From NCBI RefSeq assembly GCF_900167455.1, contig NZ_FUWJ01000001.1:620001-684000 (forward strand): a stretch of DNA of 64,000 bases, written 5' to 3'. Each line of letters opens with the position of its first letter. Within the stretch, counting starts at the first letter, position 1. The position numbers were made by a program, and so were the translations under genes. Origin of the DNA: Enhydrobacter aerosaccus (lineage in GTDB: Bacteria > Pseudomonadota > Alphaproteobacteria > Reyranellales > Reyranellaceae). Shown piece by piece: positions 1 to 64,000 of this stretch. The notes under the pieces were generated by a model. The model worked only from the letters and a program-made list of their open reading frames with translations. It was not told the origin of the DNA and made no database searches.

Positions 1-1
1 G

Positions 2-31
2 ATCAACGCCGTCGAGCGCGCCCGCAACTGA
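2..31 (+). CDS. C-terminal end of an upstream gene (partial)
   Basis: The first bases read as nine codons (INAVERARN) followed by TGA, 28 bp before pdxJ. In many alphaproteobacteria the genes before pdxJ-acpS-lepB are relA/spoT or pyrE, and the short tail could be the end of a RelA/SpoT ACT domain. Nine residues cannot identify a family, so this identity is inferred from gene order only. Confidence 0.3.
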
Positions 32-59
32 CCTCCCCTCCATCGAACGAAAGCTGCCA

Positions 60-809
60 ATGTCCGCGCTTCCGCCCCTGCGTCTCGGAGTGAACATCGA
101 CCACGTCGCCACGGTGCGTAACGCCCGCGGCGGCGCGCTGCCCGACCCGCTGCGGGCCGCTGCCATCGCCGCGGCTGCCGGTGCGGATGGCATCACGGCG
201 CATTTGCGCGAGGATCGCCGTCACATCGTCGATGCGGATATCGACGGGCTGATGCGGGAGCTCAAGATTCCCCTCAATCTGGAAATGGCGGCGACGCCGG
301 AGATGCTGGCCATCGCCTTGCGTCATCAGCCGCATGCAGCCTGCATCGTGCCCGAGAAGCGGGAGGAACGGACGACCGAGGGCGGTCTCGATGCCGCCGG
401 GCAGCACAACCAGCTGAAGCCGCTGGTGGCGCGTCTGCGCGACGCCGGCATCCGTGTGTCGCTCTTCATCGAGGCCGATTCGCGTCAGCTCGAAGCGGCG
501 GTTGCGCTGGGAGCTCCTGTCGTCGAGCTTCACACCGGTAGCTACTGCGAGGCAGAGGGCGAGGCCCAGAAGGCCGAACTTCTGCGCCTGCAGAAGGCGG
601 CTGCGCTCTGCGCCAAGTTTGGTCTCGAATGCCATGCCGGGCATGGCCTCAGCTACGCCGATGTCGGACCGGTCGCGGCGATCCCGCAGGTGCGGGAGCT
701 GAATATCGGTCATTTCCTGATCGGCGAGGCGATCTTCGTCGGGCTCGATGCCGCGATCCGCGAGATGCGCCGCCTCATGGACCAGGCCCGCGCGGGGATC
801 GCGGCGTGA
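60..809 (+). CDS. pdxJ: Pyridoxine 5'-phosphate synthase
   Basis: Cytosolic enzyme condensing 1-deoxy-D-xylulose 5-phosphate with 3-amino-2-oxopropyl phosphate, the last ring-forming step of DXP-dependent vitamin B6 synthesis. The 249-residue product is of usual length. It begins with the family signature [14 protein letters not shown] (about residues 12-25) and has the HAGHGLSY segment near residue 193 and a C-terminal [16 protein letters not shown] block that binds phosphate in this TIM-barrel family. ATG at 60 is the first start in frame. The stop overlaps the acpS GTG by four bases (GTGA), which indicates translational coupling. It is the first complete gene of the pdxJ-acpS-lepB-rnc-era-recO order typical of alphaproteobacteria. 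Confidence 0.96.
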
Positions 810-1207
810 TCATCGGCATCGGCAACGACCTCGTCGACATCCGCCGGATCGAAAAGTCGCTGGAGCGGTTCGGGGACCGCTTCGTGCAGCGCATCTTCAC
901 CGAGATCGAGCAGAAGCGGTCCGAGGGCCGCGCCACTCGCGCGGCCAGCTACGCCAAGCGCTTTGCGGCCAAGGAAGCCTGCTCGAAGGCCCTGGGCACC
1001 GGATTCCGGCGCGGCGTGTTCTGGCGGGACATGGGGGTTGTAAATCTCAAGAGCGGCAAGCCGACCGTCGCTCTCACCGGTGGGGCGCTCGCCCGACTGG
1101 AGGAGATCACCCCGGCCGGCATGTCGGCGCAGATCGATCTCACCCTAACGGACGAATTTCCCTTGGCGCAGGCTTTCGTGATCATTTCGGCGGTGGCGAA
1201 GACATGA
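806..1207 (+). CDS. acpS: Holo-[acyl-carrier-protein] synthase
   Basis: Transfers the 4'-phosphopantetheine arm of CoA to a serine of apo-ACP, activating fatty acid synthesis. The 133-residue protein starts at GTG 806; the frame is open further upstream, but homologues begin at this [13 protein letters not shown] motif, whose Asp binds Mg2+. The second signature, [16 protein letters not shown], lies near residue 50 and supplies the metal-binding Glu. The start overlaps the pdxJ stop (GTGA) and the stop overlaps the next gene's ATG (ATGA), so three genes are chained with no spacer. Confidence 0.95.
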
Positions 1208-1932
1208 GTTCGATGCCCGGGCGGCAAGCGCCGCCGCCCCCTTTGGCCATCCGGCCCCGCCCATCGCGTCGGCGCAGGGCTCTTCTGCTTATCGTGTTGG
1301 CGATCTCGATTCCGATCGCCTCTGTTGTCGCGGTAAGCGGCGCGTTCCTGTACCTCAAGAAATGGATGCCGTTCCAGAATGCCGGCATGGCAATGCTTCC
1401 GACCTCGCTGGAAAGTGATCGCTTCCTGTTTGATGCCAAGGCCTACAGGGGTAGCGAACTGCCCCGCCGTGGCGACCTGATCGTGTTCCTGGCCCCCGCC
1501 AGCGCCTCTTTTGGGCAACGCGTCCTCTTCTTCAAGCGCATCGTCGGGCTGCCGGGGGATCGGGTCGAGATGAGCCAGGGCGTTCCCACGATCAATGGCG
1601 TTCCCGCCACTTGGGAGTTTCTCTCGGACTACCGGTATCCATCAGGTGTCAGGCAGGGCAAGCGCTTTCGGGAGCATCTGCCGGGTGGGGCCAGTTACGA
1701 GATCCTGAAGTTGAACAAGCGCGGGGATCTGGACGAGGGAGGCCCGTTCCTGGTGCCGCCGGGTTCGTACTTCGTGCTCGGTGACAATCGCGACGACTCC
1801 ATCGATAGTCGAGGTGCGTCCGCCTCGTCACGCTGGTGGTCTGTGCCGCTGGGTGACGTCTGGGGGCGGGCAAATTATGTATATTGGTCGGGCTTCGATC
1901 GGCTCGACCGCATCGGCCTGGCCTTGAAATGA
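1204..1932 (+). CDS. Signal peptidase I-like protein lacking the catalytic serine
   Basis: A 242-residue S26-family protein with an N-terminal proline/arginine-rich tail, one membrane span (about residues 27-50) and a periplasmic domain. It keeps the lysine box ([13 protein letters not shown], Lys at about 111) and the [11 protein letters not shown] box. At the serine box, where active enzymes read S-M-x-P-T, it reads A-M-L-P-T: codon GCA at 1390-1392, residue 63. The general base is therefore kept while the nucleophile is replaced, which predicts a protein that cannot cleave signal peptides by the normal Ser-Lys mechanism. It overlaps acpS (ATGA) and lies 85 bp before an intact lepB, so essential activity is covered by the neighbour. 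It may be a regulator, a chaperone-like binder of signal peptides or a decaying duplicate. Confidence 0.85.
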
Positions 1933-2017
1933 CCAAATTGCACCGCTCCCATGCGGCGACTATGGGCGCAGACAGCGCCCGGCGGCCCTGCTATAGGCGC
2001 GGCTCGTTTACACTGGA

Positions 2018-2848
2018 ATGGCGATGACCGACGTGGCGGAACGGCGCAAGCGACAAGAGAAGGCCGGTGGCTGGGCGGAAACGATCCGCACGGTCGTCTA
2101 TGCGGTGGTGATCGCGATCGTGGTTCGCACGTTCGTCATCGAGCCGTTCAATATCCCGTCGGGATCGATGATTCCGACTCTTCTGGTCGGCGACTATCTG
2201 TTCGTCTCCAAATTCTCATACGGCTACAGCAAGCACTCGTTCCCGTTCTCGCTGGGCTTCTTCTCGGGCCGCATCTTCTTCCATCCGCCGCATCGCGGCG
2301 ATGTCGCGGTCTTCAAGTATCCGGGCGACCAGGGCCAGGGCCTCAACCGTACCGACTACATCAAGCGCATCGTCGGTCTGCCGGGCGACCGCATCCAGGT
2401 GACCAATGGCGTGCTGCATATCAATGGCACGCCGGTACAGCGCGTGCGCATCGGCGATTACGTGAAGGGCGGCTATGGCGGCTACCAGAAGGGCGTCCTC
2501 TACCGTGAGACATTGCCTGACGGCGGCCCCAGCTACACGGTGCTCGAATACAGCGACAACGGCGCGTCGGACAACACGCCCGAGTTCCTGGTGCCGGCGA
2601 ACAGCTACTTCGTGATGGGCGATAATCGCGACGACTCGCTCGACAGCCGCACGCGGCTGATGCTGCGCGACATTACGGGCGCGCAGCGCGATCGCGATCA
2701 GCTCGGCTGGTATGTCCCGGCGGAGAACCTTGTCGGCAAGGCCGAGTTCATTTTCTTCTCGCACGACCCGTCGGAAGCGGGGTGGCTGGAACCCTGGAAA
2801 TGGCCCGAGGCAATTCGTTTCAGCCGCTTCTTCATGGCGATCCACTGA
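2018..2848 (+). CDS. lepB: Signal peptidase I
   Basis: Inner-membrane serine protease that removes signal peptides from Sec and Tat substrates. The 276-residue protein has one N-terminal membrane segment (about residues 23-41), the serine box IPSGSMIPTL with nucleophile Ser50, the lysine box [11 protein letters not shown] with general base Lys116, and the GDNRDDSLDSR box near residue 205. It is the functional member of a tandem S26 pair. ATG 2018 and ATG 2024 are both possible starts and neither has a clear ribosome binding site. The 3' end overlaps rnc. Confidence 0.95.
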   Translation: MAMTDVAERRKRQEKAGGWAETIRTVVYAVVIAIVVRTFVIEPFNIPSGSMIPTLLVGDYLFVSKFSYGYSKHSFPFSLGFFSGRIFFHPPHRGDVAVFKYPGDQGQGLNRTDYIKRIVGLPGDRIQVTNGVLHINGTPVQRVRIGDYVKGGYGGYQKGVLYRETLPDGGPSYTVLEYSDNGASDNTPEFLVPANSYFVMGDNRDDSLDSRTRLMLRDITGAQRDRDQLGWYVPAENLVGKAEFIFFSHDPSEAGWLEPWKWPEAIRFSRFFMAIH

Positions 2849-3552
2849 AGCTCGGCGACATCGATTTCGAGGCGCTGACCAAGGGGCTCGGTCATGCGTT
2901 CGGCAATCCTGAACTCGCAGCCGAGGCGCTCACCCATCGCAGCGCCCTCGACCGCCGGCCGGAACTGAAGCTCGCTTTTCCCAACGGCAACGAGCGGCTG
3001 GAATTCCTGGGCGATCGCGTCCTGTCGCTGGCGATGGCCGACCTCCTGTTGCGGCGCTATCCGCGCGAGCGAGAGGGCGAACTGGCACGACGCCACGCCT
3101 CTCTGGTGCGTGCGGCGGCCCTGGCCGAGATCGCGGAGGCGATCGATCTCGGCCGACACATCCGGCTGAGCGACCCCGAGCGGGGACAGAAAGGCGGGAT
3201 AAAGCCGAACATCCTGGCCGATGCGCTCGAAGCCCTGCTGGGGGCGGTGTTCCTGGATGCGGGCTTCGCCGCCGCGGCGGCCAGCATCGAGACCTTGTGG
3301 GGCGATCGCGTCGCCACGCATGCGACCGCGCCACGCGACGCCAAGACGGCGCTGCAGGAATGGGCTCAGGCGCGACGTCTGCCGCTGCCCGAATATCGCG
3401 AAGTTGGACGAGAAGGGCCACCGCACGCGCCGGTCTTCGTCGTCGATGTCACGATCAAGGGACACGAGCCCGGTCACGGCCGGGGCGGCAACAAACGCGA
3501 GGCGGAGCGGATTGCCGCCGCGGCACTTCTCGAGCGGCTTGAACGGATATGA
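2800..3552 (+). CDS. rnc: Ribonuclease III
   Basis: Endonuclease cutting double-stranded RNA in rRNA processing and mRNA turnover. The catalytic domain carries the signature NERLEFLGDRVLSLAMAD and the second acidic cluster LADALEALLGAVFLDAG. A C-terminal dsRNA-binding domain begins near DAKTALQEWAQ. The start is uncertain: ATG 2800 is used here and GTG 2782 is in frame; both lie inside lepB (49 or 67 bp overlap), and no later start exists before conserved sequence. The stop overlaps the era ATG (ATGA), the usual rnc-era coupling. Confidence 0.94.
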   Translation: MARGNSFQPLLHGDPLKLGDIDFEALTKGLGHAFGNPELAAEALTHRSALDRRPELKLAFPNGNERLEFLGDRVLSLAMADLLLRRYPREREGELARRHASLVRAAALAEIAEAIDLGRHIRLSDPERGQKGGIKPNILADALEALLGAVFLDAGFAAAAASIETLWGDRVATHATAPRDAKTALQEWAQARRLPLPEYREVGREGPPHAPVFVVDVTIKGHEPGHGRGGNKREAERIAAAALLERLERI

Positions 3553-4475
3553 ACACACCCACTACCCGTGCCGGATTCGTCGCCATTGTCGGCGCCCCGA
3601 ATGCCGGCAAGTCCACCCTCGTCAACGCCCTTGTCGGCTCGAAGGTGAGCATCGTCTCGCCCAAGGTGCAGACGACGCGCATGCGCGTGATCGGCATCGC
3701 CATGAGCGATCTGCCGGACGGCACGCGGGCCCAGGTCGTGCTGGTCGATACGCCGGGTATCTTCCGCGTCGCCAAGCGCCGCCTGGAGCGCGCCATGGTG
3801 GCGGCTGCATGGCAGGGCGCCGAGGATGCCGATGTCGTGGCGCTGGTGGTCGATGTCGAGCGCGGACTGGGTGAGGAAACCCGGGCGATCGTGGAGAAGC
3901 TGAAGGAGACGCGTAGCACGCGCTACCTGATCCTGAACAAGATCGACCTGGTGCCGCGGGACAGGCTGCTGGCGCTCACAGCGGAGCTCAATGCCCTGGT
4001 GCCGTTCGAACGGACCTTCATGGTGAGCGCCCTGCGCAATGACCATGTTGCCGATGTCCTGGCGGCGTTCGCCTCGGCAGTGCCCGCTGGACCGTTCCTC
4101 TACCCGGAGGATCAGGCGGCCGATCTGCCGCTGCGGCTCCTGGCGGCCGAGGTCACCCGGGAGCAGGTGTTCCTGCAGCTCCATCAGGAGCTTCCCTACG
4201 AAACCGCCGTCGAGACGGACAAGTGGGAAGAGCGCGGCGACGGATCGGTCCGCATCGAACAGACGATCCATGTCCAGCGTGACGGCCAACGCGCCATCGT
4301 CCTTGGCAAGGGCGGCGCCCGCATCAAGCAGATCGGTGCGCGGGCTCGGCATGAGCTGACGCAGCTCCTCGAGCGTCCCGTTCATCTCTTCCTGCATGTG
4401 AAGGTGAGCGAGCGCTGGGCGGAGGATCCGGCCCATTACCGATCCATCGGCCTTGATTTCGAGCCCAAGTCCTAG
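3549..4475 (+). CDS. era: GTPase Era
   Basis: Ras-like GTPase that binds the 3' end of 16S rRNA and checks 30S maturation. The 308-residue protein has G1 GAPNAGKST (residues 15-23), G3 DTPG (67-70) and G4 NKID, followed by a C-terminal KH domain with the GKGGARIKQIG loop that contacts RNA. Its start overlaps the rnc stop by four bases. It acts with RNase III in rRNA maturation, which fits this operon. Confidence 0.97.
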   Translation: MNTPTTRAGFVAIVGAPNAGKSTLVNALVGSKVSIVSPKVQTTRMRVIGIAMSDLPDGTRAQVVLVDTPGIFRVAKRRLERAMVAAAWQGAEDADVVALVVDVERGLGEETRAIVEKLKETRSTRYLILNKIDLVPRDRLLALTAELNALVPFERTFMVSALRNDHVADVLAAFASAVPAGPFLYPEDQAADLPLRLLAAEVTREQVFLQLHQELPYETAVETDKWEERGDGSVRIEQTIHVQRDGQRAIVLGKGGARIKQIGARARHELTQLLERPVHLFLHVKVSERWAEDPAHYRSIGLDFEPKS

Positions 4476-4547
4476 ATCGACACGCTACCTGGGGCGCGCG
4501 GGTACCGCGCGCTGGTGTCCCCGACCGAAACGCGGCATATCGCGCTG

Positions 4548-5264
4548 ATGGAATGGACCGACCGCGGCATCGTGTTGACGGGGCGCCCCCACGGGGAGGG
4601 TGGGCTCGTCGCCTCGTTGCTGACGCGTGACCATGGCCGGCATGCCGGCTTCGTTCCGGGCGGTGGTTCGCGCCGCGCTCGGCCGATCTGGCAACCCGGC
4701 AATCTTGTCGACGTCGTTTGGCGGGCCCGGCTTGCCGAGCAGCTCGGGAACTACTCCGGCGAGTTACGGGAGGCCTATGCTGCCCGCGCGCTCGACGACG
4801 CCTCGGAACTGGCTGGTCTGGCTGCCGCCTGTGCCACCATCGACACGGCCTTGCCCGAGCGCGAACCGCATCCGGCCGTGTTCGAGGGGTTTCACGCCTT
4901 CCTCGCCGCCTTGGGCCATGCCGGCTGGCCCATGATCTATGTGAGGCTGGAACTCGGTCTGCTGCAGGAGCTCGGCTTCGGCCTCGATCTCGAGAAATGC
5001 GCGGTTTCAGGTGACACCGAGGATCTGGCCTTCGTCTCACCCCGGACAGGCCGGGCGGTTTCCCGGGCCGCGGCCGGCCCCTACAAGGAGAAGCTGCTGC
5101 CCTTGCCGGCCTTTCTGTCCACCGGCGGATTGCCGGCCGATGACGACGAGCTGCATCAGGGGCTTGATTTGACAGGCTATTTTCTCGAGCGGCACGTGTT
5201 CTGGCCACAGAACAAGCCCTTGCCTCCGGCCCGGTCGAGATTTAAGGAAACGCTGCACCGCTAA
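4548..5264 (+). CDS. recO: DNA repair protein RecO
   Basis: Recombination mediator that helps load RecA on SSB-coated DNA in the RecFOR pathway. The 238-residue form starts at ATG 4548 with MEWTDRGIVL, the usual alphaproteobacterial N-terminus; GTG 4515 would add eleven residues and cannot be excluded. The N-terminal OB-fold carries the HGEGG motif, followed by a mostly helical domain ending in FLERHVFWPQNKPLPPAR. The four-cysteine zinc finger found in some RecO proteins is not visible. It sits 72 bp after era. Confidence 0.92.
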   Translation: MEWTDRGIVLTGRPHGEGGLVASLLTRDHGRHAGFVPGGGSRRARPIWQPGNLVDVVWRARLAEQLGNYSGELREAYAARALDDASELAGLAAACATIDTALPEREPHPAVFEGFHAFLAALGHAGWPMIYVRLELGLLQELGFGLDLEKCAVSGDTEDLAFVSPRTGRAVSRAAAGPYKEKLLPLPAFLSTGGLPADDDELHQGLDLTGYFLERHVFWPQNKPLPPARSRFKETLHR

Positions 5265-5316
5265 AAACAACGATGGCTGCAGCGTCGAACGCGGCCGCCC
5301 CTCTATGTCCTGATCG

Positions 5317-7560
5317 ATGGCCAAACGCAGCACAAACGTCGTTCCGCTCGCCGCCGTAAAGCCGGTGCAATTCGGACAAGCGCTCTCGGAGCGCTATCTG
5401 TCCTATGCCCTGTCGACCATCATGTCGCGCTCGCTGCCCGATGTGCGGGACGGTCTCAAACCCGTGCATCGTCGCTTGCTCTACGCGATGCGGCAGTTGC
5501 GGCTCGATCCGAACAGCGCGTTCAAGAAGAGCGCGCGCGTGGTCGGCGATGTGATCGGCCAGTATCATCCGCACGGCGACCAATCGATTTATGATGCCCT
5601 GGTCCGGCTGGCTCAGGAATTTTCGGTCCGCTATCCGCTGATCGAAGGGCAGGGGAACTTCGGCAACATCGACGGCGATAACCCGGCCGCGATGCGTTAC
5701 ACCGAGGCACGCCTCACCGAGGTAGCAGAGGCGTTGCTGGCTGGCATCGACGAGAACGCCGTCGACTTCCGGCCCAACTATGACGGCTCGACCGAGGAGC
5801 CGATCGTCCTGCCGGGCGGCTTTCCCAATCTTCTTGCCAATGGCGCCGCGGGCATCGCGGTCGGCATGGCGACTTCGATCCCGCCGCACAATGCGGGCGA
5901 GCTGTGCGATGCCCTGCAGCATCTGATCCGTACGCCCAATGCCCGCATCGAGACCCTGGTCGATCTGGTGAAGGGGCCGGATTTCCCGACCGGTGGCCTG
6001 CTGGTCGAGCCGCGCGAGTCGATCGTCGAGGCCTACAAGACCGGTCGCGGCGCCTTCCGGTTGCGCGCGCGCTGGATCAAGGAGGATCTGCCGCGCGGCC
6101 AGTATCGCATCATCGTCACGGAGATCCCCTATCAGGTCCAGAAGGGCAAGCTGATCGAGCGCATCGCGGAGATCATCAACGCCAAGAAGCTGCCGATCCT
6201 CGAGGATGTGCGTGACGAGTCGGCGGACGATGTGCGCGTCGTGCTCGAGCCGCGCACCGGCAACGTGCCGGCCGAGCTGCTCATGGAACAGCTCTTCAAG
6301 CTGACCGACCTCGAGATCCGCTTTCCCCTGAATCTCAACGTCCTCGACAAGGACAACACGCCGCGCGTGATGGACCTGCGCCAGGCGCTGCAGGCTTTCC
6401 TCGACCATCGCCGCGAGGTGCTGATCCGTCGCTCGACCTTCCGCCTGGCCGAGATCGAGCGGCGCCTCGAGATTCTCGACGGCTACCTGATCGCCTATCT
6501 GAACCTCGACGAGCTGATCAAGATCATCCGCGAGGAGGATGAGCCCAAGCCGGTGATGATCCGGACCTTCGGCCTGACCGATCTGCAGGCCGAGGCGATC
6601 CTGAACATGCGGTTGCGCGCCCTGCGTCGGCTCGAGGAATTCGAGATCAAGGGCGAGCACAAGAAGCTGAGCGCGGAGCGCAAGGAGCTGAAGGCCCTTC
6701 TCAAGGAAGAGAAGCTGCAATGGCAGGCGATCTCGGCCGAGATCCAGGAGATCAAGGCGAAGTTCGGTCAGAAGACCAAGATCGGCAAGCGCCGTACCGA
6801 ACTCGCCGACGCGCCGGCGGAGATCGAGCATTCGGTCGAGGACTTCGTCGAGCGCGAGCCTGTCACGGTGATCCTGTCCGAGAAGGGATGGATCCGCGCC
6901 GCCAAGGGGCATCTCGACGAGAAGGCCACCGGCGAGCTCAAGTACAAGGAAGGCGACGGACCGAAGTTCACGCTGCACGCCCAGTCCACCGACAAGATCC
7001 TCGTGTTCGGCACCAACGGTCGGTTCTACACGCTCGGCTGTGATCGGCTGCCGAGCGCGCGCGGTCATGGTGAGCCGATTCGCCTGATGATCGAGCTGGG
7101 CAACGAACAGGACATCGTGCAGCTCGAGGTGCTGAAAGGCGGTCGCAAGTTTCTGGTCGCCTCGGATGCCGGCCGTGGCTTCGTCGTGCCGGAAGACGAG
7201 GTCGTGGCCCAGACCAAGAACGGCAAGCAGATACTGAACCTCGCCGACAAGGAGAGGGCGGTTGCCTTGTCGATCGTGCCCGAGGGCGCCGATTCGGTCG
7301 CGGCCCTGAGCGAAGGTCGCAAGCTGCTGATTTTCCCCCTCGAGCAGGTGCCCGAGATGGGACGCGGCCGTGGTGTCCTGTTGCAGAAGTCCAAGGCCGA
7401 CCAGCTTTCGGATGCGCAGGCCTTCGTGCTGGGCGATGGCTTGCCATGGGGCAATCGGGTCATCGCGGCGTCCGAACTCAAATTCTGGCGCGGCGAGCGC
7501 GCCCAGGCCGGGCGCTTGCCCGAAAAGGGCTGGCCGCGGGCCAAGCGTTTCAAGGGCTGA
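5317..7560 (+). CDS. parC: DNA topoisomerase IV subunit A
   Basis: Breakage-reunion subunit of topoisomerase IV, which decatenates sister chromosomes with ParE. The 747-residue protein has the N-terminal [17 protein letters not shown] block, the quinolone-pocket segment [13 protein letters not shown] (residues 83-95) and the catalytic tyrosine in [10 protein letters not shown] at residue 128. The position equivalent to E. coli ParC Ser80 is Gln89. A coiled-coil tower (about residues 400-500) and a degenerate C-terminal beta-pinwheel follow. It starts 52 bp after recO and ends just before uppP. Confidence 0.96.
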
Positions 7561-7563
7561 GCG

Positions 7564-8370
7564 ATGGACCTGACGCTGATCTGGAAGACGCTGGTGATCG
7601 GCGTCGTCGAGGGGTTGACCGAGTTCCTGCCCGTCTCCTCGACCGGGCACATCATCCTCGCCGAGGAGGTGCTGGACTTCACCGGCCCACCCGGCAAGGT
7701 GTTCGACATTGTCATCCAGCTCGGCGCCATCCTGGCGATCTGCGTGCTGTATCGCGCCAAGATCTGGTCGACCGTGACCGGCGTGCTGCAGCGCGACCCG
7801 CGCGCCGTGCGCTTTGCCGGTTCGGTGATCGTGGCGTTCCTGCCGGCCGCCGTGGTCGGGGTGATCGCCTACAAGGTGATCAAGCAGTTCCTGATGAGTC
7901 CGATGGTGGTCGCTATCGCCCTGATCGTCGGCGGCGTCGCCATCCTCGTGATCGAGCGCTTGGCGCAGCGACCGCGGGTCAAGTCGGTGGACGATATCGA
8001 TCTCAAGACAGCCTTCTACATCGGTCTTTGCCAGTGTCTGGCCATGATCCCCGGCGTGTCGCGCGCCGGCGCGACCATCATGGGAGCACGTGCTTTCCGC
8101 GTGGAGCGTGCAACTGCTGCCGAGTTCTCGTTTTTCCTCGCCATGCCCACTATGCTTGGGGCATCGGTCTATGACCTCTACAAGAACTGGTCGGACCTGA
8201 GCTGGAGCGGCAGTGCCACCATTGCCTTGGGCTTCACCGCCGCCTTCTTTTCCGCTCTCGTCGTGGTAGCGCCTTTCATTCGCTTCATCAGCCGATACGG
8301 TTTCGCGCTGTTCGCCTGGTACCGCATTGCAATCGGCGGCTTGGCGCTCGTGCTGCTCCTCATGCGATAG
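7564..8370 (+). CDS. uppP: Undecaprenyl-diphosphatase
   Basis: Integral-membrane phosphatase (BacA/UppP family) that regenerates undecaprenyl phosphate for peptidoglycan synthesis and can give bacitracin resistance. The 268-residue protein has the two signatures EGLTEFLPVSSTGH (residues 16-29) and PGVSRAGATIMGA (about 164-176), which supply the active-site Glu, Ser, Arg and His, plus about eight hydrophobic segments. It begins three bases after the parC stop, so the two are probably cotranscribed. Confidence 0.95.
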   Translation: MDLTLIWKTLVIGVVEGLTEFLPVSSTGHIILAEEVLDFTGPPGKVFDIVIQLGAILAICVLYRAKIWSTVTGVLQRDPRAVRFAGSVIVAFLPAAVVGVIAYKVIKQFLMSPMVVAIALIVGGVAILVIERLAQRPRVKSVDDIDLKTAFYIGLCQCLAMIPGVSRAGATIMGARAFRVERATAAEFSFFLAMPTMLGASVYDLYKNWSDLSWSGSATIALGFTAAFFSALVVVAPFIRFISRYGFALFAWYRIAIGGLALVLLLMR

Positions 8371-8439
8371 CGCTTCCCGACGCTACAGGGCGTATGTCAT
8401 AAGCCGGAAATTATTCTGGAGCGACCGGGAGTGACGGAC

Positions 8440-9546
8440 ATGCAACGGCGTAAATTTCTTCGGAATGCGGGCGTGGGGACGGCCGCAGTGGCGACGACGG
8501 GTCTGGTGGCAGCACCGGCCATCGCCCAGTCGGCGCCCGAGATCAACTGGCGCATGACGTCGAGCTTCCCCAAGTCGCTCGATACGCTCTATGGCGGCGC
8601 CGAGCGGATCGCCAAGATCGTGGCCGAGGCGACGGACAACAAGTTCCAGATCCGCACCTTCGCCGCGGGCGAGATCGTCCCTGGCCTGCAGGTCGTCGAC
8701 GCCGTCCAGAACGGCACGGTCGAGATGGGCCACACCGCGTCGTACTACTTCTTCGGCAAGGACCCGACCTTCGCGCTGGGGACAGTGGTGCCGTTCGGCT
8801 TGAATACCCGGCAGATGAATGCCTGGGTGACCCAGGGCGGCGGTGAGCAGCTGCTCAACGACTTCTACAAGAACTACAACATCTACGGCATCGTCTGCGG
8901 CAACACGACGGCGCAGATGGGTGGCTGGTTCCGCAAGGAAATCAACACCGTCGAGGACCTGAAGGGCCTCAAGATGCGCATCGCCGGTCTCGCGGGCGAC
9001 GTGATGTCGAAGCTGGGCGTGATCCCGCAGCAGCTCGCTGGCGGCGACATCTATCCGGCGCTGGAAAAGGGCACCGTCGACGCGGCCGAGTGGGTCGGCC
9101 CCTACGACGACCAGAAGCTGGGCTTCGCGAAAATCGCGCCGAATTATTATTATCCCGGCTGGTGGGAAGGGAACGCCGCGTTCCATGTCTTCATCGGACT
9201 GGATAAGTGGAACGCGCTGCCGAAGAACTATCAGGCCATCCTGCGGGCAGCCTGCGCCGATACCAACAACTGGACGGCTGCCAAGTACGACGCTGACAAC
9301 CCGAAGGCTCTGCGCGTGCTGATCGCGAGCGGTGCCAAGCTGCTGCCGTTCTCGCAGCCGATCATGGAAGCGGCGTTCAAGGCCACCAACGAGGTCTATG
9401 CCGAGATCACGGCCAAGAACGCGAACTTCAAGAAGGTCTTCGACTCGATGATGGCCTTCCGCAAGGACGAGGTTCTGTGGTTCCGCGTGGCCGAGAACAC
9501 CTTCGACAACTTCATGGCGCGCCAGTCGGCGGCCGGGAAGCTCTAG
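8440..9546 (+). CDS. TRAP transporter substrate-binding protein, copy 1
   Basis: Periplasmic DctP-type receptor of the TakP / mannitol-chloroaromatic group, expected to bind an organic anion such as a 2-oxo acid and deliver it to a DctQM permease. The 368-residue protein starts at ATG 8440, with GGGAG eight bases upstream; GTG 8431 is less likely because both paralogues also begin MQRRKF/MQRRRF. A Tat-like leader (RRKFLRNAG) ends at APAIAQ. Conserved family segments are [41 protein letters not shown] and YYYPGWWEG. It is the first of three adjacent paralogues and ends in its own hairpin terminator. The ligand cannot be told from sequence. Confidence 0.92.
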   Translation: MQRRKFLRNAGVGTAAVATTGLVAAPAIAQSAPEINWRMTSSFPKSLDTLYGGAERIAKIVAEATDNKFQIRTFAAGEIVPGLQVVDAVQNGTVEMGHTASYYFFGKDPTFALGTVVPFGLNTRQMNAWVTQGGGEQLLNDFYKNYNIYGIVCGNTTAQMGGWFRKEINTVEDLKGLKMRIAGLAGDVMSKLGVIPQQLAGGDIYPALEKGTVDAAEWVGPYDDQKLGFAKIAPNYYYPGWWEGNAAFHVFIGLDKWNALPKNYQAILRAACADTNNWTAAKYDADNPKALRVLIASGAKLLPFSQPIMEAAFKATNEVYAEITAKNANFKKVFDSMMAFRKDEVLWFRVAENTFDNFMARQSAAGKL

Positions 9547-9572
9547 GACGGTACATTCCGTCCCGTTTCAAA

Positions 9573-9597
9573 AGCCCCGCTTCGGCGGGGCTTTTTC
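9573..9597 (+). terminator. Rho-independent terminator after TRAP receptor 1
   Basis: An 8-bp stem (AGCCCCGC / GCGGGGCT) closed by a TTCG tetraloop is followed by five T. It lies 26 bp after the stop codon, so receptor 1 is probably its own transcription unit. Confidence 0.93.
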
Positions 9598-9656
9598 ATT
9601 TGCGGGTGCCGGTAGCGGCAGCTTCTCAAGCCCTCAGCGCTGTGCCATAAGCGACG

Positions 9657-9676
9657 TCCGCATCGCAGAATGCGGA
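9657..9676. promoter_or_regulatory. Inverted repeat upstream of TRAP receptor 2
   Basis: A perfect 7-bp inverted repeat, TCCGCAT / ATGCGGA, with a 6-bp centre lies 39 bp before ATG 9716. It could be an operator or a leader hairpin. No matching repeat is seen before copies 1 or 3, so it would be specific to copy 2. Confidence 0.4.
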
Positions 9677-9685
9677 TGCGTATAA

Positions 9686-10822
<1,137 letters not shown>

Positions 10823-10841
10823 GGGTGTCAGCCTGCTTCGA

Positions 10842-10868
10842 AAAAGCCCCGCATCGCGGGGCTTTTTT
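10842..10868 (+). terminator. Rho-independent terminator after TRAP receptor 2
   Basis: A 9-bp stem (AAGCCCCGC / GCGGGGCTT) with a very short loop is followed by a T run, 20 bp after the stop codon. The stem is nearly identical to the terminator after copy 1, so the hairpin was probably duplicated together with the gene. Confidence 0.92.
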
Positions 10869-10972
10869 ATTTGCGCAGTGGCTATGCCGAGACTTTTCAA
10901 ATCGAATTCCGCGTGTCAATGTCGCCGCAGTGAAAAGGGCCCATAAGCAAAGCCCGTTCGGGAGGAGAGACA

Positions 10973-12076
10973 ATGCAGAGACGGCGTTTCATCAAGACAG
11001 GGGGAATCGGTGCGGCTGGCGTCGCCGCCACCACGGCGCTGGCGGCGCCGGCGATCGCGCAGGGCATGCCGGAGATCAAATGGCGCCTGACGTCGAGCTT
11101 CCCCAAGTCTCTGGACACGCTCTACGGCGGCTCGGAAGTGTTCTGCAAGGCCGTGGCCGAGATGTCGGACAACAAGTTCCAGATCCGTCCCTTCGCCGCC
11201 GGCGAGATCGTGCCGGGCCTGCAGGTCGCCGACGCGGTACAGAACGGCACGGTGGAATGCGGGCAGACCGCCGCCTACTACTTCTTCGGCAAGCATCCCA
11301 ACTTCGTGTTCGAGACCGGCCTGCCGTTCACCATGAACCAGCGTCAATACTACGCCTGGCTGGGTGAGGGCGGCGGACACGATCTCATCAACGACTTCTA
11401 CAAGGAGTACAATTTCCGCTCCTTCATCTTCGGCGGCACGGGCTGCCAGATGGGCGGCTGGTTCCGCAAGGAAATCAAGTCGATGGACGACATGAAGGGG
11501 CTGAAGTTCCGCGTCGGCGGCTTCGCCGGCCTGATCCTCCAGCGCCTCGGCGTGGTGCCGCAGCAGATTGCCGGCGGCGACATCTATCCGGCGCTGGAAA
11601 AGGGCACGATCGACGCCTGCGAATGGGTCGGTCCCTACGACGACGAGAAGCTCGGCTTCGCCAAGGTGGCCAAGTATTACTACTATCCGGGCTGGTGGGA
11701 GGGCACCTCCGTCGGCTCCCTCTACGTCAATAACGCCGCCTGGGAGAAGCTGCCCAAGAACTACCAGGCCATGATCGACACCGCGGCCGGCTTGGTGACC
11801 TCGTGGATGGTGCCGAAGTACGACGCCGTCAACCCGGCGGCCTTGCGGCGGCTGGTGGCGCAGGGCACGGAACTGCGGCCCTTCCCGCGGCCGGTGCTCG
11901 AGACCTGCTTCAACGAATGCTACAAGTTCTACGACGAACTGTCGGCCAAGGATCCGAAGTTCAAGAAGATCTATGACAGCCTCAAGGCCTTCCGCACCGA
12001 CGAGAACCTGTGGTTCCGCGTCGCCGAGAACACCTTCGACAACTTCAATTTCGCGATGTCGGCCCAGGGACGCTGA
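10973..12076 (+). CDS. TRAP transporter substrate-binding protein, copy 3
   Basis: A 367-residue DctP-type receptor, clearly related to copies 1 and 2 but more diverged. The leader is RRRFIKTGG, and the shared blocks [23 protein letters not shown] and [18 protein letters not shown] are present. It has Cys-Glu-Trp where the others have Ala-Glu-Trp next to the ligand pocket of this family, and the region after the YYYPGWWEG block reads TSVGSLYVNN, so it may bind a different acid. GGGAGGAG lies about eight bases before the ATG, a stronger ribosome site than the other copies have. It converges on dctM, with a terminator between. Confidence 0.92.
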   Translation: MQRRRFIKTGGIGAAGVAATTALAAPAIAQGMPEIKWRLTSSFPKSLDTLYGGSEVFCKAVAEMSDNKFQIRPFAAGEIVPGLQVADAVQNGTVECGQTAAYYFFGKHPNFVFETGLPFTMNQRQYYAWLGEGGGHDLINDFYKEYNFRSFIFGGTGCQMGGWFRKEIKSMDDMKGLKFRVGGFAGLILQRLGVVPQQIAGGDIYPALEKGTIDACEWVGPYDDEKLGFAKVAKYYYYPGWWEGTSVGSLYVNNAAWEKLPKNYQAMIDTAAGLVTSWMVPKYDAVNPAALRRLVAQGTELRPFPRPVLETCFNECYKFYDELSAKDPKFKKIYDSLKAFRTDENLWFRVAENTFDNFNFAMSAQGR

Positions 12077-12099
12077 CGGCCGCTCCATCCTCGAGAAGA

Positions 12100-12127
12100 A
12101 AGCCCCGCTGGTGACAGCGGGGCTTTT
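12100..12127. terminator. Terminator between convergent TRAP receptor 3 and dctM
   Basis: A 10-bp perfect stem (AGCCCCGCTG / CAGCGGGGCT) with a GTGA loop is followed by TTTT on the plus strand, with an A-rich flank (GAAGAAA) on the other side. It can therefore act in both directions between the two convergent genes. Confidence 0.88.
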
Positions 12128-12134
12128 CGTTTGC

Positions 12135-13727
12135 CTATTTGAAGACCGGCGGTGCGGCGTCGTCGCTGGGTGGCGCCTGGATATCGATCTTGACCTTGCT
12201 CGGATCGATGGTCGAGGGCGGCTCCAGGAAGTAGGTCACCGACTGCGGCAGCGCGATCACGATGATCACCATGATGAGCTGCAGCAGGACCCAGGGGATG
12301 GAGCCCCAGTAGATGTCGCTGCTCTTCACTTCCTTGGGCGCCACGCTGCGCAGATAGAACAGCGCGAAGCCGAAGGGCGGGTGCATGAACGACGTCTGCA
12401 CGTTGACGCAGATCATGACGCCGAACCAGATCAGCGCCGCATCGTGACCGACCACCGGTTCGAGGATCTTCTGCGCCACCGGTGCCAGCATCGGGATGAT
12501 GATGAAGGCGATCTCGAAGAAGTCGAGGAAGAAGGCGAGGAAGAAGACGAACAGGTTGACGACGACCAGGAAGCCCCAGACGCCGCCCGGCAGGCTCGAC
12601 ATCATGTGCTCGACCCAGCGGTTGCCGTCCACGCCCTGGAAGGTGATGGAGAAGCAGGTCGCGCCCACCAGGATGAAGGCCACCATGGCGGTGATGCGCA
12701 TGGTCGCCTGGAAGGCCTGCACGATCAGCTCGCGCAGCTCCTTCACCTGCCAGGCCCGCCAGCACAGCCAGACGATGCCCGCGAACATGACCGTGAAGGC
12801 GGCCTGGAAGGCCAGCGACTTGAAGGCGACGAGGCCGATCAGGAAACCGACGATGGCTGCGGCGCAGCCGCCATAGAAGGCGATCTTGTCGAACCGCGTC
12901 AGCGGCGCGTTGCGCACCACCGCCAGCACGATCGCGCCGATCGTGCCCATGGCGCCCGCCTCGGTGGGCGTGGCAAGGCCCATCATGATGGTGCCGAGGA
13001 CCAGGAAGATCAGCACCGCTGCCGGGATGATGCCCCAGGCGCACTTGATCAGCAGCGCCTTGCCGAACAGCGTGCGCGGCACCGGCGGCACCGCTTCCGG
13101 CTTCACGATCGAGAGATAGAACGTGTAGGCCGCGAACAGCACGATCTGCAGCAGCGACGGGCCCCAGGCACCGGCATACATGTCGCCGACCGAGCGGCCG
13201 AGCTGGTCGGCCAGCACGACCAGCACCAGCGACGGCGGCACCAGCTGGGTGATGGTGCCGGAGGCTGCCAGCACGCCGGTGGCGTAGCGCATGTCGTACT
13301 TGTAGCGCATCATGATCGGCAGGGTGATCAGCGCCATGGCGATGACCTGCGCCGCTACGGTGCCGGTAATGGCGCCGAGGATGAAGCCGACGATGATGGT
13401 CGAGTAACCCAGGCCGCCGCGGATGGGGCCGAACAGCTGTCCCATCGATTCCAGCATGTCCTCGGCCAGCCCGCATTTCTCCAGGATTGCGCCCATGAAG
13501 GTGAAGAACGGGATGGCGAGCAGCAGCTCGTTCGACAGGATCGAGCCGAACACGCGGCCGGGAATGGCCTGCATGAAGGGCAGGGTGAAGTACCCGAAAT
13601 CGATCGACAGGAAGCCGAAGAAGAAGCCGACCGCCGCCAGCGAGAAGGCGACCGGGTAACCGATGATCATGAACACGACGAGGCCGCCGAACATCAGCGG
13701 CGGCATCCACTCGAGAGGAATGATCAT
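12135..13727 (-). CDS. TRAP transporter large permease subunit (DctM)
   Basis: The large membrane subunit of a TRAP transporter, which moves solute with a sodium gradient after delivery by the periplasmic receptor. The 530-residue protein starts at MIIPLEWMPP and has about 12-14 hydrophobic segments. It is longer than the usual 425-residue DctM because of an insert near residues 310-370, as in the mannitol/chloroaromatic subgroup; the receptors next door belong to the same subgroup. Its ATG overlaps the dctQ stop (ATGA). The open frame upstream of this start is antisense to nothing useful and is not counted. Confidence 0.92.
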   Translation of the reverse strand: MIIPLEWMPPLMFGGLVVFMIIGYPVAFSLAAVGFFFGFLSIDFGYFTLPFMQAIPGRVFGSILSNELLLAIPFFTFMGAILEKCGLAEDMLESMGQLFGPIRGGLGYSTIIVGFILGAITGTVAAQVIAMALITLPIMMRYKYDMRYATGVLAASGTITQLVPPSLVLVVLADQLGRSVGDMYAGAWGPSLLQIVLFAAYTFYLSIVKPEAVPPVPRTLFGKALLIKCAWGIIPAAVLIFLVLGTIMMGLATPTEAGAMGTIGAIVLAVVRNAPLTRFDKIAFYGGCAAAIVGFLIGLVAFKSLAFQAAFTVMFAGIVWLCWRAWQVKELRELIVQAFQATMRITAMVAFILVGATCFSITFQGVDGNRWVEHMMSSLPGGVWGFLVVVNLFVFFLAFFLDFFEIAFIIIPMLAPVAQKILEPVVGHDAALIWFGVMICVNVQTSFMHPPFGFALFYLRSVAPKEVKSSDIYWGSIPWVLLQLIMVIIVIALPQSVTYFLEPPSTIDPSKVKIDIQAPPSDDAAPPVFK

Positions 13728-14269
13728 TGCGTCGGCCTCTCGTAATGGGCTTCGAGGCTCTCGACGGGAATGCCGTTCAGGAAGGCCACGCGTTTGATGA
13801 GTTCGGAAAAGCCCTGGAGCGCCACCAGGAGGAAGCCTACAGGTAGCACCAGCTTGATCGGCCAGCGGACAAGGCCGCCGGCGTTCGAGGAGTGCTCGCT
13901 CACCGCGTAGGACTGCATGAAGAACGGCCAGCTCAGCCAGGCCAGGATCAGGCAGGTGGGCAGCAGGAAGACCAGGGTACCCAGGATGTCGATCCACAGC
14001 TGACCGCGGCGACCCAGCGTCATGTAGAACAGGTCGACCCGCACATGCTCGTTGCGCTTGAGCGTATAGGAGGCGCCGAACATGACGATGACGGCGAACA
14101 TGTACCACTGCACCTCGAGCCAGGCGTTCGAACTCTGGTCGTAGGCATAGCGGACCATGGCGTTTCCGCCGCTGACCAGACAGGACAGCAGCACCAGCCA
14201 GTTACAGACGACCCCGATCTTTTCGTTGATTGCGTCGATAACTGCGCTGAACTTCAATAAGACGCGCAT
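13724..14269 (-). CDS. TRAP transporter small permease subunit (DctQ)
   Basis: The four-helix small membrane subunit of a TRAP transporter, 181 residues. Hydrophobic segments lie at about residues 19-39, 55-72, 92-113 and 138-157, and the family's R-x-D-L-F motif (HVRVDLFYMTLG) sits in the cytoplasmic loop. It is translationally coupled to dctM. No receptor gene lies in this operon; the three receptors are on the opposite strand across the terminator. Confidence 0.92.
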   Translation of the reverse strand: MRVLLKFSAVIDAINEKIGVVCNWLVLLSCLVSGGNAMVRYAYDQSSNAWLEVQWYMFAVIVMFGASYTLKRNEHVRVDLFYMTLGRRGQLWIDILGTLVFLLPTCLILAWLSWPFFMQSYAVSEHSSNAGGLVRWPIKLVLPVGFLLVALQGFSELIKRVAFLNGIPVESLEAHYERPTQ

Positions 14270-14416
14270 TCATCTCCCCGAGGACATTATTCGTTGTTTT
14301 GAGCCCAATTTGCTTGGGCCACGCTTCATAACGTGCCGTTTCCGACGATGCTAGCCTCTCGCAAGCTTGTGAGGGCGGCGGGGGTGCGTCAAGTCGCTCC
14401 ACCGCGCGGAATTTGC

Positions 14417-15151
14417 CTACGCGTTAGGCAATTCGGTCCAGCCCTCCGGGCCGAAATACTCCAGCGGCCGGAAGGCGCGCTTGTAGGCCATCTTGTTCGA
14501 ATCGGCGATCCAGTAACCCAGATAGACGTAGGGCAGCCCGCGCCGCGCCGCCGCCTCGGCCAGCCACAGGATCATGTAGGTGCCGAGGCCCCGCTTCGGA
14601 TCCTGGGGATCGAAATAGCTGTACACCGCCGACACGCCGCTCGACAGCCAGTCCACCAGGCAGCCGCCCACCAGCCGGCCGTCCGCGGAATGGTCGCGGA
14701 ACTCCACGATCGCCGTATCGACCGGACTTTCCTCGACCATGGCCCGGTAGTCGTCGAAATCCATGTCGGCCATGTCGCCATCGCGATGCCGGGCCATCAC
14801 GTAACGGGAGAAGAGGGCGTACTGCTCGCCCGTCGCCAGCGCCTGTGTCTCCGCCGCATGGATATGCTCGTTGCGGCGCCAGGTCCGGCGCTGGGCCTTG
14901 GTCGGCTCGAAGTCGCGGACGCGGATGCGCACAGGCACGCAGGAGCGGCAGCCGTCGCACAGCGGCTTGTAGACGAAGTGATGCGACCGGCGGAACCCGG
15001 CATCGGTCAGCGTATCGTGCTGGGAAATCGCATCCGGCCCGCTGAGCTCGGTGACCAGCTTGGTTTCCAGACGGTGCGGCAGATACGGACACCGCATCGC
15101 GGGTGTCGTTCGGAAGAAGCGCAGGGTCTGGATGTTCTGACGGATGAACAT
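14417..15151 (-). CDS. bpt: Arginyl/leucyl-tRNA--protein transferase (Bpt/ATE family)
   Basis: Transfers an amino acid from aminoacyl-tRNA to N-terminal acidic residues, marking proteins for the ClpS/ClpAP N-degron pathway. The 244-residue protein has the N-terminal cysteine block (MRCPYLPHRL, then CDGCRSCVPVRIRV) and the C-terminal GNAT-like core YSYFDPQDPKRGLGTYMIL and YVYLGYWIADSNKMAYK typical of this family. In gammaproteobacteria Bpt uses leucine; eukaryotic ATE1 uses arginine, and sequence alone does not settle which applies here. It lies 147 bp before dctQ on the same strand. Confidence 0.93.
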   Translation of the reverse strand: MFIRQNIQTLRFFRTTPAMRCPYLPHRLETKLVTELSGPDAISQHDTLTDAGFRRSHHFVYKPLCDGCRSCVPVRIRVRDFEPTKAQRRTWRRNEHIHAAETQALATGEQYALFSRYVMARHRDGDMADMDFDDYRAMVEESPVDTAIVEFRDHSADGRLVGGCLVDWLSSGVSAVYSYFDPQDPKRGLGTYMILWLAEAAARRGLPYVYLGYWIADSNKMAYKRAFRPLEYFGPEGWTELPNA

Positions 15152-15268
15152 GACTACCGAACGGAGTGTAGCGCGAATGGCCGCGAAGGAAAGCAGCCGT
15201 TGGTCTAAGGTTGCGCAAAAAAGCGTTGCGCGCAGCGGCTCCAGCGTGTTGTCCGCCGCACGCTTGCC

Positions 15269-15862
15269 TTAAAGGGCGCGGCGCGCCTTGAAGGCCGTGG
15301 CCAGCGTGCCCTCGTCCAGCCAGTCGAGTTCGCCGCCGACCGGCACGCCATGTGCCAGTCGCGTCAGCGGCACCTTGGTGTCGGCGAGGCGGTCGGCGAG
15401 GTAGTGGGCCGTGGTCTGACCGTCGACCGTGGCGTTGGTGGCGACGATGATTTCCCGCACGTCGCCTTCCTGGACGCGCCGCAGCAGGCTTCCGATGTTG
15501 AGCTCGTCTGGCCCGATCCCGTCCAGCGCCGACAGGCTGCCGCCCAGCACGTGATAGCGGCCGTTGAATACCTTGCCGCGCTCCATGGCCCACAGGTCGC
15601 CGATATCCTCGACGATGCAGATCAGGCCGGTATCGCGCCGCGGATCGGCACAGATGGAGCAGGGATCGACGGTATCGAGGTTGCCGCAGATCGAACAGGG
15701 GCGGATCGCCCGTGCCGCGTCCGCCAGCGCCGCGCTCAGCGGCTGCATCAGCACCTCGCGCTTCTTGAGCAGATGCAGCGCCACGCGCCGCGCCGATCGC
15801 GGCCCCAATCCCGGCAATCGCCCCAGGAGCTGGATCAGCCGCTCGATCTCGGGGCCATTCAT
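15269..15862 (-). CDS. recR: Recombination protein RecR
   Basis: A ring-forming protein that acts with RecO and RecF to load RecA at gaps. The 197-residue protein has an N-terminal helix-hairpin-helix ([19 protein letters not shown]), a four-cysteine zinc finger (Cys 56, 59, 68, 71) and a TOPRIM domain ([15 protein letters not shown]). It lies 27 bp after ybaB in the conserved dnaX-ybaB-recR order. Confidence 0.96.
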
Positions 15863-15889
15863 GCGGATACCCTGCCGGTGTCGCCGTCC

Positions 15890-16219
15890 CTAAAGCTTGA
15901 ACCCCGGAGGCAGGGGCAGGCCGCCGGTGATGGAGCGCATCTGCTCCTGCACGGTCTGCTCGACCTTGCCACGCGCATCGTTGGCGGCGGCGACGATCAG
16001 ATCCTCGACCACGCCCTTCTCCTCCGGCTTGAACAGCGAGGCATCGATCTCGACCCGGCGGGTCTCGTTCTTGCCGTTGACGGTGACCTTGACCAGGCCG
16101 GCGCCCGAGGAGCCGACGACCTCTAGGCGCTCGAGCTGCGCCTGCAATTCCTGCACCTTCTGCTGCATCTGCTGGGCCTGCTGCATCAGGCCACCCAGAT
16201 CCTTGAGCTTGTCGAACAT
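15890..16219 (-). CDS. YbaB/EbfC family nucleoid-associated protein
   Basis: A small dimeric DNA-binding protein, 109 residues. It starts with MFDKLKDLGGLMQQAQQMQQ, a long glutamine-rich helix, followed by VGSSGAGLVKVTVNGKNE, the diagnostic beta-strand block of the family. The start codon shares one base with the dnaX stop (TGATG), so the two genes are translationally coupled. The frame stays open upstream through dnaX, but homologues begin here. Confidence 0.93.
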   Translation of the reverse strand: MFDKLKDLGGLMQQAQQMQQKVQELQAQLERLEVVGSSGAGLVKVTVNGKNETRRVEIDASLFKPEEKGVVEDLIVAAANDARGKVEQTVQEQMRSITGGLPLPPGFKL

Positions 16220-18030
16220 CAGTACTCGCTTTCCGGAATGTCGTCGTCGGCGGGGTAGTCGTCGGCCGGCGGCGGTTCCTCGTCGGAGGAGATAGGGGCG
16301 TCGAGCCCGGCCAGCAACGACGTCTCGTCGCCCTTGCGGCGGACGGCATCGAGCTTGGCGCCGGGAAATGTCTTCAGGATCGCCTGGACCGTCGGATGGT
16401 TCTCGGCCTGGGTACGCAGTTCGTCGCCCTTGAGCGCCTTCTGCGCCGACAGGGTCGGCTTGCCCTCGTCGCGCGAGATCGAGGCGATCCAGCGCCGGCC
16501 GGTGAGGGTGCTGAGCGATTCCGAGAGCTTGGCGGCGAGATCCTTGGGCGCCTGCGGTTCGGGGCGGAACTCGATCAGGCCGGGTTCGCAGCGTACCTCG
16601 TGCACGTGATGCATGAGGTGGTGGACCAGCCGCGCCTCGCGCTTGCTCTCGAGCAGCGCCACCACGTCGGTGAAGGTACGAGGTGACGGCGCGGCCGGGG
16701 CCGGTTGCGGCGCGACCGCGGTCGCCGGCTGGGCGGCAAGACGCGCCGTGGCAGCACCTCCGCCACCGCCGCCGGGACGAGACGGCGCGCCACTGCCGTT
16801 GCCGACCGGCGCGGCGGCGGGCGCGGCACCGGATTGCAGGGCCTTGATGGCATCGGACGGTGACGGCAGGTCGGCCACGTAGCATAGCCGGATCAGCGCC
16901 ATCTCGGCCGCACGGACAGGGGAAGGCGCGGCCAGGGTTTCCTGCAGGCCCTTCATCAGCAGGGTCCAGGCCCGCGTTAGCGATGCCATCGACAGTTTCT
17001 GCGCCATGGCGAGCCCCTGGGCGCGCTCGCTGTCGGCAGTGTTGGCGCCGGCCTCGGGCGCCACCTTGAGGCGCGTCACCCAGTGGGTGAGTTCCAGCAG
17101 GTCCTGCAGGACCACGACCGGATCGGCGCCCGAATCGTGCATCTCGCCCAGGGCGGCTACCACCGAGGCGGCATCGCCACGCATGGTCTTTTCGAACAGG
17201 TCGAGCACGCGGCCGCGGTCAGCCAGCCCCAGCATGTCGCGTACCTGCGCCGCATCCACCACGCCGCCGCCATGGGCGATCGCCTGGTCGAGCATGGACA
17301 GACCGTCGCGCACCGAGCCGTCGGCCGCCCGGGCGAGAAGGGCCAGCGCCTCGGGCGAGATCTCGACCTTCTCCGCCTCGGCGATCTTGCCGAAATGGGC
17401 GACCAGCGTCTCCTGCGGCACGCGCTTGAGGTCGAAGCGCTGGCAGCGCGACAGCACCGTCACCGGAACCTTGCGGATCTCGGTGGTCGCGAACAGGAAC
17501 TTCACATGCGGCGGCGGCTCTTCCAGCGTCTTGAGCAGGGCGTTGAAGGCCTTCTCCGACAGCATGTGCACTTCGTCGATGATGTAGACCTTGTAGCGCG
17601 CCGAAACCGGGCGGTAGCGCACGCCCTCGATCAGTTCGCGCACGTCGTCGATGCCGGTGCGCGAGGCCGCGTCCATCTCGATCACGTCGACATGGCGGTC
17701 CTCGGTGATGGCCTTGCAGTTGTCGCAGACGCCGCAGGGATCGACGGTCGGGCCGCCCTTGCCGTCGGCGCCGATGCAATTCAAGGCGCGGGCGATGATG
17801 CGGGCGGTGGTGGTCTTGCCGACGCCGCGCACGCCGGTGAGCATGAAGGCGTGGGCGATGCGGCCGGTGGCGATGGCGTTGCGCAGGGTGCGCACCATGG
17901 CTTCCTGGCCGACCAGGGTGGTGAAGTCGACGGGGCGGTATTTGCGGGCGAGAACGCGGTAGGGAAGGGCCTGCGCGGCGGCGCTCTTCGCATCCGCCTT
18001 GTCGCCTGTACTGGTGGTGGCTTCCGCCAT
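16219..18030 (-). CDS. dnaX: DNA polymerase III subunit gamma/tau
   Basis: The clamp-loader ATPase subunit. The 603-residue protein has Walker A GVRGVGKT (residues 66-73), a zinc knuckle with Cys at about 85, 99, 102 and 105, the DEVHMLS Walker B, and the sensor motif TTEIRKVPVTVLSRC. A low-complexity Ala/Pro/Gly linker (about 390-440) leads to a C-terminal tau domain that would bind DnaE and DnaB. No obvious slippery heptamer for a gamma-forming frameshift was found by eye. It heads the dnaX-ybaB-recR operon, with the SRP RNA gene just upstream on the same strand. Confidence 0.96.
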   Translation of the reverse strand: MAEATTSTGDKADAKSAAAQALPYRVLARKYRPVDFTTLVGQEAMVRTLRNAIATGRIAHAFMLTGVRGVGKTTTARIIARALNCIGADGKGGPTVDPCGVCDNCKAITEDRHVDVIEMDAASRTGIDDVRELIEGVRYRPVSARYKVYIIDEVHMLSEKAFNALLKTLEEPPPHVKFLFATTEIRKVPVTVLSRCQRFDLKRVPQETLVAHFGKIAEAEKVEISPEALALLARAADGSVRDGLSMLDQAIAHGGGVVDAAQVRDMLGLADRGRVLDLFEKTMRGDAASVVAALGEMHDSGADPVVVLQDLLELTHWVTRLKVAPEAGANTADSERAQGLAMAQKLSMASLTRAWTLLMKGLQETLAAPSPVRAAEMALIRLCYVADLPSPSDAIKALQSGAAPAAAPVGNGSGAPSRPGGGGGGAATARLAAQPATAVAPQPAPAAPSPRTFTDVVALLESKREARLVHHLMHHVHEVRCEPGLIEFRPEPQAPKDLAAKLSESLSTLTGRRWIASISRDEGKPTLSAQKALKGDELRTQAENHPTVQAILKTFPGAKLDAVRRKGDETSLLAGLDAPISSDEEPPPADDYPADDDIPESEY

Positions 18031-18126
18031 GGCGATCGTCCGCCCGATACGCCGTGGCCCCTTAACGCCCGGCGGTCGTCGCGCCCGGCGGCCCGTCCAT
18101 CGCGACGGCTCGCGCGAGGCTCGGGT

Positions 18127-18218
18127 GAGGGACCGGCATGACCCGAAGCGAATTCGTTACGGCTGCTTCCTTCCGGATCTGACCGGGTTGGCGACGGCCT
18201 CGCCCACACCGGCCCCTC
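18127..18218 (-). ncRNA. ffs: Small SRP RNA (4.5S RNA)
   Basis: Read on the minus strand, the region has the universal SRP domain IV signature GGTCAGATCCGGAAGGAAGC, which binds Ffh. It is enclosed by a long hairpin whose outer arms GAGGGGCCGG and CCGGTCCCTC pair with a single G-U. The length of about 92 nt matches the small alphaproteobacterial form without an Alu domain. Position upstream of dnaX is also conserved. End points are set from the base of the stem and may be off by a few bases. Confidence 0.94.
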
Positions 18219-18369
18219 GAGGGCGTTATATCAGGACTCGGGGCGCCTGGCGCAAGGGTTAGATCGGGCCCGATTCGGGACGAATTTGCCGCCTTGTCCC
18301 CAGCGGCGGGCTCGGAATCCGCTATGGTTCCTCGTCAGTCCCATAGGGCAGTCGCAAGGGGAGCGCAGG

Positions 18370-18657
18370 ATGGTTGCCTATCTCATCGTGCAGGGATCGA
18401 TCACCGACGAAGTGCAGTACCAGAAGTACCGTGAGGCGGTCGTGCCTCTCATCACCAAGAACGGCGGCCGGTTCCTGGTCCGCGGCGGCAAGGTCGAGGT
18501 CCTCGAGGGCGCGCCCGACGACCGCCGGCCGGTGATCTTCGAGTTCCCCTCGATGGCGGCGTTGCACGCCTTCTGGGACTCGCCCGATTACCTGCCGGTG
18601 AAAAAGCTGCGCGAGCATGCCGCGAGCTTCAATGTCTGGGCGGTCGAGGGCGTCTGA
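18370..18657 (+). CDS. DUF1330 domain-containing protein
   Basis: A 95-residue protein made of a single DUF1330 domain, a dimeric alpha-beta ferredoxin-like fold of unknown reaction. It has YLIVQGSITD at the start, KYREAVVPLI, GGRFLVRGG and FPSMAALHAFWDSPDY, all typical of the family. ATG 18370 is preceded by a purine-rich GGGGAGCGCAGG. It stands alone between the SRP RNA and the minus-strand DUF2891 gene, so context gives no function. Confidence 0.88.
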   Translation: MVAYLIVQGSITDEVQYQKYREAVVPLITKNGGRFLVRGGKVEVLEGAPDDRRPVIFEFPSMAALHAFWDSPDYLPVKKLREHAASFNVWAVEGV

Positions 18658-18673
18658 ATCCGGGGCAATCGGT

Positions 18674-18760
18674 GCCATAATGGATCAGCGCCGCTCGCGC
18701 GGTTCCTGGAAACGGTTCCCGCGCTGATCGTGCCACTGCCGTGCATCGCTGCATTATGGC
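18674..18760. repeat. Nested inverted repeats downstream of the DUF1330 gene
   Basis: The outer arms GCCATAATG (18674-18682) and CATTATGGC (18752-18760) enclose inner arms GATCAGCGC (18683-18691) and GCGCTGATC (18721-18729). Both pairs are perfect. There is no T run, so a simple intrinsic terminator is unlikely. It fills most of the gap between the DUF1330 gene and the 3' end of the DUF2891 gene. Confidence 0.7.
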
Positions 18761-18774
18761 TCACCGGAGCAATA

Positions 18775-19785
18775 TCAAGCCCTCACGTCGAGCGCGAGTA
18801 CGGCGAAAGTTGCGAGCCAGTGTTCGCCCGCGTAGTCGCCCACGATATGCGGCAGGCCCTCCTTTAGGTGGCGGTCCGCAGCTTCCTCCGCGATGCTTCG
18901 GCGTGGATCGGTCAGCGACAGTTCGAGCGCAATCGACCGCCAGCACCAGGCGCGGCTCAGATTCAAGCCATCGAGATGCGCGATCTTGCCGTCAGTGCGG
19001 TCGCTGACCGTTGCTGGCCGAAACAGCGTCGCTGGTTCGCCCTCCGCGATGTGGGGGAGAAAGCGATTGAACCACGGAAGGAATTCGTCTGCGGACAAAA
19101 GGCGTCGCATGCACTCGGCTTCGATCAGCGCCGAGGATTGAAAGTCGTCTAGACTCGGTTCACCCCAAGCTGGGCAATCCGCATCCGCGCCATACCAACG
19201 ACGAGCGGTGTCCAGCAATAGCGCGCCCAACCCACGATCTTGGGCGACGTCGGCATAATCGGCCGCCATACGCAAAGAGAAGGCCGTATTGAAATGTGTT
19301 CCGACGCGGATGGGATAGGTGGCCAGCGGTAGAAAATCTCGCAGAAGCTGTACGATAGTGTCTGTCAATGGCGCGAGATTGCGCGCCCAAGGATTGCGAT
19401 GATGGCCACTCAGTTCAGCTGCCAACTTGAGCAGCCATGCCCAACCATAAGGACGTTTGAATTTACGTGTAGTAGGTGTGGCGAAATAGGCGCTCTCCTT
19501 GGCAACCTTCCCCGGGACGAACTGTGAATCGAATAAGATGCGGATGTCTGCGCCAGGCGCGAAGTCGGGAAAACGACGTAGCAAATAGGACAACAGCCAA
19601 TAGTTGTGTACGCAGGAGTGCCAATCGTAGCTGCCATAGAAGACCGGATGTAGATCACCGGGCGTGCGAGCGTCCGCCGCTCCGGCAAGAGCGTGGTCGA
19701 GATTGTTTGGATACTCGCGCCTGACGTTACGAAGCGCGATCCGAGCGAACTGCTCAGCCAATTCTTGCGTGAGGGTGTGCGACAT
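18775..19785 (-). CDS. DUF2891 family protein
   Basis: A 336-residue cytosolic protein, no signal peptide, matching the DUF2891 family by blocks such as HPVFYGSYDWHSCVHNYWLL, YGWAWLLKLAAEL, CPAWGEPSLDDFQS and GEHWLATFAVLAL. The many Trp and His residues and the repeated helical pairs suggest an alpha/alpha-barrel like those of glycan-active enzymes, but no activity is established. The start is MSHTLTQELAEQ at 19785; the frame continues upstream into MFS coding sequence and is not used. It lies 7 bp after the MFS gene and is probably cotranscribed with it. Confidence 0.85.
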   Translation of the reverse strand: MSHTLTQELAEQFARIALRNVRREYPNNLDHALAGAADARTPGDLHPVFYGSYDWHSCVHNYWLLSYLLRRFPDFAPGADIRILFDSQFVPGKVAKESAYFATPTTRKFKRPYGWAWLLKLAAELSGHHRNPWARNLAPLTDTIVQLLRDFLPLATYPIRVGTHFNTAFSLRMAADYADVAQDRGLGALLLDTARRWYGADADCPAWGEPSLDDFQSSALIEAECMRRLLSADEFLPWFNRFLPHIAEGEPATLFRPATVSDRTDGKIAHLDGLNLSRAWCWRSIALELSLTDPRRSIAEEAADRHLKEGLPHIVGDYAGEHWLATFAVLALDVRA

Positions 19786-19792
19786 ACGGAGA

Positions 19793-20977
19793 TCATCCTT
19801 TCTGGTGAAGCGGCGCAATGAGATGCTTGGGAGCAAGAACAAGTGGCAGTGCGGCCATGAGCGCTGCCACGGCGCCGAGGGCAAACGGACCGGCATTCGA
19901 GGTTCCGGCGACCAGTCCGCCGAGCGGACCGCCAGCGGCAAGCCCCAGGTCCCATCCGGATGTGACGGCGCCCAAGGCGGCACTGCGTTCGCGTGGATCA
20001 GCCGCTTCCGTCACGAGACTCGCCAAGCACGGATACAACATGGAAAGTCCCGCACCAGCCAAAGCCGTACAGGCGAATGCAGACCACGCCGTTTCCGCGA
20101 AATACAGGCCGCCGAGTCCGGCGGCTTCGACAAGGAAAACGACCAGGATCACGCGGCGCGGCCCGAAGCGATCGACCGATGCGCTGCCAACGAACCGCGT
20201 GACCATGAAGGTAATGCCGAAGATGGCGAGCGCGAGATCCTGCCCCATCAGGTGGAGAACCGCGAAGCGAGGAACGAGGAAGGCCGCGACGACCCCATAG
20301 CCCATGCTGGCGAAGACATTTGAAGCGCCGGGTATCCACGCCGCCCTTGGCAGCAACGCGCGACGAATGTTGGAGCTCGTGGGCGGAGCTGAGGCTGAAC
20401 GCCGCGTCTGCGCGATCAGCATCCAGGCAATTATTGGGAATGCGCTCGCGGCAATCCATACGCTGCGATAGGTACCAATCGCCAATATGGCTGCTCCGAG
20501 CACTGGTCCGGCAGCAAGCCCGGTCCACATCGACAAGCCAAAATGTCCGACTACCCTTCCACGCTGGGAAGGTTCTGCCTGCTGCAGAACCCAACCGATG
20601 GACGCCGTGAAGAGCGCACCTTCGCCCGCTCCCAGGGCGAGGCGAGCGGCAATCAATACCGGCAGTGTGGTTGCTATTAGATGTCCCAGCCCACCAAGCA
20701 TGCCGAGGATTGACCCCGCCATGACTACGCCTCGCCCACCGTGCCGATCCGCCAAGCGACCGGCGAGCGGACGAGTGAGCATGGTGGCGAAGGAGCCGAT
20801 CGTCACCGCCATGCCGGCGGCGACGTCACCGGCTCCCAGGCGGTCATGGGCATAGGAGGGCATGACCTGAATCGTCATGCCGATCGCCGCATAGCCGAGG
20901 AAGCAAGCGGCCCACAGGGACCGGTAGGGAGTCGCCTGATCGACTGTTGCGCTCGTGAGATTAATTTCGGCACCCAT
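19793..20977 (-). CDS. MFS transporter
   Basis: A 394-residue major facilitator with twelve hydrophobic segments. The loop motif GRLADRHGGRGVV follows helix 2 and a proline/glycine-rich AAGPVLGAAI segment occurs in helix 5, which suggests an exporter of the drug:H+ antiporter type. It is transcribed away from a LysR gene 94 bp upstream, and a DUF2891 gene follows 7 bp downstream. By eye this trio uses more A+T than the housekeeping genes nearby, which hints at acquisition. The substrate is unknown. Confidence 0.88.
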   Translation of the reverse strand: MGAEINLTSATVDQATPYRSLWAACFLGYAAIGMTIQVMPSYAHDRLGAGDVAAGMAVTIGSFATMLTRPLAGRLADRHGGRGVVMAGSILGMLGGLGHLIATTLPVLIAARLALGAGEGALFTASIGWVLQQAEPSQRGRVVGHFGLSMWTGLAAGPVLGAAILAIGTYRSVWIAASAFPIIAWMLIAQTRRSASAPPTSSNIRRALLPRAAWIPGASNVFASMGYGVVAAFLVPRFAVLHLMGQDLALAIFGITFMVTRFVGSASVDRFGPRRVILVVFLVEAAGLGGLYFAETAWSAFACTALAGAGLSMLYPCLASLVTEAADPRERSAALGAVTSGWDLGLAAGGPLGGLVAGTSNAGPFALGAVAALMAALPLVLAPKHLIAPLHQKG

Positions 20978-21058
20978 AAATCATCGGAATCGCGTCTCGC
21001 TGGGTGGCAATACGCGGATTCGGTGATATGACTCAATTCAGTAATTATTATTTAGAAT

Positions 21059-21073
21059 ATGCGAGTGTCGCAT
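21059..21073. promoter_or_regulatory. Palindrome overlapping the LysR start codon
   Basis: ATGCGA-GTG-TCGCAT is a perfect 6-bp inverted repeat whose right end includes the first two bases of ATG 21072. A second, wider pair, ATTC (21036-21039) and GAAT (21055-21058), flanks an AT-rich centre in the same divergent promoter region. Either could be a LysR-type binding site, and the first is placed for self-repression. Confidence 0.5.
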
Positions 21074-22019
21074 GAACATGCGGGATCTCGAGGCCTTCCT
21101 CGCCGTCGTTGAAACTGGCTCCATCGTCGGGGCGTCCGCGCGACTCCACCTGACGCAGCCTGGCGTGAGCCGCCGCATTCAAACCTTGGAGGGATTGCTG
21201 GGCGTCGCCTTGCTCGATCGCCAGTCGAAGCCGCTCAAACCGACGGCAGCCGGGCGAGAAGCTTACGAACACGGGCGGCGCATGTTGCGTGCGCTCGACG
21301 ATCTCAGGACCGGACTATCGCCCGATGGAGCCGTCCGCGGAGAATTTCGGCTGGGTATCACGCCCTATCTGTCGGAGGTCGCAATGACGGCGCCGCTCGA
21401 TCGGCTTCGTGGTGCCTTCCCCGACCTCACTCTGTGCATCACGACGGGGTGGCCAGAACAGCTCCTGGAGCAGCTACGTCGCGGCGAAATCGACGTAGCA
21501 GCATTCTGCCTCCCAAGTGAGCTTGATCCACCCCACGGAGTCGAAGGCTACTCATTCGATCTTCAGCCGCTCTTCGTCGTGGCTGCGCGGACATCTGCTT
21601 TGATGTCTCCCGCGACACTGAAAGACCTCTCGCGCCTGCCCTGGATCATCAACCAGGATGGGTGTGGCTTTCGCAGCGCCCTTCGCCGTCGTTTCGAGCA
21701 GGAGCATCTGCCTTTGCGCGTGGGCGTCGAAGCACTCAGTTCAGACCTCCGACTTTCCCTTGTTGCACGTGGGGTCGGTATTACGTTGGCAACCGAGGCG
21801 GCGATTGAAGGTAGTCCTCTGCATAAGAAGCTCAAAATCGTTAACGTGTGCGACTTCAAGCCAAAGGTCAGGGTGTGGCTCGTTCACCGCTCCCCTGCTG
21901 GGCGGCTCATGAAGCCGATAGGATGTCTCGGTGATGCCCTGAAGGCCGAGCTTGAGACGCCGCATTCCGAACCGACTACGAAGGGACCAGCGCCATCTAT
22001 CAAGTCCCGTCGCTCTTGA
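21072..22019 (+). CDS. LysR family transcriptional regulator
   Basis: A 315-residue regulator with an N-terminal winged helix-turn-helix (MRDLEAFLAVVETGSIVGAS, LHLTQPGVSRRIQTLEGLLG) and a periplasmic-binding-protein-like effector domain. ATG 21072 and ATG 21078 are both possible starts. It is divergent from the MFS gene and, as is usual for LysR proteins, probably controls that gene and itself in response to a small ligand. Its AT-richer codon use matches the MFS gene. Confidence 0.9.
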   Translation: MNMRDLEAFLAVVETGSIVGASARLHLTQPGVSRRIQTLEGLLGVALLDRQSKPLKPTAAGREAYEHGRRMLRALDDLRTGLSPDGAVRGEFRLGITPYLSEVAMTAPLDRLRGAFPDLTLCITTGWPEQLLEQLRRGEIDVAAFCLPSELDPPHGVEGYSFDLQPLFVVAARTSALMSPATLKDLSRLPWIINQDGCGFRSALRRRFEQEHLPLRVGVEALSSDLRLSLVARGVGITLATEAAIEGSPLHKKLKIVNVCDFKPKVRVWLVHRSPAGRLMKPIGCLGDALKAELETPHSEPTTKGPAPSIKSRRS

Positions 22020-22501
22020 CCTCGAATCGTCGCCGACAAGCCAATTCGAGGCTGTGCTCAAGCTCGACTCTGATGCGCGAAGTAATGCATGCCGCCGTCG
22101 ACGTCGCGCGACAGCCCCTTGGCGGTCATGGCGCGAAAGGCGACGCAAGGAAGATTATCTCGTGGCCGCGCGAGCTCTTCCCGCGTGTGTCGGAAGCGAC
22201 GGCATCACAGGTGATGCACTGGCCCATTGACTTGGGAGCCGGTGCCGGGACATTTTGCATAAGCGACAAGACTGAAGCTCAACAGCGGCCTCGGTTGCTG
22301 CCGGACGTGCTGCAGAAAGACCATGCGGATATCGGTGTCTTGGCTTCCTGCCTGCGCCGGCCTTCGCTTCTTGACGACCCTTGCCTAATTCCGACCGCCG
22401 TCTCCCGGCGGTTTTTACAACCGCCTTCGCGATCGAGACCCGATGCCGGCGCGATGGCTCGTGCAATCGATATCCACTGACCAAGCGGTGCCGGAGTTTC
22501 C
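22020..22501. other. 482-bp stretch with no convincing gene
   Basis: A frame stays open on the plus strand at 22016-22480, but its translation shows no recognisable domain and is rich in Arg and Ser, as shadow frames are. On the minus strand a short piece near 22045-22130 reads GLSRDVDGGMHYFAH, which recalls the VDGG end of short-chain dehydrogenases, so a decayed gene is possible. The promoter of the hydroxylase operon at 22502 should lie in the last part; no clear -35/-10 pair was picked out. Confidence 0.5.
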
Positions 22502-22957
22502 ATGGCGACACTGAAGATCAACGGCGAGACGAAAGACTTCGACGCTCCCGACGACATGCCGCTACTCTGGGTGCTGCGCGATGTGCTGGGCATGACTGGC
22601 ACCAAGTATGGATGCGGCATCGCGCAGTGCGGGGCCTGCACGGTCCATCTCGACGGCCAGCCGGTGCGCTCCTGCCTGCTTCCCGTCGGCGAAGTGCGGG
22701 ACCGCGCCATCACCACCATCGAAGGCGTTGGTGCCACGGCGGCCGGCGCGAAGGTGCAGAAAGCCTGGCTCGATCTCGAAGTCATCCAATGCGGCTATTG
22801 CCAGTCGGGGCAGATCATGTCGGCGGCGGCGCTCCTGGCGGCCACGCCGAATCCCGACGATGCCGATATCGATGCCGCCATGGCAGGGAACATCTGTCGC
22901 TGCGGAACCTATGTCCGCATCCGCGCCGCGATCAAGCGCGCCGCCTCCGAAGCCTGA
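22502..22957 (+). CDS. (2Fe-2S) subunit of a molybdenum hydroxylase (IorA type)
   Basis: The small electron-transfer subunit of a xanthine-oxidase-family enzyme, 151 residues. A plant-type ferredoxin domain with Cys 38, 43, 46 and 58 ([13 protein letters not shown]) is followed by a second four-helix 2Fe-2S domain with Cys 97, 100, 132 and 134 ([14 protein letters not shown]). It closely resembles isoquinoline 1-oxidoreductase alpha and nicotinate dehydrogenase NicA subunits. It has no signal peptide and presumably rides out of the cell with the Tat-tagged large subunit, which starts 15 bp downstream. Confidence 0.93.
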
Positions 22958-22972
22958 CCGGGAGGGCACGCC

Positions 22973-25147
22973 ATGTCGTTCACGCACCAGTCACCGCTCG
23001 TCTCGTCGCGTCGCAAGCTGCTGGGAGCCGGCATCGCCGGCGGACTGCTGTTCGCCTTCCACCTTCCGGTTCGCGGGCAGGACAAGCCTCTGAAAGTGTC
23101 CGACGTGTCGACGGGCCCGTTTGCCCCCAACGCCTTTATCCGCATCGATGTCACGGGCAAGACCACGCTCGTCATGCCGCAGGTGGAGATGGGGCAGGGC
23201 ATCTATACCGCCATCGCGATGATCCTCGCCGAGGAGCTCGACGCCGATTACACCACGGTCGCACTGGAGGCGGCGCCGCCCAGCGACAAGCTTTACGGCA
23301 ACCCCGCCTTCGGCATCCAGGCGACCGGGAACTCCAACTCCGTCCGTGCCTTCTGGATGCCGCTGCGCAAGGCCGGTGCCAGCGCGCGCGCCATGCTGAT
23401 CCAGGCGGCGGCGGTGCAATGGAAGGTCGAGCCATCGGCGTGCAGCGCGGCCAGCGGTGAAGTGATCCACGCAGCGAGCGGCCGCCGGCTGTCCTATGGC
23501 GCCCTCGCCGAGGCGGCGGGCCGGCAGACGCCGCCGGCCGACGTGCCGCTCAAGGACCCCAAGGACTTCACCTTGATTGGCAAGCCGCTGAAGCGCTTCG
23601 ACACGCCCGCGAAGACCGACGGCAAGGCCATCTATGGCATCGACGTCATGCTGCCCGGCATGAAGTTCGCGACCGTGGCGTCCTGCTCCGTCTTCGGTGG
23701 CAAGGTCGGCAAGGTCGACGATACCGCGGCGAAGAAGGTGCCAGGCGTGCGCCAGGTGGTGGTGCTAGACGATCTGGTCGCGGTGGTGGGCGATCACATG
23801 TGGGCGGCCCGCAAGGGGCTGGAGGCCCTGAACATCACCTGGGACGAGGGCGCCAACGCGGGCGTCAACTCGGCGGCGATCTGGGACGCGTTGCGCAAGG
23901 CCAGCGCCGGAGATGGCGTGGTGGCCAAGTCCACCGGTGATGTCGCCAAGGCGCTGGCCGGCGGCGACACGATCGAGGCGGCCTATGAGCTGCCGTTCCT
24001 CGCCCATGCGATGATGGAGCCGCTGAACTGCACGGTCCGCCTCACTCCCGACGCGTGCGAGATCTGGATCGGCACGCAGGTGATGACGCGGGTGCAGTCG
24101 GAAGCGGCGAAGGCGGCTGGTCTTCCGCTGGAGAAGGTGACCGTGAACAATCATCTGCTGGGCGGCGGCTTCGGTCGTCGACTCGAGGCGGACATGGTGG
24201 CGGCGGCAGTCCGCATCGCGCGCCAGGTCGATACGCCGTTGAAGGTCGTGTGGACCCGTGAGGAGGACACGCAGCACGACGTCTATCGTCCGGCCTATCG
24301 CGACACGATCTCCGCCAGCCTGCTGAATGGCAGGATCGCGGCCTGGAAGTACAAGGTGACCGGTTCGTCGGTCCTGGCGCGCTGGTTTCCGCCTGCGTTC
24401 CAGAAGGGCATCGACATCGATGCCGTCGATTGCGCCGTCGACATGCCCTACGACATCCCGAACTTCCACGTCGAGTATGTGCGTGCCGAGCCGCCCGTAC
24501 CGACCGGGTTCTGGCGTGGTGTCGGCCCCAACAACAATGTCTTCGCCATCGAATGCTTCATGGACGAGCTGGCGCGCAAGGCCGGCAAGGATCCGATCGC
24601 CTTCCGCCGCGACATGCTCGGCAAGCAGCCTCGCCTGCAGGCCGCGCTCGATCTCGTCGCCCGGAAGTCGAACTGGAGTGACACGCTGCCGGCCCGCGCC
24701 GGCCGCGGCGTCAGCGTGCAGCCGGCGTTCGGCAGCTTCATCGCCACGGTGGTGGAGGCGGAAGTCGATGAGAGGGGCGAGGTTCGGCTGCGGCGCGTCA
24801 CCTCGGCCGTCGATACCGGCATTGCGGTCAATCCCGACACCATCGTCGCGCAGTTGCAGGGCGGACTGATCTTCGGTCTGACAGCGGCGCTCTACGGCGA
24901 GATCACCATCGCCAACGGCCGCGTCGAGCAATCCAACTTCAACGACTATCGCATGCTGCGCATCGACGAGGTGCCGCCGATCGAGGTTCACGTGATCAAG
25001 AGCGGCGAGGCGCCTGGAGGCATCGGCGAGACGGGTGTGACGGCCGGACCGCCGGCGCTGCGTAACGCGATCTATGCCGCGACCGGTGTCGCGTTGCGCC
25101 GCCTGCCCATCGATAAGGAGGCTATCGCCGTGCGGAGCAAGACATGA
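22973..25147 (+). CDS. Molybdopterin-binding large subunit (IorB/aldehyde oxidase type)
   Basis: The catalytic subunit of a xanthine-oxidase-family hydroxylase, 724 residues, which would insert oxygen from water into an N-heterocycle or aldehyde. A twin-arginine leader (SRRKLLGAGIAGG, residues 10-22) predicts export as a folded cofactor-loaded complex. Cofactor-binding signatures include GGGFGRRLEADMV and FWRGVGPNNNVFAIE, and the catalytic Glu is in GGIGETGVTAGPPALRNA near the C-terminus. GGGAGG precedes the ATG. No FAD subunit is present; electrons should pass to the cytochrome c gene that overlaps its stop. Confidence 0.93.
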   Translation: MSFTHQSPLVSSRRKLLGAGIAGGLLFAFHLPVRGQDKPLKVSDVSTGPFAPNAFIRIDVTGKTTLVMPQVEMGQGIYTAIAMILAEELDADYTTVALEAAPPSDKLYGNPAFGIQATGNSNSVRAFWMPLRKAGASARAMLIQAAAVQWKVEPSACSAASGEVIHAASGRRLSYGALAEAAGRQTPPADVPLKDPKDFTLIGKPLKRFDTPAKTDGKAIYGIDVMLPGMKFATVASCSVFGGKVGKVDDTAAKKVPGVRQVVVLDDLVAVVGDHMWAARKGLEALNITWDEGANAGVNSAAIWDALRKASAGDGVVAKSTGDVAKALAGGDTIEAAYELPFLAHAMMEPLNCTVRLTPDACEIWIGTQVMTRVQSEAAKAAGLPLEKVTVNNHLLGGGFGRRLEADMVAAAVRIARQVDTPLKVVWTREEDTQHDVYRPAYRDTISASLLNGRIAAWKYKVTGSSVLARWFPPAFQKGIDIDAVDCAVDMPYDIPNFHVEYVRAEPPVPTGFWRGVGPNNNVFAIECFMDELARKAGKDPIAFRRDMLGKQPRLQAALDLVARKSNWSDTLPARAGRGVSVQPAFGSFIATVVEAEVDERGEVRLRRVTSAVDTGIAVNPDTIVAQLQGGLIFGLTAALYGEITIANGRVEQSNFNDYRMLRIDEVPPIEVHVIKSGEAPGGIGETGVTAGPPALRNAIYAATGVALRRLPIDKEAIAVRSKT

Positions 25148-26493
25148 GCCGGAAATCCCGCCGCATTCTCCTCGGCCTTGCCGGCGTCGCGGTCATTGTC
25201 GTGGTGGCCGGTATCCTCATCTTGCGCGGCCCCGGGCCAATGACTTTCGCCGCTGGCGCGAAGGTGGCGCTTGCGGATTATCGCGCCGCCGACCCGACCG
25301 GGGTTCCGCCGGCGCTCGCCAAGGCGAGCCTGGTCGAGCGCGGTGAATATCTTGCGCGCGCCGCCGACTGCATGGTCTGCCACACCGCGCCCGGCGGAAA
25401 GGAATATGCCGGGGGCTTCGCGTTCAAGCTGCCGTTCGGAACGCTCTATTCGACCAACATCACGCCGGACCGGGAAACCGGCATCGGCGACTACACCGAC
25501 CAGCAGTTCCTCGATGCCCTGCATCGCGGCGTGCGGCGGGACGGCGCGCGGCTTTATCCGGCGATGCCGTTTACCTCCTACACCTACATCACCGACGCCG
25601 ATGCGCTGGCGATCAAGGCCTACCTTTTCAGTCTGCCGCCGGTCCGCGCGACACCGCCCCGAAACACGCTCGCCTTTCCGTTCGACCAGCGCTGGGCCAT
25701 GACGTTCTGGTCGGTGCTGTTCAATTCCGATGAACGCTTCAGGCCCGATCCGGCGCAGAGTCCGGAATGGAATCGCGGCGCTTATCTGGCCGAGGCGCTG
25801 GCCCATTGCGGCGAATGCCACACGCCGCGCAACCCGGCCTTCGCGCTCGACAACTACGACAAGTTCGCCGGCGCCGTGACCGCAGGCTGGCGCGCCTACA
25901 ACATCACGTCGGACAAGGCCACCGGCGTCGGCGCGTGGTCCGACGACGACCTCGTCTCCTATCTGACCCGTGGTCATGCGCCCGGCCACGGCACCGCCTC
26001 GGGGCCGATGGGCGAGGCGGTCGATCACAGCCTCGGCCGCCTGGTGCCGGAGGATATCCGGGCCCTGGTCGTCTATCTGCGCAGCGTGCCGCCGGTCGCC
26101 TCGCCGGACCTGCCGGCAACGCTCGCCCCGCCGGCGCCGGCTTCCTATCGGCAGGGGGGCAACCTCGCCGACATACGCGGCCGCCGCGTCTTCGAGGGAG
26201 CTTGTGCCAGTTGCCACAGCTGGACCGGACAGAGCCCGCTGACGCCGTTCGCGACGCTCACTGGCGCGCGCGCCGGCAACGATTCGTCCGCCATCAACGT
26301 GGCGCAGATCGTGATCTCCGGCACGCGCCGGCATACACCGGCCGATGCGCTCTCGATGCCGGCGTTCGGCAACATCTACTCCGACGTCGAGATCGCCGCC
26401 GTCGCCAACTATGTGACGGCGCGCTTCGGCAGCAAAGGCTCGGCCATCACCGCCGACGATGTTGCGGCCCTGCGGAAGCAGGGATCTCAATAG
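25144..26493 (+). CDS. Three-haem cytochrome c subunit
   Basis: A 449-residue membrane-anchored or periplasmic cytochrome with an N-terminal hydrophobic segment (about residues 8-28) and three c-type haem sites: C76-M-V-C79-H, C222-G-E-C225-H and C354-A-S-C357-H. This matches the cytochrome subunits of acetic-acid-type alcohol and aldehyde dehydrogenases and the C-terminal part of NicB. It overlaps the large subunit (ATGA) and probably takes its electrons to the quinone pool or a terminal oxidase. Confidence 0.93.
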   Translation: MSRKSRRILLGLAGVAVIVVVAGILILRGPGPMTFAAGAKVALADYRAADPTGVPPALAKASLVERGEYLARAADCMVCHTAPGGKEYAGGFAFKLPFGTLYSTNITPDRETGIGDYTDQQFLDALHRGVRRDGARLYPAMPFTSYTYITDADALAIKAYLFSLPPVRATPPRNTLAFPFDQRWAMTFWSVLFNSDERFRPDPAQSPEWNRGAYLAEALAHCGECHTPRNPAFALDNYDKFAGAVTAGWRAYNITSDKATGVGAWSDDDLVSYLTRGHAPGHGTASGPMGEAVDHSLGRLVPEDIRALVVYLRSVPPVASPDLPATLAPPAPASYRQGGNLADIRGRRVFEGACASCHSWTGQSPLTPFATLTGARAGNDSSAINVAQIVISGTRRHTPADALSMPAFGNIYSDVEIAAVANYVTARFGSKGSAITADDVAALRKQGSQ

Positions 26494-26628
26494 GGGAGAT
26501 CTCTCCTCCATCGCGGTGGCCGGCGCGACTCTCGACCTCGCCTTCGTGCCCGGCCGGCGCAGGACGGTGAAGTGGAGCGCGAAAGCCTCGTTCCAGCCTT
26601 CAAAGAACGTCGTGCGCGACCTTCGCCG

Positions 26629-27225
26629 TCAGAGCAGGCGATAGCCAGAGGTATGGCATTGGTCGAGCCCGCACTGGAGGATGACGGCCACGAAGTTCAA
26701 GGCGCACAGCAAGACGACATAGAACTCCAATCCACGCACCCATCGGTGCAGCACCGCGCCGCCGGCCCCTCCGGCGGTCCGCGGCGCGCCGAATAGCGCG
26801 AACCGGACGGCGAAGCCCAGCAGCAAGGCCAGCGCGATCACGACCGACCAGACCGGCATGTGCAGACCGAGCACGGCCGAGCCGACATAGGCGTGACCGG
26901 GACGCGGCACGATATCGAGCAGGGTCTGCCGGCCTGAGATCACCAGCAGCAACAGCGCGAAGACGAGGGCGAGACCGGAACCCCGTTCCGATCCCCGTTC
27001 CAATCCCCATTCCAATCCATGAGCGGACTCGCCCGCGTGCAACTGTTGGATGAGGCCGAAGCAGCAGCCGAACATGGCGACGCGTTGCAGCAGGCAGAGC
27101 GGACAGGGGATCTCCCCGAACGCAACCTGCAGCACCATCGCGGCCGTGAGCGTGCCTGCCAGGGCCAGCAGCATGAGCAGCAGGATCAGGCGATCCAGGA
27201 CGATCGGGAGCGGCGAAGAGGTCAT
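26629..27225 (-). CDS. dsbB: Disulfide bond formation protein B
   Basis: An inner-membrane protein that reoxidises a DsbA-like thiol oxidase using quinone. The 198-residue protein has four to five hydrophobic segments and the quinone-linked CPLC motif (Cys41, Cys44: EIPCPLCLLQRVAM). No cysteine pair is seen in the middle periplasmic loop where E. coli DsbB has its second pair; the other pair, CGLDQC, is at about residues 185-190, after the last membrane span. The start used is MTSSPLPIVL. The repeated GLERGSERGSG segment near residue 77 is a small coding repeat. It lies 10 bp after the small membrane gene. Confidence 0.85.
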   Translation of the reverse strand: MTSSPLPIVLDRLILLLMLLALAGTLTAAMVLQVAFGEIPCPLCLLQRVAMFGCCFGLIQQLHAGESAHGLEWGLERGSERGSGLALVFALLLLVISGRQTLLDIVPRPGHAYVGSAVLGLHMPVWSVVIALALLLGFAVRFALFGAPRTAGGAGGAVLHRWVRGLEFYVVLLCALNFVAVILQCGLDQCHTSGYRLL

Positions 27226-27235
27226 TGGCGCACGG

Positions 27236-27445
27236 TCAGCCGCGCCAGATCGGCAGGACGGTGCGTTCCCGCTCGACCTGCAGCCACGGCATGCGGAAGC
27301 CGTATTCCGGGCTGTAGATCTCCCAGAGGAAGAGTCCGACGCTGAGCGCAAGGCAGGCGAGGAGGCAGAAGACCGCGAGGCGTCCCCAACCGGCGACGTT
27401 CAGCAGGAAGGCCGCCGTCAGGGCCGCAAAGATGCCGGCCATCAT
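27236..27445 (-). CDS. Small membrane protein paired with DsbB
   Basis: A 69-residue protein starting MMAGIFAALTAAF, with two hydrophobic segments (about residues 3-20 and 24-43) and a polar tail. It is directly upstream of dsbB on the same strand with a 10-bp gap. Short two-helix proteins of this type are often seen beside dsbB (DUF5993-like), but a family match here rests on size and context only. The frame continues further upstream, antisense to the acetyltransferase gene, and that part is not used. Confidence 0.65.
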   Translation of the reverse strand: MMAGIFAALTAAFLLNVAGWGRLAVFCLLACLALSVGLFLWEIYSPEYGFRMPWLQVERERTVLPIWRG

Positions 27446-27580
27446 CGGTCCGGACTCGTCGATCGGGCGCGTGTCATCCCGGACAACTTTGCGCAAGTTC
27501 CCGACTCGCCGCAAGATGTCGATCACGGAACGGACATCTCTCTTTATATCGAGCGGTCTGTAGCGGGGGAGAGGGCGGCT

Positions 27581-28396
27581 ATGGCTTCTGGATTTCGGCT
27601 GAACAAGTATCTGGCGCGCATCGGCTATGCCGGCACGGTGGCGGCCGACTTCACAACGCTTGCGGCGATCCATGCTGCCCATGTCGATGCAATTCCCTTC
27701 GAAGGGCTCGATCCGCTGCTGCGCCGTCCCGTGAAGCTCGATCTCGAGACGCTGCAGGACAAGCTCGTCGATGGTCGGCGCGGCGGTTACTGCTTCGAAC
27801 AGAACGCGCTGTTCAAGGCGGCGCTGGAGGCGATCGGCTTTGCCGTGACAGGGCTGGCGGGCCGCGTGCGCTGGATGTCGCCGCCCGACAGTCCGCTCGG
27901 GCCGCGCGAGCACATGCTGCTCAAGGTGGACCTGCCGGAAGGATCGTATCTCGCCGATGTCGGCTTCGGTGCCTGCCTGCTCGATACGCCCCTGCAGCTC
28001 AGGACCGACATCGAGCAGCGCACGGCGATGGGCACCTTCCGGTTGAGCGAAGCGGAGGGACTCTATTGGCTGAGCGCCAGGCAACCCGATGGCTGGCGGG
28101 TCAAATATGCCTTCGATCTCCAGCCGCAGATCCAGGCCGACTACGAACTGGGCAACTGGTACACTTCCACCAGCCCGCTCGTGCCCTTTGGCAGCGTGCT
28201 GATCATGGAACGTCTTGCGCGTGACAAGCGCTACAAGCTCATCAATCGCCGCTTCGCCATCGAGGCGCGTGATGGCGAACTTGCCTCAGAACGCTTGCTC
28301 GACAGTCCAGAGGAACTGCGCCAGGTCCTGGAAGAGACCTTCAACATCGTCCCGCCGGTCCCGGCCGTGGAGGTCTTCGTGCGGCTGGGCGACTAG
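27581..28396 (+). CDS. Arylamine N-acetyltransferase
   Basis: A cytosolic enzyme that moves an acyl group from acyl-CoA to aromatic amines or hydrazines. The 271-residue protein has the catalytic triad Cys71 (RRGGYCFEQN), His111 (REHMLLKV) and Asp126 (YLADVGFG), and the usual C-terminal domain. The start is ATG 27581 after GGGGGAGAGGGCGGCT; an upstream extension of the frame lies antisense to dsbB and is not used. It stands alone and converges on the small secreted protein gene. A weak GC hairpin (AGCCGGC / GCCGGCT) lies between the two. Confidence 0.9.
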   Translation: MASGFRLNKYLARIGYAGTVAADFTTLAAIHAAHVDAIPFEGLDPLLRRPVKLDLETLQDKLVDGRRGGYCFEQNALFKAALEAIGFAVTGLAGRVRWMSPPDSPLGPREHMLLKVDLPEGSYLADVGFGACLLDTPLQLRTDIEQRTAMGTFRLSEAEGLYWLSARQPDGWRVKYAFDLQPQIQADYELGNWYTSTSPLVPFGSVLIMERLARDKRYKLINRRFAIEARDGELASERLLDSPEELRQVLEETFNIVPPVPAVEVFVRLGD

Positions 28397-28453
28397 TCGC
28401 GGGTGCTCTCGTTCGACCGTATGAAAAGCCGGCGCGCGTCGCTGGTTTGCCGG

Positions 28454-28852
28454 CTAACGATCTGACGGCTTGGTGACGCCAAGCAATTCGATGTCTTCTT
28501 CGGTAACCACGGACTCCTGGCCATCGAGAGCGCGAACGCCGAACATCTTCATGCCATTCGCTTCTTCGGCCTGCACCACGATGACCCGCTCGTTGCTGTC
28601 GCGCAGATAGCCATATTGCGGGACCGGTATGGCCATGGGCTTGCCGACAGGTTGTGCAGGCTGGCCTGGGGCTTGGACCGCCGCGACGAAGACGGCGTCG
28701 CCTTTTCTAAGGTCTGAGGCTGTGGCCGCCCGTCCCGATATGAAGCCGTGCGTCGGAAGCGCCGGCCAGTCATCCGCGGCCCAGGCGATGGAGATTGCCG
28801 CAAGAACAAAGCCGAGAGCGGAAACGGCGCGTACAGACATGCGGACGAACAA
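28454..28852 (-). CDS. Small secreted protein of unknown function
   Basis: A 132-residue protein with a signal peptide (MSVRAVSALGFVLAAISIAWA, cut before ADDW). ATG 28852 and ATG 28840 are both possible starts; the second gives the more typical leader. The mature part has GRAATASDLRKGDAVFVA and a repeated beta pattern, but no family was recognised. It is convergent with the acetyltransferase gene and has no obvious operon partner. Confidence 0.6.
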   Translation of the reverse strand: MFVRMSVRAVSALGFVLAAISIAWAADDWPALPTHGFISGRAATASDLRKGDAVFVAAVQAPGQPAQPVGKPMAIPVPQYGYLRDSNERVIVVQAEEANGMKMFGVRALDGQESVVTEEDIELLGVTKPSDR

Positions 28853-28940
28853 ATAAATACAACTGGAACGTGTGTCCAGCTAAACTGCCGACGCTTGTTG
28901 CCTTTGCAGCGGTCGCAACGTCCGCGAGCGCTCTTCGTGA

Positions 28941-29918
28941 CTAAGGCGGAACGACATTTGCCGAAGGCGGGTCTGCTGTTGTGTTCTGTGTGGCCAGAGA
29001 GAGTGTGAGCGCCTCGATTGCCCGTTCGACATCGAGCAGGGACGGATCGCCCTGGCCGTCGATACAGGCCAGGAAGTGGCGTAACTCGACTTCGTAGGGA
29101 TTCCGGTTGGGCGTCGCGACCGGCTGGGAAGCGTCGGAGCCTTTGCTCATTGTGAATGTGCTGCGTGGATATCCACCTTCGAACATCGTCTCCAGTTCGA
29201 AGACGGCATCGTCGAAGCGGGCGCGAAAGCCGACCGTGAACGGTGTCTCGGGGGACCTCATGCCGCTGGCCGTGACGGTGGCGCAGCGTCCATCGCCGTA
29301 GCCGAGGCGTGCGACGACATCGCCGTCTATTTCTTCCGCGTTCAGGCGATCCGGCATGCCGAGCAGCCAGTTCACGACATCGAAATCGAAGGTCATCAGT
29401 TCAACGGCGGGATGGCCGTAGTGCGGCTTATGATGGGCCGATTCGGGCCGCAGATACGATCCTAGGCGCCATGTCGAGAGATCGAGAAGACGTCCGTGCT
29501 GGCCGCTCTCGACGGCCGTCTTGAGATGCTGGTAGGCACTCACCGATCGCATCAGGAGCCCAACCTGGAGAAGGCGATCGGCTCGGCGCGCGGCCGCCCG
29601 CATTGCAAGCGCTTCCTCCATCGCAGGGGTTAGCGGCGTTTCGCAGAAGATGTGCTTTCCGTGATCGAGGGCGGACAGGACGAAAGGACAATGCGCTGGC
29701 GTCGGCACGCATACGTCGATGGCATCGATGTCGGAAGTCTCGATCAGCCGTCTCGCATCCACCGTCGCGACGGCGTTGCCGGCAGTAGCGATCGCTTCCG
29801 CGCGTCCCGGCGTGGGCGAGAACACGGCCACGACCTTCGCGCCGGAACATCCTGCGTAGGCGGCCATGTGGGCGGAGGCCATCGCGCCGGCGCCGAGGAT
29901 GCCGATCCGGATCATCAT
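28941..29918 (-). CDS. Gfo/Idh/MocA family oxidoreductase
   Basis: A 325-residue NAD(P)-dependent dehydrogenase of the glucose-fructose oxidoreductase / myo-inositol dehydrogenase family. The N-terminal Rossmann fold has IGILGAGAMASAHM. The motif that usually reads EKP is here FCETPLTP, with Thr in place of Lys: the catalytic or NAD-contacting lysine is missing. HHKPHYGHPAVELMTFDFD gives the second-domain active-site histidines. Start is MMIRIG at 29918, with MIRIG at 29915 as the alternative. The substrate is unknown. Confidence 0.85.
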   Translation of the reverse strand: MMIRIGILGAGAMASAHMAAYAGCSGAKVVAVFSPTPGRAEAIATAGNAVATVDARRLIETSDIDAIDVCVPTPAHCPFVLSALDHGKHIFCETPLTPAMEEALAMRAAARRADRLLQVGLLMRSVSAYQHLKTAVESGQHGRLLDLSTWRLGSYLRPESAHHKPHYGHPAVELMTFDFDVVNWLLGMPDRLNAEEIDGDVVARLGYGDGRCATVTASGMRSPETPFTVGFRARFDDAVFELETMFEGGYPRSTFTMSKGSDASQPVATPNRNPYEVELRHFLACIDGQGDPSLLDVERAIEALTLSLATQNTTADPPSANVVPP

Positions 29919-30133
29919 CGGCAGTGTTCCTGAATTTGCAGGTGAAGGCGAGAGGCTGGCGCCCGTTGGCGACCAGAATCGGTCGTTCGCAACGGGCGGC
30001 CTTAGGATGGCCGGCGATGACCTGTGTCGCGCGATCGATCCGGAGGCGCACCGGACCCTGTCGGGCGGCATGGGCCATTTATCGTCCATTTATTTAATGG
30101 GAATCCTCCCGATCCCCTCACGGAGACACTGTC

Positions 30134-30550
30134 ATGTCCAAGTTCAAGAAAGGCCATCCCGGCGGTCCGGGTCGTCCGCGCGGTGGTCGCAACGCCGCCA
30201 ACCGTCTGCTCGACCAGCTTGCTGCCGAGGGTGCCGAGGCGGTGGTCAGGAAGATGATCGAGACCGCCCTGGCGGGCGACGTGCGCGCCGCCGAAATGCT
30301 GCTGAAGCGCGCCTGGACGCAGCCGCGCGGGCGCACCGTCGAGTTCGATCTGCCACCCGTGACGGAAGCGGCCGATCTCGTGCCGGCTCACGCCGCTGTC
30401 GTCGCTGCGGTCGGCGCCGGCACCCTCACGCCCGAAGAGGGCTCGTCGCTGACGACCATCCTGGAAGCGCAGCGGCGTGCCATCGAGGTGGTGGCGCTGG
30501 AGCAGCGTGTGCAGGCGCTCGAAGCCGAGATGGCGCGGCCGCCGCAATGA
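30134..30550 (+). CDS. DUF5681-like small protein
   Basis: A 138-residue protein whose start, KKGHPGGPGRPRGGRNAANR, matches the basic N-terminal motif of DUF5681 proteins, which are often met in phage and phage-derived regions. A helical middle (AEAVVRKMIETALAGDVRAAEMLLKR) and a C-terminal coiled coil (EQRVQALEAEM) follow. ATG 30134 lies 10 bp after CGGAGAC. Its stop overlaps the next start (ATGA). The function is not established; the motif recalls small terminase or DNA-binding proteins. Confidence 0.75.
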   Translation: MSKFKKGHPGGPGRPRGGRNAANRLLDQLAAEGAEAVVRKMIETALAGDVRAAEMLLKRAWTQPRGRTVEFDLPPVTEAADLVPAHAAVVAAVGAGTLTPEEGSSLTTILEAQRRAIEVVALEQRVQALEAEMARPPQ

Positions 30551-31005
30551 GGAGGCTGGAGCGCCGCATCGCACGCCTCGAGCGGGCGCTGGTGATGCGG
30601 CGCCTGCTGGCGCGCCTGGCGCAGGCACAGCGCGCCCTGCAGGTGCTGGAGCGACAGCGGCGCGAGGCGGCCAAGGCAACGCCGCAGGTGCCACCACCAC
30701 CACTGTCGCCGCCCGTTCGAGTGGTGGCGGAAAGCACATCGGCCGTCATGGAGGCTCCGGCGCACGCGCCGCCGGCGGAGCCGCAGCCTGTGCCGGCCTC
30801 CGACACGGCCATCGAGCCCGAGCGCAACGGGGAGGCGGTGGCGCCCGGACCGCCGCGAGCCTGGTTGCCGTTCGATAACGAGGATCCTCATATGGTCCGC
30901 GCCATCCGCTGGGTGCCGATGGACGAACGCTACGCGGGCGACGATCCACCGCGGAAGCCCGAGGACGAGGAGTACGATCCTTTCGCCGAGTTCGACGAGG
31001 ACTAA
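30547..31005 (+). CDS. Coiled-coil / proline-rich hypothetical protein
   Basis: A 152-residue protein coupled to the DUF5681-like gene by an ATGA overlap. The first 45 residues are a highly basic coiled coil (MRRLERRIARLERALVMRR), the middle is a Pro/Ala-rich linker, and the tail is strongly acidic (DEEYDPFAEFDED). This basic-to-acidic layout suggests a protein-protein or protein-DNA adaptor. No family was recognised. A 98-bp palindrome starts one base after its stop. Confidence 0.7.
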   Translation: MRRLERRIARLERALVMRRLLARLAQAQRALQVLERQRREAAKATPQVPPPPLSPPVRVVAESTSAVMEAPAHAPPAEPQPVPASDTAIEPERNGEAVAPGPPRAWLPFDNEDPHMVRAIRWVPMDERYAGDDPPRKPEDEEYDPFAEFDED

Positions 31006-31103
31006 AGCGCGATGACTTTTGCTTCGGCCGTCGCCCTGACGTTCGTAGCATGGCAGCGCATGCGTCCGGGCGACGGCTTGATTCCATGAAAAGTCATCGC
31101 GCT
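31006..31103. repeat. 98-bp palindromic element
   Basis: The outer arms (31006-31020 AGCGCGATGACTTTT and 31089-31103) form a perfect 15-bp inverted repeat. Inner arms GCCGTCGCCC (31027-31036) and GGGCGACGGC (31068-31077) add a perfect 10-bp stem. It has the size and shape of a MITE or of a long RNA hairpin and lies between the plus-strand DUF5681-like operon and the 3' end of hyuB. Confidence 0.85.
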
Positions 31104-31155
31104 GTAGCGAACTGACGAAGCGACCAGCGTCACCCGTCAGGTGCAGGCGTTCTCC

Positions 31156-32946
31156 TTATCGTGCCGCGCGCGCTTTCGCCGTCTCGGCCTCGTCGACGAC
31201 GCCTTTGGGCGACACGACGACGCCGTAATCCTTCAGCGCCGTCTCGACCGAGATCACGCCATCCAGCACGTCGTCCGAGACCTTGGCGGGATCGCGTTCC
31301 AGCGGGTTGCCGTAGCCGCCGCCGGCCGGCCCGTAGCAGATGAAATGGCCGCCCTTGGGGATGTTCATATGCGGGACTTTGGAGGGCAGGGCGCGGCTCG
31401 TGCCGTCGGTCACCAGGTCGAGCTTGGCGGGCATGCCTTCGCCACCGCCCAGGAACCCCCAGGGGCGATAGCGATGGCCTTCGCCCTCGACCGAGGCGCC
31501 GCCGTCGTCGAGGAAGGTGAATTCGCGTACCGAGCCCAAGCCGCCGCGCCACTTGCCGGCGCCGGCCACGTCCTCGCGCAGCTCGTAGCGCATCACGCGC
31601 AGCGGCAGGTGGGTCTCGATATCCTCGATCGGGTTGTTGCGGGTGTTGGCGTAGAGCGTGTCGACGGCATCCATGCCGTCCTTGCCCAGCCGGCCGCCAT
31701 AGGAGCCCTCGAAGATCTCCATGTGCACCCAGTGCGTCTCGTTCTTCAGGCCGGAGAAGGCGATCACCTTGAGGTTGCCGATGCCGGCCGAGACGTTGCC
31801 CGGCATGGCCGCCGACAGCGCCTTCATGACCGTGTCGGCCAGCTGGTTGCCGGGGCAGAAGCGGGCGATGGTCGGCGCCGGGAAGGTCGGGTTCGCCAGG
31901 CATCCCTTAGGCGCGACGATGGTGATGGGACGGATCAGCCCGGCATTGACCGGGATATGGCCATGCACCTCGGTATCGAGCAGCACCGAGCGGATGGTGA
32001 GCCAGATCGCGATGTCGGCGGTGCCTTCGAGTGGCATGTTGATCGGCCGGTCCGGCACCTGCGGCGCCGTGCCGGTCAGATCGACGGTGAGGCTGTCGTC
32101 CTTCTTGGTGATGGTGACGACGATCGGCAGTTCCTTCTTCGCAGGATCGTCGCTGTCGAGATAGCCGTCGATCGCCGTCTCGGCGCGATAGACGCCGTCG
32201 GGGAGCTTGGCGATCGCTTGCCGCATCAGCCGCTCGGCATGATCCATCAAAGCGGTGCAGGCGAGGTCGAAGGTCTCGATGCCGTAGCGTTCCACCAGCT
32301 CGACCAGGCGCTCGGCGCCGATACGGGCGGCGGCGACCTGGGCATCCATGTCGCCGACCACGAGGTCGGAGGCGCGGATGTTGTCGCGCACGATCTGCCA
32401 CACGGCCTCGTTGCGCACGCCGCGGTCATAGACCTTGATGGCCTTGAACTGCAGGCCTTCGGCATAGGCGTCGATGGCCTCGACGATGCCGCACGAGCCT
32501 GGCGACAGCGCCCCGATGTCGAGATGGTGAGCAGTCGTGGCGGCGAAGGCGATCAGGCGGCTGCCCACGAACACCGGCACCAGGAAGGCGACATCCGGCC
32601 CATGGCTGGCGCCGGAATAGGCGTCGTTGTGCATGATGACGTCGCCGGGCCGGATCGTGTCGCCGCGCTCCTTCAGGATGCGCAGCACGCCACGCACATA
32701 GCCCGGGATCGGACCCGACTGCAGCGGGGTCGATTGCGCCGATTCGGCCAATCCGCGTCCCTCGGCATCGACGAGCGCGGCGCCGAAATCCTCCGACTCG
32801 CGGATGATCGACGAGTAGCTCATGCGCATGAGCTTGTAGCCCATCTCGATGGCGATGTTCTCGAGCGCGCCCTGGATCACCGAGGTCGTGATCGGATCGA
32901 TGCGGTCCGGCTTGGGCGAGGGCTGGCGGCGCGGAGCGGTGGTCAT
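31156..32946 (-). CDS. Hydantoinase B / oxoprolinase beta-type subunit
   Basis: The 596-residue HyuB-family subunit of an ATP-dependent cyclic-amide hydrolase (N-methylhydantoinase, 5-oxoprolinase or acetone carboxylase group). The N-terminus has DPITTSVIQGALENIAIEMG, followed by SSIIRESEDFGAALVD, RPGDVIMHNDAYSGASHGPD and the GGLGSVREF C-terminal block, all typical. With HyuA it would open a five- or six-membered lactam or ureide ring. It is downstream of hyuA on the same strand but separated by 618 bp of repeats, unlike the usual tight hyuAB arrangement. Confidence 0.93.
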   Translation of the reverse strand: MTTAPRRQPSPKPDRIDPITTSVIQGALENIAIEMGYKLMRMSYSSIIRESEDFGAALVDAEGRGLAESAQSTPLQSGPIPGYVRGVLRILKERGDTIRPGDVIMHNDAYSGASHGPDVAFLVPVFVGSRLIAFAATTAHHLDIGALSPGSCGIVEAIDAYAEGLQFKAIKVYDRGVRNEAVWQIVRDNIRASDLVVGDMDAQVAAARIGAERLVELVERYGIETFDLACTALMDHAERLMRQAIAKLPDGVYRAETAIDGYLDSDDPAKKELPIVVTITKKDDSLTVDLTGTAPQVPDRPINMPLEGTADIAIWLTIRSVLLDTEVHGHIPVNAGLIRPITIVAPKGCLANPTFPAPTIARFCPGNQLADTVMKALSAAMPGNVSAGIGNLKVIAFSGLKNETHWVHMEIFEGSYGGRLGKDGMDAVDTLYANTRNNPIEDIETHLPLRVMRYELREDVAGAGKWRGGLGSVREFTFLDDGGASVEGEGHRYRPWGFLGGGEGMPAKLDLVTDGTSRALPSKVPHMNIPKGGHFICYGPAGGGYGNPLERDPAKVSDDVLDGVISVETALKDYGVVVSPKGVVDEAETAKARAAR

Positions 32947-32962
32947 GCGAATTCTCCCTGTG

Positions 32963-33075
32963 GCCCATCCTTCGAGACGCGACCCTGCGCGTCGCTCCTC
33001 AGGATGAGGTCAAGACTGAACGACCGAAGAGCCCTCACCCTGAGGAGGCGCACAGCGCCGTCTCGAAGGGTGGGC
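32963..33075. repeat. 113-bp paired palindrome, family A
   Basis: GCCCATCCTTCGAGACGCG and CGTCTCGAAGGGTGGGC form the outer inverted arms, with CTCCTCAGGATGAGG and CCTCACCCTGAGGAGG inside. The two halves are imperfect inverted copies around a 24-bp centre. It lies just upstream of the hyuB start. Elements of this sequence are widespread in intergenic DNA of alphaproteobacteria. Confidence 0.85.
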
Positions 33076-33092
33076 CGACGACGGATGGCGCT

Positions 33093-33566
33093 ACGCATCC
33101 GACCGTCTCACGATCAGGTTGCCGGCAGTGTCGGCTTCGACGCTGTGCTGCGGCAGCATCACAGTGGTCATGGTGTCGTGGTCCTCGTTTCATCTGCCTC
33201 CCCAGCTTCGCTGGGGAGATGGCCGAAGGCCGGAGGGGTCCGAAGCCGCGGATTGGGGTGGGTGCCTATGACCCCGCCGCCCTGCGGGCACCTCCCCACG
33301 CGCGGCGTGGGGAGGAGGAGTGAGACCTTACGCATCCGCCGGCCTCACGATCAGGTTGCCGACAGTGTCGGCTTCGACGCTGTGCTGCGGCAGCATCACA
33401 GTGGTCATGATGTCGTGGTCCTCGTTTCATCTGCCTCCCCAGCTTCGCTGGGGAGGTGGCCGAAGGCCGGAGGGGTCCGAAGCCGCGGGTGGGGGTGGGT
33501 GCCTATGACCCCACCGCCCTGCGGGCACCTCCCCGCGGGTGGCGTGGGGAGGAGGAGTGAGACCTT
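33093..33566. repeat. Two tandem 237-bp units holding HyuA C-terminal ghost copies
   Basis: Units at 33093-33329 and 33330-33566 are nearly identical and exactly 237 bp each; a third, partial unit continues from 33567 into the 3' end of hyuA. On the minus strand each unit begins with a tail reading TVMLPQHSVEADT(A/V)GNLIV, then a stop, parallel to the resident end VVPPQHTFEADTAGNLIV. The rest of each unit is a paired GC palindrome of family B (33197-33316 in unit 1, 33434-33553 in unit 2). Within each unit the palindrome arms are CCTCCCCAGC / GCTGGGGAG and the facing, inverted CACCTCCCC block. Confidence 0.92.
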
Positions 33567-35640
33567 ACGCATCCGACCGTCTCACGATCAGGTTGCCGGC
33601 AGTGTCGGCTTCGAATGTGTGCTGCGGGGGGACCACGGTGGTGGTGTCCATCTGCAGGACGATGGCCGGGCCAGGGATGCGCTCGCCGACCGGCAGCAGG
33701 TCGCGGCGATAGAAGTCGGTCGGGTAGTCGGCGAGCTTGCCCTCGACGCGGAAGGTGCAGCTTCCCGAGCGTACGCGCGCCGCGTCGAGCGACTTCGCCG
33801 TGCCCGGTGTCGGCTTGGCGATCTCGGCGGCACTGGCAGCGCCCACCAGCCGCAGGTTCACGATCTCGATCGCCGAGTCGGCGAAGTGATGGCCGTACTC
33901 GCGGCGATGGATCTCGTGGAAGGCCTCGAAGGCGGTGGCCAGGGCCGCCGCGTCGAGCGTGCCGTCGGGGAAGGGGACGCGCAGCTCGTAGCCCTGGCCG
34001 ACATAGCGCAGGTCGCCACGGCGCTCGAACGTGACCTTGGCGAGATCGATGCCGTCGGCGCTGAAGCGTGCCTCCAGCTCCTTCTGCATGGCTGCGAAGT
34101 CGGCATTGATGCGGGCGAGATCGACGGCGCCCGAGACCTGGAACGAGGTGCGAATGGCGTCGTAGCGCAGGTCGGAGATCAGCAGCCCTACCGCGGAGGT
34201 GATGCCCGGATGCGGTGGCACGATCACCTCGGGAATGCCCAGCATGTCCGCCACTTCCGCGCCGTGCAGCGGGCCCGCGCCGCCGAAGGCCACCAGCGCG
34301 TAGTCGCGCGGATCGATGCCCTTCTGAACCGTGCGAGAACGGATGGCGTTGGCCATGTTGGCGTTGATGAGCGTGATCACGCCTTCGGCCGTCTCGCGCT
34401 CGGACAATCCAACCTCGCGTGCCAGCTCGCCGATCACGCGCCGCGCCGCCACCTCGTCGAGCGACATGCCGCCGCCCAGGAAATTCTTGCTGTCGAGACG
34501 ACCCAGCACGACGTTGGCGTCGGTGACGGTGGCGCGCGTGCCGCCACGGCCGTAGGCGGCGGGGCCGGGCACCGCACCGGCCGAGCGCGGTCCGACCTTG
34601 AAGGCGCCGGCCTGGTCGACATAGGCGATCGAGCCGCCACCGGCGCCGATCGTATGAACGTCGATCATCGGCACCAGCACCGGGAAGCCGGCGATCCAGG
34701 TGTCGCGGGCCGTCGCCTCGCCGAAGCCGCCTTCCGTGACGATCCCGATATCGGCCGAGGTGCCGCCGACATCGAAGGTGATGAGGTTGCGCTTGCCGGA
34801 GAGCGCGCCGGCCCAGTCGCCGCCGATCACGCCGGCCGCCGGACCGGACAGCAGGGTGAGCACGGGCCGGTCGGCGACCATGGCGGGTGTCGCCACGCCG
34901 CCATTGGAAGCCATGATGCGCAGATCGGCCTTGAAGCCCGATTGCTCGATCTCGGCTTCGAGCCGCGTCACGTAATTGCGCACCTTCGGTCCGACGAAAG
35001 CGTTCATCGCCGTTGTCGTGAAGCGCTCGAACTCGCGGAACTGCGGCGACACCGACGACGAGGTGGTGGCGAAGCAGCCCGGATATTCCTCGCGCACGAT
35101 CTCCATGGCCCGCGCCTCGTGCGCCGGATCGAGATAGGAGAACAGGAAGCAGATGGCGATCGCCTCGACGCCGGCCTCCTTCAGTTCGCGCACGGCCTCG
35201 CGCACGCCCGCTTCGTCGAGCGGCTGCAGTTCCTCGCCCCTGGGCGGCACCAGCCGTTCCGTCACCGTCTTGCGATGGCGGCGCTTCACCAGCGGGCGGC
35301 TCTGCCAGGGGATGTCCTGCATGATCGAGTAATGCTGCGGCCGCTGGTGGCGGCCGATATGCAGGATGTCGCGGTAGCCGCCGGTCGTGATCATGCCGGT
35401 GACGGCGCCGTCATGCTCGAGGATGGCGTTGGTGGCGATGGTGGTGCCGTGGAACACCACGTCGATGGTCTCGCGCGGGATGCCGTACTTGTCGCACAAC
35501 GCCATCAGGCCGGCGACGACGCCACGCGACGGGTCGTCGGGCGTGGTCGAGGTCTTGTGCACGCGAGTCTCGCCGGCCTCGGTATCGGCATAGACCAGAT
35601 CCGTGAACGTCCCGCCCACATCCACGCCGATCAAACGCAT
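33565..35640 (-). CDS. Hydantoinase A / oxoprolinase alpha-type subunit
   Basis: The 691-residue ATP-binding subunit of a hydantoinase/oxoprolinase-family enzyme. The N-terminal actin-like fold has GVDVGGTFTDLVY (residues 5-17), then VFHGTTIATNAILEHDG, and the second phosphate loop FDVGGTSADIG near residue 293 with the LLSGPAAGVIGG block just before it. ATP would phosphorylate the ring amide before HyuB-assisted hydrolysis. Its last codons lie in the third copy of a 237-bp repeat. It is divergent from the ABC importer operon, with a sigma-54 promoter between. Confidence 0.94.
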   Translation of the reverse strand: MRLIGVDVGGTFTDLVYADTEAGETRVHKTSTTPDDPSRGVVAGLMALCDKYGIPRETIDVVFHGTTIATNAILEHDGAVTGMITTGGYRDILHIGRHQRPQHYSIMQDIPWQSRPLVKRRHRKTVTERLVPPRGEELQPLDEAGVREAVRELKEAGVEAIAICFLFSYLDPAHEARAMEIVREEYPGCFATTSSSVSPQFREFERFTTTAMNAFVGPKVRNYVTRLEAEIEQSGFKADLRIMASNGGVATPAMVADRPVLTLLSGPAAGVIGGDWAGALSGKRNLITFDVGGTSADIGIVTEGGFGEATARDTWIAGFPVLVPMIDVHTIGAGGGSIAYVDQAGAFKVGPRSAGAVPGPAAYGRGGTRATVTDANVVLGRLDSKNFLGGGMSLDEVAARRVIGELAREVGLSERETAEGVITLINANMANAIRSRTVQKGIDPRDYALVAFGGAGPLHGAEVADMLGIPEVIVPPHPGITSAVGLLISDLRYDAIRTSFQVSGAVDLARINADFAAMQKELEARFSADGIDLAKVTFERRGDLRYVGQGYELRVPFPDGTLDAAALATAFEAFHEIHRREYGHHFADSAIEIVNLRLVGAASAAEIAKPTPGTAKSLDAARVRSGSCTFRVEGKLADYPTDFYRRDLLPVGERIPGPAIVLQMDTTTVVPPQHTFEADTAGNLIVRRSDA

Positions 35641-35664
35641 CGTCCCGCTCCCTTATTCAGTCTC

Positions 35665-35779
35665 CCTCCCCATTCGGATGGGGAGGTGCCCCGTCATCGG
35701 GGCGGAGGGGTCATGAGCAACACGACTGCGCCCTGTGACCCCCTCCGGCCTTCGGCCACCTCCCCCGAAGCGGGGGAGG
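35665..35779. repeat. Paired GC palindrome, family B
   Basis: One arm (35665-35712) is CCTCCCC, a short loop, GGGGAGG, then a GTGCCCCGTC stem and CGGAGGGGTC. The other (35737-35779) is the same element inverted, GACCCCCTCCGG to GGGGGAGG. A 24-bp spacer separates them. It sits between hyuA and the sigma-54 promoter of the ABC importer. Confidence 0.88.
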
Positions 35780-35849
35780 ACTTTGAGCGAGCAAGACGTG
35801 GGCCAATCGCCCTGTCCATCCCCAGGTGCCGCAGAGCAATTTTACAGTT

Positions 35850-35866
35850 CTGGCACGGGGCTTGCT
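35850..35866 (+). promoter_or_regulatory. Sigma-54 promoter of the ABC importer operon
   Basis: CTGGCACGGGGCTTGCT matches the -24/-12 consensus (TGGCAC, five bases, TTGCW) at every fixed position. The GG and GC dinucleotides are spaced correctly. Transcription should start at about 35877, one base before the ATG at 35878, so the message would be leaderless or nearly so. Sigma-54 use implies an NtrC-type activator and suggests control by nitrogen supply. Confidence 0.85.
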
Positions 35867-35877
35867 TTCGGACGGGC

Positions 35878-36894
35878 ATGGCCACAAAGCCCGATATCGA
35901 ACTCGTCGCCCTCACCAAGCGCTACGGCGAAACGCTCGCCGTCGATCGCATCAATCTGCGCATTCCCGCCGGCTCCTACTGCTGCCTGCTCGGGCCCTCG
36001 GGCTGCGGCAAGACGACGACGCTACGCATGATCGCGGGCCACGAGGAAGTGAGTGACGGCGATGTCATTCTCGGCGCGGAGAACATCACGCGCCTGCCGC
36101 CGGCGGCGCGCGGGACCGCGATGATGTTCCAGAGCTACGCGCTGTTTCCCCATCTCGATTGCACCGACAACGTCGCCTTCAGCCTCAAGATGCGCGGCGT
36201 CGACAAGGAAACGCGGCGTGGACGCGCGCTCGATCTGCTCAAGCGTGTGCAGATGGAGCCCTATGCCAAGCGCCTGCCGGCGCAACTGTCGGGCGGGCAG
36301 CAACAGCGTGTCGCCCTTGCCCGCGCCTTGATCACCGATCCGCAGGTGCTGCTGCTCGATGAACCCCTGTCGGCGCTCGATCCCTTCCTGCGCGTCAAGA
36401 TGCGGGAAGAGCTGAAGAGCCTGCAGACGCGACTCGGCATCAGTTTCATTCATGTGACGCATAGCCAGGACGAGGCGATGGCGCTGGCCGATATCATCGT
36501 GGTGATGAACGGCGGCCGGATCGAGCAGGCGGCGGCACCGCGCGAGGTGTTCAACAAGCCGGCGTCCGCCTTCGTTGCCCGGTTCATCGGCGGTCATAAT
36601 GTCCTTCCGGCGGCAGTGGCGCGGGCAAAAGGCGAGGGCGAGTTCGTCGCCATCCGCGCCGATCGCATCACGCTGCAGCCGGGGCCGGCGCCGGTCGATG
36701 CGACCTCGATCTCCGGCGTGACGCGCTCGGTCGAATATCTCGGTGCCACGGTGCAGGTCGGAATCGATGTGGCTGGGCTCGAGCCTCTGTCGGCCGTGGT
36801 CCCGGAGGCCCGCTTCGACGCCAATCCGGTCGCGCCCGGTCAGCCGGTGGTTCTGTCATGGACGCCCAAGGACGTGCACGTCCTCGGACGATAA
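35878..36894 (+). CDS. ABC transporter ATP-binding protein (PotA type)
   Basis: The 338-residue ATPase of a polyamine/opine-type importer. Walker A is GPSGCGKTT (about residues 41-49), the Q-loop reads MFQSYALFPH, the signature is LSGGQQQR, Walker B is [11 protein letters not shown] and the switch His is in VTHSQDEA. A C-terminal TOBE-like domain follows. The start is ATG 35878, just downstream of a sigma-54 promoter; a long open frame upstream runs antisense through hyuB and hyuA and is not coding. It is the first gene of ATPase - binding protein - two permeases - amidohydrolase. Confidence 0.94.
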   Translation: MATKPDIELVALTKRYGETLAVDRINLRIPAGSYCCLLGPSGCGKTTTLRMIAGHEEVSDGDVILGAENITRLPPAARGTAMMFQSYALFPHLDCTDNVAFSLKMRGVDKETRRGRALDLLKRVQMEPYAKRLPAQLSGGQQQRVALARALITDPQVLLLDEPLSALDPFLRVKMREELKSLQTRLGISFIHVTHSQDEAMALADIIVVMNGGRIEQAAAPREVFNKPASAFVARFIGGHNVLPAAVARAKGEGEFVAIRADRITLQPGPAPVDATSISGVTRSVEYLGATVQVGIDVAGLEPLSAVVPEARFDANPVAPGQPVVLSWTPKDVHVLGR

Positions 36895-36936
36895 AGGGAG
36901 GCGGCCCCGCGCCGTCAGGAAAGAAGGAGTGGAGAG

Positions 36937-38223
36937 ATGGCTCGGAACAACAGCAATGGCGTCGGCCGCCGCAAGGTCCTGAAGGGGGCTGCGGGCCTGG
37001 CGGGCGCTGCGATCGGCAGCGGCATCGTCGGAGCGCCGACGATCTGGGCCCAGAACAACAAGAACATCGTGCTGCGCCAGTTCGGCACCGGCGTTTCGAA
37101 CATGAACGAGATCGCCGAGAAGTGCAAAGCCGACACCGGCATCACGCTGCAGATGACCGCGCTCGACTCCGATGCCGTCGTGCAGCGCGCGATCACGCAG
37201 CCCAATTCCTACGATATCGCCGACATCGAATACTGGATCGTGAAGAAGGTCTATCCGGCCAACGTCCTGCAGGCGATGAACGTCAAGAAGATCAAGTACT
37301 TCGACCAGATCGTGCCGATCTTCACGTCAGGCAAGCTGACGCCCGACAGCGTCATCGCGCAGGGCACGGCGCCAAACACGGTAAGCTTCGTCGAAGGGGC
37401 GGGATCGACCAAGTTCGCCAAGGGCCAGACCGAGTGGTTCACCGCCATCCCGACGATCTACAACGCCGACACGCTCGGCATCCGGCCCGATCTCGTGGGC
37501 CGCAAGATCGATTCGTGGAAGGACATCCTCGATCCGAAGTTCAAGGGCAAGACCTCGATCCTGAACATTCCGTCGATCGGCATCATGGACGCGGCGATGA
37601 TCTGCGAGGCCGCCGGCATCATGAAGTACGGCGACAAGGGCAACATGACCAAGCCCGAGATCGACAAGACGATCGACTTCCTGATCAAGACCAAGAAGGA
37701 AGGCCAGTTCCGCGCCTTCTGGAAGACCTTCGACGAGTCGGTGAACCTCATGACCTCGGGCGAGGTGGTGATCCAGTCGATGTGGTCGCCGGCGGTCACG
37801 GCGGTGCGGGCCAAGGGCGTGCCGTGCGTGTACCAGCCGCTCAAGGAAGGCTACCGCGCCTGGGGCGGCGGGCTGGCGCTCGCCAAGCACCTGTCGGGCC
37901 CGCAGCTCGACGCCGCCTACGAGTACATCAACTGGTATCTGTCGGGCTGGGCCGGCGCCTTCCTCAATCGCCAGGGCTACTACTCGGCGGTGCTCGATAC
38001 CGCCAAGAAGTACATGACGGAAGACGAATGGGGCTTCTGGATGGAAGGCAAGCCGGCCAAGGGCGACATCAAGAGCCCGCAGGGCAAGGTGATCGAGAAG
38101 GCCGGCGCCGTGCGCGACGGCGGCTCCTTCTACGAGCGCATGGGCCATGTGGCCTGCTGGAACGCCGTGATGGATGAGGACCGCTACATGGTCCAGAAGT
38201 GGAATCAGTTCATCGCGGCTTGA
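36937..38223 (+). CDS. ABC transporter substrate-binding protein (PotD type)
   Basis: A 428-residue periplasmic receptor with a twin-arginine leader (GRRKVLKGAAGLAG, residues 10-23, cleaved after IWA). The mature part has DIADIEYWIVKKVYP, IPTIYNADTLG and GGGLALAKHLSGPQLDAAYEYINWYLSG, typical of polyamine-like and other PotD-family receptors. GAAGGAGTGGAGAG precedes the ATG. The ligand is unknown; the operon's amidohydrolase suggests a cyclic ureide or triazine rather than a polyamine. Confidence 0.92.
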   Translation: MARNNSNGVGRRKVLKGAAGLAGAAIGSGIVGAPTIWAQNNKNIVLRQFGTGVSNMNEIAEKCKADTGITLQMTALDSDAVVQRAITQPNSYDIADIEYWIVKKVYPANVLQAMNVKKIKYFDQIVPIFTSGKLTPDSVIAQGTAPNTVSFVEGAGSTKFAKGQTEWFTAIPTIYNADTLGIRPDLVGRKIDSWKDILDPKFKGKTSILNIPSIGIMDAAMICEAAGIMKYGDKGNMTKPEIDKTIDFLIKTKKEGQFRAFWKTFDESVNLMTSGEVVIQSMWSPAVTAVRAKGVPCVYQPLKEGYRAWGGGLALAKHLSGPQLDAAYEYINWYLSGWAGAFLNRQGYYSAVLDTAKKYMTEDEWGFWMEGKPAKGDIKSPQGKVIEKAGAVRDGGSFYERMGHVACWNAVMDEDRYMVQKWNQFIAA

Positions 38224-38247
38224 TGTCGTTTCTCACCTTCTCATGTT

Positions 38248-38336
38248 CCTCTCCCCCTTGGGGGAGAGGCTAGGTGAGGGGGAGAGATCAGTGCTTCCCC
38301 CTCACCCAACCTCTCCCCCTGGCGGGGGAGAGGGGG
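38248..38336. repeat. Paired palindrome, family C
   Basis: CCTCTCCCCCTTGGGGGAGAGG with GGTGAGGG on one side faces its inverted copy CCCTCACC with CTCTCCCCCTGGCGGGGGAGAG, separated by about 14 bp. It lies inside the operon, between the binding-protein gene and the first permease, and could form a stem that stabilises the upstream message or lowers downstream expression. Confidence 0.88.
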
Positions 38337-38347
38337 CATGAAACGAG

Positions 38348-39202
38348 ATGAAACGCGCAGCTTACTGGGCCCCCTATCTGCAGGTTACGCCGCTGGCGCT
38401 GGTGTTCCTGGTGTTCCTGGTGATTCCCATCGCCACGATCGTGGTGGTGAGCTTCTTCGACTACAACACCACGCAGATCATTCCGGCCTTCCTGCGCCAG
38501 AACTACGAGGAGCTGCTGACCTCGCCGGTCACCTGGCAGACCTATCTCCAGACCATCGAGTTCGCCGCCATCACCTGGCTGATCACCTTCCTGATCGGCT
38601 TCACGATCGCCTATTTCCTCGCCTTCTACGTCCGGTCGACGACCTTGCAGACGGTGCTGTTCCTGGTCTGCACCATCCCGTTCTGGACCTCCAACGTCAT
38701 CCGCATGATCTCGTGGATCCCGTTCCTGGGACGCAACGGACTCGCCAACATGACGCTGATGCAACTCGGGCTGATCCATGAGCCGCTCGAGTTCCTGCTC
38801 TACTCGAACTTCTCGGTCGTGCTGGTCTATGTGCACCTCTACACGCTGTTCATGGTGGTGCCGATCTTCAACTCGATGATGCGCATCGACCGCAGTCTGC
38901 TGGAAGCCGCGCTCGATGCCGGCGCGACGGGCTGGCAGACGCTGGTCAATGTCATCCTGCCGCTGTGCAAGCCCGGCATCGCCATCGGTTCGATCTTCGT
39001 CGTCACCATCGTCATGGGCGACTTCGTGACGGTGCGCATGATGAGCGGCGGCCTCAGCGCCTCGGTGGCGCTGATGATGGCCAATGCGATGTCGCTGCTG
39101 CAGTACCCTGCCGCCGCCGCCAATGCGGTGATCCTGCTGATCGTCGTGCTGATGATCGTGGCGGCGATGATGCGGCTGGTCGATATCCGCAAGGAGCTGT
39201 GA
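38348..39202 (+). CDS. ABC transporter permease (PotB type)
   Basis: A 284-residue inner-membrane permease with six hydrophobic segments. The cytoplasmic EAA loop reads EAALDAGATGWQTLVNVILP (about residues 182-201), which contacts the ATPase. ATG 38348 follows the family C palindrome directly and has only a weak ribosome site (GAGATG). It forms the channel with the next gene, which starts one base after its stop. Confidence 0.93.
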   Translation: MKRAAYWAPYLQVTPLALVFLVFLVIPIATIVVVSFFDYNTTQIIPAFLRQNYEELLTSPVTWQTYLQTIEFAAITWLITFLIGFTIAYFLAFYVRSTTLQTVLFLVCTIPFWTSNVIRMISWIPFLGRNGLANMTLMQLGLIHEPLEFLLYSNFSVVLVYVHLYTLFMVVPIFNSMMRIDRSLLEAALDAGATGWQTLVNVILPLCKPGIAIGSIFVVTIVMGDFVTVRMMSGGLSASVALMMANAMSLLQYPAAAANAVILLIVVLMIVAAMMRLVDIRKEL

Positions 39203-39203
39203 C

Positions 39204-40046
39204 GTGACCCACGGCAAGCGCGGTCCCGTATTCTGGCTGCTGGCGGCGTTCTTCACGCTGTTCGTGCTGTTCCTCTATGGGCCGACCATCACCATCCTGA
39301 TTCTGTCGTTCCAGGGGCCCGCGGGGCAGCTGACCTTTCCGATGAACGGCTTCTCGCTGCACTGGTTCGCGAACCTGTTCGAGCCGCAGATGGTGGGCGA
39401 CTTCGGCGGTGCGCTACGGCGCTCGCTGATCCTCGGCGTCGCAGTGATGATCGTCACCGTGGTGTTCTCCTTCTCGGCCGGCCTGGCGTTCCGGCGTCGC
39501 TTCCTCGGCTCGAACCTGATCTTCTACCTGGCGATCGCCAGCCTGATCGTGCCGTCGATCCTGATCAGCCTCGGCATCGGCCTGCTGTTCCGCGTGCTGG
39601 AGATCGATCCGGCCTGGTACAGCTCCGCCTTCGGCGCCCATCTCACCTGGACCTTGCCGTTCGGCCTGCTGATCATGTTCGCGGTCTTCAATCGCTTCGA
39701 TCGGCGCTACGAGGAGGCGGCGCGCGATCTCGGCGCCACGCCATGGCAGACCGTGCGGCATGTCATCATTCCGATCGTCGCGCCGAGCCTGATCGGCGTC
39801 GGGCTGTTTGGCTTCACCCTGTCCTATGACGAGTATGCGCGCAGCCTCTACACGGCCGGCAACTTCAACACCCTGCCCCTCGAGATCTACGGCATGACCA
39901 CCAACGTCACGACGCCGGTGCTCTACGCGCTCGGCAGCGTGACCACGGGCCTGTCGTTCCTGGTCATCGCCATCGCGCTCGTTTCCTTCACCTGGATGCG
40001 GCGGCGCAGGGAGCGGCACGGCAGCGACGCCGGCAAGGCGGCATGA
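39204..40046 (+). CDS. ABC transporter permease (PotC type)
   Basis: A 280-residue permease with six membrane spans and the EAA loop [20 protein letters not shown] (about residues 172-191). The start is GTG 39204, with AAGGAG in the end of the previous gene as ribosome site. Its stop overlaps the start of the amidohydrolase gene (ATGA), which ties the enzyme to the transporter. Confidence 0.93.
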
Positions 40047-41146
40047 CACGGCGGGCGGGGGTGCTGCGGCTGGCGACGGCCGGACCACAGGATACCGCGC
40101 CGCTGGCGGAGGCTATCGATCGCGGCGATATCGATCCCGCGACCGTCGTGGCCATCGTCGGCAAGACTGAAGGCAATGGCTGCGTCAACGATTTCACCCG
40201 CGGCTATGCCACGCTGGCGCTTAAGCTGCTGCTGGCCGAGCGATTGAGCTGCCCCTTGTCGGACATCGAGCGTCGCGTCGCGATCGTGATGTCGGGCGGC
40301 ACCGAGGGCGGGCTGTCGCCGCACATGCTGGTTTTTTGTCGCGAGACAACGGGTGAAGCGGCCGCAGCGCCGCGGCTCGCCATCGGCATCGGCCTCACGC
40401 GCGCGTTCCGCCCCGAGGAGATCGGCCGCGCCGGACAGATCGAGGCCACCGCCGAGGCGGTGCGCGAGGCGATGGCCGATGCCGGCATCGCTTCGGCGGC
40501 CGACGTGCACTTCGTGCAGATCAAGTGTCCGCTGCTGACCAAGGAGCGCATCGAGGAGGCGGCGGGCCGGGGAGCCGTGACGACGACCGCCGACACCTAT
40601 CATTCGATGGCCTTGTCGCGCGGCGCGTCGGCGCTGGGCGTCGCCCGCGCCCTCGGCGAGATCGACACCGCGCCGGAGGCCGCCGTCTGTCGCGACTGGT
40701 CGCTGTTCTCGCGCGTGGCCAGCGCGTCGGCCGGCGTCGAACTGCTGCGCAATGAAATCGTCGTGCTGGGCAACGCGCCAGGCTGGGGCGGCGACCTCGT
40801 GATCGATCACGACGTCATGACCGATGCCATCGACGCGCATGCCGTCCGGCGCACCCTGCAGCGCTTGGGGATCGGCGAGGACGGCATCGTTGCGGTCCTC
40901 GCCAAGGCGGAAGCCGCACCATCCGGCACTATCCGCGGCCGGCGTCACACCATGCTCGACGACAGCGATATCCATTCGACCCGCCATGCCCGCGCTCTGG
41001 TGGGCGGCGTTCTGGCCGGCGTGATCGGCGACACCATGCTCTACGTCTCCGGCGGCGCCGAGCACCAGGGCCCGGCCGGCGGCGGCCCGGTCGCGATCAT
41101 CGGCCACGCCCGCGATGCCGGAAGGAGCCGTCAATCCGCGGCGTGA
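40043..41146 (+). CDS. Cyanuric acid hydrolase / barbiturase family ring-opening amidohydrolase
   Basis: A 367-residue enzyme of the AtzD/TrzD/barbiturase family, whose threefold fold carries three Ser-Lys pairs and opens a cyclic ureide (cyanuric acid to carboxybiuret, or barbiturate to ureidomalonate). The three repeats are visible: Lys41 ([18 protein letters not shown]) with Ser84 ([12 protein letters not shown]); Lys161 ([11 protein letters not shown]) with Ser at about 227 (VASASAG); Lys288 (LAKAE) with Ser336 ([16 protein letters not shown]). It overlaps the PotC-type permease (ATGA) and is the last gene of the sigma-54 operon. Its 3' end overlaps the convergent ATPase gene by 16 bp. 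Which ring it opens cannot be decided from sequence. Confidence 0.93.
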
Positions 41147-42231
41147 CCGTCGTCGCGGTAGGCCCAGCAGGTTTCGGGGGGCAGGGTGAGGGCGATGTCA
41201 CCGTTGGCGTGGTGGCGCGCGGCGGTGCCGAGTTCGAGCGCCTCGAGGCGCTGGCCGCCGAGGTCGAGATCGTAGACGGTCTGCATACCCTGGTAGCGGC
41301 ACTCCAGGACGCGGCCGGAGAAGACGTTGCGGTCGCCGCGCTCGCCGAGCCGCACGTTCTCGGCCCGCAACGCGACGCGTGCCGTATCGCCAGCCGAGAG
41401 GGGCTGCGGCGTCCAGGCCTCGATACGCCCGGCAGCACCGAGATCGATCGTCGCCGTCTCGCCCGTGCGGCCCAACACCTTGCCCAGCAGCACGTTGGAG
41501 GCGCCGGTGAAGTTGGCGACGAAGGCATCCGCGGGCCGGTTGTAGATCTCGCCGGGTGGCGCCATCTGCAGCAGCTTGCCGTTGCGCATCACGCCGATGC
41601 GGTCCCCCAGAACGACGGCCTCGGTCTGATCGTGCGTGACATAGAGGCCGGTCATACCGGTCTGCTTCAGGATGCGGCGCAGTTCGTCGCGCAGATGGAC
41701 GCGCAGCTTGGCATCGAGGTTCGACAGCGGCTCGTCGAGCAGCAGCAGTTGCGGGCGATAGACCAGGCTGCGGGCCAGCGCCACGCGCTGCATCTGCCCG
41801 CCGGACAGGGAGGTCACGGGACGTTCGGCATAGTCGCCGAGCCCGACCAGCTCGAGCGTCTCCCTGACCTTGGCGTTGATGTCGCCGTTCGCCTTGCGAC
41901 GGTGCTTGAGCGGATAGGCCACGTTCTGCCGCACCGTCATGTGCGGCCACACGGCGTAGGACTGGAACACCATGCCGATGTCGCGTTCGCGCGGACTGAC
42001 CAGCAGCCCGCGTTCCGGCTCCGACACCACGCGGCCGGCGATCGAGATGCGCCCGCCGGTCGGATGCTCGAGCCCCGCGACGCAGCGCAGGGTCGTGGTC
42101 TTGCCACAGCCCGACGGCCCCAGCAGCACGACGATCTCGCCGGCCGGCACGTCGAAGCTCACGCCGTCGACGGCCGGTCGGCCAGTACCGAACTTCTTGA
42201 CCAGATCCTCGATGAGCAGCGCTGCACTCAC
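41131..42231 (-). CDS. ABC transporter ATP-binding protein (FbpC/PotA type)
   Basis: A 366-residue ATPase with Walker [11 protein letters not shown]-loop [11 protein letters not shown], signature LSGGQMQR, Walker [12 protein letters not shown], switch VTHDQTEA and a C-terminal TOBE domain. The start is GTG 42231, overlapping the stop of the binding-protein gene (GTGA). It is the last gene of a permease - binding protein - ATPase operon of the Fe3+/2-aminoethylphosphonate/thiamine type, a different subfamily from the importer on the plus strand. Confidence 0.93.
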
Positions 42232-43256
42232 TGGCGATACCCGTAGGTCTTGTTCCATTCGTCCAGCCACGCATCGCGCAGCTTCTCGAACTCGTCGAAC
42301 TTCGGCACCCACACCTTGATGACCTTGGGGTCCCAGCCCTTGGGCAGCGCCGGCGGATCCTTCATGGAGGTGATGTTGCCGAGTTTCTCGATCTGGAACT
42401 TCTGGCCTTCCCGGGACAGGCGCCAGTTCATGAACAGCTTGGCGGCGTTGGGACTCCTGGAGGTCTTGGGAATGCCGTCGGAATAGGGCACGATCGGCAC
42501 ACCCTCGGGCGCGAAGATCGCCTCGGCCGGCGCGCCTTCGACGATCTTGGTGTAGATGATGTTGTAGAGCAGCGGCGCGATCGAGATCTCGCCGCGCACC
42601 AGCGCGTCCGAGGTCGGGGCGCCGGACGGATAGAGCGCGATGCCGAGCTCGGCCTGCTTCTTCCAGTAATCGTCGCCCAGCACCTGGCGCTCGAACATGA
42701 CGCGGGTCCAGGTGGTGCCGCCCGATGGCCCCACCACCTGGCCGATCTGCTTGCCCTTGTATTCCGGCTTGGTGAGATCCATCCAGGTCTTGGGCGCGTT
42801 CTTCACAAGCTGCGTGTTGTAGGCGATACACCAGCCGAGCGTCGCGCCAGGCCATAGCTTGGGCGAGACCATGGCGTCGGGCCGGTAATCGACGGCATTG
42901 GGCGGCGCGTAATCCTGGAACAGATCGACCAGCTCCAGCATCAGCCCGCGGTCCGAATGGTTGATGACGTCGGCGGCGAGCTTGCCGGCTGCCGCCTCGG
43001 TCTTGATCCGCGTGATGAGCTGACCGCCCGGGGCCCGCACCATCGCCACCTTGATCTTGGGGAAGCGCTTGTTGAAGGCCTTGATGACCTCCTGCTCGAC
43101 CTCGGCGAAGTTGGCCGTGTAGTAGGTGATCGCGCCTTCCTTCTCCGCCGCCGCGATCAACTCCTTGCCGCCGAAATCCTCGTCAGCGGCGCGTGCCGGC
43201 AAGGTCCAGCTTGCCGCCGCGCCGGCAAGGCCGGCCATCAGGGTTCTGCGCTTCAT
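42228..43256 (-). CDS. ABC transporter substrate-binding protein (FbpA / PhnS type)
   Basis: A 342-residue periplasmic receptor with a signal peptide (MKRRTLMAGLAGAAASWTLPARA). The mature protein begins with the family pattern LIAAAEKEGAITYYTANF and has AAAGKLAADVINHSD, WPGATLGWCIAYNTQLV and EGVPIVPYSDGIPKTSRSPNAA. Tyrosine ligands for Fe3+ are not evident at the usual YY positions, so an organic ligand is more likely than iron. A strong ribosome site (GGAGGGAACG) precedes the ATG. It lies between the fused permease and the ATPase. Confidence 0.9.
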   Translation of the reverse strand: MKRRTLMAGLAGAAASWTLPARAADEDFGGKELIAAAEKEGAITYYTANFAEVEQEVIKAFNKRFPKIKVAMVRAPGGQLITRIKTEAAAGKLAADVINHSDRGLMLELVDLFQDYAPPNAVDYRPDAMVSPKLWPGATLGWCIAYNTQLVKNAPKTWMDLTKPEYKGKQIGQVVGPSGGTTWTRVMFERQVLGDDYWKKQAELGIALYPSGAPTSDALVRGEISIAPLLYNIIYTKIVEGAPAEAIFAPEGVPIVPYSDGIPKTSRSPNAAKLFMNWRLSREGQKFQIEKLGNITSMKDPPALPKGWDPKVIKVWVPKFDEFEKLRDAWLDEWNKTYGYRQ

Positions 43257-43291
43257 GATCCGTTCCCTCCTGCTTTCGATTTGTTGTTTGG

Positions 43292-45055
43292 TCAGCCGAC
43301 GCGGCCGCCGCCCTGGGCGGCACCGCGCGATAGCCAATGGGTGAGGCCGAGCAGCACCGCGAGAATCAGGGTCTGCACCAGGCTGAAGGCGGCGGTCTTG
43401 CCGGTATTGCCGCCCTCGTAATAGTCGAGCAGCAGCACGGCCATCACGGTGGTGTCGCTGGTGTAGAGGAACAGCGACGAGCCGAGCTCGCGGATCGCCA
43501 GCACGAACAGCAGCGTCATTGCCGCGACCACGCCGGGTCGTGCCAGCGGCAGCACGATCGTGGCAATGGTGCTCAGGATGCCGCGGCCGCAGATCCAGGC
43601 CGCCTCCTCGAGCTCCTTGTGGATCTGCAGGAACGACGTCGAGAGCGCCTTGACCGTGTCCGGCATGAAGCGGGCGATGAAGGCGAGCGCCAGGATCCAG
43701 ATCGTGCCGTAGAGACCTCCTGGCAGGCCGATCCAGGCCCACAGATAGGCCACGCCCACGACCAGGCCAGGAATGGCGACGGGCACGGTGGCGAGCAGGT
43801 CGATGACGCGGCGCCCCGCCACATGCGTGCGGTTCACCGTGTAACCGATGGCGAAGGCGAGCGCGCCGCCCAGCACGGCGGTGATGACGCCGACCTTGAG
43901 CGTGTTCCAGATCGACAGCATCGTCAGCGGATTGTCGAACACGGCGTTGAAATGGGTGAGGCTGTAGGCGCGCATATCGAACAGCGCGTCGAAGTCCTTG
44001 ATGAACAGGAACTTGCGGAAGGCAGCGATCACCAGCGCGAGCGTCGGCAGCACGACGACGATGACGAGATAGACCAGCGCCAGCCCGAAGGTGAACCAAC
44101 GCCAGCTGCCGAGATTGAGGCTGCGCGGCCGGAATGCCTTGCCGGCCACGGTGGCGAAGCTGCGTCCGCTCAGCACGCGCTGCTGCGCCCAGACCAGGAT
44201 CGCCGTGACGATCATCAGCAGGATCGCGACCGCCGCGGCGGTGTTGTAGAGCGGCGGGCTCCAGGCCGTGAGCTTGAAGATGTAGGTCGTCAGCACGTTT
44301 ATGTTGGCTGGCGCGCCGAGTGCGGCGGGAATGCCGTAGATGCCCAGCATGACGACGAAGGAGAGCAGCGAGCCGGCCAGGATGGCAGGCGCGATCAGCG
44401 GGAAGGTGACGGTGAAGAGCGTCGTGAAGGCCGAGGCGCCGGATACCTCGGATGCCTCCTCGAGGCTCGGATCCATGTTGCGCAGCGCCGAGGCCGTGAA
44501 CATGTAGACGTACGGCGCATAATACATCCCGAACACGGCGATCAGGCCGGTCATGGAATAGAAGTCGAAGCGGAAGTCGATACCCAGCCACTTCAGCGCG
44601 GTGTTGAGCAGGCCGGTCTTCGGCGAGCCCAGGATGCCCCAGGCGACGCCCGCGACAAGCGGCGGCACGAACAGCGGGATCATGCTGGCGCCGGCGATGA
44701 AGCCCTTGAAGGGCGTGTTGGTGCGCACGACGATCCAGGAGAAGAAGAGTCCGATCACCACCGCCAGGGCAGTGCCGCCACCGCAGGCGGCGAGGGCGTT
44801 GACGAAGGCGAGATGGACGTTCTCGTTCTCCAGCACCTCGACGAAATGCGCGATCGACGGCCGGAAGGCGCCGAAGCCGTCGACCACCGGATTGGAATCG
44901 CTCAGCGCGCCGAAGATCAGCATCAGCAACGGATAGGCAACGAGGAAGGTCAGGATCAGAAGAAGCGCACCGACCCAGAGCGGCGCCGCCAGCCTACGTG
45001 GCGGGCGCACGGTCTCCACGGAGTCGGGCAGGGCAGCCGCCTGCGTCGCCGTCAC
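43292..45055 (-). CDS. Fused ABC permease, FbpB type
   Basis: A 587-residue membrane protein with about twelve spans, formed by two fused permease halves. EAA-type loops occur in both (EEASEVSGASAFTTLFTVTFP near residue 200 and LEEAAWICGRGILSTIATIVLP near 480). This layout is usual for iron, thiamine and aminoethylphosphonate importers. It is the first gene of its operon, and the promoter should lie in the 100 bp shared with the divergent deacetylase-family gene. Confidence 0.92.
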   Translation of the reverse strand: MTATQAAALPDSVETVRPPRRLAAPLWVGALLLILTFLVAYPLLMLIFGALSDSNPVVDGFGAFRPSIAHFVEVLENENVHLAFVNALAACGGGTALAVVIGLFFSWIVVRTNTPFKGFIAGASMIPLFVPPLVAGVAWGILGSPKTGLLNTALKWLGIDFRFDFYSMTGLIAVFGMYYAPYVYMFTASALRNMDPSLEEASEVSGASAFTTLFTVTFPLIAPAILAGSLLSFVVMLGIYGIPAALGAPANINVLTTYIFKLTAWSPPLYNTAAAVAILLMIVTAILVWAQQRVLSGRSFATVAGKAFRPRSLNLGSWRWFTFGLALVYLVIVVVLPTLALVIAAFRKFLFIKDFDALFDMRAYSLTHFNAVFDNPLTMLSIWNTLKVGVITAVLGGALAFAIGYTVNRTHVAGRRVIDLLATVPVAIPGLVVGVAYLWAWIGLPGGLYGTIWILALAFIARFMPDTVKALSTSFLQIHKELEEAAWICGRGILSTIATIVLPLARPGVVAAMTLLFVLAIRELGSSLFLYTSDTTVMAVLLLDYYEGGNTGKTAAFSLVQTLILAVLLGLTHWLSRGAAQGGGRVG

Positions 45056-45155
45056 GAAGTCCTCCCATGCGGGCCAGCCTCTTTTTGCCGGGCCGGCGCT
45101 TGTTCATTTGGACTGCACCGTAGCCGATCATGATCGCCGAGGCTACGTTCCGGTG

Positions 45156-46046
45156 ATGAAACTTCGACACCACGATCGCTATGACTATGTCCCGCTGCGC
45201 GGCCGCACACCCTACGCCTGGCCCAATGGACAGCGACTCGCCGTCTACTTCGCGCTCAACCTGGAGCACTTCTCCTTCGGCGAGGGGCTGGGGGCCGAGT
45301 TGGCTCCGGGCGGGCCGCAGCCGGACGTCCTGAACTTCGCCTGGCGGGATTACGGCAACCGGGTCGGCGCCTGGTATCTGCACGACGCCTTCGATGCCCT
45401 GAAGCTGCCGATGGCGGCGCTGGTGAACAGCGCGATGTACGATTATGCGCCGGCCCTCGTGGCGGCCCATCGCGCCCGTGGCGACGAGATCGTGGGCCAT
45501 GGCCGCACCAATGCGGAGCGTCAGGGCACGCTTACGGAAGGCGAGGAACGCGCCTTGATCGCCGAGGCGACGGAGCGCCTGGCCAAGGAGGAGGGGCGAC
45601 GCCCCGACGGCTGGCTCGGCCCGTGGATCTCGCACAGCCATCTCACGCCGGACCTGCTGGCCGAGGCCGGGTACCGCTATCTCCTCGACTGGTGCATGGA
45701 TGACCAGCCGATCTGGTTCAGATGCCGCGGTGGCAAGCGGATCATGGCGGTGCCCTATCCGCAGGAACTGAACGACATTCCGGCCATCGTCGGCCGCAAG
45801 ATGGGCGCCGCCGATTTCGCCGACACGATCGTCGACCAGTTCGACGAGATGCTGCAGCTGTCCCGCGAGCGCCCGCTGGTGATGGGCGTGGCGCTCCACG
45901 CCTACATCGTCGGCCAGCCGCATCGGTTGAAGCATCTGCGGCGAGCCCTGCAGCACATCCTGACGCGCCAGGACTCGATCTGGCTGACCACGCCGGGCGC
46001 CATCGCCCGCCACTGCGAGGCGTTGCCGGCAGGGATCGTGCCTTAG
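45156..46046 (+). CDS. Polysaccharide deacetylase / PuuE allantoinase-like protein
   Basis: A 296-residue protein of the NodB/CE4 fold, closest in layout to PuuE-type allantoinases and related cyclic-imide hydrolases. Visible blocks are PNGQRLAVYFALNLEHFSFG, NSAMYDYAP, RGDEIVGHGRTNAERQGTL and RYLLDWCMDDQP. Classical deacetylases have an H-x3-H metal motif after the GHE/SHT turn; here it reads HGRTNAE, so metal binding may differ. The start is MKLRHHDRYDYV at 45156; an upstream ATG at 45108 adds 16 atypical residues. It is divergent from the second ABC importer, consistent with a role in using the imported compound. Confidence 0.8.
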   Translation: MKLRHHDRYDYVPLRGRTPYAWPNGQRLAVYFALNLEHFSFGEGLGAELAPGGPQPDVLNFAWRDYGNRVGAWYLHDAFDALKLPMAALVNSAMYDYAPALVAAHRARGDEIVGHGRTNAERQGTLTEGEERALIAEATERLAKEEGRRPDGWLGPWISHSHLTPDLLAEAGYRYLLDWCMDDQPIWFRCRGGKRIMAVPYPQELNDIPAIVGRKMGAADFADTIVDQFDEMLQLSRERPLVMGVALHAYIVGQPHRLKHLRRALQHILTRQDSIWLTTPGAIARHCEALPAGIVP

Positions 46047-46361
46047 GTTCCGGACCCCATCATGGGACGATGGCGGCTGCGGTCCTGCATGCCGGCCAAG
46101 CCTCCAACTCAAGGCATTTGACCTATTTCCTTTTGGAGGGGGTGAGGGCAAACGCCTATGGAATCACCAACGGCATTCGGCGTTTGCTCACCGAGAACGG
46201 CGCCGATCGGGCGGTCTCGACCGAGCGCTGTCAGGCGGGCATTCTTGCGGATGTCCGTTCGGCCCCCCCCCGAGGACAATGTTGATGATACCAGCTTTCT
46301 CGGCCGGCGCCGGATGGACAACCTGTTGAAAGCTCACGCCTAGCGAACAGGGGGGCCTTTC
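46047..46361. other. 315-bp intergenic stretch with a hairpin and a C9 tract
   Basis: No gene is convincing here. GGCAAACGCC (46147-46156) and GGCGTTTGC (46179-46187), extended by GTGAG / CTCAC outside, form a stem with a 22-nt loop. A run of nine C lies at 46263-46271. The ribosome site of the next gene (GGGGGG at about 46350) is at the end. The hairpin could be a leader structure for the beta-helix gene. Confidence 0.5.
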
Positions 46362-48479
46362 ATGGAGGATTTTGAGTTCGTATCCACACTGAATGCCGCT
46401 CAGCGACGGACATTTCCGGATCAGTTGCTTTGTATCGAGACCAAGGGTTTTGGCTCGCCCGGCGACGGTGGTGGTGCCACCTATCGACGTTGCAAGGATG
46501 AGCCGAACCATGGCGGCAGTTTTAGAAGTCACGATGGATCATGGTGGGAGATCGCGTCACGCTCAGTAAACGTGAAGCAGTTCGGCGCCGTCGGCGATGG
46601 CTTGACTGACGATAGCGCTGCAATCCAAGCGGCTTTCGACGCTCCCTTTGCCGACGAGGTAATCTTTCCGCCGGGATCCTACAGCGCGATCGGGCTGCGG
46701 CTGCGGCGGTCTTGCCTGTTGCGGGGGCATCATGCCGAGATTGTATATGACCGAGAGCACATCCTGCAGGATTTGCTCTTTGCCAGTGCGCCCAGGATCG
46801 AGATCCGCGACATCACGTTTCGCGGTCGAATCTACCAGGATTTTCATACCTCGGTGGGCCCGGAATGCCTCCTTCGCGCTGGTGGCAGCGCGGATGAGCT
46901 GGTGGATCGGCTTACCATTACCGACGTGGACTTTGTCGGAGGCCAGCACGGTTGCGTGATCGGCATGGTCACCGATGTCTTTATTGACCGGGTGCGCTTC
47001 CACAAGTGTCGGTTCCACGCGCTCGCCGTCTATAAGGAAGTGCAAAGAGTCGTTGTCCGCGGCTTGATTGCCAAAGGGATCGGGCTCTATGGGGGCGTGA
47101 AGACGGCACTGTATTCCGAGGCGACCCGTCCCACCGAGAAGTTCATCATCACGGAGTTCCTCATTGAGGATTGCGCGAGCCTGCATCCAGACCCCTTCAA
47201 CTGGCAGGAAGGAATAGATCTGATCTGCGGCTGGGCTCGCGAATTCATCGTCTCAAATGGCGTCATATCGAGATGTGGAAATGGCGGCATAGAGCTGAAG
47301 ACTGGCGGCATTCAGCAGGACCTCGACGAGACTTACGAGGACATGATCATTTCGAATGTCGTTATAAATACCGACGGCAACCATTCTGGCATCGTCTTCA
47401 ACTGGACCGGCGGAAAGACCAATTCCGACAAGCGCGGGAGGCGTACGGTCGTCACCGGAAACATTATCCGGCACACCAACGGCAAGGGCCTTGCAGCGGG
47501 CATCCTCGTCAATGCATGGTCCGATGTGATTCTTTCGAACAACTTCATCGAGGGTTCCCACACCGGCATCGCTCTGAACGGATACGGCGCGTCGGACGAT
47601 ACGCTCAAATCCGTCATGATTTCCGGCAACCACATGCGGTCCGTGCATCAGGGCTTGTACGGCATGTCCGGAAACCTCGAGGACATAGCCGTCATCAACA
47701 ACGATATTCAGGCGGAGGCTCTCGGTATAGCGCTATCCGACGCGCATGTCCGAGGGTGTGACATCTCGCAGAACCGAATACGACAATACGGGCGAGATAC
47801 ATCGACTACTCTGGCGGCTCTCTATGTCAAGAATGCCCAGGGCGTGCGGATATTCGGCAACAGGTTGGATGCGGCCGGCGGACATGCCGTGTTTGTTCAT
47901 GACTGCGGCTTCCCCCTTGTGGGCGGCGCGATCCTGAGCAACTTCATGGCAAGTAAGCTGGAACCTGTAAGGATCCAAACTGGAAAATGGACGGTCCTGG
48001 ACAACCACATCCAGATGGAAGTTGGTCTTGGGGCAGTTGTCGAGGAGGGCGCCGCGTCTACCGTGGAGGCGTTCTGGAATATCCGGGGAACCGCAGATCG
48101 TAAACCAGCCGCGGCCGGTTCGGTCGGAGACGTCTTCTTCTTTCCAAGGATGGGCCGAGCGGACCCGATGGGGTGGGTCTGCGTCGTGGCGGGCGGGCGT
48201 GGCGTCGCGGAGTGGCGTGAATTGGGCAACGTTGAGCTGGGCGCGGAACACACATCTCGATCGTCGCGAGCCGCTTCTCATCAGCGGCCCGCCCGCTCGT
48301 TGGGAGTGCCTACGAATCGGCAGGCGGCGGGGGCGGTCCCTATTGGGGCAACTCCGAAGACGAACGATGTGCCCAGGCCGTGGCGCAAGGCGTTGTGGCG
48401 CAGGATCGTCGATCTGCCCGTCGCGGCGGGCTCGGCTGTCCGGAGCCGCTTGTGGAACTCGAAGTCTGGCGGATCCTGA
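46362..48479 (+). CDS. Right-handed beta-helix protein, tailspike-like
   Basis: A 705-residue protein without a signal peptide. Residues 1-65 resemble a phage tailspike head or adaptor (TKGFGSPGDGGGATYRR); residues 70-110 hold the pectate-lyase-3 entry SVNVKQFGAVGDGLTDDSAA; about 130-560 is a repeated beta-coil pattern rich in I-x-N and V-I-S-N-N turns. The last 100 residues are low complexity and Arg/Ser-rich. By eye the first 1.8 kb is less GC-rich than its neighbours, which suggests transfer. It stands alone, with no other phage genes nearby. It could be a glycan-binding or depolymerising protein, but no catalytic residues could be assigned. Confidence 0.8.
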   Translation: MEDFEFVSTLNAAQRRTFPDQLLCIETKGFGSPGDGGGATYRRCKDEPNHGGSFRSHDGSWWEIASRSVNVKQFGAVGDGLTDDSAAIQAAFDAPFADEVIFPPGSYSAIGLRLRRSCLLRGHHAEIVYDREHILQDLLFASAPRIEIRDITFRGRIYQDFHTSVGPECLLRAGGSADELVDRLTITDVDFVGGQHGCVIGMVTDVFIDRVRFHKCRFHALAVYKEVQRVVVRGLIAKGIGLYGGVKTALYSEATRPTEKFIITEFLIEDCASLHPDPFNWQEGIDLICGWAREFIVSNGVISRCGNGGIELKTGGIQQDLDETYEDMIISNVVINTDGNHSGIVFNWTGGKTNSDKRGRRTVVTGNIIRHTNGKGLAAGILVNAWSDVILSNNFIEGSHTGIALNGYGASDDTLKSVMISGNHMRSVHQGLYGMSGNLEDIAVINNDIQAEALGIALSDAHVRGCDISQNRIRQYGRDTSTTLAALYVKNAQGVRIFGNRLDAAGGHAVFVHDCGFPLVGGAILSNFMASKLEPVRIQTGKWTVLDNHIQMEVGLGAVVEEGAASTVEAFWNIRGTADRKPAAAGSVGDVFFFPRMGRADPMGWVCVVAGGRGVAEWRELGNVELGAEHTSRSSRAASHQRPARSLGVPTNRQAAGAVPIGATPKTNDVPRPWRKALWRRIVDLPVAAGSAVRSRLWNSKSGGS

Positions 48480-48487
48480 CCGTCTTG

Positions 48488-49681
48488 CTAATGCGCTGCG
48501 CCCGGCGCGGTATCGCGCAGGTAGGTGAGGGCGGCCTGCGCGCCGCCGGACTTGTGCGGCACCTTGGCGAGGCCGAGCGCCATCTCGACGCCCGAGAGCG
48601 TGCCCATCAGCATCAGGTCGTTGAAGTCGCCGAGATGGCCGATGCGGAAGACCTTGCCGGCGACCTTGCTGAGGCCCTGTCCGAGCGACAGGTTGAAGTT
48701 CTCCAGCGCCACCTTGCGGAGGGCATCGGCGTCGTGCCCTTCGGGTAGGACGATCGCGGTCAGCGAGCCGGAATAGGCCTTGGGGTCGCTGCACAGGATC
48801 TCGAGATCCCAGGCCTTCACCGCGGCTCGGGTCGCTTCGGCATGCCGGGCGTGGCGTGCGAACACGGCATCGAGCCCTTCCTCCAGCAGCATGTCGCAGG
48901 CCTCGTTGAGGCCATAGAGCATGTTGGTGGCGGGCGTGTAGGGGAACCAGCCGTTGGCGTTGCTCGCCAGCATCTCGTCCCAGCTCCAGAACGACCGGGT
49001 CATCTTCGATGTCTTGGAGGCGGCGACAGCCTTCTCGCTGACGGCATTGAAGGAGAGGCCCGGCGGCAGCATCAGGCCCTTCTGCGAGCCAGCGACGGTG
49101 ACATCCACGCCCCAGGCATCGTGACGATAGTCGATCGAGCCGAGCGACGAGATCGTGTCGACCAGCAGCAGGGCCGGATGCCGGGCCGAATCGATGGCTC
49201 GGCGGATGGCATTGACGTCGCTCACGACGCCGGTCGAAGTCTCGTTGTGGACGATGCAGACAGCCTTGATGGTATGGCCCGTATCTTCCTTGAGCCGGGC
49301 CTCGATGGCTGCCGGGTCGGCTGGCTTACGCCAGTCGCCGCCCATGAATTCTGCTTTTATTCCAATCTTGTCGGCCATCTTCTTCCAGAGAGACGCGAAG
49401 TGGCCGGTCTCCCACATCAGCACCGTGTCGCCCGGCGACAGGGTATTGACCAGGGCCGCTTCCCAAGCTCCCGTACCAGATGCAGGAAATACGATAACCG
49501 GCTGTTTTGTCTGGAATATTTGGCGAACGCTGCGGAGGATTTTCTTGGCCAAGGCATTGAACTCGGGGCCACGGTGATCGATCGTCGGATGATCCATCGC
49601 GCGAAGAATGCGGTCCGGAACATTGGTGGGGCCGGGAATTTGCAGGAAATGCCGTCCACTGGGATGTGAATTGAGCCGCAT
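48488..49681 (-). CDS. Alanine/serine-glyoxylate aminotransferase
   Basis: A 397-residue PLP-dependent class V aminotransferase that converts glyoxylate and an amino acid (Ala or Ser) to glycine and a 2-oxo acid. The start is MRLNSHPSGRHFLQIPGPTN at 49681. FPASGTGAWEAAL, DTISSLGSIDYRHD and the PLP lysine Lys201 in VTVAGSQKGLMLPPG are typical of SgaA/AGXT. It is divergent from a GntR regulator and an FAD/FeS oxidase, with an operator-like palindrome in the 64-bp gap, which suggests shared control of glycolate-glyoxylate metabolism. Confidence 0.92.
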   Translation of the reverse strand: MRLNSHPSGRHFLQIPGPTNVPDRILRAMDHPTIDHRGPEFNALAKKILRSVRQIFQTKQPVIVFPASGTGAWEAALVNTLSPGDTVLMWETGHFASLWKKMADKIGIKAEFMGGDWRKPADPAAIEARLKEDTGHTIKAVCIVHNETSTGVVSDVNAIRRAIDSARHPALLLVDTISSLGSIDYRHDAWGVDVTVAGSQKGLMLPPGLSFNAVSEKAVAASKTSKMTRSFWSWDEMLASNANGWFPYTPATNMLYGLNEACDMLLEEGLDAVFARHARHAEATRAAVKAWDLEILCSDPKAYSGSLTAIVLPEGHDADALRKVALENFNLSLGQGLSKVAGKVFRIGHLGDFNDLMLMGTLSGVEMALGLAKVPHKSGGAQAALTYLRDTAPGAAH

Positions 49682-49714
49682 GCTGTCTGGCCTCCGTCCG
49701 AGCTGGGTTGCATT

Positions 49715-49724
49715 TTGTATACAA
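49715..49724. promoter_or_regulatory. GntR/FCD operator-like palindrome
   Basis: TTGTATACAA is a perfect 10-bp palindrome of the form bound by FCD-type GntR regulators (T-N-G-T-N-N-A-C-N-A). It lies between the divergent aminotransferase and gntR starts, 21 bp before gntR and 33 bp before the aminotransferase, where binding could block both. Confidence 0.75.
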
Positions 49725-49745
49725 CATGCCAAACTGAGTCCAGTC

Positions 49746-50438
49746 ATGGACGGATCGACCTTTGCCATCGCGCGTCTGACCCTGCCCGAGGCGGCGGCGG
49801 AGCGTCTGCGCACCCTGATCATCGAGGGGGAACTGGCGCCGGGGGCACGCCTGAACGAGCGGGAGCTGAGCGAGCGGCTGGGCGTCTCCCGGACGCCGCT
49901 GCGCGAAGCTTTCCGGATGCTGGCAGCGGACGGGCTGCTCGTGCAGCTCCCCAATCGCGGCGCCCAGGTCGTGGCCCTGTCGCGGGACGATGTCAGGCAC
50001 GCCTTCGAGGTGATGGCAGCGCTGGAGGGCCTGTCGGGCGAACTGGCCGCCGCCCGTGTGACGGGCCAGGACGTCGAAGAGCTGCAGACCCTGCAGGCGG
50101 AGATGGAGCAGGCGCATGAGCGTCACGACCTGCCGACCTATTATCGCGTCAACCGCGCGATCCACGAGCGGATCAACGGCATTGCCGGCAACCCGATCCT
50201 GACCCAGACCTTCAAGACCTTGAACACGCGCCTGCATGCCTTGCGCTTCCGCTCGAACCTGGTGCGCGCCAAGTGGGACCAGGCCGTGGCCGAGCATCGC
50301 CAGATGATCGAGGCGCTGGCCGTCCGCGATGGGGCGGGGCTGCGCGACATCCTCATCCGCCATCTGAAAGCGAAGCGGCAGGCGGTACTGGAAAGCATGA
50401 TCGCCGGGTCCGGCGACGCTGCCGTCCCGAACGCCTGA
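49746..50438 (+). CDS. GntR family regulator (FCD/FadR subfamily)
   Basis: A 230-residue regulator with an N-terminal winged helix (LRTLIIEGELAPGARLNERE, LSERLGVSRTPLREAFRML) and an all-helical FCD effector domain with the metal-binding residues expected around ALEGLSGELAA, NRAIHERI and EHRQMIEAL. The start is ATG 49746; an upstream extension of the frame runs antisense into the aminotransferase gene and is not used. FCD regulators often sense hydroxy or dicarboxylic acids, which fits an oxidase gene 53 bp downstream. Confidence 0.92.
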   Translation: MDGSTFAIARLTLPEAAAERLRTLIIEGELAPGARLNERELSERLGVSRTPLREAFRMLAADGLLVQLPNRGAQVVALSRDDVRHAFEVMAALEGLSGELAAARVTGQDVEELQTLQAEMEQAHERHDLPTYYRVNRAIHERINGIAGNPILTQTFKTLNTRLHALRFRSNLVRAKWDQAVAEHRQMIEALAVRDGAGLRDILIRHLKAKRQAVLESMIAGSGDAAVPNA

Positions 50439-50491
50439 CACCAGTTCCCAACTCGACGCATCCTCCTTGTCGTTCATTCAGAGTGTGCCTG

Positions 50492-53413
<2,922 letters not shown>

Positions 53414-53426
53414 CGTCCTGTTCTTC

Positions 53427-53475
53427 ACCTCCCTGCGCGCAGCGCGGGGAGGTGGCCCGTAGGGCCGGAGGGGTC
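53427..53475 (+). repeat. Family B palindromic element, copy 1 near the DUF559 gene
   Basis: A 49-bp element: ACCTCCCTGCG / CGCGGGGAGGT stem, then GGCCCGT-AGGGCC stem, ending CGGAGGGGTC. It lies 14 bp after the oxidase stop codon and 100 bp before an almost identical copy in the same orientation. Confidence 0.9.
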
Positions 53476-53575
53476 AGACGCTCCTCAAAAAACAACTATA
53501 GGTAGTATTTCAGTCGAAATTTCGCCAACAAATCCAACAAAGCTTCTTCCGTCATCCCGAGCGATCGTTGGCATT

Positions 53576-53624
53576 ACCTCCCTGCGCACAGCGCGGGGAG
53601 GTGGCCCGAAGGGCCGGAGGGGTC
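53576..53624 (+). repeat. Family B palindromic element, copy 2 near the DUF559 gene
   Basis: A 49-bp copy differing from copy 1 at only two positions (GCGCAC for GCGCGC, CGAAGG for CGTAGG) and in the same orientation. It lies 72 bp before the DUF559 start. The AT-rich DNA between the two copies and between this copy and the gene is unlike the surroundings. Confidence 0.9.
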
Positions 53625-53696
53625 GGAAGTGCCATGCACAATTTTTAGTAGAAGTTACGTGAGAACAGACTCTCATAAATAGGCTAACATGTCCGC

Positions 53697-54056
53697 GTGC
53701 TGCACTTTGCACGTCATCTCCGAAGCAACGCCACGGAGGCCGAGCGAATTCTCTGGCGTCATCTCCGCAAACGCCAGTTGGCTGGCTTCAAGTTCCGTCG
53801 CCAGCATCAGATCAAACCGTTCATCTGCGACTTTGTTTGTCTCGAGGCCGGAGTCGCTATCGAGCTCGATGGCAGCCAGCATGCCGATCAAATGCGGTAT
53901 GACGAAAAGCGCGACGCGTTTCTGAGATCAAATGGCTTCCGTGTCTTTAGATTCTGGAATCCGGATGTGATCTTTCGCACCGGCAGCGTCCTCGAGACAA
54001 TCCGCGAAGCGCTTCGGGATGCGAAAATGGATGGTCGCTTCGATTGGAGTCTCTGA
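53697..54056 (+). CDS. DUF559 family endonuclease-like protein
   Basis: A 119-residue protein of the DUF559 group, related to very-short-patch-repair and other PD-(D/E)XK nucleases. It has the diagnostic RHLRSNATEAERILWRHLR N-terminus, then FRRQHQIKPFICDFVC, VAIELDGSQH with the catalytic acid pair, and FRVFRFWNPDV. The start is GTG 53697 (homologues begin near here); no strong ribosome site is seen. It has no operon partner and is bracketed by family B palindromes, the downstream one inverted and overlapping the stop codon. Confidence 0.85.
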   Translation: MLHFARHLRSNATEAERILWRHLRKRQLAGFKFRRQHQIKPFICDFVCLEAGVAIELDGSQHADQMRYDEKRDAFLRSNGFRVFRFWNPDVIFRTGSVLETIREALRDAKMDGRFDWSL

Positions 54057-54103
54057 CCCCTCCGCCCCTCCGGGGCACCTCCCCGGCGTTGCTGGGGAGG
54101 GGA
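54055..54103 (-). repeat. Family B palindromic element, inverted copy after the DUF559 gene
   Basis: GACCCCTCCG followed by CCCCTCCGGGGCACC and a CTCCCC/GGGGAG stem is the reverse complement of the elements at 53427 and 53576. Its first two bases are the last two of the DUF559 stop codon, so gene and element abut exactly. Confidence 0.88.
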
Positions 54104-54132
54104 GGTGAAAGCATTGCAGCCCCGTCAGCGCT

Positions 54133-55083
54133 ATGGCACGGTCCGGCGCGATGCAGAACCCGCGAAATCCCTACTCCAGCGCGGAGATCGACCGCGCCAG
54201 CCATGAACGTGAGAACGAAGAGAGGATCATCGAACTGGTCTCGTCCGGCGAGGCGCGGTTCGTGCCGATCGATACCGAAAGGAACCTGGTCAGCAAGGCC
54301 GGCGGCAATCCCGAAGCCGTGTTCCTGCACGGAATGATGGGACGGGCGATCGCCCAGGTCGCCGACCATCACATCTTCCTGGGGTATGTCGAAGGCACGC
54401 CTTATTTCGCCGTCGACGTGACCGGCAAGGATGCGCCCCTCAACGAGCTCGGCGAGTTCGTCGATCTGCGCCAGGTCGGCGCGCTTCTGTTCGCCCGCGA
54501 AGGGTCGATCCTGGCCTATGCCCGCGGCATGACCTACTGGCATCGCCGTCATCGCTATTGCGGTGTCTGCGGCGCGAGCACCCGTGTGGCGCGCGCGGGC
54601 CACGTCCGCATCTGCACCAACGACGGCTGTCGCGCCGAGCATTTCCCGCGCACCGATCCGGCCGTCATCATGCTGGTGCATCATGGCGACAAGTGCCTGC
54701 TGGGGCGCGGCAAGCAGTTCCCGCGCGGCATGCATTCGACCTTGGCCGGCTTCGTCGAACCGGGCGAGAGCTTCGAGGACGCCGTGGCGCGCGAGGTCTA
54801 CGAAGAGGTCAAGGTACGGGTGAGGAACGTCGTCTACCGCTCCTCCCAACCCTGGCCGTTCCCGGCATCCGTGATGATCGGCTTCCATGCCGAGGCGGAG
54901 TCGCTGGACTTCGAGGTCAACGAGGAAGAGCTTGCCTCGGCGCGGTGGATGAGCCGCGAGGAGTTGCGGCCGGAGAACTTGCCCACGGACGGCTCGTTCT
55001 TCATGCCGCGGCGCGACTCGATCGCTCGACGTCTGATCGAGGAGTGGCTGGGGCACGAGGCAGGCCCGTCGATTTCCGGCTGA
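54133..55083 (+). CDS. nudC: NAD+ diphosphatase / NAD-cap RNA hydrolase
   Basis: A Nudix enzyme that cleaves NAD(H) to NMN(H) and AMP and can remove NAD caps from RNA. The 316-residue protein has a zinc ribbon (Cys143, 146, 161, 166), the Nudix box G206-FVEPGESFEDAVA-R220-EVYEE (residues 206-225) and the NudC-specific SQPWPFPAS motif after the box. ATG 54133 and ATG 54151 are both possible starts. It lies 22 bp before an ene-reductase gene on the same strand. Confidence 0.95.
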   Translation: MARSGAMQNPRNPYSSAEIDRASHERENEERIIELVSSGEARFVPIDTERNLVSKAGGNPEAVFLHGMMGRAIAQVADHHIFLGYVEGTPYFAVDVTGKDAPLNELGEFVDLRQVGALLFAREGSILAYARGMTYWHRRHRYCGVCGASTRVARAGHVRICTNDGCRAEHFPRTDPAVIMLVHHGDKCLLGRGKQFPRGMHSTLAGFVEPGESFEDAVAREVYEEVKVRVRNVVYRSSQPWPFPASVMIGFHAEAESLDFEVNEEELASARWMSREELRPENLPTDGSFFMPRRDSIARRLIEEWLGHEAGPSISG

Positions 55084-55105
55084 CAGTTTTCCAAGGAAGC
55101 ATCCG

Positions 55106-56236
55106 ATGACCGCCAAGCTTTTCACGCCTGTCGAACTTGGCGGCATCGCGCTGCCGAACCGGATCGTCGTGTCGCCGATGTGCCAGTATTCGGCCGTCGA
55201 CGGCAGCGCGCAGCCCTGGCATCAGGTGCATTACGGCATGCTGTCCATGTCGGGCGCGGGGCTGCTGTGCCTGGAAGCGACGCATGTCGAACGCGCGGGC
55301 CGCATCACCCAAGGCTGCCTCGGCCTCTACAGCGACGACAACGAAGCGGCGCTCAGGCCGGTCGTCGAATGGATCCGCGGATGGATGCCGCACGTGAAGC
55401 TCGGCGTTCAGCTTGCGCATGCCGGTCGCAAGGCGTCGGCGCAGCGGCCTTGGAAGGGCGGCGGGCCGCTCACCGGCGCCGACGCGCCGGATCTGCCCTG
55501 GACGACGTTCTCCGCCTCGGCGATTCCATACGACACCAACTGGCACACGCCCGTCGCCCTGGACGAGGTCGGCCTCGAGCGGGTGAAGCAGGCTTTCGTC
55601 TCGGCGGTCGAGCGCAGCCTGCGCTTGGGCTTCGACCTGATCGAGTTGCACGGTGCGCACGGCTATTGCCTGCACCAGTTCCTGTCGCCGCTCAGCAATC
55701 GGCGCAGCGATGCCTATGGCGGCACGATGGAGAAGCGCCGCCACTTTCCGCTCGAGGTGTTCGAGGCCTGCCGCCGGCTGGTGCCGGCGGACAAGGCGCT
55801 GGGCATCCGCCTGTCGGCGACGGACTGGGTGGAGGGCGGCCTGACACTCGACGACACGGTCGAGACCGCGCATCAGCTCAAGGCCCTGGGCTGCGATTTC
55901 ATCGATGTCAGCTCCGGCGGCAACTCGCATGCGCAGAAGATCTCGGTGGCGCCGGGCTACCAGGTGCCGTTTGCGGCGCGCATCCGTCACGAGGTCGGGA
56001 TCAAGACGTGGGCGGTGGGCGTGATCACCGAGCCGGAGCAGGCCGAGCGCATCATCGCCTCCGGCGAAGCCGATTGTACGGCACATGCTCGGGCTTTCCT
56101 GCTCGACCCGCGCTGGGGCTGGAATGCCGCCCGTGCGCTTGGTGTCGAAACACCGCCCTTGCCCCTGCCGGCCATCCGGGCGACAACTATCCTGCCGTTC
56201 AAGCCTCAGCCCAATCTGGCCAGAGCGGCCGAATAA
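55106..56236 (+). CDS. Old Yellow Enzyme family ene-reductase (YqjM/XenA type)
   Basis: A 376-residue FMN-dependent TIM barrel that reduces activated C=C bonds or nitro compounds using NAD(P)H. MCQYSA at about residues 24-29 carries the flavin-tuning Cys of the thermophilic/YqjM-like class. GVQLAHAGRKAS and ELHGAHGYCLHQFLSP supply FMN and substrate contacts (His-x2-His-type pair). An AAGGAAG ribosome site precedes the ATG. It follows nudC closely and may share its transcript. Confidence 0.93.
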   Translation: MTAKLFTPVELGGIALPNRIVVSPMCQYSAVDGSAQPWHQVHYGMLSMSGAGLLCLEATHVERAGRITQGCLGLYSDDNEAALRPVVEWIRGWMPHVKLGVQLAHAGRKASAQRPWKGGGPLTGADAPDLPWTTFSASAIPYDTNWHTPVALDEVGLERVKQAFVSAVERSLRLGFDLIELHGAHGYCLHQFLSPLSNRRSDAYGGTMEKRRHFPLEVFEACRRLVPADKALGIRLSATDWVEGGLTLDDTVETAHQLKALGCDFIDVSSGGNSHAQKISVAPGYQVPFAARIRHEVGIKTWAVGVITEPEQAERIIASGEADCTAHARAFLLDPRWGWNAARALGVETPPLPLPAIRATTILPFKPQPNLARAAE

Positions 56237-56262
56237 ACGGAGTGGCCGAGTAGGATCGGTGC

Positions 56263-56622
56263 ATGTCGTGCGTGTTGTTGGCTGAGGACGAATTCCTGAT
56301 CCGCGTGGTCTTGGCCGACGCGCTCGAGGCCTTGGGGCTTTCCTGCATCGAGGCGCCGACCGGACAGGCGGCGCTGGATATCCTGCGCGGGGAAGCGCCG
56401 CTGTCGGCCATCATCGTCGATATCGGCCTGCCGGACATGTCGGGCGAGAAGGTGATCGAGGCTGCCATGCGGCATCGTCCGCAGATTCCGGTGATCCGTT
56501 GTTCGGGGGCGCCGGCCACGGCGCCGGCGGCGAACGGCAACATCCACGTTTTCGCCAAACCCTACAGCGTCGACGAGCTGTCGAGATTCGTCGCTTCTCT
56601 CGTCTCAGGCCGCACCAGCTGA
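56263..56622 (+). CDS. Stand-alone response regulator receiver
   Basis: A 119-residue single REC domain without an output domain. The acidic pair is in LLAEDE, the phosphoacceptor is Asp53 (IIVDIGLPD), and the conserved Lys is at about 99 (VFAKPYS). The Thr/Ser position is Cys-Ser (IRCSGAP). It ends 4 bp before a hybrid histidine kinase, so it may be that kinase's output or a phosphate sink. Confidence 0.9.
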   Translation: MSCVLLAEDEFLIRVVLADALEALGLSCIEAPTGQAALDILRGEAPLSAIIVDIGLPDMSGEKVIEAAMRHRPQIPVIRCSGAPATAPAANGNIHVFAKPYSVDELSRFVASLVSGRTS

Positions 56623-56626
56623 CCGT

Positions 56627-58804
56627 ATGCGTCGGCTCTTGAAGTGGAGCACCTGGCGGCGCGGCGGCAACAATGCCGCCGAGACGTCCATGATCGTCGC
56701 CGTGGCCGCGCTGGCGGTGCCGTTGCTCCTGTTTGTCGGCGCCAGCTGGATCGCCTACGGCGACAATCAGCGCGAAGCGGACGAGCGCATGACGCGCACG
56801 CTCGATCTCCTCTACAACAACGTTCGCGCCACCTTCGACAGCAATCAGCTGGTGATCGCCAACGTGATCGGCCAGCTCGACGATTACGCGTCCGAGGCCG
56901 ACATCAGGAGCAATGCGGAAAAAATCCATGAAAGGATGAACCGCCTGGTCGAGAGCCTGCCTCAGGTCGAGAATGTCTGGGTCCTGGATGCGGCCGGCAA
57001 CGCCCTGGTATCCGCGAAGATCTATCCGCTGCCGGCGGGACTCAACTTCGCGGACCGCGCGTACTTCAGGACGCTGCGCGATGGCTCCTCGACGCGCACG
57101 ATCAGCCAGGTCCTGCGCGGCCGCCTGAAGGACATCGACTATTTCGATGTGGCCCAGCGGTGGCGGAGTCCCGACGGCCATTTCGATGGCGTGATCGCCG
57201 TGTCGATCCGGCTGTCCTACTTCGTGGACCAGTTCAAGCGCGCATCCGATTCCCCGTTGTCGACGGCGTCCCTGGTGCGTGACGATGGCACGTTCCTGGC
57301 CCGCTATCCCGATCCCCCGCTGATACGACAGCTCGGGCCGGATAGCGGTTTCATGCAGGAGATCCAGAGGCATCCGGAGCAGGGGCGCTACACGACGCAG
57401 AGCTCCGGCTCGGACAGCGTCGCGCGGTTTTTCGTCTATCGGCGCTTGCCCGATCTGCCGCTCTATGTCCTGCACGGCTATGCCTTGGAGACGATCCGTG
57501 CGACCTGGATCGGGCGCATGGGCCTGCATCTGATCTTCGGCGTGCCGGCGACCTTGGCTCTTTTCTTCCTGGCGCTGCTCGCTTCGCGCCGCGCCGTGCA
57601 GCAAAGCCAGACGCTCGACCAGTTGCACGAGGAGCAGGCGCGCCGGCAGCTCGCCGAGGAAAGCCTGCGCCAGTCTCAGAAGATGAACGCCGTCGGACAG
57701 CTCACGGCGGGTATCGCTCACGATTTCAACAATCTCCTCACCGGCATCGGCGGTGCCCTGGAAATGATCGGCCGTCGCCTGCCCGATCCGGCGCCGGAGA
57801 TCGCGCGCTTCCTCGAGTTGGCGCGCAGCGGCGTGATGCGGGCCGCGACATTGACGCAGCGGCTTCTCGCCTTTTCCCGCCAGCAGCCGCTGCAGATCGA
57901 GGCCATCGACGCCAACCGCGTGGTGTCCGGCATGTCGGAGCTGCTGCGCCGGACACTGGGCGAGAAAATCAGCATCGAGACCATCCTGGCCGGCGGGCTA
58001 TGGCGGGCGAAGGCCGACGCGGCGCAGCTCGAGGCGGCGATCCTGAACCTGGCCATCAATGGCCGCGATGCGATGCCCGATGGTGGGACCCTGACCATCG
58101 AGACCGCCAATGCGCATCTCGACGACGGCTATGCCGCCGCCAATGTCGAAGTGTCACCTGGCCAGTATGTGCTGATCGCCGTGTCCGACACCGGCAGCGG
58201 CATGGACGGCGACACCATCACGCGGGCCTTCGAGCCGTTCTTCACCACCAAGCAGCGTGGGCAGGGCACGGGCCTGGGGCTCAGCATGACCTTCGGTTAC
58301 ATCAAGCAGGTGGGCGGCCATCTCAAGATCTACAGCGAGATCGGACACGGCACGACGGTGAAGCTCTACCTGCCGCGCGCCATGGCCGAGATGCAGGCCG
58401 CGATCGAGCCGGTTGCCCAACCGGCCACCGCTGTCGGCGGCGGCCCTGTCGTTCTGGTGGTCGAGGACGATCCGGCGGTGCGCGATTTCGCGGTCGCCGC
58501 CTGCCGCGAGGTGGGTTGCACGGTCTACCAGGCCGCGAATGGCGAGGAAGCGCTGGCGGTTCTGGCAGTGCGCCAGGAGATCGACCTGCTGTTCACCGAC
58601 ATCGGCCTGCCGGGCGAGATGAACGGGCGCCAGATGGCGGAGCATGCGATCGAGCGCCGGCCGACGCTCAAGGTGCTGTACACGACCGGATACACCGCCA
58701 ATGCTATCGTGCATCACGGCGTGCTCGATGCCGGCGTCAATTTCATCGGCAAGCCATTCTCCGTCGCCGCCTTGGCGGCCAAGATCAGGAGCATGGGCTT
58801 CTGA
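56627..58804 (+). CDS. Hybrid sensor histidine kinase
   Basis: A 725-residue kinase. Two membrane spans (about residues 22-44 and 298-320) enclose a periplasmic double-Cache-like sensor (DNQREADERMTRTLDLLYNN, ADRAYFRTLRDG, AVSIRLSYFVDQF). HisKA has His365 (AGIAHDFNNLLTG), the HATPase has NLAINGRDAMPDGG and GQGTGLGLSMTFG, and a C-terminal REC has Asp658 (LLFTDIGLPG). The NNLLTG form and attached receiver place it with alphaproteobacterial HWE-unrelated hybrid kinases that feed phosphorelays. It is next to a single-domain receiver. The signal is unknown. Confidence 0.93.
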   Translation: MRRLLKWSTWRRGGNNAAETSMIVAVAALAVPLLLFVGASWIAYGDNQREADERMTRTLDLLYNNVRATFDSNQLVIANVIGQLDDYASEADIRSNAEKIHERMNRLVESLPQVENVWVLDAAGNALVSAKIYPLPAGLNFADRAYFRTLRDGSSTRTISQVLRGRLKDIDYFDVAQRWRSPDGHFDGVIAVSIRLSYFVDQFKRASDSPLSTASLVRDDGTFLARYPDPPLIRQLGPDSGFMQEIQRHPEQGRYTTQSSGSDSVARFFVYRRLPDLPLYVLHGYALETIRATWIGRMGLHLIFGVPATLALFFLALLASRRAVQQSQTLDQLHEEQARRQLAEESLRQSQKMNAVGQLTAGIAHDFNNLLTGIGGALEMIGRRLPDPAPEIARFLELARSGVMRAATLTQRLLAFSRQQPLQIEAIDANRVVSGMSELLRRTLGEKISIETILAGGLWRAKADAAQLEAAILNLAINGRDAMPDGGTLTIETANAHLDDGYAAANVEVSPGQYVLIAVSDTGSGMDGDTITRAFEPFFTTKQRGQGTGLGLSMTFGYIKQVGGHLKIYSEIGHGTTVKLYLPRAMAEMQAAIEPVAQPATAVGGGPVVLVVEDDPAVRDFAVAACREVGCTVYQAANGEEALAVLAVRQEIDLLFTDIGLPGEMNGRQMAEHAIERRPTLKVLYTTGYTANAIVHHGVLDAGVNFIGKPFSVAALAAKIRSMGF

Positions 58805-58862
58805 GCGGAATTGCGGCGGTATCGCGCTTGCCCTGACGCCACCGCAAGCTAATTTGCAGGCG

Positions 58863-59769
58863 ATGACTGCCTCGCCGCCACCGACGGATCGCATCCTGCG
58901 GGCGATCCTCTCCACGATCGTGGCGATGACCTGCTTCGCGATCCTGAATTCCATGTCCAAGACGCTGTCGACCTCCGGCTATCCGGTGATCGAGGTGATC
59001 TGGGCGCGTTACCTGTTCGCCTTCGTCTTCATGCTGGCGATGTTCCTGCCGCGCAACGGCATGGGGCTGTTCACCATCCGGCGTCTGGAGACGCAGATCG
59101 TGCGCGGCCTGCTGCTGTTCTTCTCCTCGTACTTCTATTTCCACGGCGTGGTCTATCTGCCGCTGGCCACGGCCGCCTCGATCTCGCTCTCCAGCCCGAT
59201 CATCGTCACCGCCCTGTCGTCCCGGCTGCTGGGCGAGCCGGTGGGCGGGCGGCGCTGGGCAGCGGTGTGCGTGGGCTTCGTCGGCGCCCTCATCGTCGTG
59301 CGGCCGGGCCACGCCGACTTCGACTGGCATGTGCTGTGGATCGTGGCCAGCACGGGTTGCAGCGCCTTCTACCAGATCTTTTCGCGCCGCTATGGCCAGA
59401 CCGAGCGACCGGACGCCTCGGCGACGGTGGCGACCATCGTCGGCACGGTCGCGGCCACGCCGTTCGTGCCGTTCGACTGGGTGGCGCCGACCTCGCTGTG
59501 GGATCTCGGCCTGTTCATCGGCATGGGGCATCATGGCCGGGACCGGCCACTATTTCCTGACCATCGCCTACAGCCAGGCACCGGCCGCCGTGGTCTCGCC
59601 CTTCAACTACACACAGCTGATCGGCGCGGCGATCCTGGGCTTCCTGGTCTTCCACGAGAGCCCGGACCTCTGGACCTGGGTCGGAGCGGCCGTGATCATC
59701 GGCTCCGGCCTCTATATCGGCTACCGCGAGCGCGTCCGCTACCGCCGCACGGTCAGCGCGTCGTCGTAA
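58863..59769 (+). pseudogene. EamA/DMT-family transporter with a frameshift
   Basis: A ten-helix drug/metabolite transporter split by one extra G. From ATG 58863 the frame reads well through two EamA repeats to GLFIGMG at about 59526. A run of four G (59525-59528) then throws the frame off; dropping one G gives GIMAGTGHYFLTIAYSQAPA and the second-repeat end GAAVIIGSGLYIGYRER to a stop at 59769, for about 301 residues. The change could be a real inactivating mutation, phase variation at a very short tract, or a sequencing error. The 3' end overlaps the convergent dctM end by 17 bp. Confidence 0.85.
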
Positions 59770-61105
59770 TCACCGCATCCGGCAGCCACAGGGCGATGCC
59801 GGGGGCGAAGCACAGCACCACGATCGCCAGCGCCATCAGCACGACGAACGGCATCACGCCCCAGATCACGTCCCCGAGCGGGATGTCGGGGGCGATGTTC
59901 TTGATGACGAAGATGTTGAGCCCGACCGGCGGATGGATCAGCCCCATCTCCATGACGATGGTCATGACGACGCCGAACCACACCAGATCGAAGCCCGCGG
60001 CGCGCAGCGGCGGCAGGATGATCGGCGCCGTCATCAGGATGATCGATACCGGCGGCAGGAAGAAGCCCAGCACCACGACCAGCACCAGGATGGCCGCCAG
60101 CAGCACCCAGCGCGACAGGTGCTGGGCGACGATCCACTCGGCCACCGACTGGCTGATGTGCAGGTAGCTCATCACGTAGGAATAGAAGAGCGACATGCCG
60201 ATGATCATCATCAGCATGGTCGATTCGCGGATCGTGTTGACGAAGATCGGCTCGAGCTGCCGCGGACGCCAGGTGTTGTAGATCGCGGCGATCAGCAGCA
60301 GCGCCAGGATGGCGCCGAGGCCGGCCGTTTCCGACGGCGTGGCGAAGCCGCCATAGAGCGCGATCATCACGCCGGTCAGCAGGATCACGAACGGCAGGAC
60401 GCGGGGCAGGGCGCCGAACTTCTGGCTGAGTGTATAGCGCTCCTTGTCCAACAGAACCGAGTGTGCGCCGCCTTTCGCATGGGTGGCATGGGCCTTGCGC
60501 GCCTCGCTGGAATAGCGCCAGGCGGCGTAGAGCGCGAACAGCACGACCAGTAGCAGTGCCGGGCCGATGCCGGCCAGGAACAGCTTGCCCAGCGATTGCT
60601 CCGACGCCACCGCGTACAGGATCATGGTGATCGAGGGCGGCAGCAGGATGCCGAGGGTGCCGCCGGCGGCGATCAGGCCGGCCGCGAAGCCGCCCGGATA
60701 GCCGCGCTTGCGCATCTCGGGAATGCCGGCCGAGCCGATCGCCGAGCAGGTGGCGGGGCTGGAGCCCGCCATGGCAGCAAACAGCGCGCAGGCGAAGATG
60801 TTGGCGATGCCGAGACCGCCGGGGATGCGGCTCATCCAGACATGCAGGGCCGAATAGAGATCGCGTCCCGCCGGCGAACGGCCGATCGCGGCGCCCTTGA
60901 GGATGAAGAGCGGGATCGACAGCAGGGTGATCGCCGACATCTCCTCGTAGACGTTCTGCGTCACCGTATCGAGGGCCGCCGGCGGCATGAAGAAGATCAT
61001 GAAAACGGTCGCCACCAGCCCCAGCGAGAAGGCGATGGGCATGCCAGAGAACATGACAAGCAGCGTGAAGCCTCCGTAGAGGAGGCCGATCTCGAGGGTA
61101 GTCAT
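59753..61105 (-). CDS. TRAP transporter large permease subunit (DctM)
   Basis: A 450-residue membrane protein with about twelve spans, of usual DctM length. The SIPLFILKGAAIGRSPAG and AGSSPATCSAIGSAGIPEM blocks and the RRGYPGGFAAGLIAAGGTLGILLPPS block are family hallmarks. Its ATG overlaps the dctQ stop (ATGA). It completes a dctP-dctQ-dctM operon transcribed leftwards from 62585. Confidence 0.94.
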   Translation of the reverse strand: MTTLEIGLLYGGFTLLVMFSGMPIAFSLGLVATVFMIFFMPPAALDTVTQNVYEEMSAITLLSIPLFILKGAAIGRSPAGRDLYSALHVWMSRIPGGLGIANIFACALFAAMAGSSPATCSAIGSAGIPEMRKRGYPGGFAAGLIAAGGTLGILLPPSITMILYAVASEQSLGKLFLAGIGPALLLVVLFALYAAWRYSSEARKAHATHAKGGAHSVLLDKERYTLSQKFGALPRVLPFVILLTGVMIALYGGFATPSETAGLGAILALLLIAAIYNTWRPRQLEPIFVNTIRESTMLMMIIGMSLFYSYVMSYLHISQSVAEWIVAQHLSRWVLLAAILVLVVVLGFFLPPVSIILMTAPIILPPLRAAGFDLVWFGVVMTIVMEMGLIHPPVGLNIFVIKNIAPDIPLGDVIWGVMPFVVLMALAIVVLCFAPGIALWLPDAVITTTR

Positions 61106-61563
61106 GGACGCTGGAAGGCCTGGACGAGGATCTGCACGGTGAGGAGGGTCATGCCGACGGACATGGCAAGATAGGGAATCCACAAGGGCGGCGCCCAGGC
61201 GGTGGCGCTGACATAGCCTTCGCTCCAGGCCTCGTGGAGCAGGGTCCAGGATTTCCAGGCGAAGAAGGCGCAGAAGGCGGCGCTGAGGAGGTCGACGACG
61301 AAGAGGCGCAAGCGGTTGGCCTTGGGCGACAGGACGCTGGCCAGGGCCTCGATGCCGATATGGCCGCGCTGGGAATGGACCCAGGCTGCCGACAGGAACG
61401 TCATGCCGATCAGCAGGAAGACGGAGAACTCGTCCTGCCAGTCGGTCGGCTCGGGCGAGAAATAGCGCAGGACGACACTGTAGGTCAGAACACAGGCTGC
61501 GACGACCAGGGCGACCGCCGAGAAGAAGACGATCGCCCTGTTGAGGAGAGTAAGAGCTTTCAC
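61102..61563 (-). CDS. TRAP transporter small permease subunit (DctQ)
   Basis: A 153-residue four-helix subunit with the family block LRYFSPEPTDWQDEFSVFLL and a cytoplasmic HIGIEAL motif. The start is GTG 61563, overlapping the dctP stop (GTGA), and the stop overlaps dctM. It links the receptor to the large permease. Confidence 0.92.
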   Translation of the reverse strand: MKALTLLNRAIVFFSAVALVVAACVLTYSVVLRYFSPEPTDWQDEFSVFLLIGMTFLSAAWVHSQRGHIGIEALASVLSPKANRLRLFVVDLLSAAFCAFFAWKSWTLLHEAWSEGYVSATAWAPPLWIPYLAMSVGMTLLTVQILVQAFQRP

Positions 61564-62585
61564 GAAACTTGCTGGCTGAGCTTCAGGAATTCGGCGTTGC
61601 TGGCGGACTTGTCGGCGTATTCCTTCCAGCTGGTATTGAGCGCCACGGCCTTCCACTTGTCGGCTTGGGCCTGGTCGAGCTCGAATATCTTGGCGCCGGC
61701 CTTCTCGTAGACGCGCACGACCTCGTCGTCGTCGGCCTTGGCCTTGTCGAGGCCGAACTTCTCGAGCGAGGCGCCGACCTCCATGATCGCCGTCTGCTGG
61801 TCCTTGGGCAGCGAGTCGAACACCTGCTTGGACATCAGCAGCGGCTCGAACACGAAGAAGAAGCCCTTCTTGCGGAACGAGGTGAGGGTCTTGGCGATCT
61901 CCTCGAGGCGGAAGGAGATCAGACTGGTGGACGTGGTCATGGCGACGTCCATGGTACCCGTCTGCATCGCCGCATAGAGCTCGTTGGACGGCATGCTGAC
62001 GACCGAGGCGCCGGCGCCCTTCAGCATCAGGTCCATCTCGCGGCTGCCGCCGCGCACCTTCAGGCCCTTGACGTCGTCCGGCACCAGGATCGGCTTGCTG
62101 CGGCTGGCGACGCCGCCGGCCTGCCACAGCCAGGTAACGAGGATAGCGCCCTTTTCGGCCAGCAGCGCCGTCAGCTTCTTGCCGATCTCGGCATTCTTCC
62201 AGGCATAGCCCTGCTCGTAGGACGTCACGACGCCCGGCATGAAGCCGATATTGTATTCGCTGACCTCGCCGCCGGCGTAGTTCAGGGGATAGAGCGTCAT
62301 GTCGAGGGCGCCGCGGCGGATCGCGGAATATTGCGCGAGCGTCTTCACCAGCGAGGAGTTGGGATAGACCTCGGCGGTCAGCGCGCCATTGGTGCGCTTG
62401 GCGATCTCGGCGGCGAAGCGGCGGCACAGCTGGTCGCGGAAATCGCCGCTGTCGATCGTCCCGCCCGGGAACTGATGGGAGATCTTGAGCTGCTTGGCTT
62501 CGGCGCGGGCCGTGCCGGCGATCCAGGGAGCGGCCAGCGGCGCGGCGGCCGCGCCGGCAAGAAGCCGGCGGCGAGAGATGGTCAT
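61560..62585 (-). CDS. TRAP transporter substrate-binding protein (DctP)
   Basis: A 341-residue periplasmic receptor with a twin-arginine-like leader (SRRRLLAGAAAAPLAA, cleaved after ARA). The mature part has KISHQFPGGTIDSGDFRDQ, NGALTAEVYPNSSL and SMPSNELYAAMQTGTMDVAMTT, typical of the DctP family, with the conserved Arg in VRGGSREMD. It is of a different subgroup from the three receptors at 8-12 kb. GGAGGAG precedes the ATG. The promoter may use TTGACA at 62662-62657 (minus strand), with only a weak -10. Confidence 0.93.
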   Translation of the reverse strand: MTISRRRLLAGAAAAPLAAPWIAGTARAEAKQLKISHQFPGGTIDSGDFRDQLCRRFAAEIAKRTNGALTAEVYPNSSLVKTLAQYSAIRRGALDMTLYPLNYAGGEVSEYNIGFMPGVVTSYEQGYAWKNAEIGKKLTALLAEKGAILVTWLWQAGGVASRSKPILVPDDVKGLKVRGGSREMDLMLKGAGASVVSMPSNELYAAMQTGTMDVAMTTSTSLISFRLEEIAKTLTSFRKKGFFFVFEPLLMSKQVFDSLPKDQQTAIMEVGASLEKFGLDKAKADDDEVVRVYEKAGAKIFELDQAQADKWKAVALNTSWKEYADKSASNAEFLKLSQQVS

Positions 62586-62696
62586 CGAGCGTTCTCCTCC
62601 GAATTCCATTTTGAGACGATTTTGTCGGGGCCGGATAGGCAATATCCGCCCGCTGATGTCAACTCGAATGAAGTTTCCGCGCACCGGGCCTGCGAA

Positions 62697-62725
62697 CAAG
62701 TTTTGATCAATTGGCCAAGTTTTGA
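62697..62725 (+). promoter_or_regulatory. Direct repeat upstream of a sigma-54 promoter
   Basis: CAAGTTTTGA occurs at 62697-62706 and again at 62716-62725, exactly 19 bp apart, about two helical turns. The palindromes TTGATCAA and TTGGCCAA lie in and between the repeats. The pair is about 85-113 bp before the predicted sigma-54 start, the usual distance for an enhancer-binding activator, and is also upstream of the leftward TRAP operon. Confidence 0.65.
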
Positions 62726-62782
62726 GCGTGTGCGCTGCAGCATGCCGAGCACTGCCGTCGCCGGGGTCCGCCGCGGCAGCAC

Positions 62783-62798
62783 TGGCATACGCCTTGCA
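62783..62798 (+). promoter_or_regulatory. Sigma-54 promoter of the NMT1-type receptor gene
   Basis: TGGCAT, five bases, TTGCA gives the -24/-12 pattern with correct spacing; only the sixth base of the -24 box (T for C) departs from consensus. The start of transcription should be near 62810, leaving a leader of about 150 nt before ATG 62964. With the promoter at 35850 this is the second sigma-54 site in the window, again before an uptake gene. Confidence 0.75.
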
Positions 62799-62963
62799 CC
62801 ATTTCCGGTCAGCGCAGGCCGCTTCGCGGTCTCTTCGGTTGGCGTGCCGGGGTTTCGGGGGACCGCCGCTTGCGGTGGTCGGGGAAGGACTATCCGCGTT
62901 CGACGAGCGTCATTCCGTTTCGATTCTTAACTTTCGCAATCGATGATCGAGGAGGCAGCACCC

Positions 62964-64000
62964 ATGTGTGAACGAATTGGCTGTACCCATTTTCCCAAGC
63001 TTCAGGGGCTGGACCTGTCCGGGGCTGCGATCCGTTCGCGCCGCGCCTTCCTGAAGGGAGCTGCGGCGGCGACCACGATCACCATGGCCGCCGGACCTGG
63101 CATGCTGCTGGGCGGGCCGGCCCATGCCGCCAGCGGCCAGATCAAGAGCACGCACGGCTCGGGCTTCTGCAATCTCAACATCTTCCTCGCGCACGCCCGG
63201 CAGTACGCCAAGAAGGACGGCGTCGAGCTCGACTTCATCAACACGCCGACCTCGGCCGAGATGGTGACCTTCCTCGGCATGGGACAGGTCGATGTCGGCC
63301 TGATGCCCTACACCAGCTTCATGGCCCTCTACGATGCCGGCGCGCCGGTGAAGATCGTCGCCGGCGGCGGCATCCAGGGCTGCGCGATCGTGGCCCAGCC
63401 CGGCCTCGATACGCCGGAGAAGCTCAAGGGCAAGACGCTCGGCACCTTCCAGCTCGATACGCTGGAAGTGATGCCCTACGACTATCTCAAGAAGAACGGC
63501 ATCTCGTTCAAGGACGTGAAGGTCCGCTACATGGGCAACACGCCGGAGGCGGTCGAGGCCTTCAAGGCCGGCGCGCTCGACTGGATCTGCACCATCGAGC
63601 CCTATGCGTCGGCGCTCGTGAACGACGTCAAGGGCGCCAAGATGCTGACCGACGGCACCGACCTCTACGGGCCGGGCTACACCGATTGCGTGCTGGCGGC
63701 GCGCGCCAGCATCACCAAGGACAATCCGGCTGGTCTCAAGGCCATCATCAAAGCGATGATGCAGGCGCAGTACGATGCCGAGACCGATCCCGACGGTGCG
63801 CTGAAGGAGCTGGTCGGCAAGTACTACAAGACCTCGATGGAGAACGCGAAGATCGCCAAGGGCAAGCAGCCCGCCGTGGTCGACGCGCGCAGCCAGACCA
63901 AGTTCATCCTCGAGCGCACCGACAGCGTGATGGAGATGGGCTACATCAAGAAGAAGCCGGGGCCCGACGCCATCGACTGGACGCTCCTCGAGGAAGTCAT
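62964..64000 (+). CDS. NMT1/SsuA-type ABC substrate-binding protein (partial, runs off the end)
   Basis: A periplasmic receptor of the nitrate/taurine/thiamine-precursor family, 345 codons present. The leader is unusually long: MCERIGCTHFPKLQGLDLSG precedes a twin-arginine motif (SRRAFLKGAAAAT, about residues 29-41), with cleavage after HAA. The mature part has NIFLAHARQYAKKDGVELDF, GMGQVDVGLMPYTSF and KGKTLGTFQLDTLEVMPYDY, typical of NMT1 proteins. GGAGG lies nine bases before the ATG. The permease and ATPase genes are expected just beyond the window. The sigma-54 promoter suggests a nitrogen-containing ligand. Confidence 0.9.
   Translation, partial: MCERIGCTHFPKLQGLDLSGAAIRSRRAFLKGAAAATTITMAAGPGMLLGGPAHAASGQIKSTHGSGFCNLNIFLAHARQYAKKDGVELDFINTPTSAEMVTFLGMGQVDVGLMPYTSFMALYDAGAPVKIVAGGGIQGCAIVAQPGLDTPEKLKGKTLGTFQLDTLEVMPYDYLKKNGISFKDVKVRYMGNTPEAVEAFKAGALDWICTIEPYASALVNDVKGAKMLTDGTDLYGPGYTDCVLAARASITKDNPAGLKAIIKAMMQAQYDAETDPDGALKELVGKYYKTSMENAKIAKGKQPAVVDARSQTKFILERTDSVMEMGYIKKKPGPDAIDWTLLEEV

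Follow-up and report, generated by a model that had tools for sequence, protein, structure and literature searches.

In REPtrons (RAYT-REP-REPIN systems), a small gene for an IS200/IS605-type Y1 HUH transposase is bracketed by inverted REP palindromes with a GTAG foot, the enzymes are repeat-specific and patchily distributed, and there are many gene-less pairs of the palindromes at recurring spacings. According to the parts of a 2013 survey on which we draw (PMC3733652), some RAYTs have unrelated TIRs in place of GTAG-foot REPs, and CGTC-tagged REPs, which are mostly alphaproteobacterial, apparently lack a dedicated transposase. The palindromes called BoxC, PIT or TM, which have been known in Escherichia coli since the 1990s, are 'intrastrand triplex' repeats found in E. 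coli and more than 260 other genomes; the sections of PMC4666352 used here include in vitro data on triplex formation and a table of motifs (e.g. CCCTCTCCCTGTGGGAGAGGGCCGGGGTGAGGGC), and state that the PIT/TM motif was not found with transposons, phages or plasmids. Those sections name no enzyme or other propagator for the repeats, and the words 'endonuclease' and 'DUF' occur zero times in the main text.

Here we describe a DUF559 nuclease gene in a 64,000-nucleotide stretch of Enhydrobacter aerosaccus DNA (the window) and its relatives in other genomes. The DUF559 system resembles REPtrons in having a small gene for an enzyme between inverted REP palindromes, many gene-less pairs with recurring spacing, repeat-specific enzymes and a patchy enzyme distribution, but the protein it encodes is Vsr-like and gives no Y1 domain match, and its repeats (arms compared by eye) carry a mirror purine tail instead of a GTAG foot. 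Because it lacks the Y1 transposase, the defining feature of a REPtron, we do not file it as one. Like IS elements and MITEs, DUF559 elements have terminal inverted repeats. With the BoxC/PIT/TM repeats, as described in those sections of PMC4666352, DUF559 repeats share a pyrimidine stem, a loop, a purine arm and a mirror purine tail, as well as occurrence in inverted pairs and an intergenic position; they differ in bracketing a nuclease gene, none being named there. CGTC-tagged REPs, as portrayed in the parts of PMC3733652 on which we draw, bracket some GIY-YIG genes in our data, with a repeat and a nuclease family that both differ from those of the DUF559 system. Within open-licence PMC, the literature covered here, we found no text joining BoxC/PIT/TM to DUF559, and priority is therefore not certain.

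The DUF559 gene of the window and its protein

The sequence-only reading had placed two palindromes in the same orientation before the gene and an inverted copy after it, and this arrangement is indeed present (Table 1), the arms at 53445-53484 and 54046-54085 of the upstream and downstream palindromes being 88% complementary. What had been called a 49-bp palindrome is a real repeat but not a plain palindrome: in each unit a hairpin (CCTCCC...GGGAGG) is followed by another, small hairpin and then by a gene-facing purine tail, GGAGGGGTC, which is the mirror image of the 3' arm of the stem. The inverted copy likewise lies at the stop codon without abutting it exactly, since it begins with GACCCC at 54055 and has two bases in common with the TGA at 54054-54056. 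Folded as single-stranded DNA, the three palindromes give z values of -3.7, -4.0 and -2.0 relative to 200 dinucleotide shuffles.

Table 1 Coordinates of the window features and of the E. coli ycjD locus (window numbering unless an accession is given).
Feature	Position	Strand	Remarks
DUF559 (PF04480) nuclease gene, 119 aa	53697..54056	+	GTG start assumed; Vsr/EDxHD-like fold
Upstream palindrome 1	53427..53478	+	Hairpin 53427-53453, second small hairpin 53454-53466, mirror tail GGAGGGG 53467-53473
Upstream palindrome 2	53576..53627	+	Orientation as copy 1, 94% identical to copy 1; gene-facing tail
Downstream inverted palindrome	54055..54106	-	Gene-facing tail; 2-nt overlap with stop codon
Scrap CCGTCATCCCGAGCGATCG	53549..53567	+	By eye, resembles the GIY-YIG-bracketing palindrome at the same site elsewhere (L079, L092)
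Gene-less palindrome pair 1 (REPIN-like)	33198..33315	+	Hairpins 33198-33218 and 33291-33315; folding z -4.4
Gene-less pair 2	33434..33552	+	Hairpins 33434-33456 and 33528-33552; 237-bp tandem duplicate of pair 1
Gene-less pair 3	35664..35779	+	Hairpins 35664-35687 and 35759-35779; folding z -5.6
ycjD locus with BoxC on 3' side (L248)	NC_000913.3 1351204-1351760		

The GIY-type scrap sits between the two upstream DUF559-type copies. At L079 and L092 and in seven further genomes, a GIY-YIG element with GTCATCCCGAGC-type palindromes fills the gap that DUF559 occupies here. At several loci of the window's order (e.g. L011, L013, L016 and L034), the interval from the left palindrome to the DUF559 gene contains an AT-rich stretch like GTTGTATTTCACCACACTGATGCC that is perhaps a promoter; a similar stretch at about 53495-53530 of the window stands without a gene and seems to be left over. 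The window genome (6.77 Mb) has two DUF559 matches, both bracketed by palindromes, the second (L002) by another repeat variant, CCTCTCCCCC...GGGGGAGAGG...GGTGAGGGGG. Elsewhere in the window there are three tandem copies at 8482-12047 (spacing about 1.26-1.28 kb, 71-90% identical in segments) and a small bacterial SRP RNA at 18124-18218 on the minus strand (RF00169, 55.9 bits).

The window protein matches PF04480 with an E value of 1.1e-37, DUF559 and MTES_1575 being its sole domain matches in Pfam. Its AlphaFold model (pLDDT 88.8) retrieved with Foldseek PDB 3hrl (NGO0050; E 1.2e-8), the catalytic domain of I-Bth0305I (3r3p; 2.9e-4) and Vsr (1vsr; 2.5e-3), and the core is accordingly modelled as a PD-(D/E)XK nuclease of the Vsr type. 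I-Bth0305I and Vsr share this catalytic fold; DUF559 differs from both in being a single-domain gene that stands alone and has palindromes on either side. Neither an intron nor an intein was found around it: the gene is free-standing and intergenic, and the window's Rfam matches include no intron family. Residues D45, E56, D58, Q61, H62 and D69 are invariant in 15 DUF559 sequences, and a median dN/dS of 0.099 over 169 non-independent pairs indicates purifying selection among relatives. On several branches the C-terminus of the protein is, by reading, apparently encoded by the palindrome itself. As an anti-phage defence gene the candidate was set aside, PADLOC having given only DpdF (E 0.0047 over 52 residues).

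The protein of 3hrl, solved as an 'endonuclease-like protein', belongs to the same family as the window protein (E 4.5e-40). A near-identical gene in an N. gonorrhoeae record, which we take from the matching sequence to be NGO0050 itself, has similar palindromes nearby but only a weak bracket (score 16). In a Legionella evolution experiment, DUF559 segments are among the recombination hotspots (PMC12308824, from the portion of that paper used here).

Bracketing in distant bacteria and likeness to triplex repeats

DUF559 occurs in 58 of the 76 genomes of the window's order, with 0-9 matches per genome and a patchy distribution even inside one genus. Our order sample comprised 92 loci (2 from the window genome, 30 best-scoring and 60 hand-chosen, the last mostly full-length, with partial, stop-bearing and contig-end matches mostly passed over), and 90 had enough flank to be scored. 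A hairpin with a pyrimidine arm lies on both sides of the gene at 78 of these 90 loci and on at least one side at 84. Since the hairpin is symmetric and takes its direction only from the tail, the oriented counts are those with tails: a mirror tail faces the gene on both sides at 56/90 loci.

The same layout recurs in a scan of named genomes, in which we kept the best 80 of 572 DUF559 relatives (79 scorable) from taxa that by their titles include Alpha-, Beta- and Gammaproteobacteria, Desulfobacterales, Geobacter relatives, Nitrospira, SAR202 and others. Among these best-scoring loci, 63/79 have hairpins on both sides, 78/79 on at least one side and 50/79 gene-facing tails on both; at least two (L161 and L162) belong to the window's own order, and without L161-L163 the counts are 61, 75 and 49 of 76. 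By comparison, of 340 other ORFs at the named-genome loci only 9 have hairpins on both sides and 4 have facing tails (Fisher 4e-39 for the tails), a slightly different hairpin finder giving 10 with hairpins on both sides and 90 with at least one. DUF559 genes are hence flanked far more often than other genes, and equal frequency was the outcome that the sequence-only reading had named as fatal to it. The bracketing also appears when nothing is assumed about the repeat: in a local alignment of one flank with the reverse complement of the other, 54 of 78 DUF559 loci (picked by best HMM or pattern match; L191, at an edge, and L239, with a gap, dropped from the 80) reach a score of at least 20, compared with 4 of 337 other ORFs, and 24/78 fall under that cut-off. 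Six further named records divide equally, with Pseudanabaena (63.0), Azospirillum (25.5) and Deinococcus (20.5) bracketed and Picosynechococcus (14.5), one phage contig (17.0) and Photobacterium (8.0) below the cut-off. Taken together, these counts confirm that the bracketed layout is real and recurs in distant bacteria, and that it is not local to the window.

We consider it very improbable that the palindromes are two-way terminators or insulators of many small genes. They do fold as strong hairpins, but so few neighbouring ORFs have them on both sides, as does none of 26 NudC genes, and in PIT elements of E. coli terminator activity was not found (Hoyne and Maher 2002, as reported in the sections of PMC4666352 used here).

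Across loci the architecture of the repeats is conserved while their sequence varies. The stem arms include GGGGAGG, GGGGGAAGG, GGGGAGAAGG, GGGGAGAGGG and GGGGGAGGG, and the tails shift with them and stay near mirror images (GGAGGGG, GGATGGGGG, GGATGAGGGG, GGGTGAGGGG and GGGAGGGGG). Among 230 nearest hairpins taken without selection, and with T allowed opposite A, the tail mirrors its own arm, one mismatch at most being allowed, in 69%, as against 26% for tails swapped in from loci with other arms, 6% for the shuffled own tail and 35% for the unmirrored arm; none of 1000 permutations equalled the observed covariation between stem and tail. (The corresponding values of 88% and 32% come from hairpins selected for pointing inward, and the unselected 69% and 26% are preferable.) Of these 230 hairpins, 165 have the mirror tail directed toward the gene and 44 away from it, with 21 ties. 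Stem arm and tail of the DUF559 repeats are thus mirror repeats, which makes them triplex-capable by sequence.

In E. coli the DUF559 gene is ycjD (b1289 in MG1655), which lies between sapF and fabI and is matched in 3365 of 5426 genomes, in 3320 of them over at least 80% of the query; about 38% of the 5426 have no match. MG1655 has an intact BoxC 167 bp past the ycjD stop codon, with its tail pointing away, and a hairpin without a full tail that contains the stop codon; in strain KE47 the tail of the hairpin at the stop codon is complete and faces the gene. On the 5' side of ycjD in MG1655 no BoxC was seen, the sole intact one being 3', and the locus can therefore be no more than a worn element. 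Both ycjD-less strains that we opened carry an efflux operon and a regulator before fabI, so that these two offer no empty site for comparison. A blastn search of E. coli with a Microbulbifer DUF559 gave no match.

Site occupancy, repeat variants and gene-less copies

The window gene occupies the gap between an FAD-oxidase gene and nudC (window 53414-54132). Of the 71 genomes that have nudC, 65 entered the comparison of this gap, and both neighbours were present in 50. At this one orthologous gap the DUF559 element is polymorphic across the 50 genomes. It is present in three (G000, G046 and G061; 561-723 bp), and the gap measures 3-46 bp in 30, 61-104 bp in seven and 306 bp in one. In four of the seven gaps of 61-104 bp (G027, G052, G058 and G060) there is one solo hairpin, either complete or worn. 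G025 has a fourth DUF559 copy, located upstream of nudC where the contig ends. The remaining nine gaps (454-521 bp) contain a gene for a GIY-YIG nuclease, flanked by inverted GTCATCCCGAGC...GAGGGACC palindromes; seven of the nine genes also match PF01541, and those of G015 and G033 were recognised by reading. GIY-YIG with GTCATCCCGAGC-type palindromes is a parallel nuclease-palindrome element.

GIY-YIG nucleases and Y1 transposases of the order are bracketed by repeat types of their own. Four gene sets were examined for two-sided flanking by each of three repeat types, namely the triplex hairpin, TCATCC-GAG and GGAGCGCG-like repeats, the latter two patterns having been written after the arms had been seen, so that they describe and do not test. 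In that sequence the counts are 59, 1 and 11 of 90 for DUF559; 0, 23 and 2 of 25 for GIY-YIG; 0, 0 and 19 of 22 for Y1 transposases; and 0, 0 and 3 of 26 for NudC. Y1 genes, present in 41/76 genomes, therefore use a repeat other than that of DUF559 in the same genomes. The RAYT-like Y1 genes of order loci L036-L065 have a third palindrome type, such as GGAGCGCGGACCTCCAGGTCCGCTCATGA. In a phylum sample, 56 of 120 genomes have a GIY-YIG match, and among the best 30 loci (29 scored) 7 are bracketed and 22 unbracketed; at L337 (CGTCATTCCCGCGAAAGCGGGAATCCAG), L340 and L353 the brackets are literal CGTC...CCA palindromes.

Enzyme and repeat variant are inherited together. Variant labels are available for 69 of the 92 order loci, and among the 40 loci with a class for each side, the two variants agree in 37 (27% expected by chance). 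The nearest DUF559 relative in another genome shares the variant in 59/69 cases (permutation mean 19.5; 0/2000 permutations as high), and in 54/69 when only relatives without shared flanks are used (permutation mean 19.5, maximum 33), shuffles that allow for the protein tree up to nearest neighbours only. By blastn of flanks of at most 700 bp, the 69 classed loci fall into 48 flank groups, so that there are at most 48 sites. Several variants coexist in 14 genomes, and 31 of the 37 copies in these agree with the nearest relative elsewhere.

Gene-less pairs of hairpins were found at all three places where the sequence-only reading had reported them in the window (33.2, 33.4 and 35.7 kb; Table 1). 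Among the matches listed for the order, the spacing of such pairs recurs at 101-106 bp for the CTTCCCC type (others 116-177 bp) and at 91-96 bp for the CTCTCCCC type. We fetched 20 gene-less pairs and compared groups of nine and ten of them by eye with the ends of DUF559 elements (L020, L014, L019, L282 and L301): at L309-L316 and most of L318-L326, the palindrome and its adjoining sequence, like GGGGGATGTCGAAGACGGAC or CAGGTNGCGCAC, recur at the ends of DUF559 elements from the same genus. The adjoining sequence is common to a lesser degree or not at all at L317, L327, L328 and the DUF559 locus L260. Judged by these ends, gene-less pairs appear to relate to DUF559 elements as miniature derivatives to an autonomous parent.

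The two pairs near 33 kb belong to one 237-bp tandem duplication (window 33092-33642), whose unit is made of 77-105 bp of a gene end plus the palindrome pair, the third copy being partial. One of the 20 fetched pairs (L322) is flanked by a 44-bp direct repeat. The long repeats at these two places (77 and 44 bp) are possibly the trace of an insertion with a long duplication. Direct repeats of at least 12 bp outside the hairpins occur at 12 of 140 loci and in 1.2% of mispaired controls, and among the 140 no target duplication recurred consistently in the range that the test detects (about 12 bp upwards). Two longer candidates, at L192 (68 bp) and L188 (93 bp), proved on reading to be tandem or nested repeats, so we claim no target-site duplication.

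Hairpin density rises with the number of DUF559 copies (rho 0.73 in 76 genomes; 0.68 inside one large genus of 65 genomes), where copy numbers count partial matches too and genome-level correlations are partly phylogenetic; the reversed hairpin pattern, a control for composition, gives 0.15. The partial correlation with density is 0.68 for DUF559 given Y1, 0.16 for Y1 given DUF559 and -0.02 for GIY-YIG after allowing for DUF559. Five genomes with a classed DUF559 of the CTTCCCC type have 140, 612, 638, 324 and 157 CTTCCCC hairpins, against a median of 1 in the other 71 (top values 120 and 106, in the same genera), a contrast that is partly phylogeny because the CTTCCCC-rich genomes all lie in three related genera. 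GAG-type hairpins per Mb number 6.3 in genomes with a GAG-type DUF559, 4.5 in those with the A1 type only (p 0.03) and 1.0 in those with none; the A1-type values are 16.0, 8.4 (GAG only, p 0.02) and 5.5. Genomes full of the palindrome but lacking DUF559, which the sequence-only reading would have counted against itself, are found in a few cases (G010, 93 hairpins; G049, 91). The pattern in G010 and G049 is what loss of the enzyme would leave, but equally what an unrelated propagator would.

These data bear on whether some other enzyme, such as a RAYT (Y1 HUH transposase), moves the palindromes while DUF559 rides as a passenger between two copies, an explanation that we judge improbable. Y1 genes are as widespread in the order as noted above, and 19 of 22 are themselves bracketed by inverted repeats at a score of at least 20, a figure from our first flank test, in which loci were unoriented, the mispaired control was inflated by orthologous flanks, and 28/32 DUF559, 25/30 GIY, 22/30 Y1 and 26/30 NudC loci of the order were scored once short flanks had been dropped. 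However, DUF559-type hairpins on both sides, present at 59/90 DUF559 loci, are absent from all 22 Y1 and all 25 GIY loci, palindrome density tracks DUF559 and not Y1, and one genome (G048) has nine DUF559 matches (several partial) and 423 hairpins with no Y1 match. Nor would a passenger gene be expected to track the repeat variant.

We also give little credence to the notion that DUF559 serves the host as a repair or guard nuclease for unstable palindromes, kept by selection and placed beside them by chance or regulation. The correlation in copy number and the Vsr-like fold would both suit such a nuclease, as would the Caulobacter DUF559 protein VsrA, which is reported (PMC12907096) to be needed for SOS induction when a cytosine methyltransferase is missing, a role different from palindrome spreading. 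A guard nuclease nevertheless leaves unexplained the two-sided bracketing and the overlap with the stop codon, as well as the co-inheritance of variants at new sites and the range of 0-9 matches per genome.

A proposed nuclease-driven route for palindromic repeats

The palindrome-nuclease-palindrome unit, its polymorphic presence, the co-inheritance of enzyme and variant at many sites and the gene-less derivatives are patterns present in these genomes. The RAYT/REP-like layout suggested by the sequence-only reading is borne out by the flank statistics, the co-inheritance, the shared ends and the copy-number correlation; the enzyme, with its Vsr-like fold, is not a RAYT. We hold firmly to the reading of a palindrome-gene-palindrome element. 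From the sequence comparisons we think it probable that the DUF559 gene and its flanking palindromes form one mobile element of which the gene-less pairs are miniature non-autonomous derivatives, and, with nearly the same assurance, that DUF559 itself propagates the palindromes.

A route of spread can be proposed on this basis. The Vsr-like nuclease would recognise the hairpin with its mirror tail, possibly as a cruciform or triplex during replication, and, to judge from its fold, would nick or cut at the palindrome or at the target. Host repair might then fill the break with a copy of the palindrome-ended segment, which may or may not include the gene. With a Vsr or homing fold, the enzyme is likely to cut DNA but unlikely to rejoin it, and the joining would therefore fall to host recombination, as in homing. 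Enzyme and repeat variant would thereby move and diversify jointly, the pattern seen across the loci, and loss of gene and spacer would leave pairs or a solo hairpin, as are also seen. Slippage or recombination between the two stems could delete the gene and the tails and leave one hairpin, as in the four genomes described above; because the stem is self-complementary, a stem from either end is equivalent.

True homing, in which the nuclease cuts solo-palindrome or empty alleles and the full allele is copied from a sister chromosome or incoming DNA, would have the element spread mainly between cells rather than to new sites. The homing-nuclease fold and the solo hairpins at the orthologous gap in 4/50 genomes are in its favour, and we regard it as unlikely yet worth serious consideration; the up to 48 sites among 69 loci and the hundreds of gene-less hairpins in some genomes demand insertion at new sites too. 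Our preferred reading is the mobile element described above: a REP element driven by a nuclease, comparable to REPtrons in its working but not one of them. Such elements look like a previously unrecognised kind of mobile DNA.

We lean slightly towards a more general proposal, drawn from the same patterns, that small solo nucleases may provide a second route for REP-like palindromes, DUF559 for the BoxC/PIT/triplex type and GIY-YIG for the CGTC type, by structure- or end-specific cutting and host copying with no transposase chemistry. E. coli K-12 holds both ycjD and BoxC repeats, and the question can therefore be tested there. Our analysis offers a candidate propagator for the BoxC/PIT repeats, which, by the account in the sections of PMC4666352 used here, have been without one since the 1990s, and suggests another for the CGTC REPs, said in the parts of PMC3733652 on which we draw to lack a dedicated transposase. 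It also suggests a role for DUF559 itself, a family present in most genomes of the window's order and, as ycjD, in 3320 of 5426 E. coli genomes.
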